Position numbers and translations under genes: made by a program. From Archaeoglobi archaeon JdFR-42 (lineage in GTDB: Archaea > Halobacteriota > Archaeoglobi > Archaeoglobales > JdFR-42), in NCBI GenBank assembly GCA_002010305.1, contig MTND01000025.1, positions 1 through 53,187 of the forward strand: a DNA stretch of 53,187 nucleotides. The letters run 5' to 3'. Shown one piece after another: positions 1 to 53,187 of the stretch. Each line of letters opens with the position of its first letter. Within the stretch, counting starts at the first letter, position 1. The notes beneath the pieces are model-generated. The model searched no databases. It worked only from the letters and a program-made list of their open reading frames with translations, and was not told where the DNA came from.

Positions 1-177
1 ATGATTTTCGATAACGTGATTGAGCTGGAAAGGGAATACAGTGATGGGGATATAAACAGATCCATCAAGCTTATAAAGCTTTCAAAATATCTGGACTACA
101 GTCAGGTGGAGTATAGAATAGAAAGGGACGGAATGTATTTGACAGGTCCATTGATGAAGAATTGCAGGATATTATAG
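1..177 (+). pseudogene. Short broken coding remnant at window edge
   Basis: An open frame runs from base 1 to a TAG at 175-177 (58 codons, starting ATG). It is rich in charged and hydrophobic residues (EREYSDGDINRSIKLIKLSKYLDYS). Near base 150 a different frame continues plausibly as DEELQDIIGTETLNF before stopping, so a single-base indel close to the 3' end is likely. The gene may also extend left of the window. I do not recognise a family. It lies in a stretch where several frames are broken, so I treat it as a decayed gene. Confidence 0.3.
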
Positions 178-195
178 GGACAGAAACTCTCAATT

Positions 196-400
196 TTTAG
201 TTATCTGGAGATTCTTGAATCTCTCGTATTTTAACTCCTCTTTTAGGTTTTCCTCTTTTAATCCACAGTTCAAACAAGATATCTTGGTTCGATTTCTTCA
301 TCTAAAACCTCTTTTAATAATTTCCCAACTTGCCTTTCAACCAGAGGATTGCTTCTTTAAACCTTTCAACATCCTTTTTGAATTCACTTGTAGTGCTAAC
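196..400 (-). pseudogene. Multiply frameshifted remnant, unknown protein
   Basis: On the minus strand three successive frames each read like protein: EFKKDVERFKEAILW, then VGKLLKEVLDEEIEPRYL, then CLNCGLKEENLKEELKYERF ending at a stop near 196. Together they look like one helical protein with a single CxxC, broken by at least two indels. No family was recognised. This is inference from codon-level plausibility only. Confidence 0.3.
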
Positions 401-404
401 TGTA

Positions 405-794
405 TGCCATTTTGAGAAATTAAAAAGCAAAATAGATGAAATTACTGGAAATTTAGATTTGAGAACGACCAATGATTATATAGGATTTGCGTTACATGGC
501 AGATTATTCTGTTTAGTATTTGTTCAGAAACAAGGATTGAAGATTGCTCTACCTCTTAAAGGAGATACTGAAAGCGATAGATTTGGTGGATGCCCTCCAG
601 ATGAAAGGTGGGGTACATCTAAAGATTACTTGGGAAGAAGAAATCGATGAAGAACACTGGAATGGATAAGATTGGCTCACAGAAAAGTGAAGGAAGGTTG
701 AAATGCAGATTGACCTCCACAAAGTTTTGAGCAAATAGAAAAGAGTTATGCCGAGGTTATAAGCCTCATAAAAAAGAGAATTGTCGATTTAAAG
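405..794 (+). pseudogene. DUF5655-like domain remnant, frameshifted
   Basis: The frame entered around 405-580 reads FEKLKSKIDEITGNLDL, then NDYIGFALHGRLFCLVFVQK and GLKIALPLKGD. This resembles the DUF5655 pattern of a helix followed by paired strands. Around 590 the likely continuation (GGVHLKITWEEEIDEEHW) is in another frame and stops at about 670. A third frame, EQIEKSYAEVISLIKKR, then leads into the HATPase-like gene that starts near 795. At least two indels are needed to join these pieces. The family guess is modest. Confidence 0.3.
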
Positions 795-1352
795 TTGGAG
801 AGAGAAGAGATTTTTGAGTATCCTCTACGGGCTATTAGGGAAATAATAGTTAATGCTGTAGCCCATAGGGATTACTCTTCAAAATCTCCGGTGTACATAA
901 GGATATTTGAAGACAGACTTGAAGTAGAAAATCCCGGAAATCTGCTTGAATTGAGTATAGACGATTTGAAGAAGCCCCATCGCTCAGTGTTAAGAAATCC
1001 AAAGATTGCTGAAGTTCTGTATTACATAGGATTCATCGAAAAGTGGGGAACTGGAACTCTTGTGGTAATAAAATCCTGCTTGGAAAACGGAAACGATGAA
1101 CCAATTTTTGAGAGTAATGGAACGTTTAAAGTTATAATACACTCTTCAGTGAACTTCCAGTTTAATGAAATCGAGGGAAAAATACTGGAATACTTGAAAG
1201 AGAAAAAAGTTGCGAGGAGAAAAGAGATAGAGAAACTTCTTGGTGTGAAAGAAAGTACTGCAAGGAGGTATCTTGAAAACCTTCAGAAGAAGGGGTTAGT
1301 ATCTAAAGTCGGGAAAGGAAGAGAAACAAAATACGTAATTGTCGAAATTTGA
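795..1352 (+). CDS. C-terminal half of AlbA_2/HATPase_c_4-type transcriptional regulator (5' truncated)
   Basis: The 185-residue product begins EYPLRAIREIIVNAVAHRDYS, the signature of the RecG-C-like/HATPase_c_4 domain (PF13749 type). In intact proteins this follows an N-terminal AlbA_2 DNA-binding domain. Residues about 8-115 cover the ATPase-like part, including GFIEKWGTGT. Residues about 120-185 form a winged helix (KILEYLKEKKVARRKEIEKLL and a wing ending KYVIVEI). The AlbA_2 half is missing: coding-like sequence continues upstream (SLIKKRIVDLKLE) but meets stops. The start used is a TTG with no clear ribosome site. It is probably the surviving half of a pseudogene. The family is reasonably sure; activity is doubtful. 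Confidence 0.6.
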   Translation: MEREEIFEYPLRAIREIIVNAVAHRDYSSKSPVYIRIFEDRLEVENPGNLLELSIDDLKKPHRSVLRNPKIAEVLYYIGFIEKWGTGTLVVIKSCLENGNDEPIFESNGTFKVIIHSSVNFQFNEIEGKILEYLKEKKVARRKEIEKLLGVKESTARRYLENLQKKGLVSKVGKGRETKYVIVEI

Positions 1353-1373
1353 GTTTGCTTTTAATTTTCAGAT

Positions 1374-1685
1374 TTAGAAATTCATCAGAAAAGCTCCTGT
1401 AGCAATTCTTTTCCAAAATTGCCCGTTCTGTATACCTTGATCCTTTTTAACGATCCTCTCTTTACTCAAATCGACTCCTTTCACACCATTTCTCTCTGGA
1501 AACTCTATGATTGCAGGATTATCAATGTAAACTGAATAAATTCCACCATTTTCTAAATCCAACTTCTTCTTCGAGTTCGGTCTTCTTTTACTCAGATGGC
1601 CTGTATTTCTCGAAGTTACAGCTAAATAGATTACGTCCTTTGCAGAAGACTGTAGTTCTCCTACTTCCCATGCTGGTAATTCCAC
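1374..1685 (-). CDS. Hypothetical protein, about 103 aa
   Basis: An open frame on the minus strand starts at a GTG and encodes a basic protein with an ordered look. It includes AVTSRNTGHLSKRRPNSKK, LDLENGGIYSVYIDNP and QNGQFWKRIATGAFLMNF at the C-terminus. The frame stays open upstream for about 20 further codons without an ATG, so the N-terminus may be missing. I do not recognise a family. It lies tail-to-tail with the truncated regulator gene and next to another broken gene, so it may be a fragment. Confidence 0.35.
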   Translation of the reverse strand: MELPAWEVGELQSSAKDVIYLAVTSRNTGHLSKRRPNSKKKLDLENGGIYSVYIDNPAIIEFPERNGVKGVDLSKERIVKKDQGIQNGQFWKRIATGAFLMNF

Positions 1686-1740
1686 CAGTAGGGAATCAAT
1701 AGTCCTCTTTAGGGTTGAGGTATTTCTCTTTCTATTGCAT

Positions 1741-2270
1741 CACTGTATGATTCCTTCTATGATTCTATCTATCAATTTTCCAACCTTTTTTATTGCTTCT
1801 TCTATATCCTCTACCCTTAGGGACTATATTATCATCCCAAATCTTGGATTCTCGTTATCTACCTCTACTTGCGTTATCTTTTCTTTCTTCAGATTGTCTC
1901 TTTCTCTTTCCAATTCAATTCTTAGCTTTTTTGCTATTTCTTTCCATATTTCTAGCTCTGAGCGTGGTGTTTTAAGTTCTATTAAAAACCTAAATATTAT
2001 TTGCCCTTCTGGTTCCGATCCGAGTACTGTCCTCTTAATCTTGTATTTTAAAGATTTCTTTTCATTTATTATAAAATTTTTAGGATATATCTTTATCCTT
2101 TTGTCTTTATAGTGTCCCCTTAAATCCACAGGTAGATACATTGCAAAGTGGTCGTAAATTTCTTTTCTAATTTCCTCTAGCTTTGTCATTTTTGCAGCTC
2201 TCCAGCTAAGAAACGCAAATATAACTGCCAAAATCGAGACCACCAGTGTCGCTATATCTATCCCATTCAT
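1741..2270 (-). pseudogene. Membrane-anchored hypothetical protein with 3' frameshift
   Basis: From the ATG at 2270 the frame encodes one N-terminal transmembrane helix (IATLVVSILAVIFAFLSW, residues about 5-22). A cytoplasmic domain follows with a predicted coiled coil (EIWKEIAKKLRIELERERDN, residues about 107-126). The frame ends at 1824. Immediately downstream another frame continues sensibly (SLRVEDIEEAIKKVGKLIDR, then IIEGIIQ) to a stop at about 1741. A one-base change near 1825 probably removed the natural C-terminus. The family is unknown. The protein may still be made as a slightly shortened form. Confidence 0.45.
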
Positions 2271-2382
2271 AACCTCTCTTCAACATAGGATCTTATGATT
2301 TTTAAAAATTTAGATTGTTTTACTTGAATCTCATCAAATCTTCTCAGGAAGAATTAACTTAAGCGCCCCATCTTTATATAGG

Positions 2383-2616
2383 ATGCTTATCCCACTGATT
2401 GTCTCAAGCACAGCCTTTATCTCAAAATCATCCGTGATTGAACTACACTTTGCTTACGGAGCTTCTCCCGAACTTACTGTCTTTCTGCATGAACTTGCAC
2501 ATGCTGTTGATGATCATCTCTATGGCATACATGGCGATCAGATACCATTGCATGAAGTTGTTACCGAGTTCGATGCAGCTGTCATAGCTTTCATAAGAAA
2601 AGTTCAATATCGATGA
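2383..2616 (+). pseudogene. ArdC-like zincin metallopeptidase fragment
   Basis: The 77-residue frame carries LHELAHAVDDHLYG followed by LHEVVTEFDAAVIAF. The HExxH zinc motif and a downstream glutamate in a VxE(F/L)xAA context are the hallmark of the zincin domain of ArdC-type antirestriction proteins and related mobile-element peptidases. The N-terminal single-strand-DNA-binding part is absent. Just after the stop another frame reads NIDDNGAL, so the 3' end is also frameshifted. This is most likely a relic of an integrated element. Confidence 0.45.
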
Positions 2617-2854
2617 CAATGGAGCGTTATAAAGCTGATGCTGCCCGAAGACTACTGACCTCAATTTCTTTTTTATCTATAAATTTTTTAATATTTTCTA
2701 TTCAAGTTTTACACAGTCCTTCAAATGAATTACAACCGGTTTGGAAAGTATTTCGCCATGTAGCTCTCGGAGGGTAGATAACGTAACGTAGCTATTAAAA
2801 AAGTAGGTAGCTGCTTTAATTTTTACTCGGTGTGGATACAAAGTTAACTTTACC

Positions 2855-4015
2855 TTATCCGAACGGGCCATATTTAACACCTAAATTCTCTAAAAATTGT
2901 TTGAGTCTATCAGCTAATTCATCATATGTTCTTACCTCATAGTTTTTTAGTTCTGCATTAAGTTGCTTTAAACGATCTCTCTCTTCTGAGGTTAAACTTG
3001 TACTCAGGCCTATTATAAGGAGACCATGAACCTTTTCTGCTTTCATATCTGAATACCTCCACGACCTCATATACTCAATATTGTTTCTAATATAGTTCAG
3101 GTATCCTTCTATCTGAGCTTTAGCATCTTTTAGGTGCTTATGTTCAGGTATAAATTTTCCACTTGTGAATAATCTTTTCTTTGGGGATTCTAGTTCGACT
3201 ATAATGTATTCGCCTCCTGGCGTCTTTATGATGAAATCCGGTACTAGATCCTCAGAAAGCCTTGGCTTAGATTCAACACTTTCATACCCCATCCAAAGGA
3301 AGTATGGATGGTCTTTTAAGAATTCTTGCATCTCTGGCTCGTCAATGTCTTCTTCATGTAATAGTTCCTCAAACTCTTGAAGCGCTTTTACAAGTATGGT
3401 TACTGGGATTTTTGGTATTAGAGCATCTAAGTATCTCCGTGTTTCCAATGTTGCATGCTGTATGGCCATCTCCTTAGTATAGTATTCTTTTGTGCTTGTA
3501 CCGATAAGCCATAAGAATCCTATCCTTCTTACGATTCTCTGACCATTCTTTACATATGCGATGCCTACATCAACCAATTTTACACTACCAGCATTTACTC
3601 TCACAAAAAGAATTGGTTTTTCCATAACAAATGTTGTGGATTTAAATAAGCAGTCGATAATGTCTTTAAATAGATCATAGAATTCTTTTGTAACGAGATT
3701 CACATTCTCAATTCGAGTGAATTCACCGTTTATTACGAAGAAACCCCTCTCACTATTGTTGGAAAGTTTATGAAGAACACATTCTTCGATGCGCTTATCC
3801 GTCTTGCGGACAGTTATCTCCCAATTTTTACTTCTCTCTACAAATTCAATTGCGACACCATTCTTCTCCGAGATTATACAAGCTATTCGGTGAGGATGTC
3901 GCATATACTCTGGAAATATAAGCTCAGCGTTTAGGTATTGGGATACAGCATCTTCAATATGTTTAACAAAGGAAAGTACGAACTCCTTAAGTTGACCTCG
4001 TGAAACTCTATCCAT
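2855..4015 (-). CDS. Shedu-like (DUF4263) nuclease, putative anti-phage protein
   Basis: The 386-residue protein has an N-terminal region of unknown family (about 1-200) and a C-terminal PD-(D/E)xK-type domain (about 208-330). The latter shows EMQEFLKDHPYFL (228-240), DLVPDFII (256-263), YIIVELESP (270-278) and AKAQIEGYLNYI (298-309). These match the Shedu/SduA DUF4263 pattern of helix, PDF strand, ExK strand, then QI helix. D260 and E274 are the expected metal ligands. The lysine position appears as E276 (ELE), with K279/K280 nearby, so catalysis is uncertain. Known Shedu proteins are single-gene anti-phage systems with variable N-terminal sensor regions. The gene is monocistronic, intact, and sits among decayed genes. 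A TATA-like element lies about 33 bp upstream of the ATG. Confidence 0.75.
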   Translation of the reverse strand: MDRVSRGQLKEFVLSFVKHIEDAVSQYLNAELIFPEYMRHPHRIACIISEKNGVAIEFVERSKNWEITVRKTDKRIEECVLHKLSNNSERGFFVINGEFTRIENVNLVTKEFYDLFKDIIDCLFKSTTFVMEKPILFVRVNAGSVKLVDVGIAYVKNGQRIVRRIGFLWLIGTSTKEYYTKEMAIQHATLETRRYLDALIPKIPVTILVKALQEFEELLHEEDIDEPEMQEFLKDHPYFLWMGYESVESKPRLSEDLVPDFIIKTPGGEYIIVELESPKKRLFTSGKFIPEHKHLKDAKAQIEGYLNYIRNNIEYMRSWRYSDMKAEKVHGLLIIGLSTSLTSEERDRLKQLNAELKNYEVRTYDELADRLKQFLENLGVKYGPFG

Positions 4016-4044
4016 GTTATTTATTCATGAAGTTATTTGTTTTT

Positions 4045-4052
4045 TTAAATAT
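4045..4052 (-). promoter_or_regulatory. TATA-like element of the Shedu-like gene
   Basis: On the minus strand this reads ATATTTAA, 30-37 bp before the ATG at 4015. There is no Shine-Dalgarno sequence before that ATG, consistent with a leaderless or short-leader archaeal transcript. Identified by eye. Confidence 0.4.
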
Positions 4053-4347
4053 TTTTGGTATCCCATATTTGAGATCTTTCAGCCACACACCCTAGATGCG
4101 GCTCCCAGCAGAGAAGCCTTGTGGAGGTGGTTTGGATGAGTTTTGTAGTATACCCGGTTTATAGAAACATTGGATGCTTTGAGCTCGTTTACACTAGATA
4201 TTCGGCAATGAAGGCCGTTGAAATGATGCTATGCTGTAAGTGTAGTGTAATTGTTAAAGTTGTTCTGGAGGCTTAGCTATGTCACCAGAAACAGAGTACT
4301 AAGAAAGAAAATTCGTATTGGTCGTTTACAGATAAACAAGACAGAGT
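4053..4347. other. Intergenic stretch with no supportable gene
   Basis: An open frame of about 68 codons on the + strand ends at about 4276 (it contains CFELVYTRYSAMKAVEMM) but has no recognisable family and no convincing start. I see no RNA gene, repeat or terminator here. Confidence 0.4.
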
Positions 4348-4500
4348 TCAGTGTTCTGCCTTTCCAAACTTTGAAGCAGTTATCTCTAATGCGTTAGCCA
4401 GAAGAATTACCGCATATGCGTGGCATGGATGACCCATACATTCCAGACAATTTTCATCTCCACTTATCTCGCCCGAAACTGGGCACCAGAAGTCAGCCAT
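4348..4500 (-). CDS. Small four-cysteine protein, 50 aa
   Basis: An ATG at 4500 opens a 50-residue frame: MADFWCPVSGEISGDENC, then LECMGHPCHAYAVILLANAL. Cysteines 6, 18, 21 and 26 are spaced like a small metal-binding knuckle, followed by an amphipathic helix. An AT-rich element resembling a TATA box (TTTATAAATAAT) lies about 20-30 bp upstream. Codon-level content and the TGA stop look natural. I do not know the family. It is on the same strand as its neighbours but separated from them, so it is probably transcribed alone. Confidence 0.5.
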   Translation of the reverse strand: MADFWCPVSGEISGDENCLECMGHPCHAYAVILLANALEITASKFGKAEH

Positions 4501-4598
4501 GATATAATATTTTTTAGAGATTATTTATAAAATTTCTCTCTGTACGTGGATTAATGAAACTGGTTCTCACTTATTTTAAGATGATGAGGTCAAATGAG

Positions 4599-4790
4599 TT
4601 ATTTCCCCCTTTTCCTTATGACCTTTTCCAGCCTGCTCTCTAACATATCAGAGTCTGTGTACGGACACTGGATATAATGCTCCACCGCTTTAGCAAGAGC
4701 ATCTTTTGTCGTACTCTCACCACTTCTCTCCTTCAGCTGTGCAAGAACTTCTTCTGTGAGCACGGTTTGGGAATGTACTAGCCTTACCAT
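4599..4790 (-). CDS. DUF5371-type small protein
   Basis: The 63-residue protein (MVRLVHSQTVLTEEVLAQL, then TTKDALAKAVEHYIQCPYT, ending in a basic tail KVIRKRGK) matches my memory of the DUF5371 family found in Methanosarcina and relatives. Its helix pattern recalls ribbon-helix-helix or antitoxin-like DNA-binding proteins, but no function is established. A strong ribosome binding site (AAGGTGGTGA) sits 4-5 bases before the ATG. A TATA-like CATTTAAA lies further upstream. Confidence 0.6.
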   Translation of the reverse strand: MVRLVHSQTVLTEEVLAQLKERSGESTTKDALAKAVEHYIQCPYTDSDMLESRLEKVIRKRGK

Positions 4791-4841
4791 TCAATCACCA
4801 CCTTTATCATGACATAACCATTTTAGACCTTTAAATGCAAG

Positions 4842-5383
4842 CTAACTTATAGATCGGAGTCTTTCAACCATCTCTATATGCTCTTCCTCCCATTCTACCA
4901 GAGTTTCGAGAGTGGAGATCAGCTTCTCTCCTATCTGTTCATCGCACATGGCCTCTATACCCATCTTTCCAGCTTTCAGATCCTCGAGAAGACTTTTATA
5001 GAAGTCTCTGGCCAGGGTCTCGATTTTCTTTAAGGTGAGATACCTCTGGTCGAAGAACATATCTTTAAAGTTGTAATCCCTGACTTCGATGATAGAAAGA
5101 GCTCCAACATGGAAGCATTCCACCACTTCTGCGAGCATGGCCTTGTGATATTCATAATCTCTGAGCAGCGTATAAAGAATTTTCCTGCATTCAGGGTCGT
5201 CTTCTACAAGATATAGTTGCATCACAACTTGAGAATCTCTCTCCTCAATTTCCAAGGCTCTCTTGATCAGACCTACCAGTACTTTTTCATCGACTTCTTC
5301 CAGATTCTCATTACCCCCCCCCCCGGGAGTTTAAACCGCTTCGTTAGAACTTCACTAATTTCTCCTTCTTTTCTATTATCCAT
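4842..5383 (-). pseudogene. Ferritin-like (rubrerythrin-type) protein interrupted at a G11 tract
   Basis: Reading from the ATG at 5383 gives MDNRKEGEISEVLTKRFKLP and then a run of glycines encoded by an 11-base G tract (5324-5314). After the tract the frame is wrong and stops within about 15 codons. With 12 or 9 Gs it would join NENLEEVDEKVLVGLIKRAL and the long downstream frame. That frame is helical, with EEERDS-type, DYEYHKAML and EWEEEHIEMV segments, giving the two ExxH motifs and paired glutamates of a four-helix diiron ferritin-like fold. As sequenced, only an internal TTG (5255) or similar start could make the 137-residue C-terminal part. The tract may be phase-variable or miscounted. 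Confidence 0.55.
5314..5324 (-). repeat. 11-base homopolymeric G tract (C11 on the + strand)
   Basis: Eleven consecutive C residues on the + strand, followed by GGG, lie inside the 5' coding part of the ferritin-like gene. The length leaves the two halves out of frame by one base. Such tracts slip during replication and are also prone to sequencing error. Confidence 0.9.
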
Positions 5384-5747
5384 TGTATCCTGCCCCTTTC
5401 CATTTTTAAAAAATGGAAGGATATCAACCATCGCAGAAAGACTGGCCTTATCTACAATGGTCGACTATTATTATTATAACAATTATTTCATATAAATTTT
5501 TCCCCTTATAACTCATAAGGAATGAAATGGAGCAATGGAGACGATGTGAGCTCGCCCTATATAGCTAAAGCTGCCCATATCACCGATTAAAAAATTGAAG
5601 ATATTAAATCTTACCAGCAGTATTCATCCATCAGATTCTCCTTTGAATCGTAAAGATAGGCTATATCTCCATCGTTGTTCCATATGGCTTTTCTGTTTTT
5701 CCAGTAAAGTCCCTTCTAAAGTTATTTTCCTACTCCCTGAGATATCA

Positions 5748-6006
5748 CTAATAAGCCCTATCATGATGCTTGAATGTGACGAATCTAACGTAATCTCCCT
5801 CGATTTTGAATATTATGACGAAAGATCCGAGATGTGCCCTTCTCGATCCCTTCGTCTTGTACCTAGTTTGTAATGTTCTGGATTGGCGAGAATCTCTTCA
5901 ACTTTTGATTGTAATCTCTTAAAAGTGGTATAGTCCTTTTTCTTAAGTCTCTCTGCTATTTTAAGAAACTCATCGAAGAAATCTGCCTTGTAGGGTATAA
6001 CTCTTC
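5748..6006 (-). pseudogene. RelE/YafQ-family toxin pseudogene
   Basis: Two minus-strand frames together make a RelE-like toxin. The first part reads YKADFFDEFLKIAERLKKKD, then FKRLQSKVEEILANPEHYKL. After a shift near 5840 it continues SFVIIFKIEGDYVRFVTFK and ends HHDRAY at the stop 5748-5750. The final FxHHDxxY block is typical of RelE/YafQ-type mRNA interferases. There is no usable start codon: an in-frame TGA lies just upstream of RVIPYKADFF. So the gene is broken at the 5' end and in the middle. It directly follows the antitoxin-like gene, as expected of a toxin-antitoxin pair. Confidence 0.6.
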
Positions 6007-6219
6007 AAAAATAGCTTTTATCTCATTTAAGTCTCCACATCTCTTGAATTTGCCCTCATCCAGATCTTTTAATCCTCTTTTGATGCTCTCAATAAATTCT
6101 TCATCATCATAGATCAAAAGCTCATCTCTCAACTCCTCAAGTTCCTCCTTCCTCCTCTCAAGCTCCTCAATAAATTCTGTTATATCATTAACAATATCTA
6201 CCAAGACTTTAAGAGTCAT
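5956..6219 (-). CDS. Antitoxin-like protein of a decayed toxin-antitoxin pair
   Basis: The protein is about 87 residues with a long N-terminal coiled coil (IEELERRKEELEELRDELL, residues 17-35). A segment DDEEFIESIKRGLKDLDEGK follows, then KRCGDLNEI. This EEFxESIxRGLxDxxEG motif is common in archaeal RelB-like antitoxins, whose C-terminal part wraps the toxin. The last 15 residues run into the toxin coding sequence in a different frame, so the natural C-terminus may have been altered by an indel. The toxin partner immediately downstream is a pseudogene. Confidence 0.55.
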   Translation of the reverse strand: MTLKVLVDIVNDITEFIEELERRKEELEELRDELLIYDDEEFIESIKRGLKDLDEGKFKRCGDLNEIKAIFEELYPTRQISSMSFLK

Positions 6220-6689
6220 AGTATTACCGATTAGATTTAATCCCCTAATTATTTAAAAATACTTCCCACTATGAGTTACTCTGATAGCTTGATTAAAAAA
6301 TAAACTGTTCATCTCTTTAACCAAAAAAGTTCAGATAATTATCGATCGTCTATTAGAGCATACCTCTCAACTTTTGTTGTGAATTAAACATATCAACTAT
6401 GGTAACAAGACCAATTACTACTACTACGACTACTACTAATTTTTTACAATTTCATAATCTTCTCATTCTAACCGTTTATTCCTGGCTAATCTCTCCTCAA
6501 ACCCCTGTTTTCCAATCCAGATATTAACCAACCATACCAAACTCAACTGAATTTTTAACTACTACTACTACCAATTTAAAATCTACTCCATATCTCAAAT
6601 AAGCAATTTCTCCGACCAATTTCAGGAAAAAAGAATGGAGAATGCGTATCTCCACAACCATCAGAATTTCCAAAGGGGTAGTGGGGGGG
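6220..6689. other. AT-rich intergenic stretch with ACT-triplet runs
   Basis: No gene is supportable on either strand. Two short runs of ACT triplets occur, at 6417-6438 (one interruption by G) and 6558-6571, each beside AATTT sequence. A G-rich stretch follows at about 6674-6689. The function is unknown; the runs could be low-complexity drift. Confidence 0.4.
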
Positions 6690-6716
6690 TAACCGCCATA
6701 GTCACTATGGCGGTTA
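6690..6716. repeat. Perfect 12-bp inverted repeat with 3-bp spacer next to the integrase gene
   Basis: The arms TAACCGCCATAG and CTATGGCGGTTA flank TCA. The dyad is bracketed by G7 on the left and G5 on the right, about 85 bp past the 3' end of the tyrosine recombinase gene. Two 11-12 bp arms around a short spacer is the size of a tyrosine-recombinase core site (dif/att-like), although the usual spacer is 6-8 bp. The alternative reading is a transcription-terminator hairpin. No second copy was seen in this window. Confidence 0.6.
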
Positions 6717-6799
6717 GGGGGTACCTATAGGCCAACCTCCAATGAGATGGACACACCCCCTTCATTCAAAAGACATCTCACCCCAACAAGCTGATCGAC

Positions 6800-8011
6800 C
6801 TAGGCTTCCTTACTCAACTGCAACAGTATCTCCATATACTCTGGATTCTCCCTAACCTTCTCAACCACAGCTATCATGTTCTGCAACCTCTCAAGCAAGG
6901 CAGGATCTTGCATGATGAGAGCCATTAACTCCCTGGCGATTTTAGGCTCCTCCATCTCCAGCTTCAGCCTTTCCCCTTCGTCCAGGATTAGAGCGCATCT
7001 CCCGCAGAAGTTATCTGTGGGAGCGTTCACATACCCGCATCTCGGGCATTTGATGGGTTTAACCATCTCCTCTTTCTCCTCTTCCTCCCCCATTCCATAA
7101 ATTCGATAGACGGCATTATCGATGTCCCTGCCCGACAGATGCACATAGATGCGGGGCATCTCACTGCCCATCACCCAGCCGAAGTAGTGACACATCTGCG
7201 CTTCAGTTAAATGATTGGCAAGAATTGAAGCTCGAGAATGCCTCAGCATGTGGGGATTAACCCTCCTGTTTATCCCTGCCTTTAAGGCAGCCTGCTTGAT
7301 TACCTTGCTCAAACTCTGATACTCCAATGGCTGGCCGAAGTTCCTCTGGCTCAGACTGCAGAACACATAGCTATCAGGCTCTTTAACGGGATGTATGTCC
7401 AGCCATCTCCTCAGATACGGGCCAGTCAGAACGATGGGAATAACCCTCTCTCCCGTCTTGCCTTTAACCTTAATCTTTGCTCCAGCCTTGTTCCAGGTTA
7501 TATCCCTGATCATCAGCCCTGCCAGCTCTCCTATCCTCAATCCAGCCTCATAGCCTAACGCTATCAGGGCTTTATCTCTAGGATGCTCAGCAGCCTCGAT
7601 CATGGCGATGATCTCCTCCTCGGTGAGAGTGTCTGGCTTCCTATCCTCTTTTTTCTCTCCCCTTAGCAGCTTTAAACCCGGCCAGGCCTCTCCTCTCAAC
7701 CAGCGGAAGAACTTCCTCAATCCCTTTCGGTATTCGTTCTTGGTGTGAATGCTGTAATCTCTGGACTCGATCTCGGCAAGGACATCAACCACGTCCTCCT
7801 CATCCCACTCATCGAAGGGTTTGCTATTGATATGAGCCACAAGCCTCAGAGTTGTCATATACCTGGATATCCTGGCAGAACCAACTCCTTTAGCCCTCAA
7901 ATACTTAACAAACTTTAGAATGAGCTCTTTATCCCTCTCATGTATTTCAGATTCCTCTAACAGGCTCTCTTCTCTCTCCACTCTCCTGTCATAGTGGTGG
8001 ATGTCCATCAT
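6800..8011 (-). CDS. Tyrosine recombinase/integrase with C-terminal zinc ribbon
   Basis: The protein has 403 residues. An N-terminal SAM-like core-binding domain (about 20-112, with FVKYLRAKGVGSARISRY) precedes a catalytic domain (about 125-305). The catalytic set is visible: R159 (AGLRIGEL), a K in the KVKGKTGERV hairpin (181-190), H254 and R257 (HMLRH), H275/W279 (HYFGW) and nucleophile Y289 (RIYVH). After that a zinc ribbon (CPRC 322-325, CGRC 336-339) and a helical tail are appended, as in many archaeal chromosomal or viral integrases. It cuts and rejoins DNA at short inverted sites. The start has an ATGATG pair and a TATA box 20-27 bp upstream, so it is likely leaderless. It appears intact. 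Confidence 0.9.
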   Translation of the reverse strand: MMDIHHYDRRVEREESLLEESEIHERDKELILKFVKYLRAKGVGSARISRYMTTLRLVAHINSKPFDEWDEEDVVDVLAEIESRDYSIHTKNEYRKGLRKFFRWLRGEAWPGLKLLRGEKKEDRKPDTLTEEEIIAMIEAAEHPRDKALIALGYEAGLRIGELAGLMIRDITWNKAGAKIKVKGKTGERVIPIVLTGPYLRRWLDIHPVKEPDSYVFCSLSQRNFGQPLEYQSLSKVIKQAALKAGINRRVNPHMLRHSRASILANHLTEAQMCHYFGWVMGSEMPRIYVHLSGRDIDNAVYRIYGMGEEEEKEEMVKPIKCPRCGYVNAPTDNFCGRCALILDEGERLKLEMEEPKIARELMALIMQDPALLERLQNMIAVVEKVRENPEYMEILLQLSKEA

Positions 8012-8030
8012 CTCTAACTTGATTTGAAGG

Positions 8031-8038
8031 TATATAAA
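8031..8038 (-). promoter_or_regulatory. TATA box of the integrase gene
   Basis: The minus strand reads TTTATATA, 20-27 bp before the first ATG (8011). Transcription would start at or near the start codon. Assigned by eye from spacing and sequence. Confidence 0.5.
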
Positions 8039-8371
8039 TTTTAGGATTCTATAATTAAATTAATGGTGCCCTTCCTCGGCGTCCCTTCTCAATATACACC
8101 CGTCGTATCATTTATGAACTGGCACTTTTCTTTGTTTAATATGAGATTACAATAGACCTATATCAAACCAAGGAAAAAGAGACAAGGCTAGATAAAATAC
8201 CCCCTCGAGAAGATGAAGAGAAGATAGACATCTTATAAACATGTATTCTCCAGTAGAATTGAAACTTATATTTAAGATAGTAGCCGAATTAACATAATGG
8301 ATTCCTCTATCATAAAATTGGAAATCCAGTTGAGATGAAATAAAACTCAAAATTAAAGCATGAGGGTCTGA
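8039..8371. other. Intergenic region between divergent integrase and XPB genes
   Basis: No coding sequence or RNA gene can be supported. It must contain the promoters for both flanking genes. A weak GAGGGT ribosome site lies just before the helicase ATG. Confidence 0.4.
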
Positions 8372-9721
8372 ATGAAAGCAAAGCTCAGCTATGAAAGGGG
8401 CACAATAACGATCAAAGGAGATGTCCACATCCCATTTGCTACGTATGACTCAAGATCGGATTGTCTCAGAGCCATGGCGTTCAAATATAGAGATATATTA
8501 AGGTACTTGGATAAATCCAGAGTCGATTACGTGGATGGAGTTATGAATTTAATTCCCTGCCCCTTTTTTGAAGCTGAGATAGAGCTCAGAGAGTACCAGC
8601 AGCAAGCTGCTGAGAGATGGTTGATGGATAAGAAAGGATGTATAGTCTTGCCAACAGGCTCTGGAAAGACTTATGTTGCTTTGGAGATCATAGAGGAACT
8701 GTCCGTTCCAACTCTCATAGTTGTTCCAACTTTAGATCTGGTAGATCAGTGGAAAGAGGAGCTATCTATATTTGGAGAGGAATGGATTGGGGAGTTTTCA
8801 GGGAGAGAGAAAGAACTCAAGCCTATCACAGTCTCAACTTATGATTCAGCTTACATAAATGCTGAATTGCTGGGTAATAAGTTCATGCTTCTCATCTTTG
8901 ATGAGGTACATCATCTTCCATCCGAGTCTTATAAACAAATTGCAGAAATGTCAGCAGCACCTTATCGTTTGGGTTTAACTGCAACTTATGAGAGAGAAGA
9001 CAATCTCCACTCTTTACTGCCAGAGCTTGTTGGAGGTAAGATATTCGAGCTTAGGCCTGAGGATCTTGCCGGGAAACATCTTGCAAGGTATATAGTGAAG
9101 AGAATATACCTTCCTTTAACGGAAGAAGAAAGGAAGAGGTATGAAACGAAAGCCAGAATTTTCAAAGAATACATTAGGAGAAAAGGATTAACTCTGAGAA
9201 GTATTGAGGATTTTCATAAGGTTGTGATGGCCACAGGATACGATACAAGGGCTTATGAAGCATTAAAAGCCTGGGATGAGGCGAGGAAGATAGCACTCAA
9301 CTCAAGAAATAAGCTGATAAAGCTGAGAGAATTGCTGGAAAACCACAGAGAAAATAAGATAATCATATTCACTAGGCATAATGATTTAGTCTACAAAATA
9401 TCAAGGCTGTTTCTCATTCCACCGATAACCCATCGCACCTTAAAAGATGAAAGGCAAACCATCCTTGAGGGTTTTAAGAAAGGCATTTTCAAAGCAATTG
9501 TAAGCAGTCAGGTGCTGGATGAGGGAATTGACGTTCCTGATGCAAATATCGGAATAATTATGAGTGGAAGTGGAAGTGCACGGGAGTTCATTCAGCGTCT
9601 TGGTAGAATACTGAGGCCATCCAAAGATAAGAATGAAGCCATTTTGTATGAGCTTGTTTCAAGGGAAACAGGAGAGGTACAAACATCGAGGAGGAGACAT
9701 GCTTCCAAAAGATCTCCTTGA
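8372..9721 (+). CDS. XPB/Rad25-family DNA helicase
   Basis: The product is a 449-residue SF2 helicase with archaeal XPB architecture. An N-terminal damage-recognition-like domain (1-70) comes first. The first helicase lobe carries Walker A LPTGSGKT (93-100), DEVH (167-170), the TAT motif and the XPB-specific RED motif (198-200, ATYERED). A thumb-like insertion (about 240-290) follows, then a second helicase lobe ending in the [11 protein letters not shown] motif VI (about 407-417). XPB unwinds DNA in nucleotide excision repair; archaeal XPB works with the nuclease Bax1. The downstream gene encodes exactly that partner and overlaps this one by 23 bases, so the two are co-translated. Confidence 0.92.
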
Positions 9722-11150
9722 AGTGAGGAAATCAAAAGGGAAAATTTATCCAAAATTTGCTGATGAGAGATATATATCACTGGCTGAGCGAGTTATTGAG
9801 GTATTCATTTCTGGAAAAGGTAAGAAATATGGTTTGGTTCTATCGATTTTGAAATCCCTTGAAAATGCGAGAAATTACAGGAAAGTCAGAGGATTTGCCA
9901 GGATTATGGATAGATTCTGTGAGAAGGCGTGTATGTTCGACTCTCCCGATCCGGCTGAAGTTAGGCTTTTTCTATTCAAAAGAGGGTACACGACAACAAA
10001 AAAAGAGCGACAACAGGCCATTGAATATGCAGCCGAGCATTTCAATACCACACCCCAGATTATTGAAAAAGCCATGTTTGCAGACAAAGAAGAGGAGTTC
10101 ATTATTACCGATGTTAAATACATATCTCCTGAGATGCTAATCAAACTTTATAACCTCTCTCTACTTCAAACCACCCTCTTCAACTCTTTAAGGCTGACAT
10201 TCTGGATTTCATCCGGCCACAAGGACGTATTCCGTCGTATTAAGTGGCTCGGGCTGATGTATGATCTCTATAATAAGAACGGGCAGACAATAGTGGAGAT
10301 AACAGGAGTTGCATCCATTCTTAAAATGACTAGGAAGTATGGGGTCTCTATGGCCAAACTCATTCCATCCATCATTAAGTCTGGGGAGTGGTGGATTAAG
10401 GCTGACATTCTGGATGACAACACAAAGAGAGTTTACCATCTGGAAGTTGATAATGAATACTCTAATCTATTCCCTGAACAGGAAGAGAAGATAGAGTATG
10501 ACTCCTCTCTTGAAAAGGAATTTGCTGGAAATATTAAAGCCATAATGGATGTTGAAGTAATAAGGGAGCCAGGTGTTATTAAATCAGGAAAATATGCCTT
10601 CATACCAGACTTTCTCATAAAAGCAGGAGAAAAAGAAGTGTATGTGGAGATAGTGGGTTTCTGGACTGATGAGTATCTGAAAAAAAAGCTGAAAAAGATA
10701 CACCAAGCCAACTTGCCCATAATTGTGATTGCGAGGGAGGAATATGGAGAGGGAGAATCAGAGGATGTGATCATGTTCTCCAAAAAAATACCATATAACA
10801 AGGTCATAAAGAGAATAGATCACTATTTGAAAGGAGACGTGGATGATATAGAATTTGAAGGAGATATTATCAACCTGATGGAATTGTCAAAAGTCCACAG
10901 AGTTCCTGTAAGCCAGATATCCAGAAAGATCCCTGAAAGATATATTCTTGCTGGAAGTTATGCAGTGAAACAGGAGGTTTTTGAGAGATTAAAAAAAGAG
11001 GTAAAAGAGGTTAATCCTAGAAGGTTATCGGATATTACCCCCATTCTAAAGAAGTATGGAGTAGGATCTGACATCCTTCAGGCTATGGGATATGAGGTGA
11101 AGTGGACAAGTTTGAGCGAGGAGAATGCCAATATAAGAAAAATAATGTGA
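9699..11150 (+). CDS. bax1: Bax1 nuclease (DUF790), XPB partner
   Basis: The protein is about 483 residues from the ATG at 9699, chosen because GAGGAGA lies 3-9 bases before it. A longer open frame upstream lies inside the helicase gene. It matches the Bax1/DUF790 family: N-terminal [20 protein letters not shown], a central helical region with [12 protein letters not shown]-like sequence, and a nuclease-like core (about 290-350). The core contains [20 protein letters not shown] followed by [16 protein letters not shown], a PD-(D/E)xK-type arrangement with D, E and K residues in order. A C-terminal helical tail follows. In archaea Bax1 binds XPB and incises damaged DNA around the bubble. The gene overlap supports a stable complex. 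Confidence 0.85.
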
Positions 11151-11439
11151 CAAAACCAGTTATGAGAATTTAAACTGTTTTAGGGTTTAATAGATTAGAA
11201 AAGTATGCTACTGACTGGAGCAGTGACAGTCCCTTTTGTGTGGGTTAGTTGTATGGTATTAAAATATATACATAAAAATAATTGTCTATCTGACATATAA
11301 GATTTCTTAACCGAAATTAATCTCATCTCAATTTGAATAGAATAAAGCTGTGGAAGTAAGGTTTTAACTCCGTTAAGAGCTTCTTTTAACGAGAGAATGA
11401 GTAATGGCACTCAGTTCCTAAGAGTATCCAACGTAAACA
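11151..11439. other. Intergenic, no gene seen
   Basis: AT-rich sequence between the convergent Bax1 and NrtS-like genes. A minus-strand frame of about 71 codons exists but looks spurious. No terminator hairpin is obvious. Confidence 0.4.
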
Positions 11440-11736
11440 TTATTCTCTTTTTTGTGAATCTCTCTCAATTCTCTTCAATTCTTTAAATTCTTTTTCAATT
11501 TTTCTAAGTTGTGTTAACTCAATATGTCGAGCTTCTGATGCAGAGCCGAAAGTTGAAACAGCATATGGAACCAGATACGTTAATAGAATCTGAAAAATGT
11601 CTGTGTTAGTTAAAGTACCGTGAAATAGAGCATCATAATGGTTTATTAAGGCAAGAACAGTTCCAACCACTAATGCAACTTTCACAGAACGATATATACA
11701 AACCCTGTTTGTTGCGTGCTTTAGAAATAGCCTCAT
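11440..11736 (-). CDS. NrtS-like small membrane protein
   Basis: The 98-residue protein has two transmembrane helices, ALVVGTVLALINHYDALF (about 22-39) and IFQILLTYLVPYAVSTFG (about 47-64), and a charged C-terminal tail. The pattern VALVVGT.LALINHYDA...G.LT, then KILLTYLVPYxVST, is that of the NrtS family described in marine cyanobacteria as a nitrate/nitrite transport component. It also occurs widely in other organisms as a protein of unknown role. No nitrate genes are nearby, so transport of nitrate here is unproven. Confidence 0.65.
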   Translation of the reverse strand: MRLFLKHATNRVCIYRSVKVALVVGTVLALINHYDALFHGTLTNTDIFQILLTYLVPYAVSTFGSASEARHIELTQLRKIEKEFKELKRIERDSQKRE

Positions 11737-12195
11737 AGCATGTATGTGGATAATTACAGCTTTACATACTCTTCATTCTGACGATATGGCCAGTTATTTC
11801 ACTTAGTTTTTGTATATTCGACATCAATGTTGAATGTCTTATTAGTTTTTTATTATGTACAGACCTCATAACAACTCGCCTCGTTTCTCCCATGAGTGTT
11901 TTTGTATTTAAATTTAATAGATTTTAGAATTTAGACTATTATTGTGGAAGGGGGAGGGGGGCGAGGGATGGGATAAAATCCGAGGTCGTCATTGAAGTCG
12001 ACTTTATTAAGTAGCTCTATTAAAAGTAGAAACTAAGTATTAAAACACTGAATTTAACTTTTTTAATCTTCACATGCAATCCAATTTAGAGGAACACCAT
12101 CTGCTTTGCTTTACATTCATCAATTCTCATAATTTTAAATTTAGAGAGTTAAAATGATTGTAGTGGAAATGAGAGAGATTGAACAAAAAATCAAA
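11737..12195. other. Intergenic region with a G-rich tract
   Basis: No gene is supportable. The stretch contains the four-run G tract at 11950-11972 described separately, and otherwise AT-rich DNA. Confidence 0.4.
11950..11972 (+). repeat. Potential G-quadruplex tract
   Basis: Runs of 5, 6, 3 and 3 Gs are separated by A, CGA and AT. This fits the G3+N1-7 four-run rule for an intramolecular quadruplex. It stands out in an AT-rich intergenic region. Any role is unknown. Confidence 0.5.
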
Positions 12196-12267
12196 TGCCC
12201 CAGCCGGGAATTGAACCCGGGTCATGGGCTCCGCAGGCCCACAGGATATCCGCTACCCCACTGGGGC
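12196..12267 (-). tRNA. tRNA-Arg (anticodon GCG)
   Basis: The minus strand folds into a standard cloverleaf. The acceptor is GCCCCAG paired with CTGGGGC, plus discriminator A. The D stem is GGGT/ATCC. The anticodon stem TGGGC/GCCCA encloses loop CTGCGGA, giving anticodon GCG (Arg, codon CGC). The T arm is CCGGG, TTCAATT, CCCGG. The 3' CCA is not encoded. A TATA-like CTTAAAAG lies about 45 bp upstream. There is no intron. Confidence 0.93.
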
Positions 12268-12310
12268 AAACTTAAGCTCTCTACTACCCTCTGAACTACC
12301 TTCATTCTAC

Positions 12311-12318
12311 TTTTAAGT
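12311..12318 (-). promoter_or_regulatory. Possible TATA box of the tRNA-Arg gene
   Basis: On the minus strand the sequence CTTAAAAG lies 44-51 bp before the mature 5' end. That spacing allows a short 5' leader removed by RNase P. Confidence 0.3.
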
Positions 12319-12665
12319 ATTTTGTTTCAGGTGTGTTGGAAGTATTGTGGTAAGAGTAACCGATAAATTAGTGTTCTCTCTCGCATTAGAAAAGAGTTTC
12401 GGGCGGATGGCAAAACTGTTGTAGAAAATTCAAAGACAACAATAACCAAAAATTGATTTTGTAAAATGAATTATGTGAAACATGCTAGAGCGGTTCTATA
12501 GCAGAATAAACCTGCCACAAATCTCTCACCTTACACGCTTAATAAACTGTAACCTTTTGTAAGATTAGTAGCAATGAAAATATACCTGTGATTATATTGA
12601 AAAGATAAAACCATCTTGATCCTATCCTCTCTTTTTTACTTTCACCCCACAGACAAAAACAATCC
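12319..12665. other. Intergenic, nothing recognised
   Basis: AT-rich sequence between the tRNA gene and the radical SAM gene. No ORF, repeat or RNA fold was seen by eye. Confidence 0.4.
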
Positions 12666-13790
12666 GTGAAGAGAACCCCTGATATCTCTGTGCCATCCAT
12701 AGGCTATAAAGTCAAATTTCTCTCTGCTCAAACCAGACTGGACATATGTCAAACTAATTGTGCAATTAATCCAGAAAAATGGATTTTTGAAGCTAAAGGA
12801 GATAGAAAGCTGAAGCTATTGAAAATCATGCTCACCAACCACTGTTCTTTTGACTGCAAATACTGCTTCAATCCATCAGCAAAGACAAAGCTATCATTCA
12901 CTCCTGAAGAACTTGCTAGTGTTTTTATGTATTTAAACAGAAGGAAAGTGGTCTCAGGTTTATTCCTGAGTTCCGGAATGGGGTCGAATGAAGAAGCAAC
13001 CATGGAAAGAATGCTTGAAACTGTGGAAATTCTCCGGAAAAATTACTTTTTTACTGGGTACATTCACCTCAAAGTCCTTCCAGGTTCAGAAAGGGATCAG
13101 GTTGAAAGAGCCGTTCAACTTGCAAACAGGGTAAGCATCAACATCGAAGCTCCATCAAAATCAAGATTAGCCGAGTTATCCTCTTGTAAGGATTACAGTT
13201 ATGATATTCTACGGAGACGGAAGTGGATCTCCAAAGCGATTAGAAATTGGAACAACCATCATAATAATAAAAAAAGCACAACCACTCAGATGGTTGTTGG
13301 AGCAGGCAGTGAAACAGACCTTGAGATTCTTAAAGCTATGAAAAAGAGTTATTCTTTATATGGGTTACAGAGAGTCTATTATTCTGGGTTCATGCCCTTG
13401 AAAGGCACACCGCTCGAACATAAGCATCCAGAAAATAAGCAGAGAGTAATCAATCTTTACAGAGTGGATAGGCTTTACAAGGTGTATGGATTTGATTTAA
13501 AGGAGATATCCAGTATCGTGGATGAGGAGGGAAATCTACCTCGAAATGATCCAAAAAAAGTACTGGCGGAAAAATTCCTCAACAATGTGGATATAAACTC
13601 TGCTTCACTCGAAGAAATCTTGAGGATTCCTGATATTGGTCCCCAAAAAGCTAAAAAGATACTGGAATTGCGAAAAGGAAGTAAAATTGGAGTAAAAGAG
13701 TTAAAACGTATTGGTGTACATGTGAAAAAAGTCGCTCCATATATAGATATTAAGGAACAAACAACGTTGGATGATTTTTTAAGGAGATAA
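12666..13790 (+). CDS. Radical SAM protein of the DNA modification/repair-linked (UDG-associated) family
   Basis: The protein has 374 residues. The radical SAM motif CSFDCKYC (C60, C64, C67) binds the [4Fe-4S]-SAM cluster. The flanks LKIMLTNHCSFDCKYCFNP and LSFTPEELASVFMYL, and the later GLFLSSG, are characteristic of the putative DNA modification/repair radical SAM family (TIGR03916 type). That family is usually encoded beside a uracil-DNA-glycosylase-like protein. A C-terminal helix-hairpin-helix (about 310-345: VDINSASLEEILRIPDIGPQ) suggests DNA binding. The only in-frame start is a GTG. No glycosylase gene is adjacent here. Its chemistry is unknown. Confidence 0.82.
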   Translation: MKRTPDISVPSIGYKVKFLSAQTRLDICQTNCAINPEKWIFEAKGDRKLKLLKIMLTNHCSFDCKYCFNPSAKTKLSFTPEELASVFMYLNRRKVVSGLFLSSGMGSNEEATMERMLETVEILRKNYFFTGYIHLKVLPGSERDQVERAVQLANRVSINIEAPSKSRLAELSSCKDYSYDILRRRKWISKAIRNWNNHHNNKKSTTTQMVVGAGSETDLEILKAMKKSYSLYGLQRVYYSGFMPLKGTPLEHKHPENKQRVINLYRVDRLYKVYGFDLKEISSIVDEEGNLPRNDPKKVLAEKFLNNVDINSASLEEILRIPDIGPQKAKKILELRKGSKIGVKELKRIGVHVKKVAPYIDIKEQTTLDDFLRR

Positions 13791-14049
13791 GGACACATTC
13801 TGAAGGTTGGTCGCAATAGAACTATCCTGAATATGTGATTTTCAAGCTAGATTATGGACTAATAGAATTCCATTTCGAATGGTTATTGTTTGAATTTGCT
13901 CCTTTATCACGCCTAGTATATTATGAAATGGTATTGCCTTTTTATTTTTAATATTTCAATAAATACACATTTGAAAGTTAAACCAGATCAGCAGGTATAT
14001 TCATTTCTATTGGTTTGAGGCATTGCTTTTAAATTTTCGACCTAAATCT

Positions 14050-14057
14050 ATTTATAC
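14050..14057 (+). promoter_or_regulatory. TATA box of the ribosomal-protein operon
   Basis: The sequence ATTTATAC lies 26-33 bp before the ATG at 14083. It probably drives the whole SPOUT-L3-L4... operon from a leaderless or very short-leader transcript. No other equally good TATA is seen between here and secY because genes abut. Confidence 0.55.
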
Positions 14058-14082
14058 AAATCTGTCAACCCTTCAGAGTATC

Positions 14083-14871
14083 ATGAAACTCTCCATTGCC
14101 GTGCCTTCCTCCTATCTGGCCGAAACCCGGGACATGAAGATAAAAACATACAAAGCCGGTATGCTGGCCAGGGCTGCATCAGTGTTTAAGGTGAGTGAAA
14201 TATTTATATATGAGGACTCCGAAGTGGATGAAAGCACTCTCCTCAGGGAGTTACTGGAGTATGCGGAAACTCCGCAGTATCTCCGGAAAATACTGATACC
14301 AAAAAGGGAAACCTTAAAATATGTGGGTGTTATCCCACCCCTGAGGACCCCTCACCATCCGGTAGGTTCCAGTGTAGAAAGCCTTTCCACTGGTGAAATC
14401 AGGGAAGGCGTGGTAAGAAAGGTAGGGCCTGACGGTCGCGTTTGGGTAGATATAGGTGTTGGACGCCTTGCCCTCCTCAAAAATGGTAAAGCTGAGGGAC
14501 GTGTGACCGTCAGGGTCTGTTCGAAGAAACCGTTGGAAGTGGAACCGGTTGAAAAACCGGAAGTGTGGGGATACCGGGTAAAAGAGGTCAAGCTGAGAGA
14601 GCTTGTCCAGAAGGATCTGCTGATAACCTCCAGAAAATGTCCCTATGCGGATCCGCAGGGGATAAAGAGGTATATCCAGTCGAGAGATGAGATATGTGTG
14701 ATATTTGGCTCTGCCAGAAAAGGAGTATTTGATATGGCAAAGCAGGAAAAAGTCGAACTGAATGGAACATGTTGGAATTTCGTTCCTGAACAGGGGACAG
14801 AAAGTGTGAGAACAGAGGAGGCTATCTTTGCCACTCTCGCTATAATTAATTTCATTAAGGTGGTAGGATGA
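14083..14871 (+). CDS. SPOUT-class RNA methyltransferase (COG2106-like)
   Basis: The product has about 262 residues from MKLSIAVPSSYLAETRDMKI. An upstream in-frame ATG at 14023 would overlap the promoter and is rejected. The fold is a SPOUT knot with an inserted OB-like domain. The N-terminal SIAVPSS..ETRD is followed by PQYLRKILIPKRETLKYVGV, then an OB insertion (REGVVRKVGPDGRVWVDIG). C-terminal SPOUT elements are ICVIFGSARKGVFDM and FVPEQGTESVRTEEAIFATL, the SAM-binding knot. Homologues are encoded directly before L3 in many archaea and are thought to methylate rRNA. It overlaps the L3 start by 4 bases. Confidence 0.88.
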   Translation: MKLSIAVPSSYLAETRDMKIKTYKAGMLARAASVFKVSEIFIYEDSEVDESTLLRELLEYAETPQYLRKILIPKRETLKYVGVIPPLRTPHHPVGSSVESLSTGEIREGVVRKVGPDGRVWVDIGVGRLALLKNGKAEGRVTVRVCSKKPLEVEPVEKPEVWGYRVKEVKLRELVQKDLLITSRKCPYADPQGIKRYIQSRDEICVIFGSARKGVFDMAKQEKVELNGTCWNFVPEQGTESVRTEEAIFATLAIINFIKVVG

Positions 14872-15887
14872 AAAGTCACAGGCCAAGAAGGGGTTCGCTG
14901 GCATTTAGCCCGAGAAAAAGAGCAAAATCAGAGGTTCCGAGAATTAGAAGCTGGCCTGAGTATTCAGGAGAGCCGAGACTTCAGGGATTTGCCGGCTATA
15001 AAGTTGGTATGACCCACTGTATAATAATTGACGATAGACCCAATAGCCCTACAGAGGGAATGGAAATATCCGTCCCAGTGACTGTTATTGAAACACCACC
15101 ACTGAAAGTAGCTGGGGTACGAGTTTATCGAAAAACTACCTATGGATTGCAGATCGCTTATGAACAGTGGGCTGAAAATCTGGATGAGGAACTCGAAAGA
15201 AGAAAAGGTTGCAAAATATCAAAATATAAGCCTGAGTCGAATATAAAGGAAAATATTGAAAGTTTGAAAAATCAGGATGACATCGTCGAGGTCAGGCTGG
15301 TGACCTATACCCAGCCGTACCGTGTAACAGGTGTGCCTAAGAAAACTCCAGAAATTATGGAAAACAAAGTTGGAGGTTCTGACACATCATCTATCCTTGA
15401 ATATGCGGTTGAACAGCTTGGCAAAGAAGTCAGAATGGGAGATGTTTTTTCTGAAGGAAAACTTGTTGATGTTGTGGCAGTAACTAAGGGTAAGGGCACT
15501 CAAGGCCCGGTGAAACGATGGGGTGTTATAACTCTTGATGCCAAACATGCAAGATCTAGCAAGCATCGTAGAATAGGCAATCTGGGTCCATGGACACCCC
15601 ATAGAGTGAGATGGACCGTCCCTCAAACAGGCCAAATGGGATATCACCAGAGAACTGAATATAACAAGCGAATTCTTACCATAGGGGATAATGGAGAGGA
15701 AATAACCCCACAAGGAGGATTCCTTCATTATGGAGTCGTCAGGAATGAATACTGTCTGATTGAAGGTTCTATTCCAGGCCCGATAAAGAGACTGGTTAGG
15801 ATAAGAGATCCGATACGACCACATGGCGAATTTGAGACCAAGCCCAATCTGGTTTATGTTAGTAAGGCCTCGAAGCAGGGTGTATGA
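14868..15887 (+). CDS. rpl3: Large-subunit ribosomal protein L3 (uL3)
   Basis: The 339-residue archaeal L3 begins KSHRPRRGSLAFSPRKRAKS. It contains the signature GVTKGKGTQGPVKRWG-like block (residues about 200-220, VTKGKGTQGPVKRWG) and the long basic loop that reaches the peptidyl transferase centre (HRRIGNLGPWTPHRVRWTVP). It is an early assembly protein of the 50S subunit. Translation is coupled to the upstream methyltransferase by an ATGA-type overlap and to L4 downstream. Length is normal for euryarchaea. Confidence 0.98.
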   Translation: MKSHRPRRGSLAFSPRKRAKSEVPRIRSWPEYSGEPRLQGFAGYKVGMTHCIIIDDRPNSPTEGMEISVPVTVIETPPLKVAGVRVYRKTTYGLQIAYEQWAENLDEELERRKGCKISKYKPESNIKENIESLKNQDDIVEVRLVTYTQPYRVTGVPKKTPEIMENKVGGSDTSSILEYAVEQLGKEVRMGDVFSEGKLVDVVAVTKGKGTQGPVKRWGVITLDAKHARSSKHRRIGNLGPWTPHRVRWTVPQTGQMGYHQRTEYNKRILTIGDNGEEITPQGGFLHYGVVRNEYCLIEGSIPGPIKRLVRIRDPIRPHGEFETKPNLVYVSKASKQGV

Positions 15888-15889
15888 TC

Positions 15890-16642
15890 ATGGCTACGGT
15901 ACTCAATCTGGAAGGAAAGAAGGAGAAGGAAATTGAGCTTCCTGAAGTGTTTAGGGAAGAATTAAGAGTAGATCTGATAAAAAAGGCCGTTCTTGCCATA
16001 CAATCTCACAGGCGACAGCCATATGGCGTTAGACCTTATGCCGGAATGGACTCTTCAGCTGAAAACTGGGGTCCTGGCCATGGAGTTGCGAGGGTTCCAC
16101 GAATTTCTACAGGTCGTCGAGCTGCCATTGTGCCACAGGCTGTAGGAGGAAGAAGAGCTCATCCGCCGAGAGTGGAAAGAAAATATGCAGAGAAGATCAA
16201 CAAAAAAGAAAAGAGAAAAGCTCTCAGATCTGCCATAGCTGCTACTGCTAGAGCTGATATTGTGGCTGCAAGAGGCCATATTTTCGAGGGAGAACTTCCC
16301 AAAATTGTGGTAGATGAATTTGAGGGTATTTCACGATCTAGAGATATGGTGGAAGTTTTGAATGCTATAGGAGTTTACCAAGACGTGATAAAGGCAAAGA
16401 ACAGTAAACGGGTAAGGGCAGGAAAAGGGAAGATGAGGGGAAGGCGTTACAAAAATAGAAAGAGCCTCCTTATTGTGGTCAAAGAAAATAAAAATGTCAA
16501 TCTTGCTGCAAGGAACTTGTCAGGAGTGGATGTGGTAAAGGTCAAGGACTTAAATGCCGAATTGCTTGCCCCCGGAACCCATCCAGGCAGACTGACCATC
16601 TGGACTGAGGGAGCCATCGTGCATCTGGAGGAATGGCCATGA
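15890..16642 (+). CDS. rpl4: Large-subunit ribosomal protein L4 (uL4)
   Basis: The product has about 250 residues starting MATVLNLEGKKEKEIELPEV. The ATG at 15890 is preferred over one two codons earlier. It has the archaeal L4 loop (QPYGVRPYAGMDSSAENWGP and GVARVPRISTGRRAAIVPQA) that lines the peptide exit tunnel, and a C-terminal Rossmann-like domain ending HLEEWP. The gene overlaps L23 by 4 bases (ATGA). Confidence 0.98.
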   Translation: MATVLNLEGKKEKEIELPEVFREELRVDLIKKAVLAIQSHRRQPYGVRPYAGMDSSAENWGPGHGVARVPRISTGRRAAIVPQAVGGRRAHPPRVERKYAEKINKKEKRKALRSAIAATARADIVAARGHIFEGELPKIVVDEFEGISRSRDMVEVLNAIGVYQDVIKAKNSKRVRAGKGKMRGRRYKNRKSLLIVVKENKNVNLAARNLSGVDVVKVKDLNAELLAPGTHPGRLTIWTEGAIVHLEEWP

Positions 16643-16884
16643 TAATAAAAAGCTTCCTTGTGACTGAAAAGAGTACTGCTCAGCTGACAAGCAATATACT
16701 TCATGCAATAGTGGATATCGGAGCAAGTAAACAGGACATAAAAGAAGAAATGGAGAAACGATTTGGAGTGGAAGTTGTGAAAGTGAGAGTAAGTATAACT
16801 CCGCAGGGTGAAAAAAAAGCATACATCAAATTGAGTGATGAGTATTCAGCAGAAGAGATTCTATCATCCCTCGGAGTGTACTGA
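16639..16884 (+). CDS. rpl23: Large-subunit ribosomal protein L23 (uL23)
   Basis: The 81-residue protein starts MIIKSFLVTEKSTAQL. Conserved parts are the TEK motif near the N-terminus and RFGVEVVKVRVSITPQGEKK, then AYIKLSDEYSAEEI. L23 sits at the exit of the ribosomal tunnel and docks the signal recognition particle and translocon. ATG 16639 overlaps the L4 stop, and L2 follows after 9 bases. Confidence 0.96.
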   Translation: MIIKSFLVTEKSTAQLTSNILHAIVDIGASKQDIKEEMEKRFGVEVVKVRVSITPQGEKKAYIKLSDEYSAEEILSSLGVY

Positions 16885-16893
16885 GGTGGTTGG

Positions 16894-17607
16894 ATGGGAA
16901 AAAGACTGATATCTCAAAACAGAGGAAAAGGAACGCCCACGTATAGGGCACCTTCTCATAAGTACAAGGCAGATCTCAAGCATATTAAGTTTGATGATGA
17001 TCAAATTGTCACCGCAGAAGTAATTGATATCATCCATGATCCTGCTAGAAGTGCCCCTATTGCACAGGTTAAGCTGGATAATGGTGAAGAGAGGCTTATA
17101 CTGATCCCTGAAGGAGTGGCAGTTGGAGATATTATCGAATGTGGAATAGAGGCAGAGATCAGACCGGGCAATACCCTCCCGCTGGCCCACATCCCTGAAG
17201 GAACTCCCGTATGCAATGTAGAGTCCAAGCCCGGTGATGGAGGGAAATTTGCCAGAGCCTCTGGAGTGTATGCAATTTTGATAGCCCATGATGTGGGAAA
17301 AACCCTCCTTCAAATGCCAAGTGGTGAATTGAAGTGGTTCAATCCAAGATGCAGGGCCACAATAGGTGTGGTTGCTGGAGGTGGGAGAACGGATAAACCT
17401 TTCGTGAAAGCTGGTAAGAAATATCACAAAATGAAAGCTAGAGCAGCAAAATATCCGAGAGTAAGGGGTGTGGCCATGAATGTGGTAGATCACCCCTTCG
17501 GAGGGGGAAACCATCAGCATCCCGGAAGGCCAAAAACCGTTGGTAGAGGCGCCCCTCCTGGTAGAAAAGTTGGAAGCATCGCAGCCAGAAAGACGGGTAA
17601 GAGGTGA
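16894..17607 (+). CDS. rpl2: Large-subunit ribosomal protein L2 (uL2)
   Basis: The protein has 237 residues: [20 protein letters not shown], then the OB and SH3 domains. The C-terminal block [20 protein letters not shown] contains the conserved histidine region near the peptidyl transferase centre. It is required for subunit joining. The ribosome site GAGGTGG lies before the ATG. It runs directly into S19 with a short overlap. Confidence 0.98.
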
Positions 17608-17609
17608 TC

Positions 17610-18017
17610 ATGGTGGCCAAAAAAAGAGTTAAGGTTCAGAGAAGGAAGGATTTCCGATATCGTGGGAAGCCTATAGAGGAATTGCAAAAGCTATCCACTG
17701 AGGAGTTGGCCAATCTGTTTCCTTCAAGAATTCGAAGAAAGCTCAAAAGGGGATTGAGAAGTGAAGAAGAGAAATTGCTCAGAGTATTGAGAAAGAAAGG
17801 AACTGCTAGAACACATCTGAGAGATATGATTGTACTTCCTGAGATGATAGGGAAAGTAATCGAGATTCATAATGGGCGGTATTTCGAGAGAGTTGAGATT
17901 AAACCCGAAATGGTGGGTCATTATTTGGGTGAATTTGCGTTGACAAGGAAATTTATCAAACATTCTGGACCGGGTGTTGGTGCTACCAGATCCAGTAAAT
18001 ACGTGCCTCTGAAGTGA
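17610..18017 (+). CDS. rps19: Small-subunit ribosomal protein S19 (uS19)
   Basis: The 135-residue archaeal S19 has the usual N-terminal extension ([20 protein letters not shown], then [12 protein letters not shown]). The conserved core is [20 protein letters not shown], with [20 protein letters not shown] at the C-terminus. It contacts the head of the 30S and the tRNA A site. ATG 17610 is chosen over one at 17604 that overlaps the L2 stop. Confidence 0.97.
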
Positions 18018-18022
18018 GTGGT

Positions 18023-18484
18023 ATGGCTAAAATAGAATATTCAATTCAACCGGAACCGGAAAGAACTGCTAGGGCAATGGGATATGAGATGGACATATCT
18101 TTCAAGCATGCAGTGGAGATCTGTAGAGCCCTTAAAGGTAAAAAGGTGCCAGAAGCAAAGGAGTATCTGGAAGATGTTATGGCTATGAAGCGAGCAGTAC
18201 CATTCAAGAAATACAAGAGAGATGTAGGGCATAGAAGAGGTCTTAATGGATGGTATGCCGGTAGATACCCTAAAAAGGCTGCCAGAGCTATACTTAAAGT
18301 TATACAGAATGCAGAAGGAAATGCCGAATACAAAGGACTGGATCCAGAAGAGATGGTCATCACACACATACAGGCGAAGAAAGGCCGCGTCATCCAGGGT
18401 ATTATGCCGAGGGCCTATGGAAGAGCTACTCCAAAAAATAATACCTTAACTACAGTTGAACTCGTTATAGAAGAGGTGCGATAA
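18023..18484 (+). CDS. rpl22: Large-subunit ribosomal protein L22 (uL22)
   Basis: The product has about 153 residues from MAKIEYSIQPEPERTARAMG. The beta-hairpin region that lines the tunnel (HIQAKKGRVIQGIMPRAYGR) and the core KAARAILKVIQNAEGNAEYK are conserved. ATG 18023 follows GTG 18014 and is the better start. The stop codon shares one base with the S3 start. Confidence 0.97.
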   Translation: MAKIEYSIQPEPERTARAMGYEMDISFKHAVEICRALKGKKVPEAKEYLEDVMAMKRAVPFKKYKRDVGHRRGLNGWYAGRYPKKAARAILKVIQNAEGNAEYKGLDPEEMVITHIQAKKGRVIQGIMPRAYGRATPKNNTLTTVELVIEEVR

Positions 18485-19266
18485 TGGCTGTGGAGAGAAA
18501 GTTCGTGGAGGACAGCTTGAAAAGAGTTCAGGTGAAAGAGTATCTTGCAAAAGAGCTGGATTCAGCAGGATTTGGTGGAGTTCAGATCAACAGAACCCCC
18601 TTGGGAACTCAGGTAATCGTATATGCGGAGAGACCTGGCTTAATCATTGGTAGAGGAGGAAGGCGAATTAAAAAACTCACGAGAGATCTCGAAGAAGTTT
18701 ATGGGATGGATAATCCTCAAATAGATGTTAGAGAAATTGACAATCCAGATCTGAATCCCCAGCTGATGGCCTCGAATCTTGCCAGAGCCCTTGAGAGGGG
18801 TTGGTATTTTAGAAGGGCTGGACATACAGTCCTCAACAGAATTATGGCTGCTGGTGCTCTCGGGTGCGAGATTATAATCAGTGGAAAGTTAACAGGCCCG
18901 AGATCCAGAACGGAGAAGATGATTGCTGGTAAAATGAAGCATGCCGGGCAGCCAGCAGAGGATATAGTTCTTGAAGGTTATGCAATCGCAATTAAGAAAC
19001 TGGGCGCTCTTGGCGTAAAAGTAAGGATAATCCCGCCTGATGCCGAGTTGCCCGATAGCTTTGAGATAATGGATGTTAAAAAAGAAGAAGAAACTGAAAA
19101 AACAAAGGAAACTGTTGAAACTGTTGAAACTGTTGAACCATCCCAGGAAGATACCGAAAAGGAAAAAGTAGACGAAAAGAAGTCTGTAAAGGCAGAGGCG
19201 GCACAGAAAAAAGAGGTAAAAGAAGAAATATCAGGTGATGAGGATGGCGATACTGAGAGTCAGTGA
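18484..19266 (+). CDS. rps3: Small-subunit ribosomal protein S3 (uS3)
   Basis: The protein has 260 residues. The KH domain carries GLIIGRGGRRIKKLTRDLEE (about 57-76), followed by the S3 C-terminal domain with GPRSRTEKMIAGKMKHAGQP. The last about 60 residues form a low-complexity Glu/Lys/Thr tail with a repeated ETVETVE unit, as in many archaeal S3 proteins. It binds mRNA at the entry channel. The tail-coding DNA overlaps the start of L29. Confidence 0.97.
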   Translation: MAVERKFVEDSLKRVQVKEYLAKELDSAGFGGVQINRTPLGTQVIVYAERPGLIIGRGGRRIKKLTRDLEEVYGMDNPQIDVREIDNPDLNPQLMASNLARALERGWYFRRAGHTVLNRIMAAGALGCEIIISGKLTGPRSRTEKMIAGKMKHAGQPAEDIVLEGYAIAIKKLGALGVKVRIIPPDAELPDSFEIMDVKKEEETEKTKETVETVETVEPSQEDTEKEKVDEKKSVKAEAAQKKEVKEEISGDEDGDTESQ

Positions 19267-19450
19267 GATCCGGAAAATGAAACCGGAAGAAAGGAAGAAA
19301 AAGCTCAAGGAGCTTGAAAATGAGTTGATAGGAGATAGAAGTTTGATACGCTCAGGAGGTGCCCTTGAAAATCCAGGTAAAGTTAGAGAGCTTCGAAGGG
19401 CTATCGCCAGGCTAAAAACCGTTATAGCTGAGGAGAGAGGAGAAAAATGA
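19244..19450 (+). CDS. rpl29: Large-subunit ribosomal protein L29 (uL29)
   Basis: The 68-residue helical protein starts MAILRVSEIRKMKPEERKKK. It has the conserved LKELENELIGDRSLIRSGGA and the ELRRAIARLKTVIAEE C-terminal helix. It sits next to L23 near the tunnel exit. ATG 19244 is preferred; a GTG at 19235 and an ATG at 19238 are also in frame. It overlaps the 3' end of S3 in another frame. Confidence 0.95.
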   Translation: MAILRVSEIRKMKPEERKKKLKELENELIGDRSLIRSGGALENPGKVRELRRAIARLKTVIAEERGEK

Positions 19451-19749
19451 TCACCACAAGGATAAAACCTGAGTATATCGTTGCTCATGAGGTTATTGGT
19501 CTGGATGTGGAAGTAGTGGAAAGCCCAAACAAATACACAAAAGGTATTCGAGGAAAAGTGGTGGATGAAACCCAGAACACCATCGTAGTGAAAACAGAAA
19601 AAGGAGAAAAAAGGATTCAGAAACGAAACAATGTATTTCTTTTTAAATTCCATGGAACTCCTGTGAGGGTTAAAGGAGATCTTATAGCTTTCAGACCTGA
19701 TGATAGAGTAAAAAAAGGGTTACAGATGTTGAAGAGATGGAAAAGGTGA
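19447..19749 (+). CDS. rnp1: RNase P protein component 1 (Rpp29/Pop4)
   Basis: The 100-residue Sm-like barrel protein carries EVIGLDVEVVESPNKYTKGI, GKVVDETQNTIVVKTEKGEK and FLFKFHGTPVRVKGDLIAFR. These match archaeal Rpp29, which with Rpp21 stabilises the specificity domain of RNase P RNA for 5' tRNA maturation. Its place between L29 and S17 is the conserved archaeal position. Many euryarchaea have an eIF1/SUI1 gene just before it; none is present here. Confidence 0.95.
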   Translation: MITTRIKPEYIVAHEVIGLDVEVVESPNKYTKGIRGKVVDETQNTIVVKTEKGEKRIQKRNNVFLFKFHGTPVRVKGDLIAFRPDDRVKKGLQMLKRWKR

Positions 19750-20075
19750 TGAAATTGGCAAGAGATATTGGACTTGACGTGAACCCACCAGAAAATGAGT
19801 GTAACGATAAGAAATGCCCGTTTCATGGCAGTCTGCCAGTGAGAGGTCAGGTTATAGAGGGAATAGTGGTAACATCTTACGAGCAGACTGCTGTGGTGAA
19901 GAGAGAAAAATTGAAAAAGAACCCCAAATATGAGAGATATGAAAGAAAAACTACTAAAATTCACGTTCATAACCCTCCGTGTATAAATGCAATGCCCGGA
20001 GATGTGGTAAAAATAGCAGAATGTCGGCCTCTCAGTAAAACCAAATCCTTTGTAATCGTGGAGAAGGTGAGTTAA
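19749..20075 (+). CDS. rps17: Small-subunit ribosomal protein S17 (uS17)
   Basis: About 108 residues from MKLARDIGLDVNPPENECND, including KKCPFHGSLPVRGQVIEGIV and the OB-fold strand IHVHNPPCINAMPGDVVKIA. The archaeal CPFHG motif is present. ATG 19749 overlaps the Rpp29 stop (TGATG); ATG 19737 is an alternative. It binds 16S rRNA early in assembly. Confidence 0.96.
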   Translation: MKLARDIGLDVNPPENECNDKKCPFHGSLPVRGQVIEGIVVTSYEQTAVVKREKLKKNPKYERYERKTTKIHVHNPPCINAMPGDVVKIAECRPLSKTKSFVIVEKVS

Positions 20076-20474
20076 ATGAAAGCCATCTCATCCAGTATTC
20101 CCAGACCTTTACCTGTGGGTGCACGGTTGGTGTGTGCAGACAACTCAGGAGCAAGGATACTGGAAATAATTGCTGTTAAGGGTTATAAGGGTGTTAAGAG
20201 GAGATATCCTGCTGCTGGAGTAGGAGACATCGTGGTCGTAACGGTGAAAAAAGGCTCTCCAGATATGCGGAAACAGATTCATCATGCTGTAATAATCAGG
20301 CAAAGAAAGGAATTACGAAGACCAGATGGAACGAGAGTGAAATTTGAAGATAATGCAGCAGTAATAACTGATGCAGAAGGAATTCCAAAGGGAAGTGAAA
20401 TAAGGGGACCAGTAGCGAGAGAAGCAGCAGAGCGCTTTATGAAAATTGCATCCATTGCAACCATACTGGTGTGA
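20076..20474 (+). CDS. rpl14: Large-subunit ribosomal protein L14 (uL14)
   Basis: The 132-residue product has [20 protein letters not shown] near the N-terminus and [38 protein letters not shown] and [20 protein letters not shown]. All are classic L14 segments of the five-stranded barrel at the subunit interface. It starts immediately after the S17 stop. Confidence 0.97.
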
Positions 20475-20484
20475 GGTGTAAAAA

Positions 20485-20838
20485 ATGGTAAGCAGGCAAC
20501 CAAGAAAACAGAGAAAGAAACTGTATAAAGCTAGGTTGCATGAGAGGCATAAATTCCTGAAAGCAACTTTATCACCGAGCCTTAGAAAAAAATATGGAAA
20601 AAGGGCTGTGAGGGTAGTGAAGGGTGATACGGTAAAAATCCTTAGAGGAAGTCACAAGGGCACTGAAGGAAAAGTTGAAAAAGTAGATATGAAACACCTA
20701 GTAATCCACGTAGAAGGAGTTTCTGTGGCAAAGGCAGATGGGACTGAAGTGCCCAGACCAGTTCACCCATCCAATGTCATGATTACTAAACTGAACTTGG
20801 AAGATAAACATCGACTGGAGATAATCGAAAGGAAATGA
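20485..20838 (+). CDS. rpl24: Large-subunit ribosomal protein L24 (uL24)
   Basis: The 117-residue product has an archaeal N-terminal extension ([20 protein letters not shown]). The KOW motif is [20 protein letters not shown] (about 49-68). The [19 protein letters not shown] segment is conserved. It is an assembly initiator of the 50S subunit. GAGGTGT lies 8 bases before the ATG. Confidence 0.97.
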
Positions 20839-20849
20839 GGTAGATTCAG

Positions 20850-21539
20850 ATGAGTAAACAGCAAAAAAGGTTATCGGCATCGAAAAGATTGAAGATCCCA
20901 AGAAAAAGCTACACATGGGTAGTTAAGTCGTCTCCTGGACCACACAGAGAAGGTATCCCTCTCCTGGTAGTTCTCAGAGATATTCTGGGATTAGTGGACA
21001 ATGCAAAAGAAAGCAGATATGTGATAGGGGCCGGAAAAATACTGGTAGACGGTGTGCCGAGGAAAAACTACAAATTTCCAGTAGGGCTTTTCGATGTAAT
21101 CTCCATCCCGGATATGGAAGCGAATTTCAGAGTGGTGTTTGATGAAAAAGGCAGGTTCACCACTATTGAAGTGGATGATGCCGATGTAAAGCTTTACAGG
21201 ATAGATAATAAAACCATGGTCAAAGGAGGAAAGATCCAGCTCAATCTATTTGATGGGACCAATATTATTGGAGATAACACTTACAAGGCAAAAGACTCTC
21301 TTCTTTTGAGTATACCTGACAAGAAGATCAAAGAACATCTCAAATATGAAGAAGGCTCTCTTGCAATGATTACAGGTGGAGAGCATGCTGGAGAGGTAGG
21401 TGTTATTAAAAGAATAAAGGTTGTGAGAAGCTCTCATCCAAATCTGGTTGAGATAGAAGGGAAATATGATTTTACCACCATAGAGGATTATGTGTTTGTG
21501 GTGGGGAAAGATAAGCCGGTAATTGATATAGGTGTCTGA
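20850..21539 (+). CDS. rps4e: Small-subunit ribosomal protein S4e
   Basis: The 229-residue protein is specific to archaea and eukaryotes. Domains in order are an N-terminal basic region (QKRLSASKRLKIPRKSYTWV), an S4-like RNA-binding domain (SRYVIGAGKILVDGVPRKNY), the central S4e domain, and a C-terminal KOW motif (GEHAGEVGVIKRIKVVRSSH). It follows L24 with an 11-base gap and has GAGGTAGA upstream. Confidence 0.97.
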   Translation: MSKQQKRLSASKRLKIPRKSYTWVVKSSPGPHREGIPLLVVLRDILGLVDNAKESRYVIGAGKILVDGVPRKNYKFPVGLFDVISIPDMEANFRVVFDEKGRFTTIEVDDADVKLYRIDNKTMVKGGKIQLNLFDGTNIIGDNTYKAKDSLLLSIPDKKIKEHLKYEEGSLAMITGGEHAGEVGVIKRIKVVRSSHPNLVEIEGKYDFTTIEDYVFVVGKDKPVIDIGV

Positions 21540-21540
21540 G

Positions 21541-22041
21541 ATGGACATGAGAGAGCTGTTGATTGACAAAGTAGTTGTAAACATTGGTGTAGGTGAAAGT
21601 GGAGAGAGGCAGAAGAAAGCCATGAAAGTCCTTGAAATGCTTACAGGTAACAGGGCTATTACAACTTATGCAAAGAGAACTAATCAGACATTTGGAATCA
21701 AAAAAGGTGAAGCTATAGGGTGTAAAGTCACTCTCAGAGGAGAGAAAGCAGAGGAATTCCTTAAAAAAGCTTTTGAAGTCATAGAAAAATCTCTTGATAT
21801 TCGGCAGATTGGTGAAGGCTCTCTCTCATTTGGAATAAGAGAACATATAGATTTTCCCGGAGTTGATTATAATCCTGAAATTGGGATTTATGGGATGGAT
21901 GTGAATGTGGTATTCAAGCGCAGAGGGTATAGAGTAAAGGAGCGAAAGAGAGCCCGGGCGAAAATTGGTCCAGCTCATCGTATCACAAAAGAGGATACGG
22001 TAAACCATCTGAAAGAGAAGTTCGGAGTGGTGGTGGAGTAA
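21541..22041 (+). CDS. rpl5: Large-subunit ribosomal protein L5 (uL5)
   Basis: The product has about 166 residues. [20 protein letters not shown] contains the conserved N-terminal [30 protein letters not shown] and [20 protein letters not shown] are typical archaeal L5 segments. L5 binds 5S rRNA and touches the P-site tRNA. A GTG at 21532 overlaps the S4e end; ATG 21541 is the better start. The stop overlaps the S14 start by one base. Confidence 0.97.
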
Positions 22042-22184
22042 TGGAAAAGAAGTTTGGAAGAGGAGCCAATGAGTGCAGACGGTGTGGTCGGAAAAGAGGA
22101 CTTGTAAGGAAATATGGCTTATATCTTTGTAGACAGTGCTTCAGAGAAATAGCTAAAGATTTGGGCTTTAAAAAATACTGGTGA
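22041..22184 (+). CDS. rps14: Small-subunit ribosomal protein S14 (uS14), zinc-binding
   Basis: A 47-residue gene fills the gap between L5 and S8. It starts [20 protein letters not shown] and ends with KDLGFKKYW. The zinc site is C12xxC15 ... C30xxC33. Size and the GLxRKYGLxxCRQCFRE pattern are those of archaeal S14 (S29e in eukaryotes). Start and stop overlap L5 and S8, showing tight translational coupling. Confidence 0.95.
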
Positions 22185-22189
22185 TGGTT

Positions 22190-22582
22190 ATGAGCCTTGT
22201 AGATCCCCTTGCAGATGCCATGACAACGCTGAAGAATGCTGAGATGGTAGGGAAAGTAGAATGCACCATTAAACCAGCATCCAAGGTCATAGGCAATGTA
22301 CTGAAAGTTATGAAAGATCATGGATATATTGAAGAATTTGAGTTTATTGATGATAATCGGGCAGGAATATATAGAGTGAAATTGTCTGGTAAGATCAATA
22401 GCTGTGGTGTTATACGACCAAGGTTCTCTGTAAAGAGAACAGAATTTGAAAAGTGGGAGAAGAGGTTTTTGCCTGCTAAAAACTTCGGCATTATAATCGT
22501 CTCGACCACTCAGGGTGTCATGAGTCAACAGGAGGCTCTGGAGCGGAATATTGGCGGAGTACTCCTTGCGTATGTGTATTAA
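22190..22582 (+). CDS. rps8: Small-subunit ribosomal protein S8 (uS8)
   Basis: The 130-residue protein starts [20 protein letters not shown]. It shows [20 protein letters not shown] and the C-terminal [20 protein letters not shown], the S8 signature. It binds helix 21 of 16S rRNA. ATG 22190 is chosen; GTG 22181 and ATG 22184 are in frame but overlap S14. Confidence 0.97.
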
Positions 22583-22614
22583 ATTGAATGAATGTCAGAT
22601 CTGAGGGATTGGAA

Positions 22615-23157
22615 ATGCAAAAAGAAACTCGAGAACATGTCCATGCGATAAAATTGGACATCCCAGAGGGAGTCACAGTGGAAATTAACGAGACAGTTAG
22701 GGTTCAGGGACCCAAAGGGCTCCTTGAGCGGAAGCTGACCTTTCCTGGTGTGAGAATTAAAAAGGATGATGGGGCTGTGGTAGTGTACAGTGATATGAAA
22801 CGGGCCCGACAGAAAGCTATGGTGGGAACCATTGCAGGGCACATAAAGAACATGATCCGGGGAGTTACTGAAGGATTTGAGTACAAGATGAAAGTGGTTT
22901 ATTCTCATTTTCCGATACGGGTTAAAGTCCAGGGTAATGAAGTTGTTATAGAGAATTTCCTGGGTGAAAAGTACCCTAGGAAAGCCAGAATTGTTGGTCA
23001 GACCAAGGTTGAGATAAAGGGAGATCAGTTAATCATATCAGGGGTGAACAAAGAAGATTGTGGTCAGACTGCAGCCAATATTGAGCAGTCCACCAGGGTG
23101 AGAGGATACGACATTAGAGTATTTCAGGATGGGATATATATAGTGGAGAAACCCTGA
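22615..23157 (+). CDS. rpl6: Large-subunit ribosomal protein L6 (uL6)
   Basis: The product has about 180 residues from [20 protein letters not shown]. The [12 protein letters not shown] opening and [40 protein letters not shown] and [15 protein letters not shown] match archaeal L6 with its two repeated domains. An upstream ATG at 22588 would add nine residues not typical of the family. It lies close to the sarcin-ricin loop. Confidence 0.96.
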
Positions 23158-23167
23158 GGGATGAAAA

Positions 23168-23839
23168 ATGGAACTGACAGATATTAAAGGAGTAGGGAAA
23201 AAAACGGCTGAGAAGCTTGTAGAAGCAGGCTTCACAACAGTTGATGATTTGAAAAAAGCTTCAGTAGAAGATCTTGTGGCTGTTGAAGGTATCGGGGAGA
23301 AACTGGCCCATAAAATCAAGGAAGAAGTGGAGAGACTGGTGGAAGAACCAGTTGAGGAAGTGGAACTGGAAGATGCAGTGGTGGAAGAAGAAGAGATTGA
23401 AGAAGAGATTGAGGAAGAAAAGAAAGAACGTGTAAAGGTTATCCCATCACTGACAGAGGAAGAGAAAAGGCTCCTGAATGTTCGAAAAGCACAGAAATCC
23501 CGGAAACCCTATTTCAGGAGGCATGATGCTCATAAGAAAAAAAGGCTTGATGATAACTGGAGACGACCAAGAGGCCGCCATAGCAAGCTCAGAAAGAAAA
23601 TCAAAGGTAAAGGGGCTGTTGTGTGTATAGGATACGCGTCTCCTTCCTTGGTGAGAGGATATCACCCCTCAGGATTTATTGAAAAACTTGTTCACACTCC
23701 TAAAGAAATAGAAAACCTCGATCCAAGTAAACATGCCATCCGTATTGGAAGGACTGTTGGTTTGAAAAAACGACTTGAAATAGAGGCTGTTGCAGAAGAG
23801 AAGGGATTCAGAGTATTGAATCCAGCAAAGGTGGGTTAA
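23168..23839 (+). CDS. rpl32e: Ribosomal protein L32e with N-terminal helix-hairpin-helix extension
   Basis: The protein has 223 residues. Residues 1-60 form a double helix-hairpin-helix (LTDIKGVGKKTAEKLVEAGF and DLVAVEGIGEKLAHKIKEEV). Residues about 60-90 are an acidic linker rich in Glu. The L32e core starts at about 95 (TEEEKRLLNVRKAQKSRKPY, WRRPRGRHSKLRKK, GYHPSGFIEKLVH). Such extensions are known in halophilic and methanosarcinal archaea. The hairpins probably bind RNA. Archaea and eukaryotes only. Confidence 0.95.
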   Translation: MELTDIKGVGKKTAEKLVEAGFTTVDDLKKASVEDLVAVEGIGEKLAHKIKEEVERLVEEPVEEVELEDAVVEEEEIEEEIEEEKKERVKVIPSLTEEEKRLLNVRKAQKSRKPYFRRHDAHKKKRLDDNWRRPRGRHSKLRKKIKGKGAVVCIGYASPSLVRGYHPSGFIEKLVHTPKEIENLDPSKHAIRIGRTVGLKKRLEIEAVAEEKGFRVLNPAKVG

Positions 23840-24286
23840 ATGAACCTCAGATTGCAGAAAAAAATCGCTGCTCAGGTATTGCAAGTTGGAAAAGGAAGGG
23901 TCTGGATAGATCCAGCTGCGATAGAAGATGTGGCCAATGCCATAACAAAAGATGATATCAGGGAACTGATTCAATCAGGAGTGATAAAGAGAAAGCCTGT
24001 AAAAGGTACTAGTAGGGTACGGGCACGGGTTCGTTATTTGAAGAAAAAGGCTGGCAGAAGAAGAGGCCATGGAAGCAGAAAAGGCCGGGCTGGAGCACGA
24101 GAAGGACGAAAAGAACATTGGATGAAGCGAATCAGAGCTCTCAGAAGACGGTTGAGAGAGCTGAAAGAGAGTGGAGAGATAGACAGACAGACTTATAGAA
24201 TGCTGTACCGAAAAGCGAAAGGCGGAGAATTCAGAAATGTGGCCCATTTGGAAGCATATATTGAAGCTCATGGATATAAGAGGTGA
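23840..24286 (+). CDS. rpl19e: Ribosomal protein L19e
   Basis: The 148-residue product starts [20 protein letters not shown], continues [20 protein letters not shown], and has a very basic middle ([20 protein letters not shown]) and a long C-terminal helix with [20 protein letters not shown]. It follows L32e directly and overlaps the L18 region. Archaea and eukaryotes only. Confidence 0.97.
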
Positions 24287-24291
24287 AGAGG

Positions 24292-24852
24292 ATGGCTAAA
24301 GGTCCAAGATACAAAGTGCCTTACAGAAGAAGAAGAGAAGGAAAGACAGATTACAGGAAGAGGTTGAAGTTACTCAAATCCAGAAAACCTCGAGTTGTTG
24401 TTCGAATAACCAATACCAGAGTTATTGCTCAGCTTATTGAGTATGACCCCGATGGTGATAAAGTAGAGGTGATGATAACATCAGAGCACCTGAGAAAAGA
24501 AGGATATATGGGCAATCTAAATAACACTCCTGCATGTTACCTGACCGGCATCCTTTTTGGGAAAAAATGTATTGAAAAGGGCTATGAAGAAGGTATTTTT
24601 GACATAGGTTTGAGAACTCCTACAAGAGGTTCTAGAGTGTTTGCATTTCTTAAAGGCGTGGTTGAATCTGGATTTGAGATTCCTCATGATTCAGAGGTAT
24701 TTCCTGATGAATATAGACTTACCGGTAAGCATATAGTTGATTATTATGAAAGCAGTAAGGATAGATTTACACAGGCAGAGAAACTCGGATTTAATCCTTC
24801 AAATTACCCATCTCATGTTGATGAGATAAAGGCGAAGATACTGGGGAGATAG
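24292..24852 (+). CDS. rpl18: Large-subunit ribosomal protein L18 (uL18)
   Basis: About 186 residues from [20 protein letters not shown]. The archaeal L18/L5-like fold is clear from [20 protein letters not shown], the [19 protein letters not shown] strand and [20 protein letters not shown]. It binds 5S rRNA together with L5. ATG 24292 is preferred to 24283, which overlaps L19e. Confidence 0.97.
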
Positions 24853-24853
24853 T

Positions 24854-25462
24854 ATGGTCACGAGTGTAGAAGAATGGGAGCCTAAAACCAGACTTGGGAG
24901 ACTTGTGGTAGACGGGCAAATAACTTCCATGGATGAAGTTATAGCATCTGGACTACCACTTAAGGAGCCACAAATAGTGGATGTCCTATTGCCCGATCTG
25001 GAAGATGAGGTGTTGGATATCAATATGGTTCAGAGAATGACTGATTCTGGGCGAAGAGTTAAGTTCAGAACCACAGTCGTGGTGGGAGATAGAAATGGCT
25101 TTGTAGGTGTTGGATTGGGCAAAGATACTCAAGTAGGTCCGGCCATTCGAAAAGGAATTATTGACGCCAAGCTTAACATCTTCAAAGTGAAAAGGGGATG
25201 TGGGAGCTGGGAATGTGGATGTGGCAATCCACATTCTGTGCCTTTCCGGGCATACGGTGAATCCGGGAGTGTAAAGGTAACTTTATATCCAGCCCCTAAA
25301 GGTCTTGGTCTTGTCGCCGGAGAAGTGGCTAAAAAGGTTCTTGAACTGGCAGGAATTCGGGATGTATGGACCTTTACCAAAGGTAACACGAGAACCACAA
25401 TGAATTTTGCCAGAGCAACCTTCGAGGCCCTCAAGGCAACCATGTATACGAAGGTGAGGTAA
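24854..25462 (+). CDS. rps5: Small-subunit ribosomal protein S5 (uS5)
   Basis: The protein has 202 residues. The S5 double-strand-binding-like domain ([20 protein letters not shown]) is followed by [20 protein letters not shown], and the C-terminal ribosomal S5 fold carries [20 protein letters not shown]-like sequence and [19 protein letters not shown]. The CGSWECGCG insertion is a feature of archaeal/eukaryotic S5. It lies one base past the L18 stop. Confidence 0.97.
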
Positions 25463-25930
25463 ATGGGCTTGTTTGCTGTGGTGAGGTTGAGGGGAAGTGT
25501 AGGTGTTAGACGAGAAATAAAAGACACCTTGGGAATGATGCGTCTTCATAGAGTTAATCACTGTGTAGTTATTAAAGACACTCCCGAAAATCGAGGCATG
25601 TTGCAGAAAGTCAAAGATTATGTGGCTTTTGGAGAGATTGAGGCCGAAGATCTAGCATTACTTTTAAAGAATAGGGGAAGGCTGACAGGAAATATTCGCC
25701 TAACAGATGAGTATGTCAGCAAACATACTTCTTTTAAGTCAATAGAAGAATTTGCAAAGGCTGTGGTTGAAGGAAAAGCAAATCTTACAGATTTACCTGA
25801 GCTGAAACCTGTGTTCAGGTTACATCCTCCACGCAAAGGCCACAGAGGAATCAAGAGACATTATGGTTACGGTGGAGAACTTGGCTATCATGGGAAGGAA
25901 ATTTCAGGATTGTTGAATAAAATGAGGTGA
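25463..25930 (+). CDS. rpl30: Large-subunit ribosomal protein L30 (uL30)
   Basis: The 155-residue archaeal L30 opens [20 protein letters not shown], with [20 protein letters not shown] and the C-terminal archaeal extension [20 protein letters not shown]. Bacterial L30 is only about 60 residues, so the long form is archaeal type. It starts at the base after the S5 stop. Confidence 0.97.
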
Positions 25931-25935
25931 TAGGG

Positions 25936-26364
25936 ATGCCTAAAAAGAGAGTGAAAAAGATCAGAGGTTCCAAGACTTGTGGCGGTGGTGGTAAAAAGAA
26001 GCGTCGGGGAAAAGGTAGCAGAGGGGGTGTTGGTAGAGCAGGAAGCCATAAACATCATTATATTCGAGAGATTCTTATGGGCAGGCGGTTTGGTAAAAAA
26101 GGATTTTCGAGGCCTTTGGTGGTGGTGGAGTCATTCAGAGAGATAAATGTGGGAGAACTGGAAGAGAATCTAGAAGAATTGATCAAGGCAGGCTATGCAA
26201 GCAGAGAGGGGGATGCGGTTACGGTAAATCTTACATCAGCTGGATTCGATAAGCTGCTGGGAAAGGGAAAGGTAACTTCCCCAATAAATGTGAAAGTTGG
26301 ATATGCCACATCCCGGGCTATTACAAAGATTGAAGAAGCTGGAGGAAAAGTTGAAATAGTCTGA
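25936..26364 (+). CDS. rpl15: Large-subunit ribosomal protein L15 (uL15)
   Basis: About 142 residues from MPKKRVKKIRGSKTCGGGGK. It has the glycine/arginine-rich N-terminus (KKRRGKGSRGGVGRAGSHKH) and the C-terminal barrel with VNVGELEENLEELIKAG-like sequence and a glycine-rich GKGKVTSPINVKV. It shares one base with the secY start. Confidence 0.96.
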   Translation: MPKKRVKKIRGSKTCGGGGKKKRRGKGSRGGVGRAGSHKHHYIREILMGRRFGKKGFSRPLVVVESFREINVGELEENLEELIKAGYASREGDAVTVNLTSAGFDKLLGKGKVTSPINVKVGYATSRAITKIEEAGGKVEIV

Positions 26365-27845
26365 TGGTGAACGGTATGGATGCAACCCTTTTAAGATCAC
26401 TCCAGCCGTATTTTGAGCGAATCCCAACAGTAAAAAGGCCCGGGAAACATATACCTTTTAGAGAAAAATTCATGTGGACAGTTGTTGTCCTGGTATTATA
26501 TTTCGTGTTAAGTAATGTTCCTCTTTTTGGCCTTTCTCCAGATTCAATCGATCTTTTTGAGCAGTACAGAGCCTTTTTTGCAGGGCAGTCGGGCTCAATT
26601 ATAGCTCTTGGTATAGGCCCCATCGTAACAGCATCCATCATTCTTCAGTTGCTGGTTGGTGCAGGAGTGATAAGACTCGATTTGAGCAAGCCTGAAGACC
26701 AGAGGCTTTTTCAAGATACACAAAAATTCCTTGTATTTGTGATGATAATTGTAGAAAGCCTTCCACAAGTATTGGGCGGCTTCATGAATCCAGACCCAAA
26801 ACTCGCTGCCAGTCTGGGAGTTAGTTTGAATGTTATTACATTGATGTTAATCCTCCAGCTTATTGTTGGTGGGATACTTATTCTGTATATGGATGAAGTG
26901 GTATCCAAATGGGGTATAGGGTCTGGTGTGAGTCTTTTTATAGTAGCAGGCATCTCGCAGGCACTTATAACGGGTCTGTTTAACTGGAAGCCGGATATGC
27001 AAAACATACCTATTGGTATAATTCCACGATGGGTGTGGATTGCCCAAAACATGGATGCAGCCCAATTATTGAGTGCTCCGGGTCTCAGATTTTTACTCAT
27101 TAATGGAGGCGTCCTGGCTTTAATCTCCACCGCACTGATATTCATAATAGTGGTGTATGCAGAAAGCACCAGAGTGGAGGTACCTCTCTCTCATGCCCTT
27201 GTTAGAGGCGCTCGAGGCCGGTTCCCTATAAAATTGATTTATGCCAGTGTTTTACCCATGATATTTGTAAGGGCTCTCCAGGCCAATGTCCAGATGATGG
27301 GACTCATCCTGGCTAGAAAAGGCATAACCATATTCGGGGAGTTTGAAGGAAACAGACCTGTATCTGGATTGATGTATTACTTATCTCCACTGAGAGGGCC
27401 ATTTGACTGGATCCCCTCGCTGGTGAGGGAAACCCATCCTGACATTGCTATTTGGCAAATTGGAGTTCATGTAACTCTGGATGCTTTGATTCTTGTAATT
27501 GGAGGGATCATTTTTGCGGTTTTCTGGACAGAAACCAGTGGTATGGGTCCAAGAGCTGTAGCAAGGCAGGTTCAAAGTTCTGGCATGCAGATCCCGGGAT
27601 TCAGAAGGGATCCGGCTGTGTTAGAGAGGTTTTTCAAAAGGTACATACCGAAGGTTACCGTTATTGGTGGCGCAATTATAGGTCTCCTGACCCTTATAGC
27701 AAGTCTTCTCGGTACTATCGGCCAGACATCTGGAACTGGATTGTTACTGACAGTCAGTATCATGTACAGACTGTATGAAGATCTGGCCAAAGAGCAGGCT
27801 ATGGAAATGCATCCCATGGTCAGGAAGTTTCTGGGGGCTGAATGA
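26364..27845 (+). CDS. secY: Preprotein translocase subunit SecY
   Basis: A polytopic membrane protein of 493 residues with the expected ten transmembrane helices. The SecY N-terminus is LLRSLQPYFERIPTVKRPGK, with FREKFMWTVVVLVLYFVLSN as the first membrane segment. AESTRVEVPLSHALVRGARG in the C5 loop region and FPIKLIYASVLPMIFVRALQ are family signatures. It forms the protein-conducting channel with SecE and Sec61-beta. Position at the end of the ribosomal cluster is standard. Confidence 0.97.
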   Translation: MVNGMDATLLRSLQPYFERIPTVKRPGKHIPFREKFMWTVVVLVLYFVLSNVPLFGLSPDSIDLFEQYRAFFAGQSGSIIALGIGPIVTASIILQLLVGAGVIRLDLSKPEDQRLFQDTQKFLVFVMIIVESLPQVLGGFMNPDPKLAASLGVSLNVITLMLILQLIVGGILILYMDEVVSKWGIGSGVSLFIVAGISQALITGLFNWKPDMQNIPIGIIPRWVWIAQNMDAAQLLSAPGLRFLLINGGVLALISTALIFIIVVYAESTRVEVPLSHALVRGARGRFPIKLIYASVLPMIFVRALQANVQMMGLILARKGITIFGEFEGNRPVSGLMYYLSPLRGPFDWIPSLVRETHPDIAIWQIGVHVTLDALILVIGGIIFAVFWTETSGMGPRAVARQVQSSGMQIPGFRRDPAVLERFFKRYIPKVTVIGGAIIGLLTLIASLLGTIGQTSGTGLLLTVSIMYRLYEDLAKEQAMEMHPMVRKFLGAE

Positions 27846-28411
27846 TGAGAAATGTTGTTGTTGTAACAGGTATTCCAGGAGTGGGGAGCTCCACTGTGCT
27901 GAAAAAAGTTATGGAAACGGACGGATCCGAGGAATATGTTCTAGTGAATTATGGAGATGTTATGCTATCAGTAGCAATGGATGAAGGATATGTCAAACAC
28001 AGAGATGAAATGCGTGTTCTACCTCCAGATATTCAGAAGAAAATTCAGAACATTGCTGCAGTCAGGATCAGCCAGATTGAAGCAAAAGTGACTTTTGTCG
28101 ATACTCATTGCACTATTAAAACTCCCAAAGGATACCTGCCAGGATTACCAAAATGGGTGCTGGATGAGCTTGAGCCTAAAATGTTCGTCCTTGTGGAGGC
28201 GGATCCAGAAGAGATATATCAGAGGCGCTTGAAAGATAAGTCCAGAATCAGGGATATGGAAAGTATCGATGCGATACGAATCCATCAGGAAGTTAACAGA
28301 GCAATAGCCATGAGTTATGCTTTTTATACAGGAGCAACAGTAAAGATTATAAAAAATCATGACAATGGACTGGAAAAGGCTGTAGAACAATTTCTAAAAT
28401 TACTGGAGTGA
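27842..28411 (+). CDS. adkA: Archaeal-type adenylate kinase
   Basis: The 189-residue P-loop kinase has MRNVVVVTGIPGVGSSTVLK; the Walker A GIPGVGSST differs from bacterial GxPGxGKGT, as expected for the archaeal AdkA family. FVDTHCTIKTPKGYLPGLP and EEIYQRRLKDKSRIRDMES are also conserved. It interconverts AMP + ATP and 2 ADP. The start overlaps the secY stop, a conserved archaeal arrangement. Confidence 0.95.
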   Translation: MMRNVVVVTGIPGVGSSTVLKKVMETDGSEEYVLVNYGDVMLSVAMDEGYVKHRDEMRVLPPDIQKKIQNIAAVRISQIEAKVTFVDTHCTIKTPKGYLPGLPKWVLDELEPKMFVLVEADPEEIYQRRLKDKSRIRDMESIDAIRIHQEVNRAIAMSYAFYTGATVKIIKNHDNGLEKAVEQFLKLLE

Positions 28412-28417
28412 AAAAAA

Positions 28418-29014
28418 ATGCTCAGAAAGACTGTGGAAAATGCAGCTCTTGTAATCGGGTTTTCACTATTATTTGGAATCATGCTTGGAGGAGAAAGTTT
28501 TAGGAGCTCCATTGCCAGTGCTGTTAATTTCATTTTTGCCCCTTTAGCAGAGGCAATTCCGTTTTACATGGCAATTTTCGTCATGGCCACTGTAACAGGA
28601 CTGTATGCGGCCCTCATTCAGAAATATACCATTAACTGGGAAATGATGCGGAAAGTACAGGGAAGGCTGAGAGAGTTTCAGAAAGAGTACAAGGAAGCTA
28701 TGAAAACAAACAACAAGTATAAGCTGAAAAAACTAGAGGAAGAGAGGGCAGAAATCATGCAGATCCAGGGAGAGGTCTCAAAACAGCAGTTCAAACCCAT
28801 GGCTTACATAGCCATTCTGTCAGTCCCTCTTTTCATGTGGATTTACATGTACATGGGGGGTCATGATTTTTCAATCGTAGTGCCCTTTTCTGGAACAATT
28901 GATCTTAAAACAAAAATTGTAGGTCCGATTCAATGGTGGTTTATCTGGTATTTCCTTGCTTCAATGCCAGTTAGTCAAATGATCAGAAAAGTCCTCGATA
29001 TAGGAGGGGCATGA
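28418..29014 (+). CDS. DUF106 membrane protein (Oxa1/YidC/EMC3 superfamily insertase)
   Basis: The protein has 198 residues with an N-terminal transmembrane helix, a second at about 45-65 (IPFYMAIFVMATVTGLYAAL), a cytoplasmic coiled coil (MMRKVQGRLREFQKEYKEAM, then NKYKLKKLEEERAEIMQI) and two C-terminal membrane segments. This is the archaeal Ylp1/DUF106 family, related to YidC, Get1 and EMC3, which helps insert membrane proteins. Its place between adkA and cmk after secY is conserved and fits a secretion role. Confidence 0.9.
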   Translation: MLRKTVENAALVIGFSLLFGIMLGGESFRSSIASAVNFIFAPLAEAIPFYMAIFVMATVTGLYAALIQKYTINWEMMRKVQGRLREFQKEYKEAMKTNNKYKLKKLEEERAEIMQIQGEVSKQQFKPMAYIAILSVPLFMWIYMYMGGHDFSIVVPFSGTIDLKTKIVGPIQWWFIWYFLASMPVSQMIRKVLDIGGA

Positions 29015-29045
29015 ATATTATCAGGTCATGGGTGGAATATGGAAA

Positions 29046-29582
29046 ATGAAAATCACGATAAGTGGATTACCAGGAAGCGGGACCACCACTGCAGGGAGGC
29101 TCCTTGCCGATAGTTTGGGAATTGAATTTTATTCAGCTGGAGACATTTTCAGGAAGATGGCAAAGGAGCATAATATGACCCTCGAGCAGTTCAGTCTTTT
29201 TGCTCAGAGAAACGAAGATGTCGATAGAAAGATAGACTCAACCCAGCGAGAGATTGCTAGCAAAATCGATAAGGGAGTAATAGAAGGAAGGTTGAGTGGG
29301 TGGATGATTGAAGATGCTACCATGAAAGTATGGCTTTTTGCAAGAGACTCCATCAGATATCAGAGAATCAGTGAGCGTGAGAAAAAACCGGTGGGGGAGA
29401 TCATGAGATTGACAAGGAAACGAGAATTATCAGAGATGGAACGGTATCAGAAATATTATGGAATAGATATTAACGACCTTTCTATTTACGATCTTGCCAT
29501 CAATTCTGGGAAGCTCCCTCCGGAAAAGGTTGTGGATATCATTACCTGTGCGTTGAAGGTCATGGATGATGAAAGAAAATAG
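29046..29582 (+). CDS. cmk: Cytidylate kinase (archaeal type)
   Basis: About 178 residues from MKITISGLPGSGTTTAGRLL. The P-loop is GLPGSGTTT; EGRLSGWMIEDA is the conserved substrate region, and KRELSEMERYQKYYGID is typical of the archaeal Cmk. It phosphorylates CMP/dCMP. An in-frame ATG at 29028 adds six residues; ATG 29046 matches family N-termini. The 3' end overlaps cbf5 by 17 bases. L34e, commonly found before cmk, is missing. Confidence 0.95.
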   Translation: MKITISGLPGSGTTTAGRLLADSLGIEFYSAGDIFRKMAKEHNMTLEQFSLFAQRNEDVDRKIDSTQREIASKIDKGVIEGRLSGWMIEDATMKVWLFARDSIRYQRISEREKKPVGEIMRLTRKRELSEMERYQKYYGIDINDLSIYDLAINSGKLPPEKVVDIITCALKVMDDERK

Positions 29583-30549
29583 CTCTAGATTTCTTGTCCG
29601 GGAAAAAGCTGAAACCAATCCGGATTACGGATATTATCCACTCAATCGACCAATTGAAGAATACATCAGGAAAGGAATTGTTGTCATCGATAAACCTTCA
29701 GGGCCCACAAGTCATGAAGTGGTTTCTTGGATTCGAAAAATACTGGAAATAGAAAAGACGGGACATAGTGGAACACTCGATCCCAGGGTTACTGGAGTGT
29801 TGCCCGTATTGCTTGGAGAGGCAACCAAACTGGCAAAGCTGATGCAGGGATCGGATAAAGAGTATATCTGCGTTATGAGGCTTCATGAGACAGTTAGCCA
29901 GAAAAAAATTGAGAATGTGTTAAACCTCTTTACTGGGAAAATTTACCAGAGACCTCCATTGAAGTCTGCTGTTAAGCGAAGAGTGCGGGTCAGAAATATC
30001 AAGGAGATAGAGCTCATAGAAGTGGATGGAAGGGATGTTCTTTTTAGAGTCTTATGTGAAGCAGGAACATACATCCGAAAGCTGTGTTATGACATTGGAG
30101 AAGTACTTGGATGTGGAGCTCACATGCAGGAGTTAAGGAGAATTAGAAGTGGAGTTTTTACTGAAGGAGATTCTTTTCTTCTTCAAGATCTGAAGGATGC
30201 GTATCATCTGTACAAAGAAGAAGGAGAAGAAAGATATCTTAGAGAAATAATCCAGCCAATGGAGAAAGTAATGGTTGATTTACCAAAAATTGTTATTAAG
30301 GATTCCGCCGTAGATGCAATCTGTCATGGTGCCGGTCTTACTGTAAAGGGGATTGCATACGTAGAGGAGTGTGTTAAGAAAGGAGGTCTGGTTGGAGTTT
30401 TTACCCTCAAAAACGAAGCAGTAGCCTGGGGAGTAGCCTTACACTCTGCTGAAGAATTAGTCAGTCTGAAAGAAGGTATGGCCGTAATTTCTGAGCGAGT
30501 TGTGATGGAACGAGGCGTTTACCCAAGGGTATGGAGAAGCAAGAAGTAA
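29566..30549 (+). CDS. cbf5: tRNA/rRNA pseudouridine synthase Cbf5 (TruB family)
   Basis: The protein has 327 residues. The catalytic motif GHSGTLDPRVTGVLPV carries the nucleophile D72. An archaeal N-terminal segment (YYPLNRPIEEYIRKGIVVID) precedes the TruB domain, and a C-terminal PUA domain spans about 245-325 (LPKIVIKDSAVDAICHGAGL). Cbf5 is the catalytic subunit of box H/ACA RNPs, with Nop10, Gar1 and L7Ae, and can also act on tRNA position 55. It ends the ribosomal operon. Confidence 0.96.
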   Translation: MMKENSSRFLVREKAETNPDYGYYPLNRPIEEYIRKGIVVIDKPSGPTSHEVVSWIRKILEIEKTGHSGTLDPRVTGVLPVLLGEATKLAKLMQGSDKEYICVMRLHETVSQKKIENVLNLFTGKIYQRPPLKSAVKRRVRVRNIKEIELIEVDGRDVLFRVLCEAGTYIRKLCYDIGEVLGCGAHMQELRRIRSGVFTEGDSFLLQDLKDAYHLYKEEGEERYLREIIQPMEKVMVDLPKIVIKDSAVDAICHGAGLTVKGIAYVEECVKKGGLVGVFTLKNEAVAWGVALHSAEELVSLKEGMAVISERVVMERGVYPRVWRSKK

Positions 30550-30667
30550 CCCTCTTTTGAATGCAAAGGTTTAGATGAAGTTAGTGTAATGGCCATTAAT
30601 CCCAATCAATCCGTCAAGAACATTAAGTCCACGACTTATAATTTGTCACAAGGTTAATATTATTGTA

Positions 30668-30684
30668 AACCATTGGTTTACTGT
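30668..30684. promoter_or_regulatory. 17-bp perfect palindrome, possible operator
   Basis: GTAAACCATTGGTTTAC (approximate span) is symmetric about its central base. It lies just before the two long direct repeats upstream of the BlaI-like gene and shares the GTAAAC/GTTTAC half sites with them. Confidence 0.5.
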
Positions 30685-30712
30685 TTGTCAACTAACGTTG
30701 ACAATATTGTAA
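30676..30712. repeat. Tandem operator-like repeat, copy 1 (37 bp)
   Basis: This copy is identical to the unit at 30718-30754. Inside it, 30685-30704 is the dyad TTGTCAACTAACGTTGACAA (8-bp arms, 4-bp spacer), flanked by the outer half sites GTTTAC and GTAA(AC). Placed upstream of a BlaI/MecI-family gene, it is most likely the repressor's own operator. Confidence 0.75.
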
Positions 30713-30717
30713 ACTTC

Positions 30718-30754
30718 GTTTACTGTTTGTCAACTAACGTTGACAATATTGTAA
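30718..30754. repeat. Tandem operator-like repeat, copy 2 (37 bp)
   Basis: This is the second identical copy, with a 42-bp period (about four helical turns), so bound dimers would lie on the same DNA face. Its dyad is at 30727-30746. A further half site, CTGTCAACAATAT, lies at 30781-30793 right beside the TATA-like element. Confidence 0.75.
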
Positions 30755-30794
30755 CTCTTGTACATTATAAATTGTTAATTCTGTCAACAATATG

Positions 30795-30801
30795 GTTATA
30801 T
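30795..30801 (+). promoter_or_regulatory. TATA box of the BlaI-like operon
   Basis: GTTATATAC lies about 25-31 bp before the ATG at 30826. A TGTCAACA half operator immediately precedes it, so repressor binding could block TBP/TFB access. Confidence 0.5.
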
Positions 30802-30825
30802 ACCACATTCAATAGAGGAAGTACT

Positions 30826-31188
30826 ATGGTCAAACAACTTCGCCTGGATGTCGCCAATGAGGGCCTTGAACAGTTTTTCTCCCCCCTAGAGGCAAGAATA
30901 ATGGAATTGCTGTGGGAAAGGGGAAAGATGACCACTTCTCAAATCAGCAAGGAATTAAATGTAAGCCTCTCAAGTGTAGGAGGTACACTGGATAGGTTAG
31001 TGAAGACGGGATATGTGGGTAGAACTTCTGTAAAAGAGGGAACCAGATTTAAGTACGTCTATTCTCCCGCCATCTCTAAAGATGAATTTGCAGAGTCGGT
31101 TACTGACCGTATACTCAGCAATCTTATAGAAACCTTTGGTGAAATAGTTGTTGATAATTTCTACAAGAAAATAAGGGGATCTAGGTGA
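30826..31188 (+). CDS. BlaI/MecI-family winged-helix repressor
   Basis: The 120-residue protein starts at ATG 30826, with GAGGAA 6-11 bases upstream. The frame stays open further upstream only because it crosses the repeats. The winged helix is LEARIMELLWERGKMTTSQI, then SKELNVSLSSVGGTLDRLVK and GYVGRTSVKEGTRFKYVYSP; the C-terminal helices for dimerisation follow. EARIMELLWE and the TLDRLxxKG motif are typical of BlaI/MecI (Penicillinase repressor) proteins. It overlaps the next gene, a membrane metallopeptidase, by 4 bases. In bacteria BlaI is inactivated by the paired BlaR1 peptidase. Confidence 0.85.
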   Translation: MVKQLRLDVANEGLEQFFSPLEARIMELLWERGKMTTSQISKELNVSLSSVGGTLDRLVKTGYVGRTSVKEGTRFKYVYSPAISKDEFAESVTDRILSNLIETFGEIVVDNFYKKIRGSR

Positions 31189-31862
31189 GTGAAAACCTAA
31201 CTTGTGTTGTAGCTTGTCTCAAACTTTCCAATACTCTGTACCCTGTTGGATTAATCGGGGCTATAGTGATACTCTCCATGATAATTTTTCGACGTGTTGG
31301 TAATCCTCATACCAGAGTGAAAATGTTCTGGTTCAGTAACATCACAGCCCTGGTGAACGTACCCCTTGTAGTGGGTTCTATGCGCTGTGATTATAGTTTG
31401 CTGAAGATATATGTAACATATCTAATAGCCCTTTTTGCAGCACTAGTGTTTCTGGTTCCCATTTATCAAAAATATCTCACAAAAAAATACAGCGCTATGA
31501 GAGCGGAAAAACTATTTCCTTGGATTAGATCTTTTGTGGATTCCATCGAAAAAGCTGAGGTCTATCTTATTGAATCGGCCATTCCCAGAGCTTTTACCAT
31601 AGGAAAGAAAATCTTCATCTCAGGAGGTATGGCCGAGATTCTGGATGAAAATGAGTTGAAGGCTGTGATTGCTCACGAATTATACCATGTCCGCCAGAAC
31701 AGAAAGTCACCTATGCTAAAAGGACTTTCCATGATGACCTTCCTTCCGTTTTTGGTGAAAGATGACATAGAAATGGCGGCAGATGAATTCTCATCTTTAA
31801 TTGCTGGTAGAGAATACCTGATCTCGGCGAGACGAAAAATTGAAAAATTCTTCAATAGCTAA
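31185..31862 (+). CDS. Membrane zinc metallopeptidase (BlaR1/M56- or M48-like)
   Basis: The 225-residue protein has a GTG start overlapping the repressor stop. It has three N-terminal transmembrane segments: about 18-35, about 48-64 and TYLIALFAALVFLVPIYQKY at about 78-97. The cytosolic protease domain follows, with zinc motif HELYH (164-168) and the third ligand in EMAADEF (E196). PRAFTIGKKIFISGGMAEIL is the typical pre-motif strand region. Unlike BlaR1, no extracellular penicillin-binding sensor domain is present. Paired with BlaI, it probably cleaves the repressor or controls its release in response to a membrane signal. Confidence 0.82.
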   Translation: MSENLTCVVACLKLSNTLYPVGLIGAIVILSMIIFRRVGNPHTRVKMFWFSNITALVNVPLVVGSMRCDYSLLKIYVTYLIALFAALVFLVPIYQKYLTKKYSAMRAEKLFPWIRSFVDSIEKAEVYLIESAIPRAFTIGKKIFISGGMAEILDENELKAVIAHELYHVRQNRKSPMLKGLSMMTFLPFLVKDDIEMAADEFSSLIAGREYLISARRKIEKFFNS

Positions 31863-31978
31863 CTGTTCTTTATTACGAGCCCCTTATAAACCCTCTTTTG
31901 ATGGTATAGGTGGCATAAAAAAAATTTAAGTACCAAGAGGTCATAGATGAGTAAGATTACTCACTTGTAGAATGGAGT

Positions 31979-33196
31979 ATGAGAATGGTCAGCGAGGTTA
32001 AGTACGAACCACAAACCACCAAGGACCTTTTGAGGGAAATGAAGGACATCTCTGAGATGATGGTGGATCTAGCTTATTCGGCTCTTTTATTTAATAATGA
32101 GGATATTGCAGAAGAAGTACTTAAACTGGAAGATAAAATGGATGAACTCCTCCATAAGATACGTATTTCATGCATTCTGGCAGGAAGGCGAGTGGATGAA
32201 GCTCAGGAGCTTTCAGGCATACTGAAAATTGCATCGGCTGCTGAGAATATAAGCAATGCTGCTGGAGATATAGCAAAACTAACTCTTAAGGGATATAAAC
32301 TCCCTAAAGAAATAGTGAGGACCATCATCTTTGAATCAGAGGAAACTCTGACCAAAGTGAGAGTTGATCCATCCTCTCCCTTTGCTGGTAAAACCCTTGG
32401 AGAGTTAAATCTAGCTACTGAGACAGGTATGACGGTTATTGCTATTAGAAGGGGATTTGACTGGATATTCAGCCCAGATAAGCATACGAAAATTTTGAAA
32501 GGAGATGTGTTGTTTGCCAGAGGCCTTGAAGAAGGTCTTCCCGTGTTTTTTGAGCTTGCTACAGGCAAAAAATGCAAGGCCAGGGAAACAGAAATTGAAA
32601 TATCTCTAGACGATCTGGATAGATCTCTTGATATTATTGTGGATATGAAAAATCTCATGGAACTTGCCATCGGACTGGCCTATTCATCAGTATTGTTTTA
32701 TAATGAAGATATAGCGCTTGAAGTGAAATTCATCGAGGAACAGATTGACGAGATGCGTTTTAACCTCCATTACTGGGTACTGGAAGCAGCCAAACATTCG
32801 CAAAGTTACGAGGACATGAAACCTCTAATGGCTCTTCTAGAGCTTGCCCACTCCTCTGAAGTGATATCAGACTCTGCTTTTGAAATTGCCGAAATAGTCC
32901 TTAAAAAGCTTCAGCTTCATCCAATTCTTTCTTATGCAATCAGAGAATCTGATGAAGTAATAACCAAGGTTAAAGTTGAAAAAGGCTCACAACTGGATGG
33001 TAAAACCCTTGGTGAGCAGAAAGTAGAGACAGAAACAGGCATGTTCATTATGGCTGTTCGGAGAAAAGACAGATGGATTTATAATCCTACAGCTGAAACA
33101 AGAGTGTTCGGAGGCGACCTTCTCATAGCAAGAGGGACCAGAACAGGAGAAGAACTTCTCATTAAAATGTGCTCCCGGTTAGAAGATACGAATTGA
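31979..33196 (+). CDS. Duplicated PhoU-TrkA_C regulatory protein
   Basis: The protein has 405 residues built as two repeats of the same two-domain unit. PhoU-like helices (about 15-105) and TrkA_C (about 115-195, SPFAGKTLGELNLATETGMT) are followed by PhoU-like helices (about 210-305) and TrkA_C (about 315-400, GSQLDGKTLGEQKVETETGM). TrkA_C (RCK_C) domains bind small ligands such as cyclic dinucleotides and regulate potassium channels or transporters. PhoU-TrkA_C proteins in archaea are commonly linked to ion transport. No transporter is adjacent. An AT-rich TATA-like AAATTTAAG lies about 50 bp upstream. Confidence 0.88.
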   Translation: MRMVSEVKYEPQTTKDLLREMKDISEMMVDLAYSALLFNNEDIAEEVLKLEDKMDELLHKIRISCILAGRRVDEAQELSGILKIASAAENISNAAGDIAKLTLKGYKLPKEIVRTIIFESEETLTKVRVDPSSPFAGKTLGELNLATETGMTVIAIRRGFDWIFSPDKHTKILKGDVLFARGLEEGLPVFFELATGKKCKARETEIEISLDDLDRSLDIIVDMKNLMELAIGLAYSSVLFYNEDIALEVKFIEEQIDEMRFNLHYWVLEAAKHSQSYEDMKPLMALLELAHSSEVISDSAFEIAEIVLKKLQLHPILSYAIRESDEVITKVKVEKGSQLDGKTLGEQKVETETGMFIMAVRRKDRWIYNPTAETRVFGGDLLIARGTRTGEELLIKMCSRLEDTN

Positions 33197-33249
33197 GCCC
33201 ATTATAGGGCTGTTATAGACTATTCTTGTAATTGGTTATTGTAAAATTT

Positions 33250-33762
33250 TTACCGTGAGTTTCGAATATGATTTCTGTAATACCCCGATGAGAATTTAAG
33301 GAAATTTATCAAAGAAAGCCTAGTCTGTTCATCATCAGGTTCTGTTGCATATCCAATGTATGCAAGTTTCTGACCCATCACATCGATAACTTTCCCATTC
33401 TCATCAACCACATAAAATTCTGGCGTTCCGGTAGCACCATATTTAAGAGCAATGGTTTTATCTCTTTTAAAGTTCACTCCTATGGGTACGAACTCAGATA
33501 TAGCCTCTTGCAAATCTGGATATTTTTCGAGATCATCATGAAAAGCCTTGCACACATGACAGCTCTCTGAATATATGTGTACGAGACCTGGTTTTCCAGT
33601 TTTTCTTACAAGATTCAGTCCCTTATCGTAGCTGTAAAATTTTATATTTCCTATGGTATATACTTCAGTATTCTCTGTGTAGGAAGCCAGTCCATACACG
33701 ACCGCTAGTAAGATTATTGCTATTCCAGCAACATAGATAATCTTCAATCCCCTCATACTCAC
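33250..33762 (-). CDS. Membrane-anchored thioredoxin-like protein
   Basis: The protein has 170 residues. An N-terminal transmembrane anchor (IIYVAGIAIILLAVVYGLA, about 8-26) precedes an extracytoplasmic thioredoxin fold. The active-site pair is CHVC (C68, C71) and the cis-proline is P114 in TGTPEFYVVD. The CxxC reads SESCHVCKAF rather than the classic WCGPC, as in DsbD-C-/SoxW-like and archaeal anchored thioredoxins. It probably reduces or exchanges disulfides outside the membrane. An ATG two codons later is also possible. Confidence 0.8.
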   Translation of the reverse strand: MSMRGLKIIYVAGIAIILLAVVYGLASYTENTEVYTIGNIKFYSYDKGLNLVRKTGKPGLVHIYSESCHVCKAFHDDLEKYPDLQEAISEFVPIGVNFKRDKTIALKYGATGTPEFYVVDENGKVIDVMGQKLAYIGYATEPDDEQTRLSLINFLKFSSGYYRNHIRNSR

Positions 33763-33826
33763 TACTCCAGCACGAGAAATGTAAAAATATTCTCACCTTG
33801 CTATTTTTACCTTGCCCTCACATCAA

Positions 33827-34297
33827 TTACCGATCACCCTCTTTTCTCTGGAATTCAACCACCTTGAATGAGTACCCTTTCTGACAATCGTAAGGGGCAT
33901 CTCCGATAACTTTGAGGACAACTACCTTCTCTCCTTCAATCTCCACCGGATGACAGAGGTTGAACATGGGGCATTGAAAAACGTCACATTTTTTTGACTC
34001 ATATTTGAGTTTTGTTCCAGATACGGCTTTTTTGGGTTCAATAAGTCCAAGAGCTGGAAGCTCAACTACTTCCACTGCAATAACTCCTTCATCATGGATA
34101 GGGCAGTCTTGAACTGACCCTTCTCTTAATCCAACAATTTTATACTTACTCTTTTCACGAAGGTTAAGGCATGTATTTTTAAGTCTACAATTGTTACAGT
34201 CTTCAGCACCTCCATAGTAAATGAATTCAACTCCAATATTTGCCCAGTTTTTTCCACATAAGGTTATAATTCTGTCAGCAAATTCACTCTGTACCAT
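33827..34297 (-). CDS. UPF0179 family cysteine-rich protein
   Basis: The 156-residue protein matches archaeal UPF0179: ITLCGKNWANIGVEFIYYGG, EDCNNCRLKNTCLNLREKSK, DCPIHDEGVIAVEVVELPAL and CDVFQCPMFNLCHPVEIEGE. The eight or more conserved cysteines suggest one or two metal or Fe-S sites. The function is unknown. It lies 10 bases downstream of the G1P dehydrogenase gene on the same strand and is probably co-transcribed. Confidence 0.9.
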   Translation of the reverse strand: MVQSEFADRIITLCGKNWANIGVEFIYYGGAEDCNNCRLKNTCLNLREKSKYKIVGLREGSVQDCPIHDEGVIAVEVVELPALGLIEPKKAVSGTKLKYESKKCDVFQCPMFNLCHPVEIEGEKVVVLKVIGDAPYDCQKGYSFKVVEFQRKEGDR

Positions 34298-34307
34298 TTT
34301 ATCCCTC

Positions 34308-35354
34308 CTAAATCACACCTGTTTTCTTTGAAGCTTTTTTTGCAGCTTTACGGGTCAGACCATTTCCAAGAATGGTGTATCGTTCAGGTCTAATAGTATG
34401 GGCCTTTATAAGTGCTTCTATTATATCGCCCTCGTCTACCCCAAGTTCAGAGGCAGTTGTCGGAGCTCCAAGAGATCTGAGAACATCCCTTATTTGCCTC
34501 CAGTCTTTTCCGTGGAGATACATCATTATTATGGTTCCTACTCCACACTGCTCACCGTGAAGAGCACCACTCTTCGAAATCATATCCAGAGCATGGCTGA
34601 ACATATGCTCTGAACCGCTCGCAGGTCGACTGGAACCTGCAATACTCATGGCAACTCCACTTGATATCAGGGCTTTAACCACTTTTCTGACACCAGCCTC
34701 AATCCCTTCTTTTATACCTTCTGGAGAGTTGATAATTATTTCTGAAGTCATTTCTGATAAAGCTGCAGCATACTCGCTGTAAGGCTCCCCTCTTACTCTG
34801 TGGGCCAGTCTCCAGTCCAGAACTGCTGTTTTGTTAGCGAGGATATCTCCACAACCTGAAAGAGTTAAGCGAATAGGAGATGAAGCTATGATGGAAGTGT
34901 CAGCAATAACACCTTCTGGAGCCTTTGCTTCAATTGAAGTGTTTTTAACCCCATCCTTAAGGGAAGCCCTGGAAGAAGCAATCCCATCATGGCTGGCTGA
35001 AGTAGGAATACTGATAAAGGGAACATCGAGTTTTGTTGAAGCAAGTTTCGCCACGTCTATTACTTTCCCTCCACCAGCAGCTATAATAAATCCTATTTCT
35101 GAATCTTTTCCTGTCTCTACAATTTTTTCCATCTCATTGTATGTTGGTTCTTTAATCTTTTTAACGGAAATATTGTAAGTGTTTTCGAGAATCTCAACCA
35201 CTAGTTTTCCAGCCATTTTTTCGGTCTTTTTTCCAGTTAAGACCAACCCATTACCGATAAGTTTAAGGTCTAAGCATACATCCAAGACGTCATGAATCAC
35301 GCCTGGGCCTATCACAACGTTTCGTGGAAGTTGCATCCATTTACTGTCTTTCAT
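34308..35354 (-). CDS. egsA: sn-Glycerol-1-phosphate dehydrogenase
   Basis: The protein has 348 residues of the iron-alcohol-dehydrogenase-like fold. NAD(P) binding: IIAAGGGKVIDVAKLAS (about 90-106). The substrate region SIPTSASHDGIASSRASLKD carries the conserved ASHDG, and metal ligands are in the SGCGDILANKTAVLDW and HGEQCGVGTI segments. It reduces dihydroxyacetone phosphate to sn-glycerol-1-phosphate, the stereospecific first step of archaeal lipids. The start at 35354 lies only 4 bp from the divergent DUF63 ATG. A TATA-like GATATTAAA sits about 30 bp upstream, inside the DUF63 reading frame. Confidence 0.96.
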   Translation of the reverse strand: MKDSKWMQLPRNVVIGPGVIHDVLDVCLDLKLIGNGLVLTGKKTEKMAGKLVVEILENTYNISVKKIKEPTYNEMEKIVETGKDSEIGFIIAAGGGKVIDVAKLASTKLDVPFISIPTSASHDGIASSRASLKDGVKNTSIEAKAPEGVIADTSIIASSPIRLTLSGCGDILANKTAVLDWRLAHRVRGEPYSEYAAALSEMTSEIIINSPEGIKEGIEAGVRKVVKALISSGVAMSIAGSSRPASGSEHMFSHALDMISKSGALHGEQCGVGTIIMMYLHGKDWRQIRDVLRSLGAPTTASELGVDEGDIIEALIKAHTIRPERYTILGNGLTRKAAKKASKKTGVI

Positions 35355-35358
35355 ATTA

Positions 35359-36201
35359 ATGCCTCTGGGGGTGTTTAATATCGGACTGTATTCATTTATT
35401 AGGGAATATTATGTGGACCCAATTCTATATGATACGGGTTACAATCCTATAAATACCTTAACCTGGGCTATACTTCTGATAATATTTGTTCTCCTTCTTT
35501 TCAAGTTACTGAAACGACTGGGTATTGTAATTGATGAGACTTTTGTTTTCGCCAATATTCCTTATGTCGTTGTGGGTGGGTTATTGAGAGTTGTGGAAGA
35601 TGCAGAACTAATCTCACCCCCCTTGAAATATTTCCTCATAACACCTCTCATTTATTTCGTTATATTTTTCGTAGCTATCGCAGTTCTCGTCGTCTCTGTT
35701 ATGATCAGGAATTCTTATGGGATCAGATATGAGCGTGTGTATGGTGGCTTTGGTCTACTGTGGATGTTCTCTCTGATGGTAGTTCTCTCATGGAATCTTG
35801 ACATACGAGAAACTTTGGTCCTTCCCTTTACATTCTTCGTAGCTGGGGGTATTACAGTTCTTTTTTTCCTGTTTTTTAGAAAAGTTTATACTCCTCTATC
35901 CTTTAAGGTGAATTTAGCAGTAATTTTCGCTCATATGACTGATGCATCTGCCACCTTCATTGGTATAGACTTTTTTAATTACTGGGAAAAACATGTTCTA
36001 CCCAGTTTTTTCATAAATCTAACCGGAACTGCAGCAGTAATGTACATACTGAAGTTTGTAGTCTTCATCCCTTTGCTGTATTTTCTGGATAAAGAGCTTG
36101 AAACTGAGAGAGAACTCGCCAATTTTTTAAAATTTGTACTGATAACTATCGGGCTGGCGCCGGGAATTCGGGATGCAGTGAGAATAGCAATGGGGGTATA
36201 A
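35359..36201 (+). CDS. DUF63 family membrane protein
   Basis: The 280-residue polytopic protein has about eight hydrophobic segments. The opening IREYYVDPILYDTGYNPINT and the second segment TWAILLIIFVLLLFKLLKRL, with FANIPYVVVGGLLRVVEDAE and FAHMTDASATFIGIDFF, match archaeal DUF63. The function is not established. The start may be the GTG at 35371 rather than the ATG. It is followed after one base by the SpoIIM-like gene. Confidence 0.88.
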   Translation: MPLGVFNIGLYSFIREYYVDPILYDTGYNPINTLTWAILLIIFVLLLFKLLKRLGIVIDETFVFANIPYVVVGGLLRVVEDAELISPPLKYFLITPLIYFVIFFVAIAVLVVSVMIRNSYGIRYERVYGGFGLLWMFSLMVVLSWNLDIRETLVLPFTFFVAGGITVLFFLFFRKVYTPLSFKVNLAVIFAHMTDASATFIGIDFFNYWEKHVLPSFFINLTGTAAVMYILKFVVFIPLLYFLDKELETERELANFLKFVLITIGLAPGIRDAVRIAMGV

Positions 36202-36202
36202 T

Positions 36203-36760
36203 ATGAATAGGAAACTGATGGAATATTCCATTTTTTTGTTAATTGTTTTTATCCTTTCTTCTGTTTTGGGTTTTAAATTTGCTGAGAACAATCCTGTTAT
36301 TGCGGGAGATATGGTTCAGAATCTGATGGAGGGGTTCTCTTTTTTGAAAGATCTAAATCCTCTTCTGCTACTTTTAGTAATATTTCTTAATAATGCTGGG
36401 AAATCGTTAATTTTAGTTCTTACCGGAGTAGCATTGGGAGTAATACCTGTATTTTTTATATTTTACAACGGTTTTATGGTTGGAGTGGTTGTCAATGTGG
36501 TAAGTGGAGAGAGGGGAGTGTTACCGGTAATTGCTGCTCTTCTTCCTCATGGCATAATTGAGATTCCCATGGTGGTTTTTAGTGGTGCTCTGGGGCTATG
36601 GATGGGTGCCGGTCTGTATCGAAAATTACGAGGCCACCCTGTTATTTTAAAAAAAAGGTTGCGGGAAAGTATGAGCTATTACGCCAGGTTCGTCATCCCG
36701 TTGCTGTTTCTGGCTGCTGTAATAGAAACCTTTATCTCCCCCTATGTTGGAAAGGTGTAA
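36203..36760 (+). CDS. Stage II sporulation protein M-like (DUF95) membrane protein
   Basis: The 185-residue protein has four to five transmembrane helices. The segments FLNNAGKSLILVLTGVALGV, FFIFYNGFMVGVVVN and LLPHGIIEIPMVVFSGALGL carry the conserved PHGxxEIP motif of the SpoIIM family. In archaea these are membrane proteins of unknown role. It is co-directional with DUF63 and prolyl-tRNA synthetase, with 1- and 3-bp gaps. Confidence 0.88.
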   Translation: MNRKLMEYSIFLLIVFILSSVLGFKFAENNPVIAGDMVQNLMEGFSFLKDLNPLLLLLVIFLNNAGKSLILVLTGVALGVIPVFFIFYNGFMVGVVVNVVSGERGVLPVIAALLPHGIIEIPMVVFSGALGLWMGAGLYRKLRGHPVILKKRLRESMSYYARFVIPLLFLAAVIETFISPYVGKV

Positions 36761-36763
36761 CCC

Positions 36764-38191
36764 ATGAAACTTCCCCCAAAATCCAGTTTCAGCGAGTGGT
36801 TTAACGAGATCATCTTCATGGCAGAGATAATGGATGTGAGATATCCGGTGAAAGGTCTCTATGTATGGATGCCCTTTGGCTTTAAACTGAGACGAGAGGT
36901 ATATGGACACCTCAAGGATTTACTGGATAGAGAACATGATGAGGTGTTATTCCCTCTTCTAGTACCAGAGTCAGAATTTATGAAAGAAGCTGAACATATA
37001 AAGGGCTTTGAGGATGAGGTATACTGGGTAACACATGGTGGAAAGGATGAGCTGGATATTAAACTAGTATTGAGACCAACAAGTGAAACGGCAATGTATC
37101 CCATGTTCAAGTTATGGGTCAGAACTCATGCAGATCTACCATTGAGGGTATATCAGGTGGTGAATATTTTCAGATATGAGACCAAACACACCCGGCCATT
37201 GATACGGCTGAGAGAAGTAACTTCATTTAAAGAAGCTCATACCGTTCACTCGTCTTATGAGGATGCAGAAAATCAAGTTAAAAAAGCCATAGCGTTGTAT
37301 AAAGAGTTTTATGACTCCTTGTGTTTACCATATCTGATTTTTAAAAGACCGGATTGGGATAAATTCCCTGGAGCAGATTATACTATTGCCCTCGATACCA
37401 TAATGCCTGATGGTAGAACATTGCAGATTGGAACTGCCCATAACCTTGGCAATAACTTTGCAAAGACCTATGATATAACCTTTGAAAATGTCAAGGGAGA
37501 GATGGAATATGCCTATCAGACCTGTTATGGTATATCAGAACGATGTATCGCAGCGTTAATCGCCATCCATGGAGACGATAGGGGTCTTGTGATACCCTTC
37601 CGGTTTGCACCCATTCAAGTAGTGGTCATCCCCGTCTTGTATAAAGATAAGGATAAAATTCAGATCATGGAAAGAGCCACTAAAATACTGGATACACTGA
37701 AAACTATGGGTATTCGTGCTGTACTGGATGATTCAGAGGATCGCCCAGGCGCAAAGTATTATCGGTGGGAATTGAAAGGAGTACCAGTGAGAATTGAAAT
37801 AGGAGCCAGAGAGATTGAGCATAACACTTTCGTTGTGTCTTTTCGGGATGAAATGAAAAAGGAAACATATCCCCTGAAAGAACTGGAGAATCTTCTGAAA
37901 AAAATTGAGGAGTATGACAGCAGGTTAAGAAAAAAAGCATGGGAGAACCTTTACAGCAGTGTAATATTTCAGAAAACTCTCGAAGATGTCAAGAAGCAAG
38001 CTGGCGAAGGACTCATCCTGATACACTGGTGTGGTGGAGAGGATTGTGGAGAGAAGATTGAAGATGAAGCAGAAGTGAGTTTGCTGGGTGAGTTGTTGGA
38101 AAAAACAGAAGATCTGGAAATTGAACCAGGTAAATGTATTGTGTGTGGAAAAGAGACTGCACTCATAGCAGGATTGGCCAGAACTTATTGA
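36764..38191 (+). CDS. proS: Prolyl-tRNA synthetase (archaeal/eukaryotic type)
   Basis: The protein has 475 residues of a class II synthetase. Motif 1 region: VRYPVKGLYVWMPFGFKLRR. Motif 2: FRYETKHTRPLIRLREVTSF (about 135-155). Motif 3: GISERCIAALIAIHGDDRGL. It also has the anticodon-binding domain (PIQVVVIPVLYKDKDKIQIM) and the archaeal C-terminal zinc-like domain with CGGEDCGEKIEDEAEVSLLG and CIVCGKET, ending ARTY. It charges tRNA-Pro. The last gene of a three-gene + strand set. Confidence 0.97.
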   Translation: MKLPPKSSFSEWFNEIIFMAEIMDVRYPVKGLYVWMPFGFKLRREVYGHLKDLLDREHDEVLFPLLVPESEFMKEAEHIKGFEDEVYWVTHGGKDELDIKLVLRPTSETAMYPMFKLWVRTHADLPLRVYQVVNIFRYETKHTRPLIRLREVTSFKEAHTVHSSYEDAENQVKKAIALYKEFYDSLCLPYLIFKRPDWDKFPGADYTIALDTIMPDGRTLQIGTAHNLGNNFAKTYDITFENVKGEMEYAYQTCYGISERCIAALIAIHGDDRGLVIPFRFAPIQVVVIPVLYKDKDKIQIMERATKILDTLKTMGIRAVLDDSEDRPGAKYYRWELKGVPVRIEIGAREIEHNTFVVSFRDEMKKETYPLKELENLLKKIEEYDSRLRKKAWENLYSSVIFQKTLEDVKKQAGEGLILIHWCGGEDCGEKIEDEAEVSLLGELLEKTEDLEIEPGKCIVCGKETALIAGLARTY

Positions 38192-38289
38192 TCTAAGTTT
38201 TATCCTTCATTTTCTTAGCTCTGTTATTAAGCATGGGCTAAACAATCTACTTAACAAAAGAGGGAAAAATTAAAGACCTGCTTTTACCT

Positions 38290-39138
38290 ATGAATACTTT
38301 AATGGAAAAAAATATACAAAATCTTTTTGAGTTAGTGGATGAGTTTCATTATAACTTTTCAGCTGGAAAATTCAAAATTATTGAGGGAGGTCAACTGGTT
38401 GTGGTAGGAGATATCCATGGAGATCTCTATTCTCTGAACAGGATTATGTCTGCTGTTGAACCTGGGATGAAAATGCTATTTCTCGGAGATTATGGAGATA
38501 GAGGCAACTACCCTGTCCAAGTGTATATCACGATTTTAAAAAGAGCAGTAGAGTTTCCGGAAGAGACCGTGTTGCTGAGGGGTAATCATGAAAGTGACAT
38601 AGCAACACCGCATGATCTTCCCAGACAGTTATACAGCATCTCTGGGGATATCGGTATGGAACTGTACCGGGATATTAAAGAAAAGGTATGGAATCATCTT
38701 CCTTTTTCTGCCATGGTTCCAGGAAAATACTGGTTTGTTCACGGAGGTGTGCCGACCAAAGGTGGGAAAGTGCCAGGAGAGGACAGAATTAAGCTTGAAG
38801 ATTTAAAACAACCATCAGAGGTTGTGAAGCTGGAAATGCTGTGGAACGATCCTGGAGAAGAAGAAAAAAGTGTATTCAATTATAATAGAGGAGTGGGGAT
38901 GATATTTGGATATGGTGCTACAGAGGCTTTGAGAAATGAGCTTGGAATCCGTACAGTAATCAGATCCCATGAACCTTTCAAAGTGATAAAAGCACAGCAG
39001 AAAGGAATGGTGGTGACTGTAGGCTCATGCTTGGAACCTTACGGACTGACGAAAGCAGCATTTCTGGTTCTAAATCTGGATGGCAGACCCTTAGATGGAT
39101 ATGAGCTGGAAAAAACTGCTACGGTATTTTCGTTCTGA
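38290..39138 (+). CDS. PPP-family serine/threonine protein phosphatase
   Basis: The 282-residue metallophosphatase has all PPP signatures: GDIHG (40-44), GDYGDRG (66-72), RGNHES (97-102), a later FVHGGVPTKGG, and SHEPFKVIKAQQKGMVVTVG near the end. These residues bind the two metal ions. It resembles PP1/PP2A catalytic subunits found in some archaea. The gene is preceded by AAATTAAAGACCTG (38267-38280), a 14-bp block repeated upstream of the next gene. Confidence 0.9.
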   Translation: MNTLMEKNIQNLFELVDEFHYNFSAGKFKIIEGGQLVVVGDIHGDLYSLNRIMSAVEPGMKMLFLGDYGDRGNYPVQVYITILKRAVEFPEETVLLRGNHESDIATPHDLPRQLYSISGDIGMELYRDIKEKVWNHLPFSAMVPGKYWFVHGGVPTKGGKVPGEDRIKLEDLKQPSEVVKLEMLWNDPGEEEKSVFNYNRGVGMIFGYGATEALRNELGIRTVIRSHEPFKVIKAQQKGMVVTVGSCLEPYGLTKAAFLVLNLDGRPLDGYELEKTATVFSF

Positions 39139-39173
39139 TTACTTAATAAATTAAAGACCTGATGATTAAAAAA

Positions 39174-39182
39174 AGATTTAAA
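39174..39182 (+). promoter_or_regulatory. TATA box of the radical SAM/SPASM gene
   Basis: AGATTTAAATG lies 22-30 bp before the ATG at 39204. No ribosome site is present, so the mRNA is probably leaderless. Confidence 0.45.
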
Positions 39183-39203
39183 TGAAATCAAAGGTAACAT
39201 AGG

Positions 39204-40382
39204 ATGATGCATGGTTATGATCTTCAACAAAAGCCCTTCATAGTTTTCTGGGAAATCACACGAGCATGTATGCTGGCCTGTAGGCACTGTAGGGCGAGAG
39301 CTCAAAAAAAGAGACATCCAGATGAACTGACATTTGAGGAAGCCATAGGGGTAATAGATCAGCTTACAGAGTTTGGAAAACCATACCCTCTGGTGGTTTT
39401 TACTGGAGGAGATCCCTTGATGAGGGATGATATTAATGATCTCATCAAGTACTCAACAGATCGTGGATTAAGAGCAGCCATAGCTTTTTCAGGAACGGAA
39501 CTTGCAACAAAGTCTCGTCTTGAGAAATTGAAAAATGCAGGTATTGCACGAATTGCTATAAGTCTGGATGGTTCAAACCCTGACGTTCATGATCATTTCA
39601 GGGGGGTTAAAGGAACTTTTGAACAGTCCATCAAAATTCTGGAAATAGCGAAAACTATGGGTATTTCTCGTCAGATTAATACCACTGTATCTACTTATAA
39701 TTTGCTGGATCTACCCAATTTACTGGAGATATGCCTGAAAGAAGGAGTAACTCTCTGGGATGTGTTTTTTATTGTGCCGACTGGTAGGGCGAAAGCTGAG
39801 CTCATGCCGTCTCCCCAACAATTTGAAGACATCCTCAACTGGCTGTATGATGTGACTAGAGAAACCCCCCTCAACGTGAAAAGTTCTGCTGCAACCCATC
39901 TCAGAAGGATAGAATATCAGAGAGATACAGGGAAATACAGGACTCCTTTTGGTGAGTTATATAAAGCGCTGAAAGAGAGGCTGGAAGAGATTAAAAAATC
40001 ATATAATCTGAAAGTAGAAAAGAAGAGAGTGGTGGCAGGATACACTCATAAAAGTCTGGCTCATGGAGATGGAATCAAAAGAGCTCAGGGCATAACCGAT
40101 GGAAGGGGTATGTTCTTCATATCTCACATAGGGGATGTATACCCGAGTGGATTTCTCCCCATTGAAGCAGGAAATGTAAGAGAGACATCCCTGAAGAAAA
40201 TTTACATGACTTCTAACATTTTTATGGAATTAAAAGACCCTGACAGATTGAAAGGAAAATGTGGAGTGTGCGAATTCAGGCAAATATGTGGTGGTTCCAG
40301 AGCAAGGGCTTTTGCGTTAACTGGAGATTACTTGGAAGCAGAGCCAAATTGCATATACATTCCAGCCAAATACAATAAATGA
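39204..40382 (+). CDS. Radical SAM/SPASM domain protein (TIGR04053-like)
   Basis: The protein has 392 residues. The radical SAM motif is CMLACRHC (C22, C26, C29) in the context FIVFWEITRACMLACRHCRA, with GGDP (FTGGDPLMRDD) and ISLDGSNPDVHDHFRG. The C-terminal SPASM-like region has GKCGVCEFRQICGGSRARAF with auxiliary-cluster cysteines. TIGR04053-type proteins share the sequence QINTTVSTYNLLDLPNL-like block; related proteins act in heme or peptide modification, but this subgroup's substrate is unknown. It overlaps the Yip1 gene by 4 bases. Confidence 0.85.
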   Translation: MMHGYDLQQKPFIVFWEITRACMLACRHCRARAQKKRHPDELTFEEAIGVIDQLTEFGKPYPLVVFTGGDPLMRDDINDLIKYSTDRGLRAAIAFSGTELATKSRLEKLKNAGIARIAISLDGSNPDVHDHFRGVKGTFEQSIKILEIAKTMGISRQINTTVSTYNLLDLPNLLEICLKEGVTLWDVFFIVPTGRAKAELMPSPQQFEDILNWLYDVTRETPLNVKSSAATHLRRIEYQRDTGKYRTPFGELYKALKERLEEIKKSYNLKVEKKRVVAGYTHKSLAHGDGIKRAQGITDGRGMFFISHIGDVYPSGFLPIEAGNVRETSLKKIYMTSNIFMELKDPDRLKGKCGVCEFRQICGGSRARAFALTGDYLEAEPNCIYIPAKYNK

Positions 40383-41032
40383 ATATTTCAGTAGAAATCA
40401 GTAACAATTATTTATCAATAGGCTTTTCTGAAGTCAGGGTGATTAAATTGAACGTAAAAGTAGATTTTGAATATGTAAAAGAGACAGCTTCCAGAATAAT
40501 CATGGAACGGGAAAGATTCTGGAAAAATCTAAAGCCATCTGATTTTGGCACTCTTTTGAGTTATCTTCTGGTTCTTGCCATTCTTCCATTTGTAGGTACG
40601 TTACTGCTATCTCTGGTGTTTGGATATAGAATTCCTTTTTTTGGCACAATAACTCTTCCCCCCTCTCTGGCATTGGTGGCAGCTGTTAAAGCCTACGTTC
40701 TTGCAGTGATAGGTCCTTTTATTGGAGGGTTTGTGATGAACATTGTTGCCGAAGCGTTAAAGTATCCATCTTCCACTGAAAGGTATACCACTCTGACAGT
40801 ATATGCAGCCACTCCAGCCATTATAAGCCAGTTTCTAGTATTTGTACCTTTTATTGGTGGCGTCATTATACTCCTTGCAGCAATATTCTCTCTGTACCTC
40901 ATATGGCTTGGACTTAGAGAGTTCATAAAACTAGACTCTTCTCAGGCTCTGATTCTGTTGATAGTCTATCTCATTGCTCTGCTTATTATTAGTGCGATAG
41001 CTGGAAATATTGGAATGTTTTACACGATGTAG
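40379..41032 (+). CDS. Yip1-domain membrane protein
   Basis: The 217-residue protein has a soluble N-terminus of about 60 residues and five transmembrane helices. The helices include LLSYLLVLAILPFVGTLLLS, VAAVKAYVLAVIGPFIGGFV and FIGGVIILLAAIFSLYLIWL, with the GLREF motif that follows in Yip1 proteins. The first start overlaps the previous stop; other starts a few codons later are possible. The function in archaea is unknown. An AT-rich terminator-like repeat follows. Confidence 0.75.
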   Translation: MNISVEISNNYLSIGFSEVRVIKLNVKVDFEYVKETASRIIMERERFWKNLKPSDFGTLLSYLLVLAILPFVGTLLLSLVFGYRIPFFGTITLPPSLALVAAVKAYVLAVIGPFIGGFVMNIVAEALKYPSSTERYTTLTVYAATPAIISQFLVFVPFIGGVIILLAAIFSLYLIWLGLREFIKLDSSQALILLIVYLIALLIISAIAGNIGMFYTM

Positions 41033-41047
41033 TCTTTCACATTTTTT

Positions 41048-41096
41048 ATTTATTTTAGTATTATTTTTAATAATTTATTTTAGTATTATTTTTAAT
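41048..41096 (+). terminator. AT-rich tandem repeat, probable T-rich terminator
   Basis: A 24-bp unit (ATTTATTTTAGTATTATTTT plus TAAT) occurs at 41048-41071 and again at 41073-41096. Each copy contains a T5 run. It follows the Yip1 stop and precedes upp. Archaeal transcription ends at U-rich runs, so this is a good candidate terminator. Confidence 0.5.
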
Positions 41097-41170
41097 ATTT
41101 TGATGAAATTAAGGAGTTTCAAATCCATAATGTTTATGTATCTCCACTCCATGTGGTTATGGTGTTATCG

Positions 41171-41827
41171 ATGGGAGATGTAGTGGTTCTGGATCATCCA
41201 TATATTCAGGAAGTTCTCACAATTTTGAGGAATAAATACACCAGTCAGATAGAGTTCAGGAAATCAATGGTGAAGATAGGCCGAATGATCGGCTATGAGC
41301 TGACCAGATATATGGAAAAACAGAGGGTAGAAGTTGAAACACCAGTTGGAAAGGCTGAAGGAGTTGTTATTCCTGACAAAGATAACATACTGATAGTAAA
41401 CGTATTGAGGGCAGCCATCCCTCTTGTGGAAGGACTTTTGAAAGCTTTTCCAAAAGCTAGACAAGGTGTCATATCTGCTAAGCGGATTGAGGACTCTATA
41501 AGAGGAAATGACCATATGGAGTTCGATGTGAGGATAGATTATGTCAATATTCCAGGGATATCAGAAGAAGATACAGTGGTGGTAGCAGATCCAATGCTAG
41601 CCACTGGAAGCACTATGAATGTAGTCCTAGATGAAGTGGTGAAGAGAGGAAAGCCAAAGCGAGTGATAGTACTTTCGGTAATCTCCACTCAGACCGGGAT
41701 AGATAAAGTCCTTAATGTCCATCCTTATGTTGACATCTTTACAGCTTCTATTGATAAAGCTCTGAATGAGAAAGGGTACATAGTTCCTGGTTTAGGTGAT
41801 GCAGGAGATCGATCTTTCAATGCATAA
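41171..41827 (+). CDS. upp: Uracil phosphoribosyltransferase
   Basis: The protein has about 218 residues from MGDVVVLDHPYIQEVLTILR. The 5-phosphoribosyl-pyrophosphate motif is VVVADPMLATGSTMNVVLDE and the uracil-binding C-terminus is GYIVPGLGDAGDRSFNA. It converts uracil and PRPP to UMP in pyrimidine salvage. Other in-frame starts at 41153 (GTG) and 41159 (ATG) add a few residues. The TATA-like TTATGTAT at about 41133 suits 41159 or 41171. Confidence 0.96.
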   Translation: MGDVVVLDHPYIQEVLTILRNKYTSQIEFRKSMVKIGRMIGYELTRYMEKQRVEVETPVGKAEGVVIPDKDNILIVNVLRAAIPLVEGLLKAFPKARQGVISAKRIEDSIRGNDHMEFDVRIDYVNIPGISEEDTVVVADPMLATGSTMNVVLDEVVKRGKPKRVIVLSVISTQTGIDKVLNVHPYVDIFTASIDKALNEKGYIVPGLGDAGDRSFNA

Positions 41828-42162
41828 CATCCGATAATACAAATTTACATCCTTCAATTCTCCCCCATCCTCAGAATATTCTAGGATTCTTCATATGATG
41901 GCAGCATTACACAAAACATGCAGCAAACATTGGAATCTCATCTAATCTGAGCTAATCTGTGGGTTTCATAAAATGCATAAGTTATAAATTGTTTTTGGGC
42001 TACAAACTCTATTGAACTCGACTTTTAATTGCCTGAACTCATAGAGATCTAAATGAGATTTGAAGGTATAAAAGAACTAAGAAACACTGATTTTTTCCCA
42101 TTATACTAGAGATCTCGGAAAATTTTTTATACTTAATTATTCGTTATTAATTTAGGGGTTGG
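41828..42162. other. Intergenic stretch upstream of the zinc-ribbon gene
   Basis: AT-rich, no gene or repeat found. A TATA-like TTTTATACTT at about 42125-42134 lies about 30 bp before the next ATG. Confidence 0.4.
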
Positions 42163-42300
42163 ATGCAGAAAGTTCGATGTCCTAAATGCGGAATGAAAAT
42201 GAAAAAAGGGGGATTGTACAGAACCAGAAAAGGTGTAGATAAGCTATATATGTGCTTTTTCTGTGGTACAAAAAGAGCCGTTCCAGCGAGATGGGTTTGA
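42163..42300 (+). CDS. Small zinc-ribbon protein, 45 aa
   Basis: The product starts MQKVRCPKCGMKMKKGGLYR and ends PARWV. Two knuckles, CPKC (C6, C9) and CFFC (C31, C34), form a one-zinc ribbon. Many tiny archaeal proteins of this type exist with mostly unknown roles. A TATA-like TTTATACTTA sits about 30 bp upstream. It is transcribed towards the minus-strand AOR operon and ends about 58 bp from its last gene. Confidence 0.65.
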   Translation: MQKVRCPKCGMKMKKGGLYRTRKGVDKLYMCFFCGTKRAVPARWV

Positions 42301-42358
42301 GAGGTGGACTTGAAGTTCAGAGGGGTGAACTCTTCAGCCATACTATTGAGTTATGAAG

Positions 42359-42637
42359 TTATCCACCTGTGAGAGGTGGCATCACTATAAGACTCTCTCC
42401 CTTATTAATAACCGTTCTCAAACCATCTTTTAGCCGAATATTGGTGGTTTTTCCCTGTTTATCCTCAATCAGTACGAGAAATCTGTCTACAATATGATCT
42501 ACTGAAGGGAAAATCTCGGGAAACATCTCGCATACTTTTTCAAGGAGTTCTTTAACTCTCGGTGTGTCATCTGCAAATATCTTTTTACTGTTTACATTAA
42601 TTCCTGGGATACCAATAAACCGAACAGTTACTTTCAT
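42359..42637 (-). CDS. MoaD/ThiS-family small protein
   Basis: The 92-residue beta-grasp protein ends in the diglycine PPLTGG required for adenylation and thiocarboxylate formation by MoaB/ThiF-type activating enzymes. KVTVRFIGIPGINVNSKKI and LIVMPPLTGG are conserved. It is the last gene of the aldehyde ferredoxin oxidoreductase operon, overlapping AOR by 4 bases. Dedicated MoaD paralogues with AOR genes probably supply the dithiolene sulfurs of the tungstopterin cofactor. Confidence 0.88.
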   Translation of the reverse strand: MKVTVRFIGIPGINVNSKKIFADDTPRVKELLEKVCEMFPEIFPSVDHIVDRFLVLIEDKQGKTTNIRLKDGLRTVINKGESLIVMPPLTGG

Positions 42638-44550
42638 TTATCCTTCAGAGGAATGCTCAGTTCTCTCAGATTATCCACATACTTTTCCAAACCCAACTCC
42701 TTTATTTTTGCAATGGTGGGAATTCCAGTTTTAAGATCCCACCCTCTTTCAGTATAATACTCATTTAGCATCGGTTCCAGTTCGAAAATGGATCCAGCAG
42801 AGTTGATAGCCTCTTCTGGCATGGGTTCTTCAAGAAATCGTTTTGGAAGGGTATCATCTTTTCTGCTTATTCCCTCTCTGACCAGAAATAGCCGTTCCAC
42901 GTTGATAATTCTCTCTCCAATTCTTCTGACTTCTCCCCCTTTCATTTCTATCCCGGTAGCAGCATGAATGACCTCCCCTGAGAGATCGAAAGGCAACACC
43001 TCCATATTTTCAGCTACATTTTTGCATACTTCGAGTGCATCAGTGATGGCACACCAGTCTTCAAAAAAGCTCACCAGCTTTCCCTTCCCTTTATATTCAA
43101 GTCTCAAGGCTGTCTCAGGAATACCAAAGAGCTCTCTCCCTCTTTCAGGATCATCGCTCAGCTCAAAGAAAGGCTCACTTCTGAGATGATCTCCACCTCT
43201 GCTGGCTACAACGTATCCAAGACCATAACCTTTCAACCCCCTTGGATCGGCCTGAATTATTTCAAGACCCTTAACATGCAAAGCGATCTCTTCTCCAAAT
43301 CCCAATTTTTCTGCAGCCTTCTTAACCCCATCAGCCAAAATATCACCAAAACCTTCTCGTCTCGCTATTTTCTCAATGAGGGTAAGAATGGTCTCTTCAT
43401 TTCCCCAGCTCATGTCCAGACCATCTGCCATATCTTTAGTCAGCCAACCTCTTTCATAGCATTCCATGGCCCATGAGATGCATTCTGCTGTTGTTAAGGC
43501 ATCAAGTCCGAGTTTATTGCACATATCGTTGGCCTTCAAAGCCACCTGAATGTCAGGATTACCAACCCTAGCGGAAAAAGCGCTTAACGGCTCGTATTCA
43601 GGCCCCTCTCCATACAGGCCCTTATATTTTCCTTTTCGTATTACCCAAAATCTGCTGCATGGGAGTATACACGAAAAACACCCCCTAGTTTTTACGTTAT
43701 ACTCCTCTGCTAGTCTCTCTCCACTTACCTCTTCTGCATATTCAAACACACCAGTGGTGAAGTGTCTAGTAGGTAAAAATCCTCCTAAGTTGAGGGGTAA
43801 TAGAATTCTTGTGGTACCCATTATTCTACGAGGCCAGTACTGAGGATGATTGTATATGTCTTCCTCTAACTTTTCCACAAGCTTTTCAAATTTATCTGGA
43901 TGGGCCACATCTATGGATTTCGATCCTCGGATGGCAATGGCCTTAACCCCCTTCTGGGCCATCACAGTCCCCATACCTGTTCTTGCTGCTGCTCGCATCA
44001 AATTGGCAAACACACCGGCATATCTTACACCATTTTCAGCAGCAGGCCCTGCTGCAACTACCTGAACGCTTTCATCTCCAATCTCCTCTTTTACTGCCTT
44101 TGTCGTCTCATACACGTCCAGTCCGGCCAGATGAGATGCGTCAATAAAGCTGACGTCATCATCGTCAATAAAAATATACAGTAACCTATCCGATGAACCC
44201 TCTAGAATAATTTGATCGTAACCGGCGTACTTCATTTCTGGAGCAAAATGCCCTCCAGCGTTGGAATCACCAAGGATCCAAGTCAATGGGGATTTTGCAC
44301 TGACGTTAAATCGAGAAGCTGTGGGAAACCCTGTTCCAACAAGGGGACCAGTGGCAAACATCAGCTTATTCTCTTTTCCGAGAGGATCTGTTTCAGGAGG
44401 GATTTCATCTAGAAGGCGCTTTGAGTTGAATCCTCTCCCTCCCAGATATCCTCTGATCAATTCTTTTTCCAGAGGGTGAATTACATGTTTCCTTTTCGTC
44501 AATTCCAGTCTCAACACTCTGCCTGCGTAACCAAAATATTTTGAGGCCAT
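42634..44550 (-). CDS. aor: Aldehyde:ferredoxin oxidoreductase (tungsten-type)
   Basis: The protein has about 638 residues from MASKYFGYAGRVLRLELTKR. The N-terminal AOR domain has LIRGYLGGRGFNSKRLLDEI and FNVSAKSPLTWILGDSNAGG. The [4Fe-4S] ligands are in CFSCILPCSRFW (about 290-300) and a late cysteine in ALEVCKN (about 507). The pterin contact regions GMGTVMAQKGVKAIAIRG and DPRGLKGYGLGYVVASRGGD are conserved. It oxidises an aldehyde to the acid and passes electrons to ferredoxin. The ATG overlaps the ferredoxin stop (TGATG). The substrate is inferred only from neighbours. Confidence 0.93.
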   Translation of the reverse strand: MASKYFGYAGRVLRLELTKRKHVIHPLEKELIRGYLGGRGFNSKRLLDEIPPETDPLGKENKLMFATGPLVGTGFPTASRFNVSAKSPLTWILGDSNAGGHFAPEMKYAGYDQIILEGSSDRLLYIFIDDDDVSFIDASHLAGLDVYETTKAVKEEIGDESVQVVAAGPAAENGVRYAGVFANLMRAAARTGMGTVMAQKGVKAIAIRGSKSIDVAHPDKFEKLVEKLEEDIYNHPQYWPRRIMGTTRILLPLNLGGFLPTRHFTTGVFEYAEEVSGERLAEEYNVKTRGCFSCILPCSRFWVIRKGKYKGLYGEGPEYEPLSAFSARVGNPDIQVALKANDMCNKLGLDALTTAECISWAMECYERGWLTKDMADGLDMSWGNEETILTLIEKIARREGFGDILADGVKKAAEKLGFGEEIALHVKGLEIIQADPRGLKGYGLGYVVASRGGDHLRSEPFFELSDDPERGRELFGIPETALRLEYKGKGKLVSFFEDWCAITDALEVCKNVAENMEVLPFDLSGEVIHAATGIEMKGGEVRRIGERIINVERLFLVREGISRKDDTLPKRFLEEPMPEEAINSAGSIFELEPMLNEYYTERGWDLKTGIPTIAKIKELGLEKYVDNLRELSIPLKDK

Positions 44551-45062
44551 CAAAAACCCTCCATCATGTTATCAGCACCCCATTCCGAAAGTAGCTGTTT
44601 ATACTGTTTGGAGGCATGCTGTACCCCCTTTTTTCGGGAAATGGTATTTAGATCAGTATACGAAAGAGCCTTTGTAGGACACTTCCTCACGCAAATAGGT
44701 TCCCCATCGCATAGATTGCAAACTAGGGGTATTTCATGGATTGGATCCCACGATATGGAACCGAAAGGACAGTCAGTAATGCACTGTCCACAGCCTACGC
44801 ATTTTTCTTCGATTACCATAACAGCTCCGAGATAGCTCCTTTCCAGTGCCTCCATTGGGCAGTTTTCTTCTGGTATGCATCTCCTGCACTGCCTGCAAAC
44901 AACAGGGATATCCATTCCGATTACATCGTCTTTAACGATCCTGATCCTTGCGAATCTGGGATTAAATTCTCTTGTGTGAGAAAAGGAACATACCAGTTCA
45001 CAGTATCTGCATCCACTGCAGGCCTCTTCGTTAGTTTGGATCCTTTTTCTCATTTTACTCAC
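44550..45062 (-). CDS. Four-cluster [4Fe-4S] ferredoxin-type protein
   Basis: The 170-residue protein has 16 cysteines in four quartets: C15, 18, 21, 25; C56, 59, 62, 68; C88, 91, 94, 98; C115, 118, 124, 128. This matches the electron-transfer subunit commonly paired with AOR-family enzymes (AorA/HycB-like). It probably accepts electrons from the adjacent AOR. GTG start at 45062; an in-frame ATG lies three codons later. It overlaps the AOR start by 1 base. Confidence 0.92.
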   Translation of the reverse strand: MSKMRKRIQTNEEACSGCRYCELVCSFSHTREFNPRFARIRIVKDDVIGMDIPVVCRQCRRCIPEENCPMEALERSYLGAVMVIEEKCVGCGQCITDCPFGSISWDPIHEIPLVCNLCDGEPICVRKCPTKALSYTDLNTISRKKGVQHASKQYKQLLSEWGADNMMEGF

Positions 45063-45092
45063 CCCTCAATTTGATTATGCAGACCATCCTTA

Positions 45093-46073
45093 TTACACGA
45101 TTTCTATTCTCTTCCCTAAGTTTTGAGAAAGAGAAAATCGATATATTTCTCCTGCCAGAGCTAGATCCTGGACTGCAAGGCCTGTGGAATCAAAAACTGT
45201 AATCTCTTTTTCATTTTCCCGTCCAGATTTATTCTTAGCAATTATCTCTCCAAGCTCCCCATGAATGTCATCCAGAGAAATTATGCCTTTTTTTAATGGA
45301 ACGTTAATCTCCCCTGAATGACTGGCCTGTTCAAGCTCGTCCACCACAATTTTAGCTCTTTTCAGAATCATAGGATCAAGCTCTTCTTTTCCTTCTGCAT
45401 CAGCTCCAATTGCGTTGATATGTATACCTTCCCGTATCCACTCGTTTTTTACTAAGGGTTTTCTGGATGGAGTGGCAGTGACAAGGATGTCAGTGTCACA
45501 GGTCTTTTCGATAGGAGATATTTCCACGGTAATATTTGGTGAAATTTTATTAATAAGGGTCTGGAGATCTTTAGCGTTATTCATATTTACGTCCCATAGC
45601 CTCACTGACTTTATATCCATCACTTCCTGTATGAAAAGAAACTGGGTTACTGCTTGTTTCCCACATCCTATGATTCCAAGAGTAGAAGAATCAGGATTGG
45701 CCAGATATTTTGAGGCAATCCCACCAGCAGCTCCGGTCCGATACTGGGTTATCAGGGTACCGTCCATAATAGCAAGAGGGTAGCCAGTGTTAGCATCTGA
45801 ATAAATTATCAAACCCATCACTGAAGGAAGTCTTGAGGTGACTGGGTTCTCAGGGTGGGAATTTACCCATTTTACACCCACATCATATCCAACCAATCCG
45901 GGCATTGCTCTGAAATCTCCTTTCTCTGTAATGATATATGACTTAGGTGGCATCTGTGCCTGTTTTTTAACGAGAGAAAGGAATGCTTCCTCCACAGACT
46001 CCAGTATAGCTTTTAGTCCCATTTTCTCGAGAATTAACCGAACATCATCTTTCGTCAGTATTACGGTCTCCAT
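45093..46073 (-). CDS. Ornithine cyclodeaminase/mu-crystallin family dehydrogenase
   Basis: The protein has 326 residues. The NAD-binding Rossmann motif is GIIGCGKQAVTQFLFI (about 135-150). The family block MPPKSYIITEKGDFRAMPGL precedes VGVKWVNSHPENP. The C-terminus ends FDSTGLAVQDLALAGEIYRF. Members include ornithine cyclodeaminase, archaeal alanine dehydrogenase, and SbnB-type enzymes of diaminopropionate synthesis. AGGAGGAG lies before the ATG. It overlaps the threonine-synthase-like gene by 13 bases. Amino-acid dehydrogenase is the favoured guess. Confidence 0.85.
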   Translation of the reverse strand: METVILTKDDVRLILEKMGLKAILESVEEAFLSLVKKQAQMPPKSYIITEKGDFRAMPGLVGYDVGVKWVNSHPENPVTSRLPSVMGLIIYSDANTGYPLAIMDGTLITQYRTGAAGGIASKYLANPDSSTLGIIGCGKQAVTQFLFIQEVMDIKSVRLWDVNMNNAKDLQTLINKISPNITVEISPIEKTCDTDILVTATPSRKPLVKNEWIREGIHINAIGADAEGKEELDPMILKRAKIVVDELEQASHSGEINVPLKKGIISLDDIHGELGEIIAKNKSGRENEKEITVFDSTGLAVQDLALAGEIYRFSLSQNLGKRIEIV

Positions 46074-47329
46074 CCCACTCCTCCTGTAGTTTTCTCTCCA
46101 TCTTTTATAAAAAACTGAGTAATTGTATTTGCATCTTTTTCTAGAAGTGGTGGTTTATCATGCATCAACTCATTATATGGATGTTTTAACCCTGAGCCGG
46201 TGAGAACACATACCACTCTGTCAGAAGAATCAATAGTATCATCTTCAACCAATTTTTTAAGTGCAGGAATAACACAAGCAGATGTGGGCTCCACTATCAT
46301 CCCCTCTTTTGAGAGCAATTCACCCATGCCTTTGATTATCTCCTGATCGGATACTGATATGGCCATTCCATCACTCTCTTTAAGGGCTATGAGTCCGTGA
46401 TCTCCACTGTAGGCTACGTTTATGCCGGAAGCTATTGTGTCTGGCTTTTCTATGGAAATAACACGATTCAGATTTTTATTGAAAGATTCAACAAGGGGAG
46501 ATGCCTTCTCGGCCTGTACAGCAATAAATTTTGGGACCCCATCTATCATCCCCATCTCAACCATTTCTGCATAACCTTTCCATTGACCAAAAAGGTTGTC
46601 TCCACCTCCCACTGGAATAATCACAAAATCAGGTGGAGAAAATTCCATCTGATACAGAATTTCGTATGAAATGATTTTGGGCCCATCTACCGAAATAGGA
46701 TTTATCAGAGCCCAGCAAAATGCAATATAGGCGGATAGATTTGATGAAATGGAACACAGCAGGTCTATGAGATCAGATGGGGATCCTTCAAAGAGATTGC
46801 TAACTCTTACAACTCTTGCTCCAAGGTGAGGAAGCAATTTCCATTTTTCTTCAGGAGCCTTTTCACTTACGAGGATGTATGTATTCATCCCACATCTGCA
46901 TCCATAACTTGCAGCAGATAGTCCAGCATTCCCGGTGGATGCCGTCAAAATGGATTTATACCCAAGGCCTTTGGCATGGGCGATCATTATGGCAAGACTC
47001 CTGTCTTTAAAAGAGCCAGTGGGATTCACTGTCTCATTTTTGAAATAAAGATGCTTTAACCCGAGCTCATCCCCTATTGACATTGATTTCAGTAATGGGG
47101 TATCCCCCTCTCTCTGTGAAACTGTTCCAATTCTAATGGGTAGAACAGGCTCAAATCTATCCATCCCTATTTCTGCTCTTTTCAGGACTTCTGGGGTTAG
47201 TATTTCTCGGGCTAGATCCAGATTGTAGGTTGAAGTTAGAATCTCTCCACACTTGGTACAGCTAATTAAATGAGTATTTTCATAGGTATTCTCACATCTG
47301 ATGCATCGAAGAACGTGTTCTCCTCCCAT
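46061..47329 (-). CDS. Threonine-synthase-like PLP enzyme (fold type II)
   Basis: The product has about 422 residues from ATG 47329. This start is chosen because GGAGGATGAG precedes it and the upstream neighbour ends 1 bp before it. An N-terminal zinc ribbon (CIRC and CTKC) is followed by the PLP domain, with the PLP lysine in NPTGSFKDRS, STGNAGLSAASYGCRCG, and IIPVGGGDNLFGQWKGYAEM. It resembles threonine synthase, but the same family includes cysteate synthase and ammonia-lyases. Threonine synthase would convert O-phosphohomoserine to threonine. The catabolic neighbours leave the true reaction open. Confidence 0.8.
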   Translation of the reverse strand: MGGEHVLRCIRCENTYENTHLISCTKCGEILTSTYNLDLAREILTPEVLKRAEIGMDRFEPVLPIRIGTVSQREGDTPLLKSMSIGDELGLKHLYFKNETVNPTGSFKDRSLAIMIAHAKGLGYKSILTASTGNAGLSAASYGCRCGMNTYILVSEKAPEEKWKLLPHLGARVVRVSNLFEGSPSDLIDLLCSISSNLSAYIAFCWALINPISVDGPKIISYEILYQMEFSPPDFVIIPVGGGDNLFGQWKGYAEMVEMGMIDGVPKFIAVQAEKASPLVESFNKNLNRVISIEKPDTIASGINVAYSGDHGLIALKESDGMAISVSDQEIIKGMGELLSKEGMIVEPTSACVIPALKKLVEDDTIDSSDRVVCVLTGSGLKHPYNELMHDKPPLLEKDANTITQFFIKDGEKTTGGVGWRP

Positions 47330-47330
47330 C

Positions 47331-48467
47331 TCATCCTCCAGAAATGATCTGAAATAGTCTCTCGATATCCTCTTCATTATTGAAGAAATGGGGAGCAATC
47401 CTTATACCACCAGCTCTGTAAGATGTGATTATGCCTTTTGCTATAAGAGTTTTGTAGGACTCATAGGCAGAGGGAACTCTGAGAATTACTATGGATCCCC
47501 GTTCATCCGGATTGAGGGGACTTCTTATTTCTATATTTGCTGTTTGGGCTTTTTCAATTATGTTTTGAGTTAAATCAATCGTTCTTTTCCGTATTTTATC
47601 TGGTTTTACTTCACGGATCAATTCAATTCCAGCTTTTGCTGCGTAAGCGTTTGGTACCGGAGGAGTGCCTAACTGAAATCTACTGGCAGTAGAAGAATAT
47701 ATGAACGTATCTGATTTAAATTCAAAAGGATTTTGAGAAGCAAGCCAGCCTGTACAAGAAGGTTTAAACTCTTCAATGAGGTCCTCTCTTACATACAGGA
47801 AAGCTATTCCTGGACCCCCCAGCAGCCATTTAACGGAACCAGAAATAAGAATATCAATTTGAACATCTCTTACATCAATGGGTATGGTACCGGCAGATTG
47901 GTAAGCATCAACAGCCAGAAGAACATCTCTCTCTCTGCATATATCTGACAGTGCATGTAAGTCCTGCATAAATCCACTGAAGCTGAAAACGTGGGAAGTA
48001 GACACCATCAGAGTATTCTTGTTTATGACCTTCTCAAATTCGTTTATAGGTATAGATATACCATCTTTGGATCGAATCAACCTAGTTCGTGCTCCATGTT
48101 TTTCATGGGCTTTCCACACATAATAGTTTGTGGGAAAATCCATATCTGTGACAAGTATTTCATTTTTATTTCTGTAGTCCAGTGCACTTGCTATAGAAGA
48201 AAGAGCTGTAGACGCACAGAAAGTTACAGCAATCTCTTTAGATTTTGCGTTAATCAGCCTGGCAAACTCCACTCTCACATCTTCAATAGATTTCATCCAG
48301 GTGTCCCATGGGGTCTCATCCCATGGTAGCTCTTCCATTTCCCAGATTTCAATATATCTTTTCAAAGCCTTTTTAACCCTTGTGGAGATGGGCCCAAGGG
48401 AACAGGAATTAAGATAAGTCTTGTGCTGGAGTATTGGAAACTCACTTCGCCATGCATCCCAGTCCAT
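47331..48467 (-). CDS. Class V PLP aminotransferase (cysteine desulfurase-like)
   Basis: The product has about 378 residues from MDWDAWRSEFPILQHKTYLN. An upstream ATG at 48521 lies within the promoter and is rejected. The Schiff-base lysine is in ISGSVKWLLGGPGIAFLYV. AVDAYQSAGTIPIDVRDVQI carries the PLP-binding Asp and Gln, and YSSTASRFQLGTPPVPNAYA is the later conserved region. Relatives include cysteine desulfurases, alanine-glyoxylate aminotransferase and kynureninase-like enzymes. It is the first gene of the AOR operon, with its own TATA box. Confidence 0.85.
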   Translation of the reverse strand: MDWDAWRSEFPILQHKTYLNSCSLGPISTRVKKALKRYIEIWEMEELPWDETPWDTWMKSIEDVRVEFARLINAKSKEIAVTFCASTALSSIASALDYRNKNEILVTDMDFPTNYYVWKAHEKHGARTRLIRSKDGISIPINEFEKVINKNTLMVSTSHVFSFSGFMQDLHALSDICRERDVLLAVDAYQSAGTIPIDVRDVQIDILISGSVKWLLGGPGIAFLYVREDLIEEFKPSCTGWLASQNPFEFKSDTFIYSSTASRFQLGTPPVPNAYAAKAGIELIREVKPDKIRKRTIDLTQNIIEKAQTANIEIRSPLNPDERGSIVILRVPSAYESYKTLIAKGIITSYRAGGIRIAPHFFNNEEDIERLFQIISGG

Positions 48468-48489
48468 GCCCAATAATATTGGTAATTTA

Positions 48490-48497
48490 GTATAAAT
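48490..48497 (-). promoter_or_regulatory. TATA box of the aminotransferase-AOR operon
   Basis: On the minus strand ATTTATAC lies 23-30 bp upstream of ATG 48467, in a run of A/T, and no Shine-Dalgarno is present. This supports the downstream start and a leaderless operon mRNA. Confidence 0.55.
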
Positions 48498-48547
48498 ATT
48501 TTTTGTTTGATTTATTAGCAAGATTTTATCATCAAATTAATTAAAAA

Positions 48548-49015
48548 TCAATCTTCTCCGACATATCTTACTGGATTGACATACATCTCTTTGACTTTGG
48601 ATAATACCACATGAGTTCGACATCGAATGACCCCATTGATTTCATGGATTTTTATTATTATATCGTTCAGCTCTTCTATACCACTGCATTTTACGATTAC
48701 CACATAATCATAGTCACCTGTTATGGAATACGCTACAGTTATGTTCTCTAGAGAGTTCAGGGCTTTTTCGAGTTCATCCCTATTCACCGCACTATCGTAT
48801 CTGATTTCTATTAAAGCAGAAATACTATATCCCAGAGCAGTCTCGTCTACAAGTATCGTGAACTGCTTGATAATTCCCTTCTTTACTAGCTTGTCAATTC
48901 TAAAACGTATGGTTGATTCAGGTATACCAATTTTTTTAGATAGGTCTCTGACAGATATGCGACTATTCTCACTCAACTCTTGGAGTATTGTCAGGTCGGT
49001 CTCATCAAGACGCAT
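48548..49015 (-). CDS. Lrp/AsnC-family transcriptional regulator
   Basis: The product has about 155 residues from MRLDETDLTILQELSENSRI. The N-terminal helix-turn-helix (SVRDLSKKIGIPESTIRFRI, DKLVKKGIIKQF) is followed by the RAM ligand-binding domain (ISALIEIRYDSAVNRDEL and TVAYSITGDYDYVVIVKCSG). ATG 49015 is chosen over upstream 49078 because of the TATA box at 49039-49046. It probably senses an amino acid and controls the permease and the adjacent catabolic operon. Confidence 0.92.
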   Translation of the reverse strand: MRLDETDLTILQELSENSRISVRDLSKKIGIPESTIRFRIDKLVKKGIIKQFTILVDETALGYSISALIEIRYDSAVNRDELEKALNSLENITVAYSITGDYDYVVIVKCSGIEELNDIIIKIHEINGVIRCRTHVVLSKVKEMYVNPVRYVGED

Positions 49016-49038
49016 ATGGAATATAATGTCCTTTATTC

Positions 49039-49046
49039 GTATAAAA
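49039..49046 (-). promoter_or_regulatory. TATA box of the Lrp-type regulator
   Basis: TTTTATAC on the minus strand lies 24-31 bp before the ATG at 49015. Confidence 0.5.
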
Positions 49047-49196
49047 ATGTTAACAGAGATTAAAGGTTCCATAGTCAAAATCCTTCATTCGATTAATGTT
49101 TTGTATAGGGCAACTTATATTTTCAAGCCTTGAAAAGCATCTTTAAAATAAGATTAAGTAATTTGCTTTGTTAACAAAAAAATGATAGTTTAATAA

Positions 49197-49227
49197 CGTA
49201 AACGGTAAAATTTAAATATTATTTACG
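49197..49227. promoter_or_regulatory. AT-rich dyad upstream of the permease, possible Lrp site
   Basis: CGTAAA and TTTACG are inverted ends of a 31-bp AT-rich stretch located about 45-75 bp before the permease ATG. Lrp-type proteins bind such A/T-rich dyads. The regulator gene is divergent to the permease. Confidence 0.35.
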
Positions 49228-49269
49228 CTGAATGCATATAATGATAAATCATAAAGGAGTTGAAACAGA

Positions 49270-50613
49270 ATGGCTCAGATGTTGGGATTAAAACGGGACC
49301 TCGGACCATTGCAAGTGTATGCGACAATCATCGGAACACTGATTGGTGCAGGGATTTTTGTAGTTACCGGGAAAATGGGGGAAATTGCAGGACCAGCCGT
49401 ACCGATTGTCTACATTCTCTTGGCTCCGGTTATTCTAACAACAGCTCTGGCTTATGCAATTTTCATGAGTACACCCTTAGGCAGGAGTCCCGGTGGAGCA
49501 TACATGCATATAAGCAGGACTTTTAGAAATCTGTATTTTGGATATATAATGATGTGGCTGAAGTGGATTGCTTTTATAGGTGCTGTGGGCGTTCTTTCAG
49601 TCTCTTTCGCCGAATATCTAAAGTTCTTTTTCCCCGGTCTTAACTCGGTGGTAGTTGCCTCGGTGATATTGATATTTTTCTACGTGATCAATCTGGTAGG
49701 TGTCAGGATATATGGGTGGGTTGAAACTGTGATGTTTCTGATATTGCTAGTGTCTATCCTGGTGCTTGTGGTTCCAGGTCTATTCACTGTCAATCTTGAA
49801 TACTACAAACCCCTGTTGCCATATGGCTGGGGTGGTGTTCTGAAAGCAATGGCACCGATATTCTTCGCTTACGCAGGATTTGAGGCAATAGCTCAACTCG
49901 GAGGGGAAACGAAAGACTCAGAAAAAACTTTGCCTAAGATATTTATACTGGGAGTCTCAGCAAGTGTCATCATATACTTTTTCATGTCCTTCGTTGCTTT
50001 CGGTAACGTACCATACCTGGAACTGGCAAAATCAGATATGGCAATGGCGGTGGTAGCTGGCAAATATTTACCCTTTGGAGCCGCAGGAATTGTTGCTATA
50101 GGTGCGTTAATGGCCTTTACATGTTCTATTAACAGTGGTCTTTTAGTCCCTCCCAGGATTCTGTATGCTTTTGCAAAAGATTACATAACACCCCACATAC
50201 TTGTGCAAGTCAATGAACGATTTAGAACCCCCCACATTAACCTTACAATAACCGCAGTAGTAGCCCTGATACTGATATGGACAAAATCTCTCTGGGTGAT
50301 GCTAGATATAGCCCTCCAGGCAATGTTTATACTGTATTTCTTCCACAGCCTAGCAATGGTAGCCCTGCCATTTGTAAATAAAGAACTATGGGAATCAGCT
50401 AGAGTTAAACTCCCTGTGCCACTAGTAGTAATCTTCGGCCTTATTTCTATGGCTTTCATGGCCTATTTCACTGCTGGAATGATTGCAGGAGTAATTGATC
50501 TCTTTGTAATCTGGATTATCGTGGGAACTGCCCTGTATGTATATTCAGTGTGGAAAGGAAAGCAGGAAGGGATAGACTACTCGAAGATAGTGACAACCTG
50601 GGAAACTGAATAA
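49270..50613 (+). CDS. APC-family amino-acid permease
   Basis: The 447-residue membrane protein has about 12 transmembrane helices. The conserved N-terminus is GLKRDLGPLQVYATIIGTLI, then GAGIFVVTGKMGEIAGPAVP, the substrate-binding GAGIF motif of helix 1. FFAYAGFEAIAQLGGETKDS and LPKIFILGVSASVIIYFFMS are typical. It imports or exchanges amino acids. AAAGGAGTTG lies 8-10 bases before the ATG. Location beside the Lrp gene suggests joint control. Confidence 0.93.
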   Translation: MAQMLGLKRDLGPLQVYATIIGTLIGAGIFVVTGKMGEIAGPAVPIVYILLAPVILTTALAYAIFMSTPLGRSPGGAYMHISRTFRNLYFGYIMMWLKWIAFIGAVGVLSVSFAEYLKFFFPGLNSVVVASVILIFFYVINLVGVRIYGWVETVMFLILLVSILVLVVPGLFTVNLEYYKPLLPYGWGGVLKAMAPIFFAYAGFEAIAQLGGETKDSEKTLPKIFILGVSASVIIYFFMSFVAFGNVPYLELAKSDMAMAVVAGKYLPFGAAGIVAIGALMAFTCSINSGLLVPPRILYAFAKDYITPHILVQVNERFRTPHINLTITAVVALILIWTKSLWVMLDIALQAMFILYFFHSLAMVALPFVNKELWESARVKLPVPLVVIFGLISMAFMAYFTAGMIAGVIDLFVIWIIVGTALYVYSVWKGKQEGIDYSKIVTTWETE

Positions 50614-50622
50614 ACAGTATAA

Positions 50623-50640
50623 TTTTTTATTTTTCTCTTT
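50623..50640 (+). terminator. T-rich terminator after the permease
   Basis: Runs of T6 and T5 follow the stop within 10-30 bases, typical of archaeal intrinsic termination. Confidence 0.4.
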
Positions 50641-50994
50641 ACCTTAAACTCGGGACAAGACTTTACTTTTTATGAAGACTGGTCATTTCTGGCAAATCCA
50701 GTAGTATATCATAAAATTGCATCCATTTCATTGTAAAATGGCTCTCACCTACAACTTACGTTACAGATATGGCTTTGTATTTCCGAACATTATGCTAGTT
50801 TATCGGAAAACTCCCCATCGTATACAGTTTAAATGCAGATTAAATTAGACATTTCTAGTTTAATTTCATATATGGCATAGATACTTCAGAAAAATTATAC
50901 ATAATTTAAGATTTGTATAAATATATAAATAGTAACAATCCAATATAGTTTTTTTGAAATACATAAGTTATATCTCTAATAGAGGTGAATGTAG
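50641..50994. other. Intergenic region, promoter of the epimerase gene
   Basis: No gene seen. It is very AT-rich, with a TATA-like AAATATATAAATAG about 70 bp before the ATG and GAGGTGAA just upstream of it. Confidence 0.4.
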
Positions 50995-51402
50995 ATGGAA
51001 GAAATAGGTGAAATAGACCATATAGCAATAGCAGTAAAGGATATAGATGCAGCGCTGAATTTTTTCGTAGAGATATTTAATGCGAGACAGGTTACTGATA
51101 AAATAGAATTAAAAGAGGAGCATATAAACTTCCAGTTTCTGGAAGTGGGGGGGTTAAAAATTGAGTTACTGGAACCCACAAGCGCTTCAGGTTCTGTAAG
51201 CGCATTTCTAGATACCAGAGGGGAGGGTTTTCATCATCTCTGTTTCAGAGTAAAAGACATTGGAAAAGCCATCGAAAAAATCAAGTCAATGGGCCTTAAA
51301 ATAGTTGGAGAAAACCTCGAACCTGAAGATTACAGTAACAGATATGCTTTCATTCATCCAAAAAATTGCTTTGGAGTGCTTATTGAACTGGAAGAAAAAT
51401 AG
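50995..51402 (+). CDS. mce: Methylmalonyl-CoA epimerase (VOC fold)
   Basis: The protein has 135 residues. The paired beta-alpha-beta-beta-beta modules carry metal ligands in IDHIAIAV (His), FHHLCFRV (His) and VLIELEEK (Glu). GDHIAIAV-, LLEPTSASG- and GEGFHHLCFRVKDIGKAI-type segments match methylmalonyl-CoA/ethylmalonyl-CoA epimerase. It converts (2S)- and (2R)-methylmalonyl-CoA, linking propionyl-CoA with succinyl-CoA. The mutase and carboxylase genes are not in this window. Confidence 0.9.
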   Translation: MEEIGEIDHIAIAVKDIDAALNFFVEIFNARQVTDKIELKEEHINFQFLEVGGLKIELLEPTSASGSVSAFLDTRGEGFHHLCFRVKDIGKAIEKIKSMGLKIVGENLEPEDYSNRYAFIHPKNCFGVLIELEEK

Positions 51403-51484
51403 AAAAGATCATTTAGCTCATGACTATCGTGTGTTACAGATGTTATGGATATAGGGGATATATAAAGTAGTCTGAAAACTTTTT

Positions 51485-53044
51485 TCAGTTTTTCTCAGCA
51501 TATCTTTTTCTTAGCTCGTATTTCAGGATTTTTCCGCTAGGATTCTTAGGCAGATTATCTATAAACTTCACAATCTTTGGTTTTTTGTAGCTTGCCAGTC
51601 TCTCCTTGCAAAACTGGATTATCTCATCTTCCGTAGTTCTAGCACCTTCTTTGAGTACGATAACCGCCATTACATTCTCCCCCCAGACCTCATCAGGCAC
51701 TCCAATAACTGCTGCTTCTAGAACAGCAGGATGCTGATACAAAATTTCTTCGACCTCTCTTGGATATATATTCTCTCCTCCGCTAATTATAACATCTTTT
51801 TTTCGATCCACCACATAGATATATCCCCTCTCATCGAGCTTCCCTATGTCCCCAGTGAGAAGCCATCCGTTTTTCAGAGTTTTGTTCGTCTCTTCATCCA
51901 TTTTCCAGTATCCTTTCATTATGAAATCGCTTTTGACAGCAATTTCCCCTAGCTCTCCTACTGGTACATCGTTCATATTGTTATCTACGATTCTAACTGT
52001 GACACCTATCGCAGGAAATCCGGCCGATTGTAAACGTCCCTCTGATGCCTCATCTCCGATTTGATGATCCTCCTTATGAAGGGCAGTAACCAATGGCCCA
52101 GCTTCGGTTAATCCATATCCTTGAATTAAGGTATCTCCAAATACTTCAAGGGTTTTCTTTAACAATGCTAAAGGCATGGGAGAAGAAGCATACCATACCG
52201 TCCTAAGACTGCCCATATCGTATTTCTTCACTTCAGGGACTTCCAGTATAAAAGATATCATCGTAGGTACAAGCTGAGTGGTGGTTATTCTATAGTGCTC
52301 TACATCTTCAAGAAACTGTTTTGGATCAAATTTGTCCCTTATGAATACAGTACAGCTCCTTAAAGTGTGGGAGAGTGGGAGAGCCCTCCCTCCGACGTGA
52401 TATAGTGGCATAATTGCGAGATGTGTGTCATCTCTCACCAGAGCCTGCTCCATCAATAAGGCTTTTGCATTTTCAATCTGACCTTTATGGGAAAGCATCA
52501 CACCTTTGGGTAGTCCAGTGGTCCCGCTCGTGTACATTAAATAAACCACATCATCACTTTCTATCTGGATTTCGGGTTCAGTGATATGGGACTTGGACAT
52601 CACCACCTCATAGGATAGATAATCTCCAATTCGACCTCCCACGGAGATAAACCTCTCAACGGAATCCAGTTCCGATTCAATTTTTTTTACCACATCTAAA
52701 TAATCAGATTCAAAAAATAGCACCCTAGATTCTGAATGGTTCAAAAGCAACTTTATTTCATCAGGAGCAAGTCGGAAGTTTATAGGGACTATGGTGAATC
52801 CCCCCCTTTCTCCGACACCATATACCTCCATGTATTCTATAGAGTTTTTAGATAGAATCGCTAGCCTGTCCCCTTTTTCGAATCCCTCTTCATTCAGATA
52901 ATTAATCAGTCTGTAAACCCTATCCCTAAATTCTCTGAAGGTTACGTATTGTGTAAATTTCTTCCCCAATCTTCCAAAAGCGAAGGCTAATTTATCTGGA
53001 AATATCTTTGCATTTCTTTCGATAATATCTCCAAGAGACTTCAC
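51485..53044 (-). CDS. AMP-forming acyl-CoA synthetase
   Basis: The 519-residue ANL-superfamily enzyme shows the P-loop YTSGTTGLPKGVMLSH (about 175-190), YGLTEAGPLVTALHKEDH, the hinge TGDIGKLDERGYIYVVDRKK and the catalytic lysine region PKNPSGKILKYELRKR. It activates a carboxylic acid to its CoA ester via an acyl-AMP. Chain-length specificity cannot be read. GTG start with GGGGTGA 6 bases upstream. It is probably co-transcribed with the upstream hydantoinase-like gene. Confidence 0.9.
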   Translation of the reverse strand: MKSLGDIIERNAKIFPDKLAFAFGRLGKKFTQYVTFREFRDRVYRLINYLNEEGFEKGDRLAILSKNSIEYMEVYGVGERGGFTIVPINFRLAPDEIKLLLNHSESRVLFFESDYLDVVKKIESELDSVERFISVGGRIGDYLSYEVVMSKSHITEPEIQIESDDVVYLMYTSGTTGLPKGVMLSHKGQIENAKALLMEQALVRDDTHLAIMPLYHVGGRALPLSHTLRSCTVFIRDKFDPKQFLEDVEHYRITTTQLVPTMISFILEVPEVKKYDMGSLRTVWYASSPMPLALLKKTLEVFGDTLIQGYGLTEAGPLVTALHKEDHQIGDEASEGRLQSAGFPAIGVTVRIVDNNMNDVPVGELGEIAVKSDFIMKGYWKMDEETNKTLKNGWLLTGDIGKLDERGYIYVVDRKKDVIISGGENIYPREVEEILYQHPAVLEAAVIGVPDEVWGENVMAVIVLKEGARTTEDEIIQFCKERLASYKKPKIVKFIDNLPKNPSGKILKYELRKRYAEKN

Positions 53045-53077
53045 TGAATCACCCCAATTGAAAGAGAGTAAACCACT

Positions 53078-53187
53078 TCACCTGCTCCTCAACTGCTCTG
53101 TCCTCTCCCAATCTATTTCCAACGTATCTGGATTTATCACTACACCATAATCTCTCTCTGCAGATTCTATGGAAATCAGCTCATTCC
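53078..53187 (-). CDS. C-terminal end of a hydantoinase B/oxoprolinase-like protein (partial)
   Basis: The last 36 codons of a gene entering from the right edge read NELISIESAERDYGVVINPD, then TLEIDWERTEQLRSR and stop. The pattern SAERDYGVVI...D.ERTEQLR is typical of the C-terminus of HyuB-type proteins (hydantoinase B, acetone/acetophenone carboxylase subunits). The stop is 33 bp before the acyl-CoA synthetase start. The identity rests on few residues. Confidence 0.5.
   Translation of the reverse strand, partial: NELISIESAERDYGVVINPDTLEIDWERTEQLRSR

Follow-up and report, generated by a model that had tools for sequence, protein, structure and literature searches.

Tandem repeats upstream of an archaeal blaI-like gene as probable copies of a dispersed 42-bp double-palindrome element

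Introduction

MITEs of the IS630/Tc1-mariner type are non-autonomous elements with inverted termini and a 2-bp target-site duplication that prefers TA. Much smaller are the small dispersed repeats (SDRs) of Nostoc, which Elhai and colleagues are said to have described in 2008; these cyanobacterial repeats are reportedly 21-27 nt long, encode no enzyme, are inferred to be mobile and contain a conserved hairpin with compensatory changes. Mitochondrial repetitive hairpin elements (RHEs) are described in PMC2800124, which cites the double hairpins of Allomyces, as two neighbouring hairpins that are intergenic and inferred to be mobile, with conserved stems and variable loops. REPs and REPINs, as described in PMC3116915 and PMC3733652, are short intergenic palindromes in a paired arrangement that form tandem clusters and encode no enzyme. 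Among archaea, the PATEs/SMRs of Haloquadratum are transposase-free elements with terminal palindromes and core-deleted forms down to 52 bp; the PATEs belong with transposons of the IS605 type and insert without duplicating their target (PMC3119063).

Here we describe repeats from Archaeoglobi archaeon JdFR-42, found in a contig stretch of 53,187 nucleotides (the window) just upstream of a BlaI-like repressor gene. A sequence-only reading had taken them for cooperative operators of that repressor. Our analysis makes it likely that they are instead tandem copies, two of them clear and a third decayed, of a non-autonomous mobile DNA element of 42 bp with two palindromes, of which this one genome holds about 80 copies.

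Results

The first gene downstream of the repeats encodes a BlaI/MecI-like winged-helix repressor of 120 aa (30826..31188, + strand) that is conserved in relatives and matches the BlaI-family profile Penicillinase_R (PF03965) with E=1.3e-13 and 51.7 bits, against a cut-off of 22.6. It is overlapped by 4 bp by the gene of a 225-aa membrane zinc peptidase (31185..31862, + strand), an M48-like gluzincin with the motifs HELYH and ExxxD. This arrangement, in which the genes of a BlaI-type wHTH protein and of a membrane zinc peptidase overlap, is that of BlaI-BlaR1 and MecI-MecR1, but here the peptidase scores above the cut-off for M48 (PF01435, 34.6 bits; cut-off 20.3) and below that for M56 (PF05569, 19.3 bits; cut-off 31), and by these profile scores it appears closer to M48 than to M56/BlaR1. 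Pfam found neither a penicillin-binding nor any further domain within its 225 aa. The archaeal BlaI-like repressor paired with an HExxH membrane peptidase free of a penicillin-binding domain, as recognised in the sequence-only reading, thus stands.

The pair is conserved across Archaeoglobales-like genomes. H164, E165, H168, E196 and D200 are invariant in nine aligned peptidases, and besides the zinc motif so are three cysteines, C7, C11 and C68. The pair adjoins the cytochrome c maturation gene CcmH in five of nine inspected relatives (L013, L016, L023, L024, L026); CcmF next to the pair is confirmed by Pfam in one relative, with similar proteins in others. A membrane-anchored thioredoxin-like protein (CHVC) is encoded near the pair in the window, on the opposite strand (33250-33762). 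Ten of 15 relatives (L012-L028) carry a GTAAA-containing motif between the TATA box and the blaI start, and none is present in the TATA-ATG interval of the window.

Upstream of blaI, two 40-nt repeats (30673-30712 and 30715-30754) share 98% identity at a start-to-start spacing of 42 bp. Their inner 37 nt are the same, and the two identical stretches together span 30676-30754 with a period of 42. Each repeat contains the 20-bp palindrome TTGTCAACTAACGTTGACAA (30685-30704 and 30727-30746); a 17-bp palindrome, GTAAACCATTGGTTTAC, lies at 30665-30681, and a partial site, TTGTTAATTCTGTCAACAA (30772-30790), adjoins the putative TATA box TTATATA (30796..30802, + strand), which judged by its sequence would sit about 25 bp 5' of the blaI ATG, a leaderless-type spacing. 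The 37-bp repeats with their 42-bp period and long dyad, the 17-bp palindrome and the partial site had all been noticed before, and we find them as described.

When as many as 3 mismatches are allowed, the home genome holds 59 matches to TTGTCAACN4GTTGACAA, of which 16 are exact, and the reversed control gives 2. The pattern thus recurs genome-wide, far above chance, and a promoter regulon was rejected for want of promoter bias. Alignment of the sites defined a 20-bp palindrome P1, TTGTCAAC-N4-GTTGACAA, preceded in nearly all sites, at a distance of 1 base, by a 21-bp palindrome P2, TTGTAAAG-N5-CTTTACAA. The P2-P1 unit is found in both orientations, its conserved positions reading TATTGTAAAG...GTTGACAATA, and a covariance model returned 82 matches at E<0.01 in the home genome, forming 73 clusters. 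Copies average 69% identity, and a few lone P2 hairpins are also present. The repeats can no longer be assigned to the blaI promoter alone, as they had been, since the same pattern is present genome-wide in about 80 copies.

In these terms the order at this place in the window is P2-T-P1-TA-P2-T-P1-TA, after which comes what is probably a third copy in decay. Copy 1 (30663..30704, + strand; 61.6 bits with covariance model R1) consists of P2 TTGTAAACCATTGGTTTACTG at 30663-30683, the spacer T and P1 at 30685-30704, with TA on both flanks. The tandem copy 2 (30707..30746, + strand; 50.9 bits with R1), likewise flanked by TA on both sides, has a short P2, TTGTAAACTTCGTTTACTG, at 30707-30725, the spacer T and a P1 (30727-30746) the same as that of copy 1. 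The probable third copy (30749..30790, + strand) is made up of a P2-like TTGTAACTCTTGTACATTATAA at 30749-30770, an A and the P1-like partial site at 30772-30790, then TA; it was recognised from its sequence and from a weak covariance match at 30754-30794 (11.7 bits, E=0.013 for 281 bases searched).

Variants of this arrangement occur elsewhere in the genome. Three tandem P1 palindromes at an exact 45-bp period, with two P2 between them, lie 5' of an N-acetylglutamate-kinase-like gene (L048 6809-6918, corresponding to G000:C8:40808-40917), and this array is a local tandem amplification of the 42-bp element. A shorter subfamily of 19+1+19 bp with loops TTC/CTC (L144, C11:7256-7343; L128, C2:52848) resembles copy 2 of the window.

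Placement was counted against genes called with a dicodon gene caller, by which 87% of the DNA is coding. All but one of the 73 clusters are intergenic, and the genes around these 72 are tandem in 40 cases, convergent in 17 and divergent in 15, compared with 184/50/80 (in the same order) when every gap of 50 bp or more is counted. Element strand shows no preference relative to gene strand (17:17), some copies lie at gene ends, and no promoter bias was found among the 72 intergenic clusters of the home genome. This placement is unlike the distribution of operators.

The stem arms of the element covary and its loops vary. In an alignment of 28 copies, 94.6% of cells pair and 10 of 16 pairs have changed on both sides, with 27 doubly changed cells against 6 in shuffles. 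The P2 arms of 46 standard copies, a set collected with a covariance model that somewhat favours pairing, show 11 symmetric double changes where 2.8 double changes are expected from independent arms; P2 covariation is the cleaner test, because the first copies were found without using P2. G-U and A-C combinations are equally frequent (38 and 36), and therefore nothing suggests that one element strand is read into RNA. Together, the covarying arms, the free loops and the parity of G-U and A-C point to structure at the DNA level. The consensus folds into two adjacent hairpins with conserved pairing (z=-7.7), and with DNA parameters two stable hairpins form in either strand. Template switching can perfect palindromes, and covariation alone is no proof of selection on structure.

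In 38 of 67 clean copies the 2 bases on either side of the element form an identical direct repeat, against 22.7 expected by permutation (p<2e-4), and the signal is confined to 2 bp. Nine of the identical pairs (about 24%) are other than TA, namely AA, TT, GA or TG (p<2e-4), and only one inverted non-TA pair was found. Identical flanks of this kind indicate a 2-bp target-site duplication.

One copy with GA/GA flanks, at C5:42167, sits in the METTL5-Csl4 junction. Csl4 starts between -17 and +17 nt from the METTL5 stop in nine of ten linked relatives and at +72 in the home genome; the tenth relative (G007) also has a long gap, +77, that includes an N. In the home genome the METTL5 tail VKRSFINCQ is encoded by the element, and when the core and one dinucleotide are removed in silico the protein ends in VEVYRIVN*, compared with VEV[YF]R[IML]ER in most relatives. 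The site is thus occupied where relatives, all from other genera rather than strains of the same species, have a tight junction. An unrelated gene on C9 bears the same element-encoded tail, as IVKRSFTDC.

Outside the home genome the element is essentially absent from the genomes searched. The covariance model found nothing at E<=0.05 in 59 relatives, a genome of the same family included (best value 0.08), and among 394 genomes drawn from the phylum it gave two matches only, both at chance level. About 18 of some 450 relatives retain the blaI-peptidase pair, with the element essentially missing from all of the approximately 450; the region 5' of blaI was inspected in 15 relatives, and none of them has the element there. 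The P1 pattern itself is rare in 79 relatives (0-3 per genome at up to 2 mismatches), and in unrelated bacteria it is scattered and near chance level among the matches listed. A site, TGGTCAACNTANGTTGACTA, recurs in five Archaeoglobales-like genomes; four of these loci were read, and in them it lies within the gene of an ABC substrate-binding protein. A viral origin was rejected, as P1 is matched exactly in 23 viral contigs but adjoins a P2 in none.

The home genome, a 42-contig assembly, was also searched for an enzyme that might mobilise the element. Y1 (RAYT) transposase (PF01797) gave no match at E<=1 where control genomes were positive, and TnpB gave none over the cut-off; two TnpB signals that we examined were a TFB and a multihaem cytochrome. 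The element has TTGT...ACAA termini; of two transposase families searched, IS630-type DDE_3 and IS4/IS5-type DDE_Tnp_1, no resident gene was found. At four sampled loci, no Rfam family reached its gathering threshold.

Discussion

If the repeats formed a cooperative operator array through which BlaI autoregulates the blaI-peptidase operon, their position 36-163 bp 5' of blaI, by its TATA box, would be accounted for. The TGTAAA/TGTCAA half-sites in P2 and P1 make weak binding conceivable, and the GTAAA motif of the ten relatives might be read the same way. That motif, however, is a short site 3' of the TATA box and not a 42-bp unit; of the two, it is the better candidate operator. An operator should be confined to, and conserved at, blaI and its targets, but some 80 copies lie elsewhere, 17 clusters of them between convergent genes, and relatives that retain the gene pair, including the 15 inspected upstream of blaI, are without the element. 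We therefore regard the claim of cooperative BlaI operators as very unlikely to be right. The sequence-only reading had itself allowed that repeats found as mobile elements elsewhere would speak against it, and this is what the roughly 80 dispersed copies, the position of 17 of the 72 intergenic clusters where genes converge and the 2-bp target-site duplications amount to.

Palindromes of 20-21 bp that are spaced by about two helical turns, keep strictly to intergenic DNA and occur in many copies could also be bound by a different dimeric regulator with a large regulon, or by a protein that organises the nucleoid or chromosome. We think this unlikely given the lack of promoter bias, the direct 2-bp flanks that include non-TA pairs and the restriction of the element to the home genome; moreover, paired arms that change together around free loops are unlike the site of a sequence-reading dimer. 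An action in RNA, as bidirectional terminators or mRNA-stabilising hairpins, would suit the stable hairpins of either strand and the copies at gene ends, and it is highly improbable in view of the 15 clusters between divergent genes, the 17:17 strand balance, the lack of any G-U excess over A-C (38:36) and the silence of Rfam at the sampled loci.

The computed dispersal, double-palindrome anatomy, arm covariation, 2-bp direct flanks and occupied junction are best explained by a non-autonomous mobile DNA element. Such an element would insert with a 2-bp, TA-preferring target duplication, and its two hairpins, extruded from DNA or single-stranded, would be recognised by a mobilising enzyme. Local tandem copies, including those 5' of blaI, would arise by duplication after insertion, and the blaI-peptidase operon would simply bear an insertion just 5' of its TATA box. 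Because copies average only 69% identity, mobility may be old. As to mechanism, we suggest, tentatively and with considerable doubt, that the element spreads through an enzyme outside the Y1/IS605 hairpin-transposase group; the intermediate would then probably be a single-stranded or extruded hairpin, since a duplex of 42 bp is too stiff for its ends to be paired in the ordinary way.

The element behaves like the smallest mobile repeats known so far, yet it falls within the full definition of none of the SDRs, mitochondrial double hairpins, REPINs or PATEs: it is without a RAYT, a GTAG tag or an IS605 link, and it has a 2-bp target duplication. It shares with the Nostoc SDRs its small size, dispersal and compensated hairpins, and differs in its two unlike hairpins, its 42 bp and its duplicated flanks. 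Like the IS630/Tc1-mariner MITEs it is non-autonomous and has inverted termini, here TTGT...ACAA, and a 2-bp duplication that prefers TA, but it is only 42 bp long, about a quarter of its identical flanks are non-TA and no DDE_3 transposase was detected in its genome. The RHEs and double hairpins are mitochondrial and unrelated in sequence, and target duplication is not established for them in the available part of PMC2800124. Although 82 extragenic palindromic copies are reminiscent of REPs, the 5' GTAG or CGTC tag of REPs is missing and no Y1 gene was found; where a REPIN pairs one REP with its inverted copy, the two palindromes here are unlike. The PATEs differ in their IS605-type association and their lack of target duplication (PMC3119063), where the flanks of the archaeal element described here indicate a 2-bp duplication and its genome gave no Y1 match and no TnpB match over the cut-off.

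For the gene pair itself, its sequence and neighbourhood make a link to extracytoplasmic thiol/redox or cytochrome c maturation status plausible, and the invariant cysteines of the peptidase could possibly act as a redox sensor.

The repeats are also a caution that arrays of palindromes near promoters can be insertions and not operators. If the element is indeed mobile, few mobile DNAs known from archaea would be as small, and its combination of two hairpins and a 2-bp flank duplication with no obvious transposase would make the movement of such tiny elements directly testable.
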